Shown one piece after another: positions 1-56,444 of a stretch of DNA of 56,444 bases; positions within the stretch are counted from its first letter, which is position 1, and each line of letters opens with the position of its first letter. The translations under genes and the position numbers were made by a program. This stretch comes from Pilasporangium apinafurcum (lineage: Eukaryota > Oomycota > Peronosporomycetes > Pythiales > Pythiaceae): the NCBI GenBank assembly GCA_001600495.1, contig BCKE01000001.1, positions 279,341-335,784 on the forward strand, given 5' to 3'. The notes below the pieces were generated by a model. It saw nothing but the letters and a program-made list of their open reading frames with translations. It made no database searches and was not told the origin of the DNA.

Positions 1-214
1 AGGAACAAAACTGCGGAAATGAGATGACACTACAAAAATCTTCATATCTTCTCAAGTATGTACAGTATATTTTAATGTATTATATCGTTGGATAGCTAAG
101 ATAAATATCGGTCTAATGAAGTTAGTTTCATGTAGATTGATACAGTAGATCGTGAGATATATAGCTTTAAACTGAAAAGTGCCAAACATTTCCGCAGTTT
201 TGTTCGTCACTGTA
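1..214. mobile_element. Tc1/mariner-type miniature element (MITE), left end cut by window
   Basis: Two inverted copies of a 19-bp sequence lie at 3-21 (gaacaaaactgcggaaatg) and 187-205 (the exact reverse complement). Read inward, the right end begins TACAGTGAC followed by the shared motif, which is the CAGT-start plus TA-target form usual for Tc1/mariner terminal inverted repeats. The left terminus would lie about 6 bases before the window. About 165 bp between the arms has no transposase; the small minus ORFs there look like chance. The call as a non-autonomous mariner-like element is inference from the termini and the TA context. Confidence 0.6.
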
Positions 215-1169
215 TAGCCAGAAACACTCTCTATATATAAGGGAATTATACTGAGGAACGGGTATAAATACAACTACCCTCCTCCAATTCCTGCTAAAAA
301 TAACACTAGAACCTTCACTTACCTCTTGGCCTCTCCAATGTCTTATGCGAACAACAATCAGAATAATTCCTGATGTGCTATCCCATAGACGTGAGGAGGA
401 GACTTGATCCACTTGTGCACTTGATGGCAAATCACACACTGTGTATTATAAAAGACTTAGGACCACCAAAGCAATTCCTCCCTGCTGTGCTACTGGCTCT
501 TACCTCTCTTATATACAATTAAAAGAATTGATACAATTCACTAGTGCAATTAAATGAATCGATTTGGTCTAAATATGGTCAAAGTATCCATATTTCCGTA
601 AATAAACCAAATACGAGACACTTGGGTCCAAAAATTGGCCATTTCAGACAAGCCCATAGCTGTAGTGCATGTTCACAGTATCGCATCAAATCACGTGCTT
701 GTTCTTCATGTAGTAGTGCTTGACAAAGTCGTCAGAAGTATCTTCATACGATTTACTTTATCACACCATTCTAATACATTAAGAGCGGAAATAGTCAGAA
801 ATACATAGTTGCATGTTATACAGATGTAAAGGAAAAAAGATGGTCGTAATCAGATTAGAAAAACATGCATTCAAAGAAAGCTTAGAGATAGTGCAAGCGA
901 GCTAAGTCCTCCATCTAATGCACTTTTCATTTTGTCATCAAGTCGCCACCTCCGCCCACCAACCTCCAAGTTCTTTTTATTTTAAACCAATCGAAACCAT
1001 TCAAGTATAATTTCAACCAATCAGAGACTGTGAAAGTTCCAGAACGTCACAATTTATCACCCATGTTAAGACTTTCTAACCAATACAAATATATTATAAG
1101 GTCAGTAAAGGTATGTTATAGTTACTGTAGGACCAGGATATGTGAATAATTCGGTTCAAAGAAAGCAAA
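215..1169. other. Intergenic region, promoter side of UFC1
   Basis: No convincing gene is visible over about 950 bp. The part nearest UFC1 has three CCAAT-type boxes (near 987, 1016 and 1079: accaatcg, accaatca, accaatac) within 190 bp of the start codon, which would suit a CCAAT-driven housekeeping promoter. ORFs of 60-90 codons on the minus strand here show no recognisable motif. Confidence 0.4.
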
Positions 1170-2110
1170 ATGGACGCACCAATCGATGAGAACACGAAGC
1201 AAACGGTGCAGAAAATCCCGCTCTTGGTTACGCGTGCGGGTCCACGCGATGGTGAAAATTGGACCAAACGCTTGAAGGAGGAGTATCTCGCGCTCATTCA
1301 GGTTCAACAGCGTATTTTGCAGCATATTTGAGTCGTTTAAAAGAATAGTTCGATGTTTTCATGGTTGCTTGTGATCATTTATAGTATGTGAAAATGAACA
1401 AAGAGGCCGACAACGACTGGTTTACGATTGAGTCCAATAAGGCTGGCACGAGGTTGGTGTTTCTTCATATTTACTGCTCAACTTGGCGTTTCTGTTGCTA
1501 GAATGATAGACCAATGTTTAACACAAACCCGGTCATCCTTGTCTGGTTTAGATGGAATGGCAAGTGCTGGTCATTTTATAATGGCTTGCGTTATGAGTTT
1601 GATCTGGAATTCGAAGTAAAGCACCATCTCTCTGTTGCTGTAGACCCATATCTCGCAATGTTCGTGATGATGTAAAGAATGATGGTTGCATGTAGATTCC
1701 TGCCACATACCCAGTCTCAAACCCTGAACTTTGCATCCCAGAGTTGGAAGGGAAAACGTCCAAGATGTACAGGTATGTGTGTGGTTGTTAATTACAAAGT
1801 CTCATCTACCTCGTCGTATCTAGCGTCCTCAACGCTCTTTGCTTTCTGCGTGCACTGAGATGATGTAGAGGTGGGAAGATTTGTTTGACCATTCACTTTG
1901 CTCCATTGTGGCAAAAGAACGTGCCTCGCTTCGGTATCGCTCATGCATTAGCTCTCGGAGTATGTGCACCTCTTGTAACTTATCACTGAGTGAATTTATT
2001 TTGAACTAACGCTACCATCACGACTATTGTTGCCCGTGTTGCAGTTGGCCCCGTGGTTAGCCGCCGAAGTACCAGATCTTGTGGAGCGTGGAGTCATTAC
2101 GCCTGTATAG
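1170..2110 (+). CDS. UFC1: Ufm1-conjugating enzyme 1 (UFC1)
   Basis: E2-like enzyme that takes UFM1 from UBA5 and passes it to the UFL1 ligase in ufmylation, a ribosome/ER quality-control modification. Six exons splice cleanly: 1170-1301, 1385-1452, 1552-1615, 1696-1772, 1869-1959, 2045-2110, giving 165 residues, close to the 167 of animal UFC1. Recognisable family blocks in order are [69 protein letters not shown] and [10 protein letters not shown]. The catalytic cysteine is the C of KICL. Introns are 80-99 nt. The start is the first ATG of the exon and matches the family's short N-terminus. Convergent with the next gene. Confidence 0.95.
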
Positions 2111-2518
2111 TTCTCATGATGGGGGTGGAAATGGCAGATGAAAGGAACTTTCAAGCATTTTAATTGGTGACGAAAGATCCCAATAAATAGCGTTGCGTGT
2201 GAGCGGTTTCTGATAATTTTTTAAGGTTGCTTTGTCACATTATCCCTTCAATTCTAATCGTTTCAAAACATTCAAGGCAATCGACATGCGAAGGAGGAAC
2301 AAAGAATTCGCAGCGTGTTGAAGTGCGTTTAAATATCTTCCAGTGGATTCTTTAACGTTTTTGGTTTGATTCTCCTACTCACTCGTAACTATATTCTCAG
2401 GAACCGACTTTTTGATGTCTCGTCAGCGATCCAATCGTATTCTTTTGATTTTTTCTCTCTTCTTTCTTTGGGACTCTACTCATAACGGAGTACATTGATG
2501 CCTTCGACAAGAGCTCCC
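2111..2518. other. Intergenic, convergent 3' ends
   Basis: About 400 bp between the stop of UFC1 and the stop of the Cys/His-repeat gene on the opposite strand. It should hold both 3' UTRs. No ORF or repeat of note was seen. Confidence 0.5.
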
Positions 2519-3583
2519 TTATGGGAGCAAGGAAAGCAGACGATGAGGAGACATCAATGTCGGTGAGAGGACTGGAATCATTCCTGCTGCTGGTGTGGGA
2601 GGAGAAGGAAAAGTTCTAGCGTTCTGAGCAGCATTGAATGTCCCCAATTTTGTATGAGCACAGCAATATCCGGACCGTTGAGCCCATTTTGGACAACCAT
2701 AGTAGTCACAACGTTTGCCTCCGCCATGGGAACGACACAGACGATTTTGATGTGCGTTCTTAGTGCATCCACCGACATTGCATTGGCGTCCACCTCCATG
2801 AGATTTACACAGTCCTCTTGTTTGAGCAAACTTGGAGCAACCATCTTGCTTGCACCGTGAGCCGCCTCCATGTTCTGGACATTTCCCGCGACTCAGTGCT
2901 GACTTATCACAACCGGTGACGCTGCATATTTTACCACTGTGTCGATTGCATAATCCTGCAGAGCGACGTAGGTTGGGACAGTCTGGGTAGGAGCATCGAA
3001 GTTGCTTTTTCTCACCGTTGACATTATTGGCTGTGTTGTTGTTGTTTGTTAACGTGGTGGTTGACGTCTTCTTCTTCTTAAGCGGTGGCATGGTCAACAT
3101 CGGCAATGGTGGCGGTGGAAGGCACGAAGTGATAAGGGGAACAGCAGGCTTGATTGCTTTTGCTTCTTGAAGTTCTGCTTCAAGCGCTGAGTTCAAAGCT
3201 TCATGGAAGAATGGAGGTGGCATTCGTGCAAATTCCTGGATAAATACACGAGGTGGCGAGATGATCGCATTCATAATGGAGGCCGACAACTGGTGTGATG
3301 GTGTCGGAAGTGATGGTAATCCGGCGCTGTGACGAGTTGACAGCGGCTGCAATCGGGTCATACAAGTGACGTTGTCAAAGCAAATTTGTGGAATAGATAC
3401 TTCCACTTGATGGTGTTGGCGCTTGGATGCAGATAAATTGCTGTGCTTTATGGTCGATGAGCTCAAAGGCTGAGGGGACATGAACTCGCCATCTAGCAAT
3501 AGTTCGCGTAAAATATCGTGTTCTTCGGTAGAGCAGGTTGAAAGCCGTCTTTCCGATTCTACATATCCCCTGGCGAAAAACAT
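2519..3583 (-). CDS. Cys/His-repeat protein ('WRKY19-like' of oomycetes)
   Basis: Predicted 354 aa. The first ~190 residues are low-complexity (Ser/Pro, Leu/Pro stretch, basic KKKK patch, Asn run). Residues ~196-310 hold five tandem zinc-binding-type units, each C-x4-C-x9-C-x2-H (for example CSVTGCDKSALSRGKCPEH), most joined by GGG linkers. This array is what oomycete annotations call 'WRKY transcription factor 19-like'; the plant name comes from a similar array beside the WRKY domain, and there is no WRKYGQK here. Nucleic-acid or protein binding is plausible but unproven. The ATG at 3583 is the first in the frame; an upstream exon between 3584 and 3764 cannot be excluded. Confidence 0.75.
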   Translation of the reverse strand: MFFARGYVESERRLSTCSTEEHDILRELLLDGEFMSPQPLSSSTIKHSNLSASKRQHHQVEVSIPQICFDNVTCMTRLQPLSTRHSAGLPSLPTPSHQLSASIMNAIISPPRVFIQEFARMPPPFFHEALNSALEAELQEAKAIKPAVPLITSCLPPPPLPMLTMPPLKKKKTSTTTLTNNNNTANNVNGEKKQLRCSYPDCPNLRRSAGLCNRHSGKICSVTGCDKSALSRGKCPEHGGGSRCKQDGCSKFAQTRGLCKSHGGGRQCNVGGCTKNAHQNRLCRSHGGGKRCDYYGCPKWAQRSGYCCAHTKLGTFNAAQNARTFPSPPTPAAGMIPVLSPTLMSPHRLLSLLP

Positions 3584-4363
3584 CCTGCAGGTTGAAGATA
3601 GCTTCTAGAGGAGGAGTAATCTTGTATTCTAGGACACAAGAACTTCGCGACGGGACACCGAAGCTTAACCCGAAGCAAAGGAAATACAAAAGTGAGAGCC
3701 GTAAAACTTTGGACACGCTGAGGCGACACAATTTGCAGCAGTCAACCAGATACTTCGGACACAACCATAGTTTTGGAATCCTTGCAGCAGAAAACGATTC
3801 AAGTCTTCAGACGAAACCACCATTGCGCACAGCGTTGCTCTATGCTCTCGTAGCTTTTTCTACGAAGTAAAACCTGTTTATCCATTCTTCACACCCACTC
3901 ACCTACCGGAAAGACGTGCCGTTGAGAAAAAGAACCTCTATTAATATACCGTAACTGCTCTCGTTTCATCTTGAACTGTTTCTTCTTTTCAGTACACATG
4001 GTGCTGCATGTACAGACGCCATTTTTGGGTCAGCGACATTTCCACCCACCACCTCCAAACGACTTCCTCAAGCTGTTTCAAGAAAAACGCAGCCGGTGTC
4101 TATCACATCCAGATGCGTTCCGTTAATTTACCGTTCAAATCCAGCTGGATCCAAAGCTTATTGTGGCAGATTTATAGAGCGCGCCTATTCAAAACATCAA
4201 GTGAACGATTACGTTAGTCAGAAATAAGCCATATTCCAGGATACGATAGATGGATACACGTTTTTGGTACTGTAAAAACCTCCAAACGAATGTATCCATC
4301 TACCAGTGTGCGTATGGAGTGCATACCAAGATAGAAAGACATACAGTTTTAGCGGAATACCTC
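3584..4363. other. Intergenic with no firm gene
   Basis: About 780 bp between two minus-strand genes. On the plus strand a short reading frame from 4000 (43 codons, containing FHPPPPNDFLKLF) looks mildly coding but has no partner exon I could splice to it. The 3' part should contain the RTEL1 3' UTR and the stem-loop at 4247-4302. Confidence 0.35.
4247..4302 (-). other. Long stem-loop downstream of RTEL1
   Basis: A perfect 12-bp inverted repeat (tagatggataca at 4247-4258; reverse complement at 4291-4302) is extended inward by cgttt/aaacg (4259-4263 and 4284-4288) after a 2-nt bulge, a 17-bp stem with a 20-nt loop. It lies about 60-115 nt past the RTEL1 stop codon, so it is probably in that gene's 3' UTR or at its transcript end. 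A degraded small transposon is the alternative. Confidence 0.5.
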
Positions 4364-7300
4364 CTATCCACCAGCTGTGTTCTTCGCCGCACGAATCAAA
4401 TTTAGTTGATCCAATTTTATGGGTACTTTGCAAACTGGGCATGATGTATAACCATCCTTTTCCATCTACATTTTTCAAGCCACAAAGAGGTCAGATACAC
4501 CAAATATCTTCAAAACATTCGAGTGACATGCCTTTTTCCAACAACTGAGACAGCAAATGTGCCCACACTGTGACGCATATGCTTTTCGTGTAATCTCGTA
4601 GCAAACAAAACACTGAGGATCCTTCACAATCGTAGCAGATGTATGATGGCCATCCACGGCATTTTTTCGTCTTTTCTTGTGTTGAAGTTTCTCAAAGAAG
4701 CTGGACATAGTGGAAGCAGAACGCTGGTCTGAAGTAATCACATTTGAGACGGTACTTCCTTCATCTTGCCCAGGTGAACTTGGCGTTGTTGAAAAGCGAA
4801 GTCCTACTGACTCTGCCATCTCAATAAAACGGTTGCGAACTGAACCATTGAAAACCTTTGCCAGCAAGTCGAGCAATTCTTGACACTCTGGAGACTTCAA
4901 TAACTCGCAAATGGAAGTTAATGCAAAATCAATCTCTTTTCCTGAATGGATTTGCCGAATGAATCCGTAAAGCTTGGTCACATCTGTTTCTGGTAGTATT
5001 TTTCGCGCAACAGCAGGGAACACTGACACAAAAGATTGCTCACCATGCGCTGTGATCTCACATTTTGCATTTGTAGATTCCTCCGAACCAGCAGAAGTTT
5101 GCTTCACAACTTGCCATGGAGTCACTTTTTCCACAGTGAGATCAACAGTATTGCCTGCATGTGGAATGCTTACACGCGTTCTTGGTGGTACGAACGGTCG
5201 TGATATAGAGGATGTCGTTTCCACCATTGCTGAGTTCGAGGTGGATAATACTGATCCTAACGTTCGCTTCCTACTTGCGGTCTCGCTCATTCTTCTTGGG
5301 AAAAATGGGGCTGAACTAGTGTCAACGGGTTCTATAAACATACAGTTAGAAGAAATCATTAAGTCATTTTCGACCACATTCACAAAATTAGGACTCACTG
5401 TTTAGCGCTATTGTATCAGGTGCTTGCCGCAACAACTCGGGATTCACATAAGACTGGCCATCGCCAATTGCAGTACTTGAATGAGATGATTTAGACATCA
5501 TCGACACTTGGCTTTTCTCTACTGACTCTTGGCTATACCCTTCACGCGATTTTGTTAGTGCCTTCCTTGATAACCCCATCGTTTTGGTGTGCATCACAGT
5601 TGTAACTTCTGGCTTTGCGGGAACCACTGGGGCATTTGCTTTGTTTGTTTTGAAGAACCTTGTAAGACCAATATGAGCTTCCCCTGTGGATAATAACATC
5701 TGTCCTTAACTTTCAACATCTAATTGTGCACACAAATAGATTACAGCTCGTACCGTAGCTTCTGCATGTGTGGCAATAAGGCTGTAGCCACTTAGAAATG
5801 CACTTTTGTTGCTGCTGAAGCGCAAAGCGCTCATCACACAGAATAATAGCGCCATAATCGTAGCGGTGGCGGATAACTCTCCCAATTGCTTGGTTCACAG
5901 CGCGAGATGCTTGTTGGATGTACCAATCATTCCCAGTTAATTTCTATATGGATATATACAGTTGTGAGAATACTAGCAGATATAGGCATGGAATGTGCTT
6001 TACCAAGGTATGCTTACGAGTTCTCCAGGCTGCACAGTAGCTTCGTCTAAAATGCTTTTCTTCAAGATGATTTTTGGGTCCTTTGTAGGAGGAAAGGGTA
6101 ATCCTGTAATCACGACTGCACGTCCTTTGTCGTTGGAAAAATCAATTCCTTCGCTAACCTGAACGATCATCAAAGTAAATCCAGTACCTTCTGCTACTTA
6201 AACAGAGAAAACCGATAGGCTACCTACCTTTCCTCGGCATACAGCAAAAAAGATCGCACCACTGCTATTTTGCGCGATTGCTTCGTGGTATTCCTCTACG
6301 ACCGCTTTAAAATCGAGCCGAGCACGAGGTTCTACAAACGCTTGCTTTTGTTGAACAATGCGATCCCAAATTGAGGCCTTCGATTCACTATTTGCGGGAA
6401 GTTTCCATCGCTCAAGGCTCTCTTCTAAAATACCATACGACGGAAAGAACACGAGCAAACCGCTGGGCACGAGACGCGTGAAATTCACGATTGTATTGCC
6501 CAATTCTAGCAAATATTCGTCTGTGGAACGGAAATTGTAGCTTGAATTCAGACGTTTCCCCGTTACGCCAGTGCCGACAACACCGACCCATACTTGGCCG
6601 GAATCGATGACATGGGTGTTTTCAAGACGAACAGGAAATTCGATTCCCAGCTCCTTTATCGTTGTTTCGAGCGGTGAAAGCGTTCCGCTGATTGATCATA
6701 TCACATCACAGCAAGTATAAGTTATTTTTCATACAACGCTGCCTCATCATGGAAAGGCAGCATCTACCTTGTTAATACAACATTATAAATGTCGTTTGAA
6801 CATATTTCCCGAAAAGATACTCCAGGGTGAAAGCACCAATAATTGAACACACGAGTTGTAGATTTGTCCTTTCGCGCAGCATTAAAGAGGCGTGGTGCAT
6901 TTGCAGCAGACCTGCAAATAAAATTATTAGGGCATATAGTCATTGTAACAAAACATAGATGTTCGTACCTGTCATGAACCTCTTGCACATGTACTCGGTA
7001 ATTCTTGGCCACCTTTGATCACATGACAGGGTGTCAGTTTAATTCTGATTACTATGGTTCTGTAGGCAGCAACATCAGTACCAATAGATGCTCCTTTTCA
7101 TTCCGAAAAATTGTACTCAGGAAAGACAGCAATGCGTCCAGCTTCGAGGATGCGCGCTGAGCATCATTTCCGTCATTTGCGACATCAATAATTTCTTCAA
7201 TTATACCCAAGACCAATGGACACGTATTGAAGTTAACGTTAAATTGTTGAAAGAACTCGAATATGTACTCTCCAGGCTATCAAAGAACATTAGATGTGAA

Positions 7301-8823
7301 CATTTGAGAGACAGGTGCAGTGTGATTGCACTGCGTGCTACACTTACCTTCGTGAAACCGCCCGACGAGGAGAGAGGAAACGCATTCAGTCCTTTGTCAA
7401 TCTCCAACAGGAGAGCCTTTAAAGTTTCTGCAGACTGCCACAATGGAATTAAAACAAACAGAACAACTATGTCGATGAGATCACGAGATACAAAGTGAAA
7501 AGGTATTTACCTACCTCGACGGTGAGAGAACTGTTTAAAGGCAGTGTAATTCGGTCCGCAGATAGTGCTTGAATAAACTCTTGCACTTCCGCGACACAAC
7601 CAGCGATATCGTTTGAGGAAAGAGCGTATGAGGATGATTCACTAGCGATCGATTCCTAGAAAACGATATACAACAAAATATATGCTCAAAACGATAGCAA
7701 GTTATAATCATTGCTATACAAAATTATCATGGCTCTTCTTACCACATTATGTGCTTCATCAAAGATCAGAATCGAGTTCTCAATGGATATACCAATGGAT
7801 CGCCGTGCAAGGGGATCAATAAGATAATTGTACGGTACGAAAATTATATCAGCATCTGGAATCATTTTTCGACTCAGAAAAAATGGACACGTCTAGTAAC
7901 ATGCAACACACGCCAAGTCAGCCAACAGAGTTATCAATATTAACCAACTTCTATCCACTCGCACCTTTTTTTCCTTCATGGTCTCAACCAGTTCTTCAAT
8001 ATCCATAATTGGGAGACTCATCTTCTTGTCCTGTCGAGCCATGCTGTCGAATCCATTTTTGTAAATGCATCTAATGGTAATTTCAATAGCAACGACATCC
8101 TCAGATGGAATAACTATAGAGCATTCGGTTCTATATCTCTTGAGCAATTCATCACATACTTTTTCGCTTTGACCGCAGACCGACACGCTAGATTTTGTCG
8201 AGTACCTCTCATTCGGGATATTTTCTCGTTGACACAGAGATGCTCACGCGATCCGAGTACCATCACATTGGGGCGATATTGCGTATTCTTGAGTTCTTGC
8301 ACGACCTGTTTGAGCTGCGAATGGGTGCGCGATGAGTATATAATCCGCGGGAGACCTGATAGCTCTGTATCTGCAGAATATTCGCTGTCTTCGTATCCTT
8401 CATACATCAGTGATGTTACTCTACTACCGTTGGTTGCTCTTCTCAGAAATGCAACACCACCGGTATTGTCATCAGTGCCTCCACTCATGACCGTTGCCTT
8501 TTTCAGCGTCTTCGCCATGTGTCGGCGCCATGCCAATGTCGCACACAGCAGGCAAAGTGTCTACATGCGTTTAAAGCATAATTTCCATTGGGTTGGTATA
8601 CAATCATAGGAATGGAATGAAGAGATTAAAGTAAAACAGAAATATGGGTGCTTTAAAAAGTGATGGTGACAGATTGTACCTTGCCTGTGCCCGTCGGACT
8701 CTCCAGAATTGCGTTTTGCTTCGACATCAGCGATACGATGACCTTCTCCATGTAAATCAGCTGTGAATCGTATGGCTGGAACGGAAAATCCACGGGAATG
8801 CCGCATATCTGAAGCGTGACCAT
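4364..8823 (-). CDS. RTEL1: RTEL1-type Fe-S DNA helicase
   Basis: XPD-family 5'-3' helicase that unwinds telomeric loops, D-loops and G-quadruplexes in the nucleus. Multi-exon. Exon 1 (8680-8823) reads [15 protein letters not shown] and ends with Walker A ESPTGTGK. Next come [12 protein letters not shown] and LGSREHLC with the Fe-S cysteines, the DEAH box (ILIFDEAHN) near 7745-7775, NYWCFHPG, and the C-terminal helicase motifs around 6100-6700 (FFPSYG, SEGIDFS, GLPFPP). The region at ~4800-5050 resembles the harmonin-like domain, and the end is a RING-like C4C4 module (CFVCYE, QCGHICC, then CPVC in the last exon). The last exon is joined through a short intron; its exact donor is uncertain. 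A degenerate PIP-like HIGLTRFF lies at ~5650-5675. Head-to-head with the LYR-TPR gene. Confidence 0.92.
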
Positions 8824-9005
8824 TGTTGCGTTCTCTGTCCCGCCAAATCAACCGAGTTTCCGCACTGCAAACTTGGTAAAACACTAATTTGGGGTAGTAA
8901 TGTTTTTTAATGTGACTAGCATTAATTGGTACTGAATTCGATAGTGATTCAAACACTATTTTTGCACCGTTCATCTTCAAACTGTTCTGTCCAACTTGGA
9001 AAACG
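8824..9005. promoter_or_regulatory. Bidirectional promoter region RTEL1 / LYR-TPR
   Basis: Only 182 bp separate the divergent start codons of RTEL1 (8823, minus) and the LYR-TPR gene (9006, plus), so both must be driven from this stretch. No specific box was identified beyond AT-rich tracts. Confidence 0.6.
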
Positions 9006-10012
9006 ATGGGATCGCAGAAGTTGGTGCTCGCGCTCTATCGATCGCTGCTTCGAAACGCCAAGGTGTTTGACTTGCACAACGAATTCAAGGTATCTAAGCT
9101 CCGGTCCCTTGATTTATATATTGTGTAATTACTGAAAATTGAACAAGTGTACGATGTGGAATATGGAAATTATTCTAACACTGATGATCATAGGCACTGC
9201 TTCCTCGTGAGATTGAGTGGAACGGGGGTACCAAACGATGCGATTTCTATTCTAGTGGTGCATCATGCGTACATACTATCCGACAGGAATTTCGCACACC
9301 AAAAGATGCCTCTGCGGTTCAAGTAGCACTGGATGAAGCGATCGAGCTGAACAAGGCTACGTTGGAGCGCGTTCAACTGCTTTATACGGAGGAAAACCTG
9401 TTGACCTTTGCAGATCCACCGCACAGAGTGAGTTTCGATGAAAAATACCAAGAAGAAAAAGCAAAACAGCCCAAAGAACGCGCAGAGGCGCTCGAGAATG
9501 CGCTTCAGTTGATCCAAAGTGCCTCGCAGGTGCTGCAGGATGACGACATGCAGGCGCCTGACAAAGCACGTGTCGCCAAGACTTATTATCAGGAGTCGAT
9601 TAGAAACTACCCAACGGCTGACGCACATGCATATCTTGGGTGGCACTACTACTTAGATGGTGAGCTGGATAAGGCTGTTGTCGAATGCGAGCGAGCTATT
9701 GAATTAGATCCCGCATTTGGAAATTCGTACAACGACCTTGGTCTCATTCGAGTGCATCAAGGACAAGAGGAGGAGGCGATCACGTTGTTTGCTAAGGCAA
9801 AAGTTGCACCGCGAAACGATGTACGTCATTTCCCAAGTCTCAATCTAGCCGCATTGTATTTAGAGCAAAATCGGGTGAAACCTGCCCTGCACGAATACAT
9901 TCAGGCACTACATTGGATGGGACCTGAAGAGGCTGTGCCGATCCGAAACACGGTCACTGATATGGGTACCTTCATGGTTACTATGGCCGACAAAATGCGG
10001 TCAGCTGAGTAA
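9006..10012 (+). CDS. LYR-motif protein fused to TPR repeats
   Basis: Two exons (9006-9089 and 9194-10012) join in frame to give 300 residues. Residues 1-95 look like a Complex1_LYR (LYRM) domain: ALYRSLLRNAKVF at the start, then IRQEFR after the intron and a helix with LDEAIELNKATLE. LYRM proteins sit in mitochondria and bind acyl carrier protein to help assemble Fe-S clusters or respiratory complexes. Residues ~170-290 contain tetratricopeptide-type helices (AYLGWHYYLDGELDKAV, ECERAIELDPAFGNSYNDLG, LNLAALYLEQNRVKPA). A fused LYR-TPR architecture is unusual compared with the ~100-aa stand-alone LYRM proteins. The only intron splits the LYR domain. Confidence 0.85.
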
Positions 10013-10130
10013 ATATTGGGATTAATTGAATAACGCGAATTTGTCTAGCTTTCAGTGTTGGCATCTTTTTTTTGTTATACATATATATATGAAGAATGTA
10101 ATGGTCGAGTTAAGTTCTAGCAGCAGTATA

Positions 10131-11920
10131 TCAAGTGCTGTTATTTACGTGTTGAACTCTATTTTTCCTTCTCCACTGTCGTCCCGTTTGTAAAATCGCC
10201 GATTTCAAAGCATCTGCAGTTTTCCAAAATTCGTTGCGTAGTCCCTGTTCATAACCAATTACGACTTCAAAGTCATATTCATCACTCATTTGTCCAATTT
10301 CAATTCGACCCTCAAAGCTTGTCGCCGGCATGCCGTTCGTGTGATTTGAAGACTCAATAGGAATATTTTCAAGTCGAAAAGAGAAACGCCTGTTTCCACT
10401 TGCTTCCATGTCTTGCATCTTATCACTCTGACCATCATCGTCGCTGTTGTGGACGGAGAATGAGAGGTTCGGGTTTGATTCTGCGTACTTATATACTCGC
10501 TGGATAACCTCATCAAGCGAAGAGCATCCATTTTCACCTACGAAGATGAACCTAAATCAATGAAAAATAAAGCAAGCATACAGATAGTGATGATACAAAA
10601 CGTATACCATCCGCGCTACGCTGTGGAACACCGAAACAAATCTCTTGCCGCCGATTCGCCTCTTTGCGCTTCCCTAACACTTTTGTCTGATACAGTGAAA
10701 CACGTGGAATTTCAATTCGACTAGAAAATCCCCAGCATGAAGCCAGGCCAAGCGAAATACCCACCGTAATGTTTGGTACCATGTTTTCTGATGCAAATGT
10801 CCATGCAATCCCCCAGCGCTTTGTTCTACCTTGGTAAAATTCGGTCGTACACGTGTTTCGAATCCCCTTCTCACGTAGCAGCGCTAACAGCTTGCGTAGA
10901 CTTGATTTCCGACCAACCATAGATGTAAACCACCGAATCCGGTCTTTCAATACCAAACTTTCAGTGATCATACCACCAATAAATGCTACCTCGCCCCCAG
11001 GAAAGACCATTTCGTTGGCATTCCCCATACAGCACGTATCGGGGTTCGTGTCGGCCTCACTCATATTATCAAAGAACGGTGGATTGCACATCGTAAATGC
11101 AAACTGACGACCTGTAGGCTCATCTTCAAGCGGTTCAGACAGTAATCGAATTGTTTCCGTTTTCTTCACAGTGATGAGTGACTGCAGATGGTTCCGTTCC
11201 ACATTCTGAAGAGCCGACATGTAGGATTCAGGATTGATTTCAGTTGCCACAAAGTACCAATTGTTCATTTTGGCGCCAAGTAAGGCGTAGATGCAGCTAG
11301 CACCAGTACCCACATCAATCGCATGTATCGGTGCTGTTTGATCGGATTGGAAAGAAGTCACATGGGTTTTGTTTTGGATGAGTAAATCTTCAATCCAATG
11401 AATGTAATTCAAGCGATTTGGCAACTGCGAACAAATCATGCAGCATTAGCATCAATGAGCGTCTATACATTGGAAGAGTCTATAAAAAATCCTTAGATAT
11501 ACGCACCGGCGGACAAAGTCGATCAATCGGAATGGTCCACTCTAATCCGAAATCATGCAACAGCAAAACCTTGGTCAGCTCCCTAACAACCAATCATCAG
11601 TATGTGCATTACAATAGCAGAGTTATAGTGTCAAGCTTAAATACAACCTCATCGCGAATGGATCATCCCATGCTAGCGATGCATATTTTTTCTCGTCGTC
11701 CACATTGCGAAGGCTAATGTAACAAGCATGTCATTCCAATCACAGCATCTATTCTACCCAAAATTTGACGTACTTCTATAAACCATGCGACCTACTATTG
11801 CTGGAAGGACGGATATTGCTTGCCGAGTGCATAGAAATCTGGTGGATTTGACTTATAGCGATTCCGCTCATGAAGCAAAGCGCCGAGATGTGGCGTAGCG
11901 CGGCGCCGTTCGCCTCGCAT
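10131..11920 (-). CDS. METTL16: METTL16-type RNA N6-adenosine methyltransferase
   Basis: Class I SAM-dependent enzyme that methylates U6 snRNA and related hairpins. The N-terminus carries HERNRYKSNPPDFYAL and PSFQQ, the METTL16 signature; exon 1 ends in a GTAGGT donor. Following exons read WDDPFAMR, ELTKVLLLHDFGLEWTIPID, then LPNRLNYIHWIEDLL, DVGTGASCIYALL (SAM site), the catalytic CNPPFF near 11080-11095, and TEFYQGRTKRWGIAWTF. The last intron removes 10537-10607 or so and leads to a ~130-aa tail with no animal-type VCR domain that I can recognise. The only in-frame start close to HERNRY is the ATG at 11920, which puts the start inside the 3' end of the upstream AAA gene. Confidence 0.9.
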
Positions 11921-14566
11921 TGCTGCTACTATCCTTCTTCCCAAATATCCTCTTGTTGCTGGTGGATTTAGAAGTGGTCCTAGAGAAGAGTACCGTGGTT
12001 TCTCCACCTCCTGACGATGGCGTGTCACCACCTTTAATAATAGCCTGTTTCAAATACTTCATGGCTACATTTGGTGCATCCAAGCGATCGCGCATGGACG
12101 TCATCGCGGCCTCGTAAAAGAGCGCGTTGATATCACCAGCAGCAAATCCACTAGTGTGTTTTGCGACATATGTTGCCACCTCTTCTGGAGACGCAAGTGC
12201 TGGGTCTTCTGTGTAATCGAGTGGTATTTTTGTTAGTGCATCGCGACTGATCTCGTATCGAGCCTGTTCATCCGGAAACTCGACGTGGATATGCACATCG
12301 AATCGCCTGATATCAAACAAGCCAAAATAAGAAGAAAATATTAGCGGAAAGAAACATAAGCGTACTGAATCGAAGTTAAAGGGACGTAGAGTGTACCCTG
12401 GACGAAGAATAGCCGGATCCAGTGCGTCTTTGTTGGTTGTAGATGCGAGGATCACAACATGCTGTTTGAGGAACGCATCGCGGGCTGCTTCGTCATTGAA
12501 ATTCTTTGGGAGACTCACGCGGCTACTGGTACTGAATCCATCCATTTCGACTAACAGCATACTCAGCATCCGATCAAACGTCTGTTCCGTACTTGTATCA
12601 AAACCTCGTAGGGGGGCAATGCTCTCAATTTGATCAAAGTAAAGCACACAAGGAGCTGCATTTCTCGCAGTCGCGAAGAGCTCTCGCAGCGCTTTTTCGG
12701 TATCCCCGACGATCTTCGTCAATAAGTCGGTGCATCGAACGGCGACAAAGGACGCCAACCCTCGCCGTTGCACTTCCTCAGCTACGGCCCGAGCCAAATG
12801 ACTCTTACCAGAGCCAGGAGGTCCCGTCAGCAGGATACCTTTCGGTGGAGCCGCCCCAAACTTTAAAAAGCGACTACAATCTTCCAGTGGCTCCAGCAAA
12901 GACACTTTTAGCATACCAATGGCTGCCTGCATGCCATATACGTCATGGAAGGGCTTTGATGTTGCTTTGATCTGAAGTGCCGTAGTATCTGATTGCAGTT
13001 GCTTCTGGGAGACATGATGTGTTTGCAGGACTGACGGGTATGTTGTCGCCAAGGCCTTTTCAAAATGTCGAGGAAGAGCTATGCAATCACCATTTGAGGA
13101 TGGGGTTGTTAACGAAGATGATTCATTCAAACAAATCTGTAGTGCTTTCTGACAGAGACTTAACAGATCTGCGGCAACAAAGCCACCACTGGTCTCACTC
13201 ACTCGTTGGAGGAACAACTCGTCGGATTGATCAATAACCCATGTCTTTGTCATAATCCGAAGAATTTCCAATCGTTCAGTTTGCGTTGGTGGTTCAATGC
13301 GAACAACTACATCCATTCTTCCATTAGAGTAGACGGACACATCAACATCTTCGAGTCGGCTTGTTGTACCAATTACATATACCAGTTGATGGAAGCTCTT
13401 GATCTTTTCTAGACAGGAAATTAATGTGCCAAGAACACCTGTCTCCAGCGCATTTTGAGAATCCGCTGAGAGAAGACGCGAGCTGGCGATCGACTCAATC
13501 CCATCAATCACAAGAATACTTGGAGCAAGCTGCATTACATTCTCAAATACCTTCACAAGCTGAGCTTCAGAATGGCCAACGTATGTTTGAAAAATGTCGA
13601 CACCATTGAGAAATGTCGTTGGAACTCCGATACACTTGGAAATCACTCGCGCCAAATGTGTCTTTCCAACTCCTGGCAAACCACTAATGATTGCACCGAT
13701 GCTTGATCCTGCGCGCTTGGCTCCTGATGGCGAATTGAACCGATGAAGAATGGACTGTAGTAGGTTATTTGCGTGTTCGCTGACGCCTCCGAGCTCTTCA
13801 TTAAACTGCGTGAGGTATTCTTCCACGGTTCGAAATGATGGGATTGATCGATTGGTCACCTGTGATTGGATTTCCTGTTCGCCGACGAAATGCATCAAGA
13901 TCTTCGTTTCGTTGCTGATCTTACAAAGATGGCTACAACAACCTGTACCAATGGCCTTCCACTCAATAATGGAATACCTCACACTCTCTAAATGGTTAAA
14001 CCAGTTGATTGATGCGTGCTGTCCATTCCACACCACGGAGCCACAAAGCAGCTACACCATAAAACACATCACAAAATAAGTGTATTGTTTAACAGCTGAC
14101 GGATATTTGCACACAGAAATGATACCTTGGACGCTACTTGCTTCAATGCGTTGAGAACAGCACGTTGTGGTCGCTGTCGATCCTGGAACTGCAATCGGAC
14201 GCAGGCAACCACACCCAGTGCACAATCACACTCTTTTCTCCGCAAATCACCATTTAAATGTGGCTGAATAACCAACAAATTAACTAGCTTTGCGTTGTGA
14301 TCTAATCTCTCTTCGCTATTGGGGTGGTGGTTTATCTCCAGTGCTTGCCACAATCCAAAAGATGCGGCACTACGTTCATGAGTGTTGAGCTCATGTGCAA
14401 CTGGTTTCCGTACCTGTGCAAAGCAAATGGGACCTGATTCGTGCGTGTGCACCTCCACATACTTGTGTGGTGTAGTCACAGCCGATGTGTAAAGGATGCA
14501 TCTCCTATCGAGAACAGTATCATTTGCTGCAGTGTCTCGTGCAGCGACTTCTACTTGTACTTCCAT
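11868..14566 (-). CDS. Double AAA+ ATPase lacking Walker B glutamates
   Basis: Three exons (14126-14566, 12397-14051, 11868-12306) give exactly 844 residues. The first ~200 residues are an unassigned N-domain. D1 has Walker A GLPGVGKT and Walker B ILVIDGIES; D2 has Walker A GPPGSGKS, Walker B VLYFDQIES, sensor-1-like TTNKD and, across the second intron, LRPGRFD. The catalytic Glu after the Walker B Asp is Gly in D1 and Gln in D2. Layout fits type II AAA proteins of the CDC48/AFG2/PEX group; I cannot place it in one subfamily (SPATA5L1-like or peroxin-like are possible). The 90-nt intron at 12307-12396 is a multiple of three and stop-free. Its 3' end overlaps the METTL16 start. Confidence 0.8.
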
Positions 14567-14812
14567 CTAATCAAATCAAATCAATTTCCAATCGATTGGG
14601 TATGGATCAATCTTTCCGACATTTATCTGCTTTTTATAACCAATAAAAACGATTCATTTTCATACAAATTACTATGATTGGCTAATTTTTTTAAAACAGA
14701 GAACAGTAGGAATCAAGAGTGAACGTCTTAATTGCGCTGTTCACACATTTCTTCTTAGTACCAAGTAGTTGGGAAGAGTGGAGAAGGAAATCCCATCGCT
14801 TATCCATTCACC
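14567..14812. promoter_or_regulatory. Bidirectional promoter region AAA ATPase / kinase
   Basis: 246 bp between divergent start codons (14566 minus, 14813 plus). It contains two ATTGG (reverse CCAAT) motifs (near 14596 and 14675) and a CCAAT (near 14640). Assignment as a shared promoter is by position. Confidence 0.5.
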
Positions 14813-16112
14813 ATGGACGTCTGGCACGCAGCGAGTCAGTACGCACAGCATCAGGGTATTCCACCGTACGAGGACTATGTACACGCCGCAATTTCATCCA
14901 AAGCGCAGCCGTACACGATGCGCGTGCCGGTCAGTTTCCTTACCTGGGACGATCGAGGCGGCGTGATTGCGTTGCGCCGCAAGGACAAACAGCTCGCGAT
15001 CTGTCGCTGTGGGGTCGTATTGGCGGGGATCTTCTTCCATATCGAGAACGCTACTCATAGCCAGGTACCCGTGGCGTTGAAGGTCATGGATCGCAACCAG
15101 ATCGTCTTGCAGCGCGATGATGTTGATAATGAAGTGCGTGTTATGGCGCAACTACAGATCGGCGGGGTCGAAGCGCCATTGAGTAATCCATACGTGATCC
15201 GGTGGGAGTTTGCTGAGGACGCATATAACAGGTACCTCGCAACCGAATATGTAGCCAACGGCAGTCTGATGTCGTATGCGCACAAGAAGATCAAGCATTT
15301 GATGATCAAACATTTACAGCAATTCGTTGATACATATGGCGAAGGACCGACTAAGTTGGAATGTGTGTCATATGTGTACCGCGGTGCTGGACACGAGTGG
15401 ATGCAAGAAGCGGTTGCGATCTTTCTGGGGATTATGAAGGGGCTTACGTACCTGCACGCTCAAAATGTGGCACATTTGGATCTCGATATTTATAATGTTG
15501 CCATAGACAAGTTCGGGAAGCCGCGGCTGATTGATTTTGGAAGCAGTCAAGTCATGGACAATCGCGGGATTGTTGGGGCTGGGACGGTAGGGATCAAATG
15601 TAAACCAGTTTTCGTCTCTCCTGAATTGCGTGCTCATTCGAGATTGCCAGTTCCACGACCGGGATTTGACGGCGCGCGAGCCGATCTGTGGGCTGCTGGG
15701 GTCATTGTAAGTTTGCCGGTGAATAATTTTTGTTTCTTATGGTTTCATTAATCTATACTATGGTTTACCCTTTATTGTGTAGCTAGTGCAATGTGTCGTG
15801 TGGGGATTCCGTGGGGGGCCGTCGTACCTCACGTCGACTTTAAAGTGGCGGCAGGAAGTTTTTCTCCACATAGATGCCAGGTGTGAGCAAACAACCTGCC
15901 ATTTGTGCATCAACTTCATCACCATTCCTCCGTTGGTAGGTGCAATTATTAAAGCATTACTACAGGAGGACCCATTGGCCCGGCCATCGGCGTACGAGGT
16001 TGCAATGGCGTTACAGGAGAATCGTGAACTCAACCTCTTTCCAATGCCACCGATACGATCACAGCGGTTATTCCAAGAAGGAGGTCGAATACCGTCGTTT
16101 GGACAAATGTGA
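14813..16112 (+). CDS. Divergent protein kinase
   Basis: Two exons (14813-15706, 15783-16112) give 407 residues. The kinase core is visible: VALK with the ATP-anchoring Lys90, a possible helix-C Glu107, the catalytic loop HLDLDIYN (221-228) with Asp and Asn kept, the metal-binding DFG (241-243), SPELRAH in place of APE, and DLWAAGVI at the end of exon 1. Missing or altered are the GxGxxG loop (none seen) and the Arg and Lys of the usual HRDLKxxN loop. It is probably an active but atypical kinase; a pseudokinase is possible. No signal peptide, RxLR or LFLAK-type motif was seen at the N-terminus, so no effector claim is made. Family not recognised. Confidence 0.75.
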
Positions 16113-16225
16113 GATTGCATCGTTGAGCATTACGTAGATAACAAGTACAAGAAGAAGAGAAACTGGATGTTGCAGAGTGATGTGATTCCATAAATCAGTC
16201 GTTAGGGAGCATTTCTACATATTTA

Positions 16226-19200
16226 TTAGGAAGAAGCTGTTGGCAACGACGAAATGGCGCTGCTGGGTAATGAAGCAAGTTGGCGTAACTGATTTTGTTC
16301 GTGTAAGATCGACATAGCCAGCGTGAAATCGTCCTATAGTTTTGGAGGAAAGCATGCGGAAGTACATAGATATGGTTAAGACAAACAAATGTGCATAAAT
16401 AAAAAATAATTGACAATTGGGCTGAAGCTCTCGTCTTACCGAAAAAAGCGCGAATTCGCCCAATTCGTTCTCTTCACCGCACGAGTGATAAATTTTCATT
16501 AACGTGCGATCATTGATATGGGGAAGTTTGGACCGAACAATCGCTGACAAAGCTGTTTGTTCAATAATTACACGATCAGTTTGAATAAATTTATCTGGAG
16601 TTATATATTCTGGCCGCATTGCCTACCGCTGAAATGAATGACACCGGATCCATCACGATTGATGCCCTGAAATAATACCAGCCAGTCTTGACGCATTCTG
16701 TACGTTGCACGATAGTCAGAGTAGCCTCAGAAGGTAATTGAGATTGCAAAGTATTATCTTTTGGTTCACAGACCTTTCTTGGTATTGCATCCACACGTTC
16801 ATAATGGCATCCAGGACGTCATCTACATGAAGGACGGTTGTAGATATTGATATTCGTTGCTGCTGTCTTGAAGATACGCCATTCTCTTGGATTCCACGTG
16901 GAAATGGTAATGAATCTTTTTGCGAAACCTGCAACAACATCAGGCTATGGCGTTGCTCTTTGCTTTCCAGTAATCTGCTAATCAAAGCATCGTCAATGAG
17001 TGCTTTCATCGTCGCATGTGAGATAAGAGTGGCCTGGTAAGGTTCATCTTCCAAGTGACAGTTGAGTTGATCGACTGGAATCAGCCGCTGGAGGACTATC
17101 AGATAAAAGTCGAGCGCAACTGGATGACACAGAAAGTCTGGATCAGCACCCAAGAATCGCTCGAACCACTTGATTCGCACTTGTTCCTGCGTGTAGCTAT
17201 TTCGCTTCACGCTTAGTAGCAATCTAGTGAATTGCTTTTGTGCCAAGCCTTTAAAGCCCAACTCACGAATGTAGATGTCCTGCTCGACAGGATAATTTAA
17301 TTGTCAAAAATACAAAAAGCTAGTTGAAAAGACTGTGCACAAATACCTGAATGAAGTCGGCCAACGGCTGGCTCTTCCAACCAAGTATATCATCTTGGGT
17401 ATCTGCCACTCTCTTCATATAAATTCGTGCGATTTCGCTAACTACTTGAGTTGGAGTCAACAATGACACAGTGGAATCTGATGGCACCAATCCTGCTTCC
17501 GTGCTTGTACCTGATACACGCATTGCTGCGACATTCTGTTTCGCCTCCTTCACATGTGTAAGAATGGCATCATGGTGACACTTCACTTTCTCGCATACTC
17601 GAAGTCTCTCGTTTGCACCTTTTGAAAGCTTTTTGTCTGTTTGGGTGCTGCTATCCTCTGTCTTTTTGGTCTCCAATTGAAACAAAAGAGGATTAAAATT
17701 TGGATCCGAGAGATCAGGTAAAAGATGGCGGTGATACACAAGGAAGTTTGATAAGATGGTGGGGTTTGCTTCGAGTGATTCCTAACAATTATGACAAATA
17801 ATCAGCATCCACGTTCACGCAATGTAATACTAAGAGGAAAAACATACCAGCAAAAGATCTGGATATTTAGCAAACAAGCGCACAACAAGTGCTGGTTTTC
17901 GATGCGCAATATCGATAAACAGCTCTGGGTGCCTATCTAGAGTATCGCTTAGACATTGCGGAACGAGCGAAAGTGCAGAAGAAATAATCGAGACGTCGGA
18001 TCGTATTGACTGGACTAAGATTGCAGGTGCAGTCTTGAAAATATCGCACAAAATAGTAGGATTGGTGAGTAAAATGCTTGTCACCGTCGGAAGCGAGCTT
18101 TCAATTAAATCTGTGAGAGAGTAGAATTAGCGAAAACGATGTAACATGTAGTTCATGCCAAGTCAACGGATTAGAACCTGATAAAATGATTGGATTCTCC
18201 TTCATTGCTGACGCAAGTGCAGCAGGTCGATTCATTAGTAGATCTATGAAACCCCGACGATGGCTCAGGAGGAACTCTTCGAGAATAGCCTACGGCGCAT
18301 AAGCGAGTTAAAACGAATGGAATCGCTATAGAACCTCGAACGAATTGCAGATTCGAGCGTACGGTGTTGTTTTTAAATGTATGATTCAACAATGACACCA
18401 GTATTTCTGAACGCCGTTGCAGTACTTGTGATATAAGGAAGATGTTTTGCTCCAGGATCCGAGCAACAAGAGGTTGTGAATCCTTCAGATTTCAAGCATA
18501 ACGAACTATGAAGTCAGTGGCTAAGAACGTCGAAAATTCCACATGATACCAGATACCTGAAAAATATGCGCGATTAAATATGGAGATTGGTTCAATATTG
18601 ATGCAAACTCTCCTGGATGACGATCAATCAGTGTCCAGAATAGAGGGGGATCATTTCTTTCAGTAAGTGAAGAGTTCGAATCCATGAGGATTTTATCCAT
18701 TGCATTCATGTTTTCTTGAAAAAAAATCTTGAACTCCTTTAGATGGGACTGACAAATTTCAAGTAAAAGACGCTTAGTTTCGTTCGAATCGAGCTTCTGC
18801 ATCAGCATCGTGTAAAAGAAGCTCTTTTTCTCTTCATTCGAGTTATGGAAGAAATATTTGAGCACTTCTCCGCATGCCAAGCACGACAACAGATCCATGT
18901 TTGTCTGTAAAATTGATAAGAAGAGTGATTCCAGTTCCAATGTTTCGTCGCTTCCAAGTTGCTCAAGTAACGTCAAAATTTGCTGCCGCACGGTTGCAGA
19001 TGGTTGTTGTTGCAAGCCCCTTCGAACTTGTTCTTCACCTAAGACGCATATTCGTTCCGCTTCGTTTACAACTTCCTGGAGACTCTTGCATTCCTCAAAG
19101 TAGAACCTTTCTTCAGTTTGCGTCAAATCCTGCCCTGATACTAGATTCGATGGAACCGACCTATTAACAAGCAAGCCGGACTCAATGAGATGGACACACA

Positions 19201-20322
19201 CATCCAATACGCGACGATATTCTGGAAGATGATGTGCCAGTTTTTTTATGCAATCCAAAGCAATGATGATGGAAAGACGGTCAGGATTGGATTTCCGCTC
19301 AAGTATTCGTTGGAACATGTCTATACCCATTAAGGACTCATTAGTGATTATAATACCTACTAATTCATCATGGATGCAAGGGATTAACCTACATGAACGT
19401 TCGATATAGGAGTTAATCGACTTCCAGAGAGTCGAAACCTCGTCACCAGTTAAATATTCTCTGCAAGCCCAATCATCGACCACATCATACAGAACTTGTC
19501 CAAGTTTCGGAGAAATGCTGTAATAGGACATAAGCTTAGCATACATGAGTACACGATTTACCAAAAACAATAGACTGTTTGGGTTACTCACACATCACCA
19601 AGAGCAAAAAAATGCCGCAGCAAAAACAATGTCTTGTGCTTTGCGCCTTCTTGCACGCTGCCATCATTCATCACACCATTATGCGATACCATACGTTGTA
19701 GTTTTAGCAGATTCAAGTCTTGTTGCTGTTTATCTCGCATTTGCTGTAGTTTGTCGACGTCTATGCGATGCATGTATGCCAGCATGCACGCCTTGATCTC
19801 CACGTGCTCTCTTGCTAATACATTTATATCGAGGAATGGATTTTCCAATTCCTCATCTAACGCTGGGTCTGTGGATGCAATAATTGCGCCTCCAACGTCA
19901 GATGAGGATGATATTCCACGCTGATCTCGACGATTTTCTCTTGAGGTTGATGGTCGCTGGCAAGTTGGTCGATTAGGCTCTGCAAGCTCGTTCGGTGGCA
20001 AAGTCTTCGTCCTTGCTCCAATTGCACTTCGGCAACGGATAGCTAATCTTGGGGAAGTGCAATCACTTTTCCGTTTTATAGAGTTTGGTGAAAGACTGCA
20101 CCGGGGCGATGCTGGTGACGAGGGTAACAATTCTGATTGACTATAATAGTTGTTTCGAGGTACAACTGACTGTTTCTCTGCATGAAAATGTTTCTCCCAC
20201 AGCGATGCCTTGCCTTTAGGAACATGAGGGTGGTCATGGGGAAGCAAAAGCTGAAAGATATCGTGTTTTTCTTGAGGAACATGTCGTTGTCGCCATGGCT
20301 TGTGCTTATTCAAATCACTCAT
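16226..20322 (-). CDS. Large multi-exon protein of unknown function
   Basis: Start MSDLNKHKPW at 20322. Exon 1 (about 245 codons) is Ser/Pro/Arg-rich and ends ...FFALGDV; it joins ISPKLGQVLYDVV through a GTGAGT...TTACAG intron. The middle (18521-19510) is all-helical with ERCRL-type heptads. From 18600 to 17750 there is a run of degenerate ~20-residue units of the form 'hydrophobics-xxP-hydrophobics' (DRHPGEFASIL, DRHPELFIDIAHRKPALVV, KYPDLL, NPTILCDIFKTAPAILV). The last exons carry SSTQTDKK and LPHINDRTLMKIY; the final splice gives DDFTLAMSILHEQNQ and a stop at 16226, with AATAAA right after it. Function unknown; the helical-repeat fold suggests a scaffold. Confidence 0.65.
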
Positions 20323-20519
20323 TCAACACACCAGTAGCCCACTATTTGCACGGGCTCCAATATTACTTGACACACTAAGTAGCTTTCTTTTCAAATCATC
20401 TTCATCAGCATATAAATAGCCGCAGTGTCTACTTCTTACCACCAAAGAGAGACGGCTTACACAATGCCTAAACAAAAATCGACATACCGGAGCAAAAATA
20501 TACAACTCTATGGATCAAT

Positions 20520-21852
20520 TCATTCCGTATGTTCGTTATTAGAAAACTGGGCTCCAATGAATCCACCTGGATGATTGCGACGGAAATTACTCGCGCGATC
20601 ATCCATATTCGCCACCAAACACTCAACGATTGCGTTACACGTCGCCTCCTGCAAAATGTGCACAACAAAAGTACACAATTCCATATCTATTAGTCATCAA
20701 ACAATTATTCAAACCGAAGAACAGCAGCCATACCTGCACAATAATACTACGAGAAGGTACAGGGCATCCAGCTTCGTCATTTGCAGGAGCAAGCAAAGCC
20801 TGTTAACAAACAATTCATAAATCATTACGAAGATAAGGGACTAGACACAGGAATTGCAATAAGAAGAAAAAGATGTAAGTACCAAGTCACTGCAGCGACT
20901 GAGCGGAGAGGAAGGATCGCCAACAATAGCAATCACAAATCCTCCGGTGCGTTGAAGAAGATGCGGGAGCGCGAGTAGTTCCGACGTCTTGCCACTATGC
21001 GAGAAGATGATGATCTAACAATCCAAACCATTTGTTCAATTACTCGTATCAATTGTACTTCGCCCACTGAATTTTGGTTCAGTCAGTATTCGCAATACGC
21101 ACCACGTCATCCTTGGATACACCGCCTAGATCTCCATGCATCCAGTCTCCACCGTAAGTCCACTATCACATACACATATATATACGCATGCTTTAGAAGA
21201 CTCCTACAGTGAGCTCCATGCAATGCTACAAAAATACATAAATTACCTGGCTACGAATAGATATGGATGATAACGTCGAAGCAAGACGACGTGCTACAAT
21301 CCCCGATTTTCCCACACCAGTGACGTGGATCGTGCGGTTTTGTTCATGACACTGTCGAATTCGCGCCAGACAAGCTTCAAAATTATCCATGGCTGCTGGA
21401 TTCATAATGAGTGAATGATGAAAGTCCTATACAATACATGCCCATTGAGTGTATGCGTCACTCTATCATATTTCTTTTCAGCGCATACCTGCAGAGCTCG
21501 AATGTCGCTAGCGATGGACTTTAGCAATGCATTTTCTGGAGCCGCATGCGGCTGCATATCCTCAAAAGCAACCACCACAGAGAACAGCGTCAGTGATGCT
21601 TACACCCATTGAAAAAAGTGCACTAGATATGATAGACACTGAAATTACCACGAGTGTGACATTCTTTGAGACGTCTTCGTCATCATGACATGGAATATTG
21701 ACATTTGACGATGCTGCTGCGTTCGAGATTGCGTGAAGTAGCACAGGTGCTCCTACACGTGTGATCATGCGCGTCTGCGGCTGCGCATGATCACACGCTT
21801 GCATCTTACCATAGCGCAAGAGTGAAGCAGCCAACCGCTTTCGCATCATCAT
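20520..21852 (-). CDS. SIS-domain sugar-phosphate isomerase, KdsD (arabinose-5-phosphate isomerase) type
   Basis: Multi-exon. The first exon (21810-21852) encodes MMMRKRLAASLLRYG, possibly a mitochondrial targeting start. Later exons give NFEACLARIRQCH, VTGVGKSGIVARRLAS (SIS nucleotide/sugar loop), MHGDLGGVSKDDVV, IIIFSHSGKTSELLALPHL, IVGDPSSPLSRCSDLV, PANDEAGCPVPSRS and FRRNHPGGFIGAQ, each lining up in order with bacterial KdsD/GutQ (GKSG, HGDLG, SNSGET, CPLGLAPT, FARSHPGG). KdsD interconverts ribulose-5-P and arabinose-5-P for KDO synthesis. The C-terminal CBS pair of bacterial KdsD is absent: the protein stops soon after HPGG. The Ser-Gly-Glu of the active-site loop reads Ser-Gly-Lys here. 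Confidence 0.82.
21753..21809 (-). other. 57-nt intron consisting mostly of a perfect hairpin
   Basis: Intron 1 of the SIS-domain gene runs from GTAAGA (21809) to TGTAG (21753). Inside it, cgtgtgatcatgcgc (21783-21797 read on the minus strand) pairs perfectly with 21758-21772 across a 10-nt loop, a 15-bp stem covering 40 of the 57 nt. The stem brings donor and acceptor together. The length is a multiple of three with no stop, so retention would add 19 codons in frame. Confidence 0.75.
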
Positions 21853-21971
21853 GGTTTTGCTAGTGGAGTCTCAAAACCGCTCTCTTACAAAATTATTTAT
21901 CACAGAAGGCAGGTTATAATCGAGAGTGTTGGTCTCCAGATGCTGAGTTGCAGTTCGTGGCTGTGAAAAGC
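21853..21971. promoter_or_regulatory. Bidirectional promoter region
   Basis: Only 119 bp separate the start codons of the SIS isomerase (minus) and the unknown gene at 21972 (plus). No specific element was recognised. Confidence 0.45.
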
Positions 21972-22850
21972 ATGGTGAACGACGACGTCAGAAGCTGCGG
22001 CATGGACGAGTGGCGGACTGTAATGGAAGCATGGCAGAAGAAATTGCAGGTAGAAAAACGGTTGCAGAAGTGAGTGACGCACGGTAGTGACTTGATAGCC
22101 ATATAACAAATGACTAAATGATTTACTACGGGAAAATAACCTTGAAGTCGATGCGAATGATATAGTATACCTCCATTATTGGAATCATCAGATACAATTG
22201 TTCCACGGGAGAGAAGTGAACTCGAGCGCTTAAACGATATAGTTTCGCAGCGAGGTACTGTGAATAATCACTGTGAGCAGTTGGAAAGTCATTTTATTGA
22301 AGGCTTAAATGTTGATTATGTAGGCTTTCTGCGGCAACAACTAGCGCTTCGTTGCCTGACACCACTCTCTCGATGGTTTTATGAGCTGAAGCTGCTATTG
22401 GTTGATGAAAAATTACAAGATGAGAGTAGTACGAAGAGCACCATGCATGATGACGACGAACGAGAAGATGTTGAATCCTCGCTTGCCATGGTTCTAAGGC
22501 AAGATAAGATGTGCTATGATGTGTCTTATACATTTGGACGGCAAATACACGATTTGAAGGAAGTGTTATTAGACGATGATGGAAATGTTGATGGGGTTTC
22601 AACTGTGCAGAGCAAAGTACGCGAGATCTTGAGGTTTTCCACACTGCGACGCGGAGTTGTATGTTGCATCACGTGCGTCAGCACTCATCTCGATAATGGA
22701 CACTTATTCCACTCAAGTATTTACATCCCTAATTTGCAAAAGGATCTCGACATGAGATTACAACGAGAACCTTCTCTTGTAAAGGATGTGATAGCGTATT
22801 TGTGGGACGCTATTGACGCTCAATACAAGTTAGAGAAACTGGTTCAATGA
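21972..22850 (+). CDS. Unknown 260-aa helical protein
   Basis: Two exons (21972-22069, 22166-22850) join through a GTGAGT...ATATAG intron of 96 nt to give 260 residues. The N-terminus (MVNDDVRSCGMDEW) runs into a charged helix (WQKKLQVEKRLQ). The rest is acidic and mostly helical with a cysteine cluster CCITCVS near residue 200. There is no signal peptide or membrane span and no family I recognise. Confidence 0.7.
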
Positions 22851-22992
22851 TAAATCAAGAATTACACAAGCAATAGTTATAAAACAGCGTAACAATTGGG
22901 CTTGGCTCTGTTTTTGAGGACAACCATGTCATTCCATGTTTATTTCCCATTTTTTTGATTTCGCCACACCCAATACTTATATGCTATCCAGC

Positions 22993-23887
22993 TTAAGCAG
23001 TCAAGAGGCAAGCACCACCAGCAGCCTTGATCTTCTTTTCAGCCTGGCGTACGCAAGAACAAAGAAGCAGGAGTTAGTTCTGTAAACCAGGAAAGCAAAA
23101 TGCAGCTATGCCTATGACATACTTCTTGGCTGAAGAACTTGGCCTTCACGATGACTGGGATTTCTGGGAGACGACCCTTGCCCAAAACCTTGAAGTATCC
23201 CTGTTAACAGCACCACCATGTCCATATTAATACCACCACGCAATGCATTTAAATAAAGAAAATAAATGACTTACGGCCTTGGTGACGTCAATGACAGGAG
23301 CCTTGCCATCCTTGGACTTTTCGGCAGACTCCTTAGTCTTTTCAGACACAAGAGACCACAAGCGCTCGATATTGACAGTCGGGCAGTGGTTACGGTTGCG
23401 GAGCAGGTGGAACTGGCGCATACCGACCTTACCGAAGTAACCTGGATGGAACTTATCCATCAGGATACGATGGTGGTGCTGACCACCGGCGTTACCGCGA
23501 CCACCCGGATGCTTGCGGTGCTTGCCGATACGACCGTGACCGGCACTGACGTGACCACGTTTCTTACGGTTCTTGGAAAAACGAGATGGCTAAACAAATC
23601 ACAATACACAATATATGCGTCGGTCATTCTCCAGTGTCTTTTGCTGCTAGTGATTTATTGCTGAAGCAGGGTGAAACAGGGAGGATGGTGCTACTGGTCG
23701 CAATCTGTCACATTCTCAAGTTTTTGATCGCTGCTATTGTCAAGCCACTCGAGCATTCAGCTATGCTGCGCTTCTCTGTCTTCACCGCTTTGCTCCTTCA
23801 TTACGTGCGCGTATTCAGGAACCAACACCACCATCCCTCCTGTCCTGTTCCCCTCCAATTCCCATACAAAAGAGTCGTTCTTACCAT
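22993..23887 (-). CDS. RPL27A: 60S ribosomal protein uL15 (RPL27A)
   Basis: Large-subunit ribosomal protein uL15. Four exons: 23885-23887 (the ATG alone), 23275-23589, 23123-23200, 22993-23043, total 148 aa, the usual length. Hallmarks are [68 protein letters not shown] and the AAGGAC end. The first intron (23590-23884, 295 nt) is three to four times longer than other introns in the window, as is common for the first intron of ribosomal protein genes. Confidence 0.95.
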
Positions 23888-24223
23888 ATTGACTTGGTGA
23901 TAAGCGAATGCGAATGAATGACCGCAAGCAGTTTTTGCTAAAGCCTGCCGAAATGAATGGCTCGTTGGCTCTCACCCTGATAGTATACAAAACTCAAGTA
24001 ATCTGAGCCCCTATACAATTTTACATATAAACCCTTCCTACTTGTCGAATCGATTGGCAACAAGGACGGGTTTCCGGGCTCACAGACCAAATGGACCATA
24101 TCCTAAATGGGTTTTGTTGGTACTCACAGAACCGACCCATTTTTAGACAAGAATGTTGGTCGATGCCGTTTCAGCAAAAGTTGAAGCCAAGTTGCTGAGT
24201 TCGCGAAGCGGATCCGTGAAGAC
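23888..24223. promoter_or_regulatory. Divergent promoter region RPL27A / WW-IQ-ankyrin
   Basis: 336 bp between the RPL27A ATG (minus) and the ATG at 24224 (plus). A non-coding leader exon for the plus gene is possible, because a second ATG at 24153 opens a short frame. No clear regulatory box was identified. Confidence 0.4.
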
Positions 24224-26831
24224 ATGGAGGAGACTCATGCTGATGCGATAGTGGCCGAAGGCGAAGTCGTTTATAATAGAACTTGTGCAAGCACACACAA
24301 TGGCCCAGCTATATGGGTACGACAGTGGGATGGAACCTCCAGCGCATTTTATTATCTTAACCCACTGACAGGGGCTACTTCGTGGGAGAAACCACCCGAA
24401 TATGTAGAAACAACTGCACTTGATGATGAAGAACAAGACAGTGAAAGAAACAATCTCGATATGCAGCATTTTGAATTTGATAAAGCAGAACAAGAAAATG
24501 GCCATGTTAGCGGATACACCGAAACGATGGTGACCGCAGACAACCAAGGGCAGTGGATGGCATTGTTTGACCCGAGTTTGAAGCGCACGTACTACTATAA
24601 TATCATCTCGAAAGCATCTCAGTGGGATAGACCAGTTGATTTTTTGGACGGAGTCCAAGATGAGAAAGTGGATGGTGCGGTGAAAATTCAGTCGGTATTT
24701 CGCTCAAAAAAAGCACGCGATCGTGTCAATGCACTCCACAACGACGTTTTGTCAAAAGAAGGAACTGTCACTCATCGAGAACAGTGGAGCCAGCACTTCG
24801 ACCCACGCTCGCGCCGCTATTACTTCCGAAACGTTACTTCTGGAATCATTTCGTGGGAAAAACCGATAGGGTGTGAAATAGTGAGTAAAGAAGATCAACA
24901 TGATGAAGCAGCTACTGTAATCCAATGCTTCTTCCGAAAACGAACAGCAACTAGACGTGTAGACTTCAGGCGCCGTTTTATTCATGAAATCACGGATGCT
25001 GTCGCCATTGACCAGAAAATCAACTCCCTGAAAGATGCAGTGGATGATATTCAGGATATAATCAAAGATCGTGAGCTATTATCCACTGATGAAGAACAGC
25101 AATTCTCTCATTTACAAGACCTGATCGTTTCATGGTCACAATCTCATAGTGCAATCAAGGATCGAGTGTTAGGGCTACGCAGCCATGCAGAACTTATACA
25201 ACAAGCAAATTCGAAGGCGGAAAAAATGTTGATAGCAAATCAGCTTCATCAAGTCCTTGTGGACCTCCAGCAGGATTGTGTGGTGCTACGTCGTAATATC
25301 CTGATGATGAATTCTTACTTTGTTGACCTTGATGTTGCTCGCATCAATAATGCCTTTGACAAATTTCGGAGCTGGGATTCACGCGAACTGCTTGCACTAA
25401 CAGATACACGCATTCTAGAAAGTGTACAGGTCGACGATGTAAAGGATTTGATCTCGCGAGTTGAGGTTTTGCTGATCTCTGTTATGGGACCAGCAGATTT
25501 CTCTGCTGGCGTAACAACTGCCTGTGGAAAACGATACGAAGATTGGCATGGAACTGTCAAAGCAGCACTTGAAGGAGTTAGCGATTTAGAGTATAACATA
25601 GCACGGAACATTAATGCGTTGCGTTTGCATCGCATCGCGAATGTCGAGAGGCAGGAGCAAGCATTGATGGAGCACGAAGATTTTTCAAGTCTCCAAACCG
25701 AAATGGAGAAACGTCGATTGTTACACCAGGCAGAAGACCACGCCAAGTTTTTGGCGAAGTGCAGAGAAAGCTGGACGAAGGGAATACTTGAATATCAGGA
25801 AGATACACGCGTTATTTCTTCGAAGGATATTGGCAGGCGTCACAAAGAGAGAAGAGCAGAAGAAAATTCAGCGAAAATGAGCGATCATGACCTGGTCAGG
25901 CGGAAGAAGTTGAAATTATCCATATGGGAAGCCGTCAAAGAAGGATTACCTGTGGATATTATCCGTGTGATGATATTTGCGGAAATGCAGAAGGCTAGGC
26001 AACTTGGTTACGATTTTGTTCTTCGAACTGCTCGGTCAGAGCATGGAGAAACGCTTATTCAAATTGCGTGTTGGTGGGGTCACGAGGTAAGCGTGTGCTC
26101 CACGTGTGATAAAACTTGTGCTAACTTTGCTGCTCTTGTTGTAGCATTTAGTATCGTACTTTTTGTGCGAAAATGCGAATGCATACGCGGTGGATACTTT
26201 GTATAATCAATTTTCCTTGTTGCATGATGCTGCCAGGCGAGGGCATTCCCAAATTGTAAGTCTTTGAATTGCATTACATGCCTCAAAAATCTTTTATCGT
26301 AACTTTTGCTACGTATGCCATAGATACGAATATTGCTTCAACATGGACTCAAGTACCATATTGTGGATAGTAGTGGCGACACTCCCCTCCACTGGTAAGC
26401 GTAAAGTCTTTTCGCTTCATGCGATACCGTTCTTTATTTCGAACTGTTTTCGCCGTGCTTTGGCTGATGTTAGGGCTGCCCGAAAAAACCACTATGAATG
26501 TGTTCATATACTTCTTGGAGCTGAAGAATCTCGACATGATGAACAGATTCATACCAGTATTTTAAAAGCCATTCGTAGCAAAAATAATCGCGGTAGAACA
26601 CCATTTCAAGTAGCAAAAAGCGATTACATTCGGGATCTCATTCAGGCTCGCGATGAAGGACGAATTCCTTTGGTATATCGTCGCCGTGTCGAATCCGCTG
26701 GTGCACGCGCAAGTAGACGAATGACGGACATTGGCTACCATGAGCAAGGGAGCGCCAAGCAATTTACCGAGCATAAGTTGTTACACAAGGCAATATCTTC
26801 TAAGAACTTGTCTTCTAATCATGATGACTAG
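24224..26831 (+). CDS. WW-IQ-coiled-coil-ankyrin protein
   Basis: About 780 residues in four exons. Three WW domains: WVRQWDGTSSAFYYLNPLTG/TSWEKP (~residues 25-60), WMALFDPSLKRTYYYN/SQWDRP, and WSQHFDPRSRRYYFRN/ISWEKP. IQ calmodulin-binding motifs lie between and after them (AVKIQSVFRSKKAR, ATVIQCFFRKRTATRR). A long helical segment follows (SLKDAVDDIQDIIKDRELL onward), then ankyrin repeats spread over the introns: HGETLIQIACWWGH, SLLHDAARRGHSQI, LLQHGLKYHIVDSSGDTPLHW and NHYECVHILLG. The last exon ends SSNHDD at a TAG. Such proteins bind proline-rich partners and calmodulin; the cellular role here is unknown. The downstream sequence keeps a coding look in the same frame (see the next entry). 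Confidence 0.85.
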
Positions 26832-27546
26832 CATTCACACCACGATAGATAAGATGGAAGTTCCGAGGAAGATGAATTTGGCGTCATTAGTATCGCCACT
26901 GCAAGAGATAGATCTACTTAGGAAGTGGCGAGAGAATATGCCACGTACCGTGCGTGGCAACCATGAGTTGTCTATGGAACTGACGGTTACCTCATCCACA
27001 CTTTAGCTGGAATTACTAAACTAAAAGATATGCCAAGTATCGGGTATGCCGTGCTCGGTGAGGAGGGTCTGTTCGAGTACATAGTATTCACAAGCATCCA
27101 GGGTGTTGGTGATGACATGGACAACGATTTAAGTCTACATGTTTCCTCAGCATTGACGAACAGAACACTGTACTCGTGTATATATTGGGGCACTTTGCCT
27201 CGTGCAAGATTATGAATGGCAATATAGCAAGATATGCTGGCAAACGAACAATTGGGTCGATAATCTCGTATCGAATTGTGGGCTCGTTACTTGGAGCTAT
27301 TGTCGTTACCAGCGTTTGGTTGTTTGAATTGTCATCCACCAAGAAGCCTATCTGCCAAAGGTCAAGGATGGTGGACGGTATGCGATCATTTTGCCCAACA
27401 GAATTAACGGAGTGAGGGTATTTTTATGTCTTCAACTCCAATTATAGTACATGTCTGCTGCATTGTGGGGCAATTGATTGACAAGCCCAGCGCTGTCAGC
27501 TCTTACGATATCGTACCCGTGGAAAGCACTCAGCAGCAAGTCTTCG
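26832..27546 (+). pseudogene. Coding-like stretch in frame with the gene before it, broken by stops
   Basis: In the same frame as the last WW-IQ-ankyrin exon the sequence continues past TAG 26829, TAA 26850, TAG 26919 and TGA 26964, yet the pieces look coding: DGSSEEDEFGVISIATARD, EVAREYATYRAWQP and, from 26967, VVYGTDGYLIHTLAG then MPSIGYAVLGEEGLFEY. Further on, a Trp-rich piece (NNWVDNL, VTWSYCRYQ) occurs in another frame. It may be a decayed 3' end of the gene before it, or a small multi-exon gene I could not splice with normal intron lengths. Confidence 0.3.
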
Positions 27547-30525
27547 ATGACGCCGACAACTGGGATAGAGAAAATCGAACAGCTCATGTAGGGAGAAACT
27601 ATGAAAGGATTCTAGCGACGGTCATGGAATCGCAGTGCATCATGCAATACTCTAATTCGACGTGTGTAGTGCAATATATTATCAACGCCTCGCGCCTACG
27701 GCAATTCACCGACTTAGTATAGCAGGTTTGGCTGTCTTGGAATGTTTCTTCTCGTATATAATCTGATTCTTTGCTTGGGCTGTGAAGAAATCCTGGGAGA
27801 TGGAGATGTCCTTGCTCTTATGCAGGAATCGATGCCATCAATGGAAGAGCTACACGTCACCAAGGAACAAGAAATTGGTTTTAATCGCCTTTTCAAGTTT
27901 TTGAGTTTGCATGAACCAACTGGGTATGAAAGGGACGACGAGCACAAGCGAATTGCAATACGATATTTGGCACTTCGAAGTATGCTTCACGAGTGCAGGA
28001 CTATGACAGTAGGTGGAACGTGCATTTACCAACTTATTCCAGCGGTTAATTCTCTAATTTCTCGATGTTATTGATTATTCAAAAGCATCGCAATATTCAA
28101 GAAGCCTGCATGATCAAAATTCTTCGTTGGTTTGAAGAATCGGCAGGATCTTTCCAGGTGCATAATCAATGTTTTAGCCATGGTGTTGATTACATGTGTA
28201 ATGCTGTTATGGTTTACACTTAGATTGCATCTTCTTCATCTGTTCCTATTCTTCCATCAAGAATGGTAACTATGGCGATGAAGAGATTCATGAGGCTTCG
28301 CATTTCTTTGAAGATTTTGTTCTTTATCCTTATTGTTTTCTATCGCTAGTCACCGCAAAAGCCTATTTGCGCTAGTCTGTCTGGAAGAGGCGTTAGCAGC
28401 GATGTCAAGTTTGGCGTAAATGAAGATCTAGCTTCTCTCACTGGAGCTTCCGTAATAAATAAGCTGGAGGTTCGTGTGCTGGCAGCGTTGAATATGCCGA
28501 GCCATTTGTAACGATGAACTAATTTTCTTTGATGGCTATGAATTAATTATAGCGATACAAAGTCCCCGATATTCGAGCTTCACATATCCGTAGAATGGCT
28601 GACCTTCGATCACGGGGGGCTGATCTTCCTGATGAAGTCAGTTATAATAGCTGAAATGTTGCTTATAAATTTTGTTGTCATTGTTAAAAGTGTTGATACC
28701 GTTGTTCCGACTAGATTCCGCCCATATTGCATGACAACCCGGATACAAGTGTACCAAGGAAACCAGTAGATGACAACCGTGAAGCAGAGCAGAAAAGAAT
28801 TGACGCCACATTTCGTCTGTACCACCCAGAGACTGATGCAGAGGTCAGTGATACGCAGACTTGTATTTCATTTCTTTGTTGCCATCCGTAACGTGATCGT
28901 GATTAACACAGCACGAGATGAATCTTCTCTGGCTACGTCGACGCGAAGAAGATGAAATTAAACGGAGAAAAGAAGCTGAAGTTCGCATGCGTGTTCACAA
29001 ATGGTCTATAGATCGTAGTCGTGATGAATCTGAGAATTTGCGTAAGCGAGAATCTCTGAAATTAGTCGCCGGACTCGATCGAGTGTGTCAAGACGGCAAT
29101 ATCGAGATGGACATCTATCAAAGTACTTGCCGCAGTAGACCAATAACAGCTGAGACAGCGACAAAGAAAACGTCGCCACCAACTGAGGAGTCAGAAAAGA
29201 AGATGAAAAATGCTGTCTATTTTGCTCGGACAGCCCCTAAAAACAAGAGACACTTAGCTGGAAGTGGCGGTGGTGCTATGCATTTTCGAAATCCATTACC
29301 AGCATATTTTGGACAACCAAGCAAACGTGGCAGCAAAATAGCATCTACTTCTGGGCTGAAAGAACAACGCACACCTCCAACGTCTACGGCCGACATAAAA
29401 GATTCTTTTATGCGTCAGAACTCATCGTTGGAGAGTTTAATTCTCAATGGCGATGAAATGAATCCAATCGTCACAGATTTGGATAGCGATGATGAACAAG
29501 CTACAGATCAAAACCCAAGTGAAGAGAGAGTCACAACAAGTAATGGAAGCTATTACAGCGCAGATAATTGCAATATGAAGCTTCAATCGTTTCATATTCC
29601 ATATCCCACAGACGAAGTAATAATCGACCATGAACGTTCCAGGTTGCACGGAAAGCTGGGAAAACAGGTAGTTACATGGATATTTACTTAGTTCTTTCTT
29701 TGTAGCTCTAACAGATTGCTTTGAGTTCGTTATGCGTAGGTGTATCCACGAGGAACAGTGCCTCCACAGTCTCAGCCAGCAGACCCTGAGTTTCGGCATC
29801 TCTATGACGCTACTACCCAACGTCGCGTAGCTTCATCTACTCTAAACAAAGCTTTTCTTGGTCCTTCACCAACGAAAAAGGCATGTAAATCCCATTATGT
29901 TACCCACAAGTTCTTCTATAGCCTAAATTCTGACAACGTGATTGATTACGTTACGATGAGCGAAGGGATCTGCAGGAAAATCTACGACCAAAATTTCATC
30001 TTCCAGCTCAAACGCAAACATAAGGAATGCTCCGATATCGTTGAGCGAGAGTGAAACCCGCGCCGCGACACTAGCTGGTATGTTCAAATTTTCTGTTGTT
30101 GAACAATGACCGATCATTGACAATTATCGTGTTCCCAAATCCGCAAAGAAAATGGAGGAAGACTGTCTCTCGCATTGTCGACATCTAACCTGGCAGCACG
30201 GAGCGCGGTCAACCCACAGTCAAGTGAACTGCGCAAAAACCAGCTCGAGGAGCTCGAAAAAATCCGTTTGTTGTTCGAGCAACACCACTTGAGCTTCTCC
30301 GACCAAGTTTTTGAACGTGGTTTGTTTGTTCCAGAGGACAAATCCGTTTTTGAATGCATTCATAACCTTCCCTTAGCAGGTTCACGATTATATGCGAACC
30401 CACAGCCCCAATCAAGGGCGAAAAACGGGTCGAAGAAGCAAAAAGGTGGAGCAAAGAAGAAGAAGAAGAAGAAAGGGACAAACGCTTTAAAGAGCGCACG
30501 ATCCACGACGAAATCCAAAAAGTAG
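27547..30525 (+). CDS. Multi-exon protein of unknown function with basic C-terminus
   Basis: Start chosen at MTPTTGIEKIEQLI (27547), because the next two exons splice in phase to AIYYQRLAPTAIHRL and EILGDGDVLALMQES, a protist motif of the type 'xIxxIYxxxxPxKxxxIxxIL'. Further exons: RYLALRSMLHECRTM, NIQEACMIKILRWFEE, SPQKPICASLSG, RYKVPDIRASHIRRMADL, DDNREAEQKRIDATFRLYHPE, then the long 28918-29668 exon with RRREEDEIKRRKEAEVRMR and several Ser/Thr-rich acidic regions, VYPRGTVPPQSQPADPEF, SLSESETRAATLAENGGRL, and a coiled coil SSELRKNQLEELEKIRLLFEQHH. The end is Lys-rich (GAKKKKKKKGTNALKS). Splicing between some exons is by eye. No known domain recognised. Confidence 0.6.
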
Positions 30526-30721
30526 TGTAAATAGTAACTTAAAGAACATATTTCACAAATTTTGCGGCTGATATTCATAATGAGCAACTCAAAGTGTTGC
30601 GAGATTAATTCTACTGTTGTTGTTTCTCTTTGTTGCCGGAAGTATTGAACGTACATTTCGAGCTGTATAGCTATCAAGCTAGCAGCAGTTTATGCAAGTT
30701 CCCTATGAACTACCGTTTTGT

Positions 30722-31378
30722 CTAGTACTGTTGCATCGTATGATGGTGTGGATTTAGGGAAATTTGGATGTCGTTAGCGGGAGGTTGCGGTCGATCTTCA
30801 GGTGCGCTTGATAGTTGCCGTGAACTTTCGTTTGATTGCATGTCATCGCTACTATCGACTCTATTCATGTCTTCTGATAGCGCGGTGCAACTCCTTTCCT
30901 TCTCGCCCTTTGTTGACATGATCGGATACTCGAATGCAAACGATCGTATGGATTCTTCTACAAGACTAACTGTGGAACTGTAGAGCTTGGTCACAAACGA
31001 GTCCTGTTGTACAATCTCTTCTAACTTTATCTTCATTTCATCAACGCCTTCTGCATCCATTTGTACTGACATTACCCGATGTTCCCTCCAATCGTTTTAT
31101 TGTTCTGTCTAGGATGTCATAGCACCTAGTCTTGGTTCAATCAAAGGTTCTTGAAGATCAGGAGGATGACTACATAGGCAATATAGCGGTCAATACTTAC
31201 CATCTCTTCTCTTCGATAGCATCATGACATCAGTTGCAGGGAATGGCTTGGCATCATATTGTTGTTTTTGCTGCTCGCTATGTTCGTGTTTCTGATGGGT
31301 ACTAGTCACACTAACTACCACTTGGTTGTATATGCAGTCCTTCCTCATGTTGGCGACAAGTTCTACCTTCAGACTCAT
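30722..31378 (-). CDS. Small unknown protein, 173 aa
   Basis: Two exons (31201-31378 and 30722-31065) joined through a 135-nt GTAAGT...TGTCAG intron give 173 residues in frame (SKRRD|VQMDAEG). The first exon encodes MSLKVELVANMRKDCIYNQ and a His/Gln-rich piece; the second has a helical KIKLEEIVQQDSFVTKLYS segment and an acidic Ser/Pro-rich tail ending HHHTMQQY. No family recognised. Confidence 0.6.
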
Positions 31379-31661
31379 TACTCGATGCTGTTTGTTCTTA
31401 TATCGTAATTGCTACTTCTTCAAGCGTTGGGTTCGGAAGACCACTCACGTAGATTCTTCGATTACCACATAGCATTCAACTTCCTAGTTTCTCTACTGAT
31501 GCTCCAGGATCCTTACAACTACGATTCTGAAGTACCAATTCGCAACAGTGTAGCCATTTTCATATACTGAATTAAGATATTGGTAAAATACCGATAGTAT
31601 CGGTATGTAATAGGTATGAAACAATCATTGCTCTTGGAAGATCCAAGTAGACCAAGGAAGA
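31379..31661. promoter_or_regulatory. Divergent promoter region
   Basis: 283 bp between divergent starts (31378 minus, 31662 plus). Contains a short repeat of 'taccgatagtatcggta' type: a 17-nt near-palindrome at about 31588-31604 (accgatagtatcggt), roughly 60 nt before the WD40 start codon, which could be a protein-binding site. Confidence 0.4.
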
Positions 31662-33160
31662 ATGGAAAAGAAGATGGAGGAGCTAGAGGCAGAGAATGCG
31701 CGGCTTCGTGAACAACTCGATGCACTCCAGGCGAAATACGACGCTTTAGATGCAACAACGACCAAGAAAATCCAAGATTTGATCGATGAGAACGAAATTT
31801 TGGCCGAAGCAAATCGTATTTTCATGGAAAACGAAGCGACCTTCAAGCGTTTGAATGGATCATTGAATGAGAATCCTGATTCGTCCATTACAACACTGAT
31901 GCAAGTACCAGATGAGTTACTGCTTCCCGGAAATGGGATTAAGACCTGTGAAATTGCAGTAATGGAAGATGTGCATTCATTTGGGAATTTGTTATGTGTA
32001 GCGGCACATCCAACTCGCAGTGAAGTGGTTCTCACGGGCGGAGTGGACAAGCACATTTGCGCACACGACTGGCAGCACACGAGGAGTTTGTGTCGTTTTC
32101 AGGCGAGTGCACCCGTACTAGATCTGGCATTCAACCCAAATCCACAATGCGCGGATTATTTCGTAACTGCTTTCATGGATGCGAAGCACGGACTGTATCG
32201 ACTAGGACATATTGATGATGTATGGAAAATAGACGAAATCTGCAATTTTCATGATCACTCGCGACACGGATCGCTGAAAGTGGCGTGGAGTACGACCGGT
32301 GAGCTCTTTGCGACAGGATCCAGTGACAAGTCGCTCAATATTTATCGTTGCAAAAACCTGAACGCTGCAGACGATCAAGAATTACCAGCCTGCGAAAAAA
32401 TCAAGTCGTTCTACTTCAATGGCACAGTTGAGGCTATTGCATTTATTCCAGCATCATCACCAGAAGACACAGACAAATATGAAGCGCGCAATGGATTGCT
32501 TGCTGTTGCCGTACGAGATGATTGCTATTTGCATTACATTGATTGCTCGACATTTGAAAAAGAAAGGTGAGTCCAACGACTGTGTTAAATGCTTTATCTT
32601 TGCTTACGTCTGATTTGCCTCTGAACGTATATTTTGCGTTGTATTCATAGGATCAATATGAATCAGGATGGCATTGAGCACGTTTCCTACACGATCATGG
32701 ATTTGCAGGTCTCTCCCACTGGCAAATATATTCTTGCAGCGACGGATACTCATCGCAATTTCATTTTTGCCGTTAGTGTTAATTTGATTCTTTATCTGCG
32801 CGTGCAACCCCAGTGTATTCATATTTCTTTCTGTCTTGTATATGTGTTTTATCACCATAGATCAAACGCAATACGATCCTTCGAAACTTTTACGGCCATA
32901 AGGCTGGTCCCTATAGCCAACCAAAGGCCGCGTGGCACCCTTCTGAGAAGTATGTCATCTCCAACACCGAAGACAGTGGCTCTATTTTTGTGTGGTGCAT
33001 TGCCTCAGAGCAGGTAATCGACACAATTATTGCTCACGAGAAGCTGGTGCGCGATCTGGTCACATTCGCCTCAACTTCCCAGTATTTGGTGACCGTATCG
33101 TATGACAAAAAGTTGAAAGTGTGGGAAACTACGCTGACCGATAGAGTATTAACCAGTTAA
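31662..33160 (+). CDS. Coiled-coil WD40-repeat protein
   Basis: Three exons (31662-32566, 32651 to about 32773, then from about 32861 to 33160). Residues 1-75 are a coiled coil (MEELEAENARLREQLDALQ). The rest is a WD40 propeller: LLCVAAHPTRSEVVLTGGVDKHICAHDW, LDLAFNPN, LKVAWSTTGELFATGSSDKSLNIY, DLQVSPTGKYILAATD, AAWHPSEKYVISNTEDSGSIFVW and LVTVSYDKKLKVWE at the end. In WD40 families this is a protein-interaction scaffold; the coiled coil suggests oligomerisation. Not assigned to a named orthologue. Ends 50 bp before the convergent C2HC gene's stop. Confidence 0.8.
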
Positions 33161-33210
33161 GGCTGACTCTGATGTATAGAAATAGATACCGGGCTGGGTT
33201 GATGGCTGTG

Positions 33211-34325
33211 CTATGATCTCATATCGGCAAACAGGTTCTTAAGATCTCGGATTTCTTGCAAGGTAGAGAGAGTTGTCGTTTCCCAGGTATCTAACTTTGC
33301 TTGAATGATATCAAGCATGTGCTCCTTTCCCTGAATTTCCTGCTTCAGTGCTTCTCGATTGATGTCTGCGATTGCTTTTGTCGCCAACGGTGACTGAATT
33401 TGTTGTCTCATTGCTGGATTTCCTGGATCTTGTGACGGAACTTTCTTTCGATTGCTAGCAAGACTTCCCGAGAGAGCTCTTGTGCCGTTGGAGGCTGCTG
33501 GGAGCTCTGATGCAGAAGAAGATGATGTTGTGCCTCGTGTCGACGATGGGTCTGAAGGCGGAACTTCAACCGGCAGCCGCACATTGCTGCGCTTTTCGAC
33601 CGATGTTGGGCCGTTATTGGAGCTGGGTCGATCACTTTGCTTCGCTCGTCCATATTCCACCTCGGGTTCTGAGTCAAGCAAACGTGTAAAGGTGTGTCAA
33701 GCATGATGATAAAAAATGGACGCATTATGATGTGTATATCATTCACGAACCTTTGCGATTGCGTGGTGCTGCGCCTTCTCCAACTCTCTTCGCAATATTG
33801 TTTCCGTGGCAACTTTTACTATGAATTGCGAGTCGTCCCTCTGCAAACGTGCGTCCACAGTTTTCACATTTCTCCATGCCATGGACATTAAACGACTCCT
33901 GTGCGGCCCTATTGAGCGTCTCGACCTCCTCACGCGATAATTTCCCTCCATCTCCAAAGGAGTTACCTCCACGTAGCTCATCCAAACCAGGAGGAGTCTT
34001 CGGAATCGGACGTCGTTCGTGCTTTGGCTTTAATTCTTCCTATACGCATGAATATGGAGTGACACAGACGTGCAAATTATTTGACTTGAATAATCACTTG
34101 TTCTGAGTGTATTTTGTTCTCAGCTGATTGACCTGTGCGACCCATAACTTCTTGCATTGCTTCAAGTGAATATCAAACGAGGACAGCCCATATTGCCGAC
34201 CACAGACATGACACACGCGTGTTACTGGGCCAGGCTTCAGTCCTACAATTGCACAGCACATCGTACATTGAAGAGATAAAAAATACGCGACGGACTGAAT
34301 CCTGTCTTGCAGTACCTGTTGCCAT
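33211..34325 (-). CDS. C2HC zinc-finger protein of the ZC2HC1 type
   Basis: The first exon is only ATGGCAACAG (34325 down) and splices to LKPGPVTRVCHVCGRQYGL, giving finger 1: C-x2-C...HLKQC. A later exon has KPKHERRPIPKTPPGLDE and finger 2: KCENCGRTF...AIHSKSC (33850-33880). Both follow the C-x2-C-x12-H-x4-C form of the zf-C2HC_2 family. The remainder is Ser/Thr-rich (TTSSSSASE) with a C-terminal coiled coil (REALKQEIQGKEHMLDIIQAK). ZC2HC1 proteins are often linked to cilia or microtubules; that link is not shown here. Confidence 0.82.
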
Positions 34326-34471
34326 CTTCGTGTTTGTATTATTTGTGAGAGCTGGCGACTATTCGAGCAAGATCTCGCGTATCCTAAACTATTTTAGAAG
34401 CTAGTCAAGGTGCATCTTTTAGACTTCAGGAGCCAAGTGACATCTTTCAAAATATTTTCCGATATTATACA

Positions 34472-36582
34472 TCAGCAAAGTGGATAATCCCAAATATCGT
34501 TATCATCATCATAGTCATCCTGGTCATTCTGTAAGTAGAGTGATGCTTTTTTTTCGTTCATTTGCTGACTTCGTCGTTGCAGAGTATCATTTCGGCATCC
34601 TGCCTCAAAGAGCCACAGTAATCGCTTTAATGGGGCAAATTGCTCCATTTGAGCGTAATACCGTAAACTTGAAATGAACGTCGGCACACGATGACTTTGT
34701 TTTGGAATGCCTGCGGTGTCTTCGATCACATGGGCGTTGTAGAATTTTAGCAGCTCCTGTTCACTCAGCTCCTGCAATTTCTCTACAAAATTGGCGCGCT
34801 GAATTTCTGAAAGTACATCAAAATCGAAAGCTATAGCATTCTAACCATCCATTTAATATGGTGAGGTGAATATTAAGCATCTCTTATCACATATTTCTGA
34901 ATTGGGACTTACCGTCCGTAAGCTGGTCATCAGCTTGTTCACGTCCAGCCAAATTCGCAGATTCCTGACGTATTTGTCATATTTGGGTGGTGGATTCAGT
35001 TGAATGTTTACGATACTGGGATTGATGGCAACACATTTTACAAGAATGCGGTAGCCCTGTGACCGCACATCCGGATTATTGGAAATACTGGCCGTTGAAA
35101 GAGATCAGAATGAGAAAACAAAATCACTGTTGCATTGTAAAATTTGAAAATCGATTCTACGCACGTACTTGAGCGATTGTAATGATCGATTCGCCTTGCG
35201 AAATGTCTCGGAAAGGGCTTCTAGAGACTTCGATTCTAACTGGCATCCTGCAAGGCTAGTCGAGATAGTTTATGTGACCGTCAGCAGCTAGATAATCCTG
35301 AAATTTAACTTACTTGAGCGTGAGGAGCGTGGAGTTCTTTTTCAGTCCTGTAGCAAGCTGAGCAACTCCAGCATCAAATAATGGATTATCGGAGACGTCC
35401 AAAGTCGTCAAGGCTTGGTTCACTGCAAGCATTTGCGCGATATGGATGGAGCAAACATAGTCTAGCTGATTCTTCGCCAAACTATACGCATAACTAAGCA
35501 ATTAATATATGACTAATGGCTTAATCAGGGGTAAGTCATGTAATATACCGCACTTGAGCTGTGATAGTCGCTTGGCTTCCCATAATGCATTGCAAAATGC
35601 TTCGATGCCTGCAACATTTTTCTCCCCAACGCTATTGTACGCCAGCTGGTTGGCGCTCATGGTAAGTTTCTCAAGTACAGAAAAGTACTTGATAGTGCTG
35701 GCCAGACCCATCAGTCCTTCAGAACGCAGGTTGATGGAATCGAGGCTGTCAGTAACAACAAGAACACAGAAAAGTGCGTAAAAAGAGTAAGGCATAAGGA
35801 ACTCGTAGATATAGCTGAGATATCGCAAGGGTTCTCCTCGCATAGATTGACTCGTACTTGAGTTCTTTGAGTTGTACACACCGCTTTAAACCCTGGAAAA
35901 GCACGTTGATGCCGTGGAAAGTATTGGCATGCGGACCGGTGAGCTGGTTCTCCGACACATCGAGATGCTCGATCTTTCGCTCACGCTCGATGAGGATCCC
36001 GATGACTGCAGCATCAAGGTGGTTAAAGTTTTGCTTGGACAGGAGCACTTCACGGGTGCCACTCGCAGCTTTCCGGATGCTTACAAGTGGCATCGGTTGT
36101 GTAGAAAATTGTAACGTTTGCAGCATTGGATTCACGCCCCGCGCAATGGCAATAGCTCCTTTGATGCCGATCTGTGTTCCAGAGAGTACCAGCATTGTTA
36201 GCTTACAGGACTTTGAACGTAGATATGGTGCCAAGAGCTCTGCAAAGTCGTCAAAGATTACGAAATTGGAGAGATCAAGGGTTGTTGTCCCGATTGCAGA
36301 GATATCCCTGATGCGTTGTACAATAACCGTGCCCTGAGCTCCTTTGAAATTGCCTTTTTTGTTCATCGCCTTGACGTCATAGAGCAAAATTTGGTATGGG
36401 TCTGTGATAGATTTTCGTTTCTCCTCCTCCAGTAGGATCTCTAGCGGCTGCATCAAAGGAGATATGGTACCAGGTGCCTCGCGATTGAGTCCTTCAGCGG
36501 CGCGAGGATCTACTGGGTCCACGAACCGTAGCAAAGTACATCCAGCTGTGCCTCGGATCTTGATTTTCGCTGGGGACTCCAT
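34472..36582 (-). CDS. Leucine-rich-repeat (RNase-inhibitor type) protein
   Basis: Starts MESPAKIKIRG at 36582. At least six exons. LRR units of the ribonuclease-inhibitor kind recur: LDLSNFVIFDDFAELL, LTMLVLSGTQIGIKGAIAIA, IEHLDVSENQLTGPHANTF, LEKLTMSANQLAYNS, LTTLDVSDNPLFDAGVAQLA, and SKSLEALSETFRKANRSL. The C-terminal exon is non-LRR, with EKLQELSEQELLKFYNAHV, a helical stretch and an acidic Asp-rich end (DQDDYDDDND) before the stop. Predicted cytosolic scaffold; no signal peptide. Splice joints between the internal exons are approximate. Confidence 0.78.
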
Positions 36583-37268
36583 GGACGAGAGTAGGGATAT
36601 TGAACGACGTCAAATACAGCCGACAGCGGCAACTTGAGACATAGATTGCCGAATGGATATGAGGCAGTCGCACAATGGAAATGCTATAATTAACATTGAG
36701 ATGAGATCTGCAAAAGATTACGGAACATTTTGTTGAAATGAACCCCTAGCATCGTATCTCTTTCAATGATTGGGTTATGACTTCGTGAGACAGCATACTT
36801 TCATAGCGGAACGTTGCCTAGTCGGGAAGGATGGAGGTGTATGCAGTTCCTGAAAAAACAGACAACACACGACGTGAACAGCACTCTCTTTGTTGTTGTT
36901 GGCAGCATGTTGCATTGCGCGGTTTTTACGAATGACGTCTGCGCCTTTTCGGTACTGAGCCGCTACTGATAATGAGGGCTCTCACAAAACAAGGTGATAT
37001 CAAAAAAGTCAACAATCTCCCTAACAACGAGAGCCAGAACCGAGCCAGGGTTCGCTTTCTGCAAAAGCGCACTTTACGAGAAATCGCATTATTAGAAAAA
37101 TTATTCTATTTTCAAGAGTTCGATAAACGAGGGTTGTATGTGCGGTACGCAGCGAGGATGTTGCTCGAAGGTTTTCTCACCATGGACAGACACATCTTTG
37201 GTCATGGGCAACATGATGGTCACAAACGTCGTTGAAGGTGGATCGCCAGATCGCTAGATGGCGGGAGA
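36583..37268. other. Intergenic region upstream of the giant gene
   Basis: 686 bp between divergent starts. A plus ORF at 36972-37235 (87 codons, basic, RVRFLQKRTLREIALLEKLF) looks mildly coding with a helical, basic make-up, but has no homologue I recognise and could be a leader or a shadow. It stops 33 nt before the giant gene's ATG. Confidence 0.35.
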
Positions 37269-40200
37269 ATGGATCCGCGCAAAATTATTGGCATGCCCGA
37301 TCGGTGGTGTGTGAGTCGTCATGGGCCGCGTATTTTGTCGTCTTTAGTACACCGAGTAGCTGCTTCTCTTCTGTGTTTAACTGCGATTGCTGGTGTTATA
37401 TTCGCGACCAATCCGATTCCGCAAGCAGCTGACCTACTCACCATCGTTCATGTTGACTCCGAAAAGGTCTGTCGCCAATTCTACTTGCTTCTTTGTCTTG
37501 CCTACATGAGCATTTACGTCTAGTAACTAACCATCTCTGGCTTTGATTTCTGTCCTGCATTCTGATAGGACGTTCGTTTGGACGCAAATCTCTATATTCC
37601 AGATGGTGGAGAATTGCTACTAAATGTGGAGGTTCCACGCAAAGCCATTCTCATGGACAGCACAGCTCCAGCTAAAGTCACGCGCGTCTACTCCAACCAC
37701 ATATCGGGCAAGTTCGGAGTAGGTGAGGAAATTCAGATTTTTGTCGACTTTACCAGCGCCGTTCAAGTCATTGGCGGGCCGTCAATTGTTTTGCGCACTG
37801 GTTGCCATGAGTCGTCGTGCCATATTCGTGAGATCCAACGGCTGCGTTGCCAGGCCACAGCGGGGAAGTTTGCTGTCGAATTTGCTGGGCAACGCGTGAT
37901 GAACATTCCATACAACTCAGATGAGAAGACGTTTATGGCTTATTTACAGCGTATGACGCAGATTGACCACGTGCTTGTGGAATACAGTATGGACGAAAAT
38001 TCGGCTTGTACGTTCTTTGGAAATAACATCACAGTGACCTTTGAATCAATGAATATCGATGGTAACGACGGCAATCTCGTGGAGATGATTGGCGATCCGC
38101 TCAACACGAACGGCGATGGCACACAGTTGGCTCATATTCGTTTTGAACCAGCACTCACCTCATTAGCGTGGGAATTACAGAAGGGAATTCGCATCCCAGA
38201 TCGATTAGCGACATTTTCCAGTCAAATTTCGCCGACAACACTTCGGTTTTTGTATACAGTTCGAGCAGGCGATAATTCAAGTCGTCTCGAGTACGCCAAT
38301 AGCGACTCACTCGTGCTCTCGATGCTCTCAGGTAATGCCAAGATACTCAATGCCAACACGACGGTACCAGTTAATGCAAAACTGCCGCCACCACATTTCG
38401 CTGGCGATTGGGAAAAAGGCATCGGTAGCAGCTTGTCTGCGAACAATGCGTTGGAGATTGATGTTTCTCCGCCTATTGTTACCAATGTGACCTCACCCCA
38501 TATTGACGGCACATTTGGAATTGGTGAAGTAATTGCTGTGCATGTATACTTTTCGCACCCGATTGTCGTCACGGGGCTACCTACCATCGTCCTGGAAACT
38601 GGTACTGTGGATCGTATTGTCCCTTTTAATCAAGTTGTGATGGCCACCGAGAACATTGCCGAGTTTACATACATTGTACAAGCGAAGGACACGTCGCCTG
38701 ATCTCACGTATGCAAGTACAGTTGCCCTTGAACTGAATGGTGGATCCATCAAACGGAAATCTACGACTCCTACGACTAATGCAGTACTGACACTGCCAGT
38801 CAATGGAGAAAAAGGAAGTCTCTCCGTGAATAAAAACATTGTGATTGATACTTCCGACCCAATCGTCATGAGTGTAACAGCGACTTCCCCCGATGGAGTT
38901 TACACTGCTGGAGATGTGGTTCAGATTCTAGTGACGTTTGACATCCCAGTAGTCGTCATAGGAACCCCACAGCTGCTGCTCAATACCGGAAAAGTGGATT
39001 TGTTTCCTGGACAATTTGTTCAAGCTGCACCCGTGCCACGTACAACCAAAACCATCCTGTTCCCACCAGTGGATCATGGGTTATCGAATGCAACCAGTCC
39101 AGGACTGCAATTTGAAATTGGCGGCGTAGTCTTGACTGTCGCTAGTGTCGATGGCGACCAAGTCACCATGTTGGAAACATATACAGGCACAAAGGTAAAT
39201 GCAACGATGGTGAGTGGTGGTCCTCTGCTACCCATCTATACTCCAGGATACCGGTCTGCTAAGTACGCGAGTGGAAGTGGATCGACAGTGCTTACATTCC
39301 AGTACATTGTCCAAATCGGCGACACAACAGCAGATTTGGATTATATCTCAACTACTGCTCTTCAACTCAACGGAGGTTCAATTAAACGATTGTCAACGAC
39401 ACCGTATACCGATGCAAACCTCACACTTGCTGCTCCTGGATCAACCGGAAGTCTGAAACTTAAAGCCAACATCGCTATCAATACCGACGCCCCACAAGTA
39501 ACCGCTATAACACCGCTTACACGTGATGACATCTATAGAGTGGACGATGTTATTCATTTTAATGTGGTGTTCAACTTGCCTGTGATCACCTTTCAGACAC
39601 CGTCGGTGTTGATAAACATCCCCGGCCGAGAACGTTCTGCTATATATGAGAAAGGAAGCGGAACAACGTCGTTACAGTTTTCTTTTCTCGTTGATAGCAA
39701 TGACGAGGTCGATATCTTTGATGTACTTGACACGAAGGCTTTGCGTGCGTCTTTTGGATCGATTTCTGGATGGATTCGACGGAAAGCTGGGACGCCTATG
39801 CTTCCTGCTCTTCTCGATTTACCCGCTGGTGGTCTTTCATCGAAGGGTATTTCCATCCATCAGGCATACGGGTACATTATATCTGTATCGACGCCACATG
39901 AGGATGGAACCATTGGTGCTGGAGAAGTGATTGACTTTGCGATTACATTCACCACTTCGGTCAATGTCGATACCACCAATGGCATACCCTACTTGATGAC
40001 AACAACGAATCGACCTGCTGCTTACTTGTCAGGAACTAGTACGACTATACTCACCTTTCGTTACGCGGTTCAGCCTGATGATATCTCTACCCGGCTCAAT
40101 TATATTGATATCTTCTCGCTTTTCAATAACGGAGCTGTCGTGACTGCCACGTCAAATGGGAACCCTATGTCATTGGTCCTTCCTCCTCCTTCCTCGAGTG

Positions 40201-43200
40201 GGTTGGCGACAAGCCACTCAATCTTTGTGGATACATCATCACCATTAGTTCAAACCGTCTCAACACGTGCGTACGAAGGCATCTATACCGTTGGAGATAG
40301 TATCACATTCGCAGTGAAGTTTAACTTTCCAGTCGATATTGCACCAGTCGCTATTGAGGCTGGAACACCAACATTGCTGTTAAACGCTGGCGTGGCTAAT
40401 GGCGTGTCCACCTCGTTTATCGGAAGTGAAAGTGATACTGTATATTTTTCGTATAGTATCGCCATTGGCCAGTCAGTCGGCAGCTTGGCATATTTCAGCA
40501 GAACAGCCTTGAAATGCGCAGGGAACAGTGGGATGAATAAAGATCCCGCACAAAACGGCGGGTTTCCCAGCAGTATGTTGTTTCAGACACAGCTGTTCAC
40601 TGCGTGGACGGAAGTCTCAGCAACAACAAGTGCAACGCATATCCGGATTAAATCATTTGATATCCAACGATTTGCTCCAATTTGGTCGTTTGAAGATGGT
40701 GGTGGAGCATCCTCACTTATTAATTTTGATGTTTCGCGTGATGCTGTGGCTCCCATTTTAGTGGTAGTTTCGAGCAAACTATACGTTGTATGGCAAGAAT
40801 CGAGTACAAACACCAACAATCCAGGGCAGATCCGTGTTGCTGTGTATTTAGGGAATAGTAGTGGAGGTTCCGCGCGGCGGTGGATGTTTATTGACAAGAA
40901 CCCAGCAAGCAGCACCGGAATAAACAAGGATTCTACACAGAATGCATTCGCCCCTCACGCTACTAGCCACAACTCGAAATTGTATGTCGCGTGGCACGAA
41001 AATGCGGGTACATCTTTCGTGCCTCAAGTCCGAGTGGTAGTTTATAATGGACAAGATGGAACTCCTGCGTGGCTATTCATTGACGGGAATCAGGGAGCGC
41101 AAGGATTGAATTTTGCATCGGCCAAAGCAGCTCGGAACATTCGCCTAACATCTTGTGGTGCATTAGCAAGTTCATCCTCGGTTCTTTATGCCGTTTGGGA
41201 GGAACAAGCATCGACATTGAATATTCCACAAATCCGCGTCGCCGCTCAAATGGGTACCGATGCGGCTCCAAAATGGACGTTTGTCGACGGAAATGGTGCT
41301 TTTGGCCTAAATTTTGAAACCACGATGAGTGCAAATGCACCAAGTATCACGTGTTTGAATTCGAAAGTTGTGGTTGCTTGGCAAGAGGTTACTGCATCTG
41401 GAGTAACGAGAATTCGAGCAAAAATGTTTAATGGATATCTCACAAATCCGGCTTGGACAGTGCTCGATAATGGTAAAGGATTAAATATTGACCTATCACA
41501 GAATGCAGCGAACATCCGCCTTCGCGTAGGATCAACTGGATTACTGTACGCATCGTGGCAAGAAGTGGAAAAAGTCAGTTTGAACAGTCAGATTCGAGTG
41601 GCAATGCTAACATTTTCCAGTTCCGTACCAACGTGGCAGTTTTTGGATGGCGGTGGAGCTATCTCAAATATAAACGACGATATTTCCCATGATGCTACCC
41701 GTCCAGTATTAGTGTTATCAGGACAATCACCAGAAGTTGTATATGCGATGTGGCAAGAAGTCCACGCAAATAGTAAGATCCATGTTCGAGGCAGTGTGCT
41801 CAAATCATCTGAGCTTAGTTGGCAGTCGTTGCATTATGGATGCATTCGTCGCGCATCGACCAACGCTTTCACTCCAGCGAATCTACTGTTACCCGAGTTG
41901 AACACGCCTGGTGCTTTGGATTTTGGCAAAGCGATTCAAATAGACACGTCGGTGCCAGTGGTGCGAACTATAACGCTAAGTGGTGACATTCCTCGTGTCA
42001 CGAGTACAGCGAGTGTGTTGCAAACCATTGATATTTTTAATAAACGTAGTATAAGTCAGGGGGAATACAGACTACGTTATGGCGATTCGTTTGAAACCAA
42101 GTGTATCAGCTGGAATGCAACTGGGAGTGGATCCGGTTCTGTTGAAGAAGCTTTGGAATCGATATCGGGCTTGGGACTAGATGTTTCAGTTTCGAAAGAT
42201 TCGACAGCATTTCTCGACGGAGATCGATATTTTATTACGTTTGCATTTCCCTCGACAGGATTACAGAGATTGCAGGTAAAAACAACTAATGATGCTACTT
42301 GTGATACTTTTGTATGTTCATCGAATGCGCGTTTACCATGTGGCTTGAGCCTGATCCGTGTAAACTCAAATATTGATGTGGGACTACGAACGGGTGTGGT
42401 AGATGTAGCCGTTCAATTTTCATATCCTGTGGTTGTGTCAGCAAATACCGCTGTTGCTCCTACTCTACGCCTCAATACGGACGCAGTTGGTCAAGATGCA
42501 GTATACACTGCGAGAAGCGCCTTTCTAGAGTTTGATGTTGGTACAGAGAGTCCAAGTCCAATCGTAAAGGGTGCGTTTCGGTTAGCGTATGGTGACTTTA
42601 GTACTGGGATTGGAGTGGGGACAATCTATACAACCAATTGCATCGACATTGCAATGAACGATGATGATGCTATCCAAGAGCTTCGCTCCAATCTAGAAGC
42701 AATTGTACCGCTAAACACGATTGGCATTCGTGCAATCTCCAGACGAACCCTGCGTAATGGATATCGCTATGGGGTCACGTTTCGTAGTAGTGGAGATCTA
42801 CTCGATCTGGTCGCAGGAAATTCGGCCACTTGCCGCTCGTTTGCAGGACGAACACAAACTATTGATATCACGGCAACGTCGGCCATTCAACAAGGTGAAA
42901 TAATTGTTCAACTCGGAGATGCTGTGAGTGCGTGCATCCCGTGGAATATTCGCGCCAAAGGGAGTTCATCTTCAATGGAAAGTATCATTAGTGCTTTGGT
43001 CCCAGATCGCGTGATTCCCGTCCAAGTCATAAAAGATCCGACCACATTTACGTACGGTCATCGATACTACGTGAATTTGATGATATTGGACGATGTAAAG
43101 CAACCGCTTCTTGCCTTCAATGACGCGTCTTGTTCTCCATTTCTTTGTGATGGTTCTGTGGCTTGTGTTGGGCTGACGATAGCTGTGAATGCCGACTTCA

Positions 43201-46200
43201 AGGTGACTCGTGCCTATTCGGAAACACTGTCGTTTCGGTATACCGTGCAAAATACAGATGATGTGTCGCTACTCACATACAAAGATGCATCTGCACTTCG
43301 TGGAGATATTCTCAGGGCTTCTAATAATCCAACTATTGCAGCATCCTTGGCGCTTACTTACCCACCGAATCCTATCCTGGTACCAAATATCGACTACCCC
43401 TTGACCATAGTGAGTTTGAATGCAATCCCAACCGTCGTAAGTGTATATGCCATATCGCTTGATGGCGTGTACACCGCTGGTGACGTGATTATAATATTCG
43501 TTGAGCTTTCAGACCCTGTATTTGTCCAAGGCTCGGCAATCCTAGAACTCAACTCTGGTGGAACTGCTGTATATTTTTCCGGAAGCGGGACGAAAGAGCT
43601 AGAATTTCGATACAAAGTCTTGAGTGGCGAAACATCAGCCGATCTGGACTATTTATCGATATATTCGCTGCGCGTATCTACTACAAGTGCCCTTCCTTCA
43701 CGAATCAGCGGAGGCTCAGACCCGTTATATCAGATGGATGCGAATTTATTACTCCCACCACTTGGAAGCGCATTGAGCCTCGCCTCCTACAGCAGTCTGG
43801 TTATTGACACGACTCAACCAACAATTGTATCAGTAACTTCAGCTCGTCTCGATACGCCTGCTGGTGAGTCTGGTTACGGCGCCGGTGACATCATTGATAT
43901 CGTGATTCAGTTTTCAACTGACGTCGTTGTATTTGGTGTTCCTTCATTGGCTCTCAATTCCGGCGGCACTGCCAAGTTTACCTACGCTGGCTATCGTCAA
44001 GTGATTGATGTCGGGGTTCATGCCCGTTTTCCTGTTGTATCTGGTGAATTCGCAATTATCTATGGAGACCAACTATCCGGCTGTATCGACTATACCGATG
44101 CGCAGAGTACTTCAGCTAAGTCACTAAAGTCTCGATTGCTGGAGATCGAAGCCATCAAGCGGATTGGGTTGCTATCCGTGTCATTGGTTCGCGTAAAAAA
44201 TGGTCATCGCTTTGTCATCGAATTTGACTCTACACAGGTACTGGACGTTCCAGTAGCTATTGAGCCCATACAGTCTGATGTTTGTGCTCCGCTCCTTCCT
44301 GCAGACGACTCTGCCGCTCATATGATCACAAGAAGTACAGATACTTTTGTGACCTTCCACTACACGGTTGGCACTGGTGAGCACTCAACTGACCTGGACT
44401 ATGTTGGCACATCACTGACCATGGTAGGGAGCGATACATCTATTAAGCGACGTTCTCGCGTACCAAGTATTGTCGCAGACGTCACACTGGCTGGAGCTCG
44501 GTTAGCCTCTACGAAAGACTTGGTGGTCGATGGCACCAGTGTCTCCATTGTTGATATCGTGGCAGACACTGCTGGCGGAACTTATGGTGTTGCGTATCCA
44601 GCAACTCCGAGCCCTCTGACAGTCGATCCAGGTCAAATCCTCTTCCACTTGATCTTTTCACGGCCAGTAACAGTAATCGGATCGCCTACAGTAGAACTTG
44701 CAACAGGCTCATTACAAGCCAATGGCGTGTACTTGTCTAACCGTGTCGCAACATTTGCTGGACAACCACAACCAAACCAAGTCGCGTTTCTCTACAGCGT
44801 GCAAGAGGGTGATTATAGTGCAAGCCTCTCGTTTGCGCGTCTCGATGCACTCGCTGATGCCCAAATCTATGTTGTTTCCAGCACAATGTCAGTGCTAGCG
44901 AATAGAATCCTGCCGCGATTGATGATATCAGCCACTTCGACCATCGCCATTGACGCTCATTCAGCCCCTACCACTGTGAAAGTGTCGGCTCTTCACAGTA
45001 ATGGCACGTTTGGCGCTGGTGAAGCAATCAAGATCCAAGTTATCTTCTCCAAGGAGGTCATTTTACAGACCGGGTTGAACCGCAACCAAGACTTCCACGC
45101 ACGTAACCCGTTCGCGCTGGAATTCCAAAACAATATTTACATTTTCTGGACGGAATGGGAATCGTTGTATGCTCGGTCCAAGAGTTACCTTTACCTGAAT
45201 GTCTTCGCCAGTGACACGCTAGAACTCGTGTCGATGGCCACCACATCGGCGATGAATCGTATTCCAGATACGTTTATTGAAAAAGTAACCGCAGTAGTAT
45301 GGAACAACGCGATCTATGCGGCGTGGGACGAAGGTGGATTGATCTATTGCGCTGTTTATAATGGTCTCGTGGCCACAGTACCTTGGACACTGATTCCAAA
45401 CATGGGAGCTAACAAAGACATGGCGATGCCTGCTAGCGATCCGCTGCTGATTGTCCACAATCTCGAGCTGATGCTGATTTGGAGAGAGGAGATCTCCTCA
45501 TCTGCCAATACTGGGCAGCGCATTGGGCAAATTCGCGTGGCGCAACGCAATGATGACTATGATGCTCCGCTTTGGATTTTCCACGACGGAAACCAGTTGC
45601 AAGCAGGGCTCAACAAGGACCCAACCATGAACGCAAGAGACCCCTCTGCTATCGTTTACCTTGGAAGACTCTATTTGGCATGGTCAGAATACAACAAAAA
45701 TATGAACGCGTACCAAATCATTGTAACGATACGATATATTAAAAATCGAGATGAGTCGACTTGGGTGTATTTAGAAGGAGCGGCATCCACCAAACCTTCC
45801 TACACCTTCATCTCGTCGTATCGTCCGCGATTTGGCGTGCGAAAGAAAGGTTTTGAAGACACGGCGCTATTACTTTCATGGTATCGGGATACAGCGACAT
45901 CGAATGCGAGTGAAGTCGTGACGAGCCAAGTGTTGGATTTCACATGGGAGGCATCTACCACCGCCAATATTCCTGAAGTGGTTATAGGCATCACGAATCT
46001 GACAGTGGAGACAATACGTCCAAACGCCAAGGATCCCCAGTTTGGAGCTTGTGGCTCTAATTTGTATTCATTATGGAGAGAAATTCCACAGGATTCAAAC
46101 CGTGTTACTATGGGCAAAGTCGCCTCGCTGAGGTCCAATCTGGATCTCTTCACAGGGTGGACTAACGCACTTCCTTTCGAAGTGTTTAACCACAATACCG

Positions 46201-49200
46201 TCATGGATGTGGTCGATTCATGCTTAGTTTGCTCGTCATCATCAAATCCACACGTGGGCATCCTGTGGACTGAATTCGATGAATATTCCACGAAATTGCG
46301 CTTTCGTCATCAGCTTCTATATCAATATACCATCGATGATGTAATGAACACTCTAATAAGAAACTCGTATGGTGAAGTCACGTCTGGGACACCTCTTCTA
46401 TCGCTGGCGACAACGACAGTACCCCCCGGAACAGCTATTTGCATAGACAAAAGTGGGCTACAGTCGAGTATTTTAACATTTCTTTACCTGGTTCAACAAA
46501 ACGACGTAGCAGCCGATTTGGATGTACTCGATTCAAATGCATTTCTTCCCAACGGGGCAAAAATCTGCGACGTATTACAGCAAATACCGAGCTTTACTTT
46601 TTTTCCAGGGGCGAATGACTTTCGGAGCTTGAGTTACAACAACGACCTGAAAATTGATACAACTAGCCCAACGGTAGCGGACGTGTCTGCATTGACGGCG
46701 TCAGGCGAATATGGAGTGGGCGAAGAAATCTTGATTCAGGTCACGTTTACTGCTCCAGTGATTGTGCTTATCGATACCGACAATAACCTCCCCAAGCTCT
46801 ATCTTCGGTCTGATGAGCTTCATTATTACGATGCTCAGCGAAGCTCAGCCATTTATCTCGACGGATCCGGTACCAATATACTGACATTTAAGTACATTAC
46901 TACGGTGCTCGACTATTGCAGCCGCTTGGACTATTTTTCATCGGATTCACTCATTCTTGACGGTGAGACTGCTCTTCGCCGGCTGGCGACATTTCCAACT
47001 ACTGATGCCAGTTTAATGCTTCCTCCACCAAGGTCTCAACACTCGCTTAGCAGTAACCGTGCAATTGCCATCAAAGCGACACAACCACAAATTTTAGCAG
47101 TCAATTCAACCGCTCCAAATGGAACATACTATCCGGGAGATTCTATTCTGGTGCAAGTGTTATTTTCCTTACCTGTGACGGTCTTTGGTGCTCCTATCCT
47201 TCTTCTTGACACGGGCAAAGTGAATTTTACAGAAGCAGAGCTCGTCTCTGGTAATGAATCAGCGACACTTATGTTTGAATACAGTATTGAGGAAGGCGAT
47301 ACGAGTGCTCGGCTGGATCTTGCAGATGACCGACAGGGTGACATGACATTAACTTATGTGATGTCATTGATATTATCACAAGGATCACAAATCAAGCGCA
47401 CGTCCGCGGACCCCTATACTGACGCTGTCATATCACTACCTGCGCCTGGACTCCCTGGATCGCTTTCTGCAAACAAGAACATTGTCATTGACTCGGCACG
47501 TCCAACTGTCGTTGATGTACGCACCACCACGCCCAATGGGACGTATGATATCGGACAAGAAATTGAAATTCTCGTGGAATTTTCACGAAAAGTAGTAGTC
47601 ATCGGAACGCCCGAACTGGTCCTCAATATTCCAGCTCCATCAACTAGGACAGCCAACTACCATAGTGGCTCAACGACAGCACTTCTTCGCTTCACATATA
47701 CCATAGCATATGGCGACAACACATTGAACACGCCTTTTGATATTGCTGGCACGAATGCTTTCATTTTACGCTCTTTGCTTATTGAAAAAGGAATCATACA
47801 AGCGTCTGCCCAGGTCTTCTGTCTCTCCGCAAATCCAACACTTGCGGCAGATCTTACTCTGCCTCGACCAGGCGTCCCTCTCCGCGTGAATGCTGTTCGA
47901 AGTCTAGTGGGGAATAATCACAAAATTTACATCCGGACTGATGGATTTCGCGTTCAGGACGTTCAAGCGGATATACTGAGTGGCATTTACTCCCCTGGTC
48001 AGCGAATCATTCTGATTGTTACGTTCACGGATAAAGTCGTCGTACAGGGTTCTCCTCGCATCAAACTGAACGCCCATACTCTGGTCGCCACTTATGCAAC
48101 ATACATTGGTGGTTCTGGTACCACTCAGCTGCAGTTTACTTATACCATTATCTCAGGTGATAGCTGTCTCTGCCTCGATGCGGCATCTCAGTATGGGTTG
48201 GAGCTAAATCAGGGCGCTATCACGGATATGAACGGTGTGAATGTTCCGCTGCAGCTCGGTGCATTGTCACAACCTGGTAGCTTGTCATTCAATAAGCAAA
48301 TCGAGATTTCGTCTCAGCCACCGACTGTAGAGCGTGTTTATTCACTAATCAACAATGATGGAGACTATGGTGTCGGTGATGAGTTACAACTCGCAGTTCA
48401 GTTCTCGCGGAAAGTCACAATTGCACCTGCTTCGGCCCCGACACTGCTGCTTCAATTTGCATCGGGTACTCGACAAGCAACGTATACGTCCGGTGATGGA
48501 ACGCAAACACTACGGTTCACGTTGACAACACAGAGCGGCGATGCCACGGCAGCATTGGAGTATGCAGATCAGCACGCGCTTGTTGGTACCATATTCGCGT
48601 CAGCAACGACACCAACGCTTGCTGCGGATCTGCTATTACCGGTTTCAGGCACAGTCGGGAGTCTATCTAATAGCTCACTCATCCGTGTCGTCTCAATGCC
48701 ACCGCAGATTATCTCAGTCCGAGCTGCTGATCGAAATGGGACGTACGGATATTACGACACCCTTCGAATTCGCGTCCAGTTTTCGTTTCGAGTGGTGGTG
48801 ATGTCGTCCTCTTCGTCTTCGTGTGTCCTTGCCCTTTCGGTAGGGAACAGCGAAGTGTGCAACGCCGTCTATATTGGCGGGTCGACGACCAAAATCTTGG
48901 AGTTTGAGTATAAAATCGAGATGGGTGACCGCTCACGCCGCTTGGGTTATGTGGATTCCAACAGCTTAAAGTGTTCGATACTCCAATTTAGTAAAGCACC
49001 GTCACTTGCCGCTGTGACTACACTTCCTTCACCTGGTACAGATGGGAGTCTAGGTTTCTCATCCGCCATACGCATCGACTCGTCAGCACCACGGATATTG
49101 TCCGTGTCGTCATTACTCACAAATGGGATCTACGGGGCTGGGCAGGTTATTAATCTGATCACTACTTTTTCCGAGGCAGTAATGATCACAAATGGGACAC

Positions 49201-52200
49201 CGCGACTACGACTCGCGATTGCGTCAAATTGTATTGAACACAATACTGGCACTCAGTATGCTACATACACAACGGGATCTGGCACCAATGTTCTCACTTT
49301 CCAGTACATTATTAAAGAGGGTGACATGGCATTTCCTTTGGAGTACGACGGGGTTGACGCACTCTCCATGGACACGAAAGAAGGTAAAATTACCGCTGCA
49401 ACCAGTGCATATCGGCTCGTATCGTTGCGTCTCCCTATCTCACGCACGACCGGCAGCCTCAGCAACAATTGTGACATTCGTATCGATACGTTAGAGCCCC
49501 CAAGAGTGATCGCAGTGGGAAGCCCGACAACCGACGGTATCTATACTGTGGGTGATACATTGCAGTTCTCGATCACATTTTCCGCACCTGTTGCTGTCAC
49601 AGGAACACCAACGCTGTTGCTGGATATTGTAAACTTCATCGAGACCAATACTACTACCAAACAAGCAAAATACATATCCGGAAGTGGCACAGCCTCACTT
49701 CTTTTTGAGTACGAAATCCAAGTCGGCGATCACTCAGATCGACTCGATTACCGACCTTGCCCTTTCACGGAACGTAGACCACCGAAGAAACGGGAGTGGG
49801 ACAATAATGTGATATGTACGCCAGATGCCAATGCATTGCAGTTGGGGGTTGGTGGGAGCATTAAACGCATGTCGACTTTCCCCGTCACAGACGCAATTCT
49901 AGATTTACCTGAAGTGAGTGCGTGGCCAAAAGTGCGCTTCGCAACGTCAAGCCAAGGCTTTGTGTACGTGAATCAGGTGACAGCAACCACAGGGACACCG
50001 CCGAGTGATCAGACCATCTTCTCGTTGCCTACAAATGAAGTCTCGATCTCTCAGCAGCAAGCGTCGGTCTATATCTATAGCAACGGTGTCCCTCATCACG
50101 CCAGCACCCTCCTCGACACCAATCAAATCGAAGAGCAGCGATACTTTATCGAATTGAATCGCTTTCCTGTGCAGGTCAGCAATCCTCTCGTACTGGGGAC
50201 ATCACCATTCGATGGATTTATTGGAGTTTTTCTCAATGGGATTCCATTCAAAAATGCCTCAAACGCGGCATCTCTTCTCGCTGTCGATGATGCGTGCGGT
50301 GGAGCGTTAGATGAACAAGGACGGTATTTTTATCGATCGCTTCCTATATGCTATCTCGATGGGATTCATGAGGAGATCGATGTAAATGAATTGACTCATC
50401 ACGCGTCACGAATCGTTGGATATGCCTTTGATGGATTCCCAGTGTTTGGATTTTACGACGAACGCGGCGAACTCCCGTCATTAGATGAATGCAATGGACG
50501 GGTGCGCGATGATGGTCAATATGGATATCATTTGGTGCCACCATCTTCTTCTTCTACGTCCCCAAGCGCGCGTTCAGTATTCATGCCATGTTTGAGAGGT
50601 ATGAGTGCGGCTTCATCAGTGAAGTTGAATGTGTTTCGGTCTCCTGTGGATATTGGAGTTGTCGAAGGACTATCGTTAGCAGCGCTCAGTCACTTTGACG
50701 GACTGGTCGTGGATGAAAACCCGGCGACGCCATTGACAGCTTCTTTGTGGCTCAACCCAACTGGAGTCTCAGTGATATACACATCATCCAGCGTGGTCGT
50801 GCGAAGCACTGGCGTCCCTGATGGGCAATACGGTCCATTTCCAAACACACACAACCGTTTTGTGGTCAAGGAGCAAAATTACGTCTTCCAGCTGCCGCGG
50901 CAGCCCATCGTCAGCTCCAGGACAACTCCGTTACCGCAAGATTCGCCCATCGGCGTGATGATCAATGGTGTCCCATTCTATACTTACCAAACTGCCGCCT
51001 ATGGGAACGTTATGGACAGCAACAGCCCTGCACTTTTACTATTTGACAAGTGCAATGGACTCGTGGATGAGGGAGGCGATTACCGTTACTACGCATCACC
51101 GGATTGCTTGCTTCATGAACTGGGAGGCGACCAGCCGAACCAACCTTCGCCATTGATTGGGTATGCACTGGATGGGTTCCCTCTCTATGGTCCATACACG
51201 GAAAGTGGCACATTGGCACAAGGGCTATTGGACGATTGTAACGGAAGAATCGGCGATGATGGTTTGTATCGTTACCATGTCACAGCACAAGCCCCGTATT
51301 TGCTTGGATGCTTTCGAGGTCAGCTATCTGCATCATCTACACTCGATATTTATCGAAGCCTGAGTTATAGCCATGCACTTCGCATCAACACTGACCAGCC
51401 ACGGATTGTACAAGTATTCACTAATAATTATCCAGGCACGTATGTAGTGGGTGAGACGCTTGATATCATGATCGAGTGGTCTACGCCGGTTCAAGTTGAT
51501 ACTTCACTCGGAATCCCAACGCTGAGCATTCTCAATTCATCAAATGTAGCGACATACAATGCCACTTGGAGCACATCACGACGATCGGCGTTCCGCTTCT
51601 GTGTGACTAGCGATAATGGGGAGTTTAACTACGACACAAGAGCAGTGATACAGCTTAACAGAGCCACTATCAAGCGAATTGCACAAGTTCCGACTTTGGA
51701 GGCCGATCTTCGCCTGGTGCATGCTGAAAAAATCTCGAGATTTGCCTCCAAGCACCAGCTGATCAAGGACTTACGTGTCGTGATAAGGGGACTCTATCAT
51801 CCCCAAGCAAGCGATTTACGTGTTCGCCTGTTTCACGGTGGCCAAGAAGCATTGTTGTTTACTGGCTGCTGCGATCTCAGAGACGCCTTTGGATTACCGG
51901 ATGCCACAGTACGCGTGAACATGGAGCAGATCGGTATTTATCCCCGCAATCCAACCAGCGGTGTTGGGTTTGACTACGGATTCCAGGACTCGACTATCGA
52001 AAAGAACTTGGCACGTGATGGCAGAGCCACTGCATTGCAGAGCTCGACTAGTGCCCAATGCGTTGCATCCAATGCTATTGATGGTCATGTCCATGGCTTC
52101 ATTTCTAGTCAGAGTGTAGCACAAACAGAGGCGAAACCGAACCAACGCGCATGGTGGGAACTCCGATTGCTTGACAGTACTGTCATCGGCACCATTCGTC

Positions 52201-53777
52201 TCTGGTTACCGGAAGAAGAAGCGTCGCCAGCAGTGGTGCAAGTGTTGAGTGTGAATGCAAACGATGGAGTTTCCCAAGTGGCTGGAACGTTCACGCTCGT
52301 GTTCACACGGCCGAATGGTGAGCAGCAAATCACTGGCGAAATTAGCGTGAATGCCGTCGCAATGGTGATTGATGAAGCAACTGCCACTAGTAATCCCGGA
52401 ACTGGTAAGGACGAATCACTCCAAGCAAAATTGGCTGCGCTGTCGGAAATGCCACGGCTGTTCATCACGCGATCACCTGCGGATGCTGCGCTTTCACCCA
52501 ACGGAGCGTTCACGTGGTTCATCACGTTCCTGGACAACCCACGTATATACAACAGCAGCATACCGTTATTATCGATTGGAGAGAATTCCGTCTTGCAAGG
52601 CAACGGTATTGTCCGTCTCTCGTCGCCATTGCCTGCAGACGATCGAGACGAGCTTGAGTATCGTGAGACCGACCGTCGCATTGACAACTTGACGCCTGAC
52701 AGGAACGTGTCGATGTTCCCGTTTTGGATCATGCTCTTTGATGCACAGGCAATGATGGATTTTGAGACGCTAGCGCAGGCGCAGGAGAATGCGGTCTGGA
52801 GTCATCGTGTCGAGCACTCGACGATAGTCAGTCGCTGGATGATCTCTGTGAATCCCCCGTCGGGCTTGAAGGCGCAGTACATTCGTGTTATCGCGGAGAG
52901 CTTCGATGTGGCAGTCACACTCGCGGAGGTCGAAGTGTTCCAGGAACGCAGCCATTTACTTTCTCAGTACGCAAGTGGGTCACCTGTGACGACAGTGTTT
53001 CATCCCGGAGCGGAGACATGGTCCCCGGAAGAACCATTCCAAAATATTTTTGGTGGACTGACAAGCGAAGGTGTGTGGACATTGGCAATCCAAGACACAA
53101 CACTGGAGCGAATCGACCGAGTCGGGGGCGGTGCTTTCTCTTATCACGGGGCTGGAGCGCTTTCAGATTGGGTGCTTTATGTGACGAATCTAGCAGGAAA
53201 AACACAGGTATACTATATGGATATTAGCGCACATATCAAGACGTTGCCGCGTCATGGGAAGCTTTTCATCGGCATCGAGGAGACGGAAGCAGATCACGTG
53301 GATGTGGATCGCAACGGCGTACTAGATTCAGTGGAAGCAAGCAGCTATTTGCAGCAATACACGGTGGATTATGATCTTTTGCCTGAAGGCAGGCGCTTGC
53401 GAACATTGTGGAATTTTCTCAAAGAATACGAGGAATTTGACGGGATTGAGGTGCTCACAGATCCAAGCGAGCGGCAGAAACTGCTACCGATCGCCTGTGA
53501 TCGAACATGTTTAGCTGGTTATGGTGTTGATCCATATTTTGATCCAGCGACGACCAAGGGCGATGTGGCGACGAAACTCATGCGTGTCACCGGGGATCGT
53601 GTGATCAAGTACATCCCTAATGATGGATTTCAAGGCGTTGATACCTTGACATTTGCTATTTCTATCGGAAATCAAGAGTCGTTGGTGCTGGGCACCGTGG
53701 AGATCAAAGTGAAAGAGTGCCAGGATCCCCCTGATTGTTGGATGGACATGGATTTTATCGATCGCAACAACTACTAA
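37269..53777 (+). CDS. Giant multidomain surface/extracellular protein (about 5,468 aa)
   Basis: Exon 1 (37269-37466) carries a basic start and a hydrophobic segment (VAASLLCLTAIAGVIFA), a likely signal peptide or anchor; exon 2 runs 37569-53777 without interruption. Residues ~103-4200 are about 20 adhesin-type beta-sandwich repeats (pattern VxSVxxxxxDGxYGxGDxI, VTF, LxLNTG, GSGTxxLxFxYxV, LDYxSTxAL, IDTxxP). Nested inside are two seven-bladed propellers (40530-41830; 45080-46380) and 'GEFxxxYGD' modules. Then two YHYH domains (50060-50630, 50790-51350), another repeat, a split P domain with an inserted F5/8-type module, an EF-hand loop DVDRNGVLDSVE (~53300) and a final cadherin-like IKYIPNDGFQG. 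No C-terminal membrane span is seen. Presumably secreted or wall-bound. Neighbours have many introns; this gene has one. Confidence 0.9.
40530..41830 (+). repeat. Seven-blade propeller inserted in adhesin repeat 6
   Basis: Seven ~60-aa units recur, each with an 'LYxxWQE' strand (FTAWTE, YVVWQE, YVAWHE, YAVWEE, VVAWQE, YASWQE, YAMWQE), a QIRVA strand and a 'W.FIDGNG..GLN' turn. The insert falls in the loop where ordinary repeats read 'ALQLNGGSIKR': ALKCAGNSG precedes it and GCIRRAST resumes the repeat. Confidence 0.75.
45080..46380 (+). repeat. Second seven-blade propeller, inserted in adhesin repeat 11
   Basis: Seven units marked by YIFWTE, YAAWDE, LIWREE, YLAWSE, LLSWYR, YSLWRE and GILWTE. 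This one sits in a different loop: it interrupts the strand that normally reads VTFSxPVxVxGxPxLxL (VIFSKEVIL before; SGTPLLSLATT after). Blades 5-7 are more diverged than in the first propeller. Confidence 0.72.
51760..53190 (+). other. Split P domain with nested F5/8-type module
   Basis: LRVVIRGLYHPQASDLRVRL...LFTGCCD and, 1.1 kb later, FGGLTSEGVWTLAIQDTT...DWVLYVTN are the two halves of a proprotein-convertase/P-like jelly roll. Between them is a galactose-binding-like F5/8 C module (NLARDGRATALQSS, SNAIDG, WWELRLLDSTVIGTIRLWLP ... YIRVIAESFDVAVTLAEVEV), whose own middle (52240-52580) is a module with GTFTLVFTRPNGEQQITGEI and WFITFLDN. Domain names are from motif recognition only. Confidence 0.65.
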
Positions 53778-54105
53778 GTGGTGTAATATTTGAGTGTGGT
53801 GCACCATACAGACAACAGAAAAAAGAGGAAGCTTTGCTTTGAGTATTTTGGGGAAATGGTTAAAGAAGAGAAGGAGTTTCATCACGTGAAGCGAAAGACA
53901 AGCCATTGTACTTTGTAACCAGACAACTTCTCTGGTAAGCACGTATACACAGGAACCGCAGTACACAAGGTTTAATACCTTTTTTTTTGTGGTACATTTT
54001 TTGAAACATTGAAGCTACATAATGTATCGTTTGTAGCTATCAGGAGAATGACATCACACGAAGAACTACATGCACATTTGGACAAATCATTGCAGCTAGA
54101 GTCAC
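53778..54105. other. Convergent 3' intergenic
   Basis: 328 bp between the giant gene's stop and the mucin-like gene's stop. No gene seen; presumably two 3' UTRs. Confidence 0.5.
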
Positions 54106-55227
54106 TTAGTACGTCTGCGTCGTACTGGTCGACGGATCCTCCGTCGGTTTGCCGCCAGAAGTCGCAGAAGAAGGCGGGGCAGTCGGTGGCACCGTCTTCA
54201 CCGGCGATGGCGCAGGCGTCGGAGCCTTCGTCACTGGAGCGGTCGTTGGAGGTTCCGTCACTGGAGCAGTCGTTGGAGGCTGGGTCTCTGGCGCAGGCGT
54301 AGGTGCTTTCGTAGCCGGAGGAGCAGTGGTCGGCGCTTTNGTTGGAGGTTCCGTCACTGGAGCAGTCGTTGGAGGCTGGGTCTCTGGCGCAGGCGTAGGT
54401 GCTTTCGTAGCCGGAGGAGCAGTGGTCGGCGCTTCCGTTGGCGGTTTTGTGACCACAACTGGCGGCTCAGGTGCTGGTGTCACCGTTGGCGTGTCCGGCG
54501 CTGGGGTAGATCCTCCTGAACTGGGAGGAGTGTTAGGTGTCGGGGTATAGCCATCCGAGCTGGGGGGGGTGTTTGGAGTGTTTGGCATCGGAGTAGATCC
54601 ACCAGAACTCGGTGGAGTATCTGGCTTATTGGGTGTTGGTGTCGAACCACCCGAACTGGGAGGCGTATTCGGAGTATTTGGCGTGTTCGGCATTGGGGTC
54701 GATCCACCTGAACTTGGAGGAGTATTTGGAGTATTAGGAACAGGCGTCGGCGCAGACGATGGTGCACATGGTGTCTCGTTATCTCCTCCCCACGTGATCA
54801 CCGAGCTAGGATTGTATCCTCCCCATGACCACGTATTTGAGTCCGTCGTGGGCGTGTCCTTGTCCGTATCGTCACATGGCGTCTCCGGTGATCCCCACCA
54901 CGTATTGGAGTCACCGGTCGAAGGAGTGGATCCCCACGAATTGGTGGGCGTGTTTCCGTCGTCGGCGCAGGGAGTATCAGCATTACCGCCACCTCCCCAA
55001 GAGTAGCTTGGCGTGTTACCAGTGGAAGGAGTCGCTCCCCACGAATAGCTGGGCGTGTTTCCGTCGTCGGCACATGGGGTGTCAGCATTACCGCCGCCTC
55101 CCCAGCCACCCCAGCCACCACCGCCGCCGCCACCACCACCATAGCCACCACCCCACGTGGCAGCACTGGTGTCTACGAATGAACTGATGGCGACCGCAAC
55201 GAGTGCGATGTTAACGAAGATCTTCAT
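54106..55227 (-). CDS. Secreted Gly/Trp- and Thr/Pro-rich mucin-like protein
   Basis: 373 aa. Residues 1-22 (MKIFVNIALVAVAISSFVDT) are a good signal peptide. Then a Gly-rich stretch with Trp (GGGGGWGGWGGGG), repeated 'NADTPCADDGNTP...SWG' units (each with one Cys), then 'PNTPNTPPSSGGSTP' repeats and a C-terminal Thr/Pro/Ala mucin region (TEPPTTAPVTKAPTPAP). Likely heavily O-glycosylated and wall-associated or extracellular. No enzymatic domain. One base is unknown (n at 54340), sitting exactly at a repeat junction. Probably intronless. Confidence 0.8.
   Translation of the reverse strand: MKIFVNIALVAVAISSFVDTSAATWGGGYGGGGGGGGGWGGWGGGGNADTPCADDGNTPSYSWGATPSTGNTPSYSWGGGGNADTPCADDGNTPTNSWGSTPSTGDSNTWWGSPETPCDDTDKDTPTTDSNTWSWGGYNPSSVITWGGDNETPCAPSSAPTPVPNTPNTPPSSGGSTPMPNTPNTPNTPPSSGGSTPTPNKPDTPPSSGGSTPMPNTPNTPPSSDGYTPTPNTPPSSGGSTPAPDTPTVTPAPEPPVVVTKPPTEAPTTAPPATKAPTPAPETQPPTTAPVTEPPXKAPTTAPPATKAPTPAPETQPPTTAPVTEPPTTAPVTKAPTPAPSPVKTVPPTAPPSSATSGGKPTEDPSTSTTQTY
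54245..54436. repeat. Two near-identical 96-bp tandem units
   Basis: Copies 54245-54340 and 54341-54436 are identical apart from the end (ctttn versus cttcc). Each encodes 32 residues of the Thr/Pro region. The ambiguous base n is the last base of the first copy, so copy number here may be wrong in the assembly. Confidence 0.85.
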
Positions 55228-56103
55228 GAGTGCAGGATCAAGTGTTGTAAGGAGAAGTAGTTGTTGCTTGTTGGTGTGAAGGCAAATGAAAGAATGAGAT
55301 GGTGGTTGGCATGTAAATGGTAGCTGAGCGCATCATGATATTTTTTTTTGCTGTTTGTGTTGTTGCGGATCGTTTCGGGGCAGACTGGAGACGTGGCCTT
55401 TACGATGTGGAGCAGTTTTTACCATATCGCCATGGTCGTCAGCTCCATGAAGAAATGTCTTTTCACTGACCGTACATGTCTAAATGGGTGCCACTTCACT
55501 CCGATTGGTCAACTTGCAATCCATCTGATGGATCATATACTGGATTACAGTCTGTATGGTTCAATCGCACAGCTGTTACATGATTTTTTTCATTAACATC
55601 ACATCGATGCGAATTGTAAAAACACTGCATGTATCCATCCATGTGTACTGTTGAAGGCTAGAGAGGCGGAGAAGTGACCTCTACTGTGCTGTATGTATGC
55701 GCACATCGAGATTGGCATGACAGACAAATCCTAAGATGAACGCTTCCTGGTCCGTTAATGAGTGCGATCAGCGGAGCTGTGAAGTAAAGGATGAAAATGC
55801 GAACCAATGGACCAACTTCAGCTAATCGACATCTTTTATACACAAGCCAGTCTGCAGTGATAACGCTTGAAGCGCAGAAACGAAAGAAGAAAAACAGACA
55901 CATAAGGTTGTCCGTAAGGTTGAGGATGCGGTTGACGAGAGAACTAGCATACCTTACCCAATGAACAGAAATCCACATCTCGACGGTGCAACATGTATTG
56001 ACTCGTCAAATACTCAAATATCTAAAATGCAACTTACGCAAGCTGCAGTGTAAGGTAAGCTCTCTCACTAGCATAGCCAATAAGCACATTAACTACAAGC
56101 AAA
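55228..56103. other. Intergenic region between two mucin-like genes
   Basis: 876 bp. A 106-codon minus ORF at 55658-55978 has a hydrophobic run but no motif and is probably chance. The first ~150 bp beside 55227 would be the promoter of the mucin-like gene. Confidence 0.4.
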
Positions 56104-56444
56104 TTACATTGGGCACAACTTGGTAGGCGCGGGAGTGACAGAAGGGGTCACAGTTGGACGATCAGGCGTGGTGACAGCCGGTGTTGGTTTAGGAGTTGGC
56201 TCGTCATCGGAATTATCATTCGAGTCGTCTTGCGATGCCGGGGTGGGCGGCGCTGGTGTTGGGGCACTCGATGGTCCTTGAGTAGGTGGTTGCTCATAGG
56301 AATCATCGCTGGAGCCATCATGAGAAGCAGTCGTGGATGGAGCGGGAGTTGGAGTTGGCACAGTCGCCGTTGGCGTAGGAGCCGACGTTGGCGGAACATC
56401 GCTGGATCCATCATCCGATGGGCATGGGGTTGGCACAGTCGCCG
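56104..56444 (-). CDS. Mucin-like protein, 5' part outside window
   Basis: C-terminal part of a second Thr/Pro/Ser-rich protein ending PAPTKLCPM at 56104; the reading frame is open to the window edge. It has TPCPSDDGSSD, DGSSDDS and SNDNSDDEPTP acidic units between TPTP mucin stretches, the same build as the neighbour's 'TPCADDG' units. The two are likely tandem paralogues. The start and any signal peptide lie beyond the right edge. Confidence 0.65.
   Translation of the reverse strand, partial: ATVPTPCPSDDGSSDVPPTSAPTPTATVPTPTPAPSTTASHDGSSDDSYEQPPTQGPSSAPTPAPPTPASQDDSNDNSDDEPTPKPTPAVTTPDRPTVTPSVTPAPTKLCPM

Follow-up and report, generated by a model that had tools for sequence, protein, structure and literature searches.

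The locus of Pilasporangium apinafurcum considered here raises the question how an oomycete came to carry a gene for a protein of some 5.5 kilo-residues with repeats that, to our knowledge, are otherwise known from giant bacterial proteins, and what such a protein may do. The gene lies in a stretch of 56,444 nucleotides, which was analysed as a whole and is called the window below. A sequence-only reading had described a surface protein with bacterial-type adhesin repeats on a single 16.2-kb exon, an architecture not known to it as a described system, and had proposed horizontal transfer or a retrogene origin of the exon.

The predicted gene structure stands as described. An uninterrupted stop-to-stop frame of 5402 aa extends from 37569 to 53777 on the plus strand, and the chance of a stop-free frame over this distance at its composition is about 10^-120. 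Together with a short leader exon starting at the ATG at 37269, and after removal of one 102-nt GT..AG intron (37467-37568), it would encode a protein of 5468 aa. The intron near the 5' end is supported by the sequence, but other donors are possible: introns of 51, 117 and 123 nt likewise preserve the frame, and the choice among the donors is not settled by the sequence. The hydrophobic stretch of the leader is probably a secretion signal. The features are as follows.

37269..37466 (+): exon 1, leader with a hydrophobic stretch at residues 30-48 (mean hydropathy 1.95)
37467..37568 (+): probable 102-nt GT..AG intron; three other in-frame donors, CTAAC branch-like motif found by eye
37569..53777 (+): exon 2, unbroken frame of 5402 aa (open reading frame)
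37668..38468 (+): repeat 1, broken by an insert module (about 37809-38150); profile and insert removal
38469..38855 (+): repeat 2, uninterrupted, the most bacteria-like of the 12 units compared; profile, identity and tree
38856..39488 (+): repeat 3, with an insert of about 55 residues (about 39006-39170); profile and insert removal
39489..40238 (+): repeats 4 and 5, uninterrupted; profile
40239..41951 (+): repeat 6, broken by a propeller-like domain of about 430 residues (about 40530-41819); profile, blastp and predicted structure
41952..43424 (+): repeat 7 (weak), with two breaks holding three insert modules in total; profile
43425..43814 (+): repeat 8, uninterrupted; profile
43815..44537 (+): repeat 9, with one insert module within (about 43986-44306); profile and insert removal
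44541..44960 (+): repeat 10, divergent; profile
44964..46664 (+): repeat 11, broken at a different site by a relative of the repeat-6 insert (about 45075-46319); sequence only
46665..49493 (+): repeats 12-18, seven unbroken copies head to tail; profile
49497..51392 (+): repeat 19, with a YHYH domain pair near its end (about 49941-51323); profile and Pfam
51393..51770 (+): repeat 20, divergent; profile
51771..53774 (+): C-terminal region, family matches all under cut-off
about 51993-52988 (+): weak F5/8-type-C-like domain that encloses a candidate insert module (about 52221-52595), sub-cut-off
after the F5/8-type-C-like domain (+): weak Big_9 / tandem-95-like end, sub-cut-off

The claim of about 20 divergent copies of one repeat is borne out by our assembly, in which an Ig-like unit of about 129 residues occurs 20 times. 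A profile whose training units came from 12 of these 20 copies matched 26 pieces of the protein at 12-144 bits, from which the repeats were assembled; 100 shuffled proteins reached at most 3.8 bits. Pairwise identity among the 12 units compared is 33% on average (range 24-44%). The predicted model of a unit is all-beta and confident (pLDDT 94.0, pTM 0.87), and together with the profiles and tblastn searches it supports a bacterial-type repeat; its fold matches are weak, the nearest solved structures being mainly antibody V domains by title (best E 5e-3, TM 0.39), with none of 1963 matches at E up to 0.001.

A second giant gene was found on contig C5, where a frame of 3754 aa carries eight copies of the repeat in addition to FG-GAP and Calx-beta domains. 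A search of the organism's own genome with seven repeats gave at least 15 matches, all within these two long frames. This bears on the suggestion that the long exon is a retrogene, made by reverse transcription of a spliced mRNA, which we regard as very improbable. A crude scan did find no intron-like motif in the giant frame, as such an origin would have it; the antisense of the frame had two, and the 37 kb upstream had 5 on one strand and 14 on the other. However, an intron is still present near the 5' end, the long exon is common to both genes since the paralogue likewise occupies one frame, and no intron-rich parent is seen among the listed genome matches of the seven repeats.

Homology of the repeat to those of giant proteins in many bacteria is shown by sequence comparison: alignment of window and bacterial repeat units with hhalign gave a probability of 99.9 (E 2.5e-34, 122 columns). 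With the window-unit profile, the 12 training units scored 113-144 bits, the eight paralogue units 56-114 and bacterial units up to 137, and in separate alignments unit 2 was 47.7% identical to a Niveispirillum unit and 52% to a Turneriella unit. The bacterial units were picked via a bacterial motif, and this sample is biased toward consensus-like units. Matches by tblastn occurred in 21 of 72,556 plasmid records. Of 200 genomes from a single phylum, 33 had a match (a previously known carrier among them), and of 100 loci from bacteria, archaea or viruses that had been chosen by similarity, 99 contained full units. Single-protein scans of genome contigs and viral contigs returned no relatives. 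Giant frames such as AZL_RS33780 of Azospirillum sp. B510 and C0V82_RS26145 of Niveispirillum carry the same repeat by profile, and bacterial giants are annotated as 'Ig-like domain-containing', 'autotransporter-associated beta strand repeat' or DUF4347. The nearest Pfam model for the Niveispirillum unit is Big_12 (E 0.00048, 20.7 bits versus a cut-off of 27), while Big_5 matches, with 116 bits over 8 stretches, an Acetoanaerobium piece in which six remote relatives of the repeat lie. Both models belong to the bacterial Ig-like class, whereas the window units tested are recognised by no Pfam or NCBIfam model, and three of three gave no Big match at E up to 10, neither Big_12 nor Big_5. A weak phmmer match to intimin (E 0.0059) did not recur with the 12-row profile, which gave no hits at E up to 1.

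The bacterial and oomycete genes also differ. Several bacterial giants adjoin TolC/HlyD genes: export genes of these types lie 3' of the repeat gene in four of nine plasmid loci, four of the other five having no annotation there and the ninth being cut inside the gene. The window gene, by contrast, has a leader exon with an intron, very divergent copies and inserted modules, and no export genes are among the Pfam matches of the 10 other window frames scanned, seven of which match Pfam families (zinc finger, TPR, AAA, kinase, WW, WD40, LRR).

Seven of the 20 repeats are broken by inserts, which comprise two propeller-like domains, the YHYH pair and copies of a module of about 100 residues. Insertion is best shown for repeats 1, 3, 6, 9 and 11; five split repeats become single full-length profile matches when the insert is removed, and for split repeats 7 and 19 removal gives no clean single match. 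On the unit model, we read the insertion points as loops or the last residue of a strand. The repeat-6 insert was modelled with seven strand groups by our count (pLDDT 62.4), and its fold matches have glycoside hydrolases and sialidases on top (best E 2.7e-8, TM 0.56, a glycoside hydrolase). In blastp it is 22-29% identical, in pieces, to the insert of repeat 11; pieces containing either domain have no sequence relatives in the PDB. One plasmid relative of the first propeller insert was found (E 4e-9), and its record also contains terminase genes of phage type; there were none in phage records, and none by pattern in IMG/VR. The YHYH pair matches PF14240 in three stretches (117.5 bits, cut-off 25) and has relatives in 19 plasmid records, in 15 of which the feature is named simply 'YHYH protein'; in the window the pair sits inside a repeat. 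None of 14 control genomes contained the family. The insert module occurs in 12 copies across the two giant genes; they lie within Ig repeats, within FG-GAP repeats or between them, and, as a candidate copy, in the weak F5/8C-like region. Its profile scores are inflated because the training set consists of all 12 copies that the profile finds, but blastp independently matched copies of the window gene to one another at E 1.7e-12 to 0.036 and copies of one gene to those of the other at 1.3e-6 and 2.5e-5, without support at E 0.05 for the C-terminal copy (residue 4971). This profile matched none of 100 bacterial or viral loci, nor did the YHYH and propeller parts find a match there.

The supposition that the architecture as a whole is undescribed holds in part. 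A verrucomicrobial MAG frame (L077) has three full repeats with FG-GAP_2, as the C5 paralogue joins repeat and FG-GAP, so that this combination exists in a bacterial giant; it differs by DUF4347 and other Big domains and by the lack of Calx-beta at E 0.001, and its plan is unlike that of the window gene. No such protein in oomycetes appeared in a literature search by title and start of abstract among open-licence papers, and a word search in an oomycete interdomain-transfer survey (PMC5023847) found no adhesin, Ig-like, cell surface, putative secreted or repeat.

Regarding origin, contamination was considered and rejected, since codon use is host-like and flanking frames carry eukaryote-type domains (WRKY19-type zinc finger, AAA, kinase, WW, WD40). 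The comparison of codon use proposed earlier gave a correlation of 0.944 between the window gene and six pooled neighbours, and its GC3 of 0.457 falls within their range of 0.41-0.56. A Thr/Pro-rich, secreted-looking protein is also encoded nearby; like the WRKY19-type zinc finger, such a protein is typical of oomycetes. The host-like composition speaks against a recent transfer in which an adhesin gene came over whole from a bacterium and acquired nothing but a leader exon, as do the low similarity among the 12 units compared, the presence of a diverged paralogue and the lack of matches to the insert module, YHYH and propeller parts in the 100 bacterial or viral loci. Even though the one huge exon, the bacterial-type parts and the join of repeat and FG-GAP in the verrucomicrobial protein would fit such an event, we think it improbable.

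Transfer of the repeat itself from bacteria is plausible and compatible with the data, but the tree does not establish it. The tree, built from 12 of 20 window units (without repeats 1, 3, 6, 7, 9, 10, 11 and 20), all eight paralogue units and 75 of 81 non-redundant bacterial or viral units thinned from 303, is poorly resolved, with 2 of 92 branches starred. A single clade of all 20 eukaryotic units was not rejected in the AU test (p-AU 0.811), and the tree held to it was 35 lnL better than the free tree. The repeat may be old in eukaryotes, the comparison set having consisted of bacterial, archaeal and viral loci and the own genome. Vertical inheritance, by which an old family of bacteria and many eukaryotes became long and fast-evolving here without transfer into the lineage, is a serious contender, although we put it behind an old acquisition. 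It agrees with that single clade, with the longest end branches being those of window and paralogue units, and with the two diverged paralogues, whose differing added domains point to age. Against it, window unit 2 is nearer to the Niveispirillum and Turneriella units than to any of the 11 sister units compared (at most 44%, in different alignments), and the YHYH and first propeller relatives are on plasmids, with YHYH absent from the control genomes.

In the C-terminal region, even with the nested module removed, F5_F8_type_C_2 reached 16.9 bits (cut-off 27.8) and F5_F8_type_C 15.4 (28.2). The region, which we had presumed to resemble a proprotein-convertase P domain, matched no Pfam family at E up to 0.1 with its pieces joined, and that candidate was not confirmed. 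It also aligned with locus L085 at 35% identity over 51 residues (E 0.003). No transmembrane-like stretch is present at the C-terminus (top 19-residue mean 1.16) and no anchor was found, so that the surface placement assumed at first is only a possible one.

The lack of a membrane-like stretch would also suit a glycoprotein that has a structural or storage task inside secretory vesicles and is not adhesive, comparable to the large-vesicle glycoprotein of zoospores in oomycetes. According to PMC3869178, PnLpv of Phytophthora zoospores is a glycoprotein of >400 kDa that remains in vesicles at encystment; the window protein may likewise be a giant secretory-pathway glycoprotein. Since a storage protein would not normally be expected to carry so varied a set of binding-type domains, we consider this role rather unlikely. 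The reading that we favour, with modest confidence, is a secreted, unanchored giant extracellular protein, an adhesin-like rod with binding heads, of old bacterial origin and diversified in the eukaryote. The product of 5468 aa (about 590 kDa before sugars) would leave the cell unanchored, its 20 Ig-like beta-sandwich repeats would form a long rod, and the domains within seven repeats, possibly with a sugar-binding C-terminal end, would serve as ligand-binding heads, acting as giant bacterial adhesins do. Most likely, the gene goes back to an early gain from bacteria, with duplication and domain insertion following within the eukaryote. That the protein is secreted, rod-shaped and able to bind, and that it serves as an adhesive, a cyst coat or a matrix component, is inferred. 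More tentatively, the lineage may have adopted a bacterial adhesin kit (Ig-like repeat, FG-GAP, YHYH), prefixed a secretion exon and planted domains in Ig loops, including the 12-copy module, which would have turned the rod into a scaffold with binding heads grafted onto its loops.

New here are the inserts in seven of 20 repeats, which map to loops, and the second giant gene with eight copies, FG-GAP and Calx-beta. With this locus, a repeat whose tested window copies escape current Pfam and NCBIfam models has a defined example in a eukaryote, and about five different insertion sites on one Ig-like scaffold make it a clear case of module insertion. If a bacterial origin is confirmed, an adhesin architecture, and not enzymes only, would have moved into a eukaryote.

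Using a profile trained on the units of 12 repeats (11 uninterrupted ones plus the leading part of repeat 19), which share 24-44% pairwise identity, 26 pieces scoring 12-144 bits were found in the protein encoded by the giant gene, as compared to a best score of 3.8 bits in 100 shuffled proteins. By reading, these pieces were assembled into what appear to be 20 repeats of about 129 residues, and the sequence-only reading was correct in counting about 20 copies. The predicted unit is all-beta (pLDDT 94.0, pTM 0.87). A PDB search with this model ranked antibody variable domains at the top, weakly (best E 5e-3, TM 0.39), and none of its 1963 matches reached E ≤0.001. The unit is probably Ig-like, with weak fold matches and no close solved relative found in the PDB search.

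When the protein was cut into six overlapping pieces, Pfam assigned no family at E ≤0.1 to pieces one to four, NCBIfam gave no matches at E ≤1 for five of the six, and the Big models of bacterial Ig-like domains did not match three of its units at E ≤10. Big_12, on the other hand, is approached by a unit from Niveispirillum with a score under the cut-off, and Big_5 matches a piece from Acetoanaerobium (116 bits, 8 stretches) that holds six distant relatives of the repeat, so the wider repeat family adjoins the catalogued bacterial Ig-like domains. In tblastn searches with seven tandem repeats, 21 plasmid records out of 72,556 matched, the best at E 6e-36, and 13 of these 21 are from Azospirillum, Agrobacterium, Sinorhizobium or Bradyrhizobium; among 50,697 phage records a single one matched. 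In IMG/VR, 13 of 36 candidates are relatives. Among genome contigs, a bacterial seed had 251 relatives in 379 candidate stretches, and the top 80 yielded 78 genome loci from many phyla going by record title, although some of these labels may be wrong since many of the loci are MAGs. The repeats had been likened from the sequence to those of bacterial surface proteins, to be checked by a profile search, and the profile built from the giant gene detected full units, 303 in total, in 99 of 100 loci gathered by similarity (9 plasmid, 13 viral and 78 genome loci). A repeat match was also present in 33 of 200 genomes of one phylum, one of the 33 being a known carrier.

A search of the organism's own genome with seven repeats gave at least 15 matches, and all those listed lie in the giant gene or in a paralogue:
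Contig C5, 336895-348156, minus strand: paralogue frame, 3754 aa, single frame
The paralogue carries 8 repeats (56-114 bits), FG-GAP_2 in 12 stretches, Calx-beta and six copies of a module of about 100 residues that also occurs planted in repeats of the giant gene. One collected locus (L077), on a contig titled Verrucomicrobia MAG, contains a single open frame, at least 3444 aa long, that encodes DUF4347, three full repeats and 13 stretches of FG-GAP_2. Since this record pairs the repeat with FG-GAP, as the paralogue does, the combination is not unique to eukaryotes. Elsewhere in the genome, C37:93886-94119 (+) weakly matches the Calx-beta end of the paralogue (E 0.005), within an open frame of 1142 aa.

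Codon use of the giant gene correlates with that of six pooled neighbours at 0.944, a blunt measure since wrong frames still score 0.84 and 0.79, and its GC3 lies within the neighbours' range. In a tree of 95 units, including 20 eukaryotic ones that are all from this genome (12 from the giant gene and 8 from the paralogue), 2 of 92 branches were starred, and two units of the giant gene and one of the paralogue sit among bacteria when the tree is left free. Constraining the 20 eukaryotic units as one clade gave a tree that was 35.4 lnL units better (p-AU 0.811), and a clade of the 12 units of the giant gene alone was not rejected either (p-AU 0.552). As neither clade is rejected, a single eukaryotic origin, possibly by transfer, suffices for the 20 units, and many separate transfers are unnecessary.

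Seven of the 20 repeats (numbers 1, 3, 6, 7, 9, 11 and 19) are split by inserts. Without the insert, five of them each give one single full-length profile match:
Profile scores of split repeats
Repeat 1: insert removed, 80 bits; halves, 31+33 bits
Repeat 3: insert removed, 130 bits; halves, 42+85 bits
Repeat 6: insert removed, 85 bits; halves, 46+16 bits
Repeat 9: insert removed, 72.5 bits; halves, 31+24 bits
Repeat 11: insert removed, 59 bits; halves, 24+30 bits
Repeat 7 scored weakly, and repeat 19 stayed in two pieces even after joining, so these two calls are based on position and order. Once the numbering of the profile is aligned, by reading, with that of the model, from which it differs by four residues, the insertion points map near model positions 10, 36, 50-51, 60-62, 91 and 113, each within a predicted loop or on the final residue of a predicted strand.

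The insert of repeat 3 has about 55 residues, and the YHYH pair (PF14240) in repeat 19 scores 117.5 bits; in the open-licence literature, the YHYH domain was found in phage papers. The two propeller-like inserts, of about 420 residues each and located in repeats 6 and 11, are mutually related, with 22-29% identity over the pieces that align and a best E of 7e-11. The model of the first has seven strand groups by our own count (pLDDT 62.4, pTM 0.75). Its top structure matches are the seven-bladed glycoside hydrolases BACCELL_00856 and BT3686 and sialidases (best E 2.7e-8), with 243 of 705 matches at E ≤0.001 and sequence identities of about 10%. A small relative of the first propeller-like insert (E 4e-9) is encoded on a Tepidibacter plasmid with phage terminase genes (L129). 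The module of about 100 residues, loosely described by eye as G-x-[FYI]-x-[LV] ... [WYFI]-x-[IV]-x-[FL], is present in six copies in the giant gene, as in the paralogue, where the copies lie inside or between FG-GAP repeats, and is absent from all 100 loci collected from bacteria and viruses. One copy falls within a weak F5/8C-like region at the C-terminus of the giant protein, and blastp gave no support for this copy that is independent of the profile.

The repeats are encoded in a stop-free frame of 5402 aa at 37569-53777 (+), for which the probability at such composition is about 10^-120. With the ATG at 37269 and a GT..AG intron at 37467-37568, for which there are three alternative in-frame donors, a protein of 5468 aa is obtained. 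Exon 1 contributes a leader that is hydrophobic at residues 30-48, where hydropathy averages 1.95, and all other hydropathy windows of at least 1.6 are within the repeat region. Residues 4801-5468, which make up the C-terminal region, show no evident membrane anchor, as the 19-residue mean peaks there at 1.16. Other frames in the window include:
54106-55332, minus strand: convergent neighbour of the giant gene, secreted-looking protein
2519-3604, minus strand: WRKY19-type zinc-finger frame (PF24906, three stretches)
The former protein has a Gly/Trp-rich part and a mucin-like Thr/Pro-rich repeat tail, and Pfam gave no match on this frame, which contains one ambiguous residue. The zinc finger family of the latter is common in oomycetes.

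Among the open-licence papers listed, judged by title and abstract start, no description of such a giant protein was found, nor any work joining bacterial Ig-like domains, oomycetes and horizontal gene transfer. Phytophthora zoospores secrete adhesives at encystment, and their large peripheral vesicles contain a glycoprotein of >400 kDa (PMC3869178). If the protein works like the giant adhesins of bacteria, its rod of repeats would keep binding heads at a distance from the cell, and it may be secreted, act in binding and have a part in attachment.
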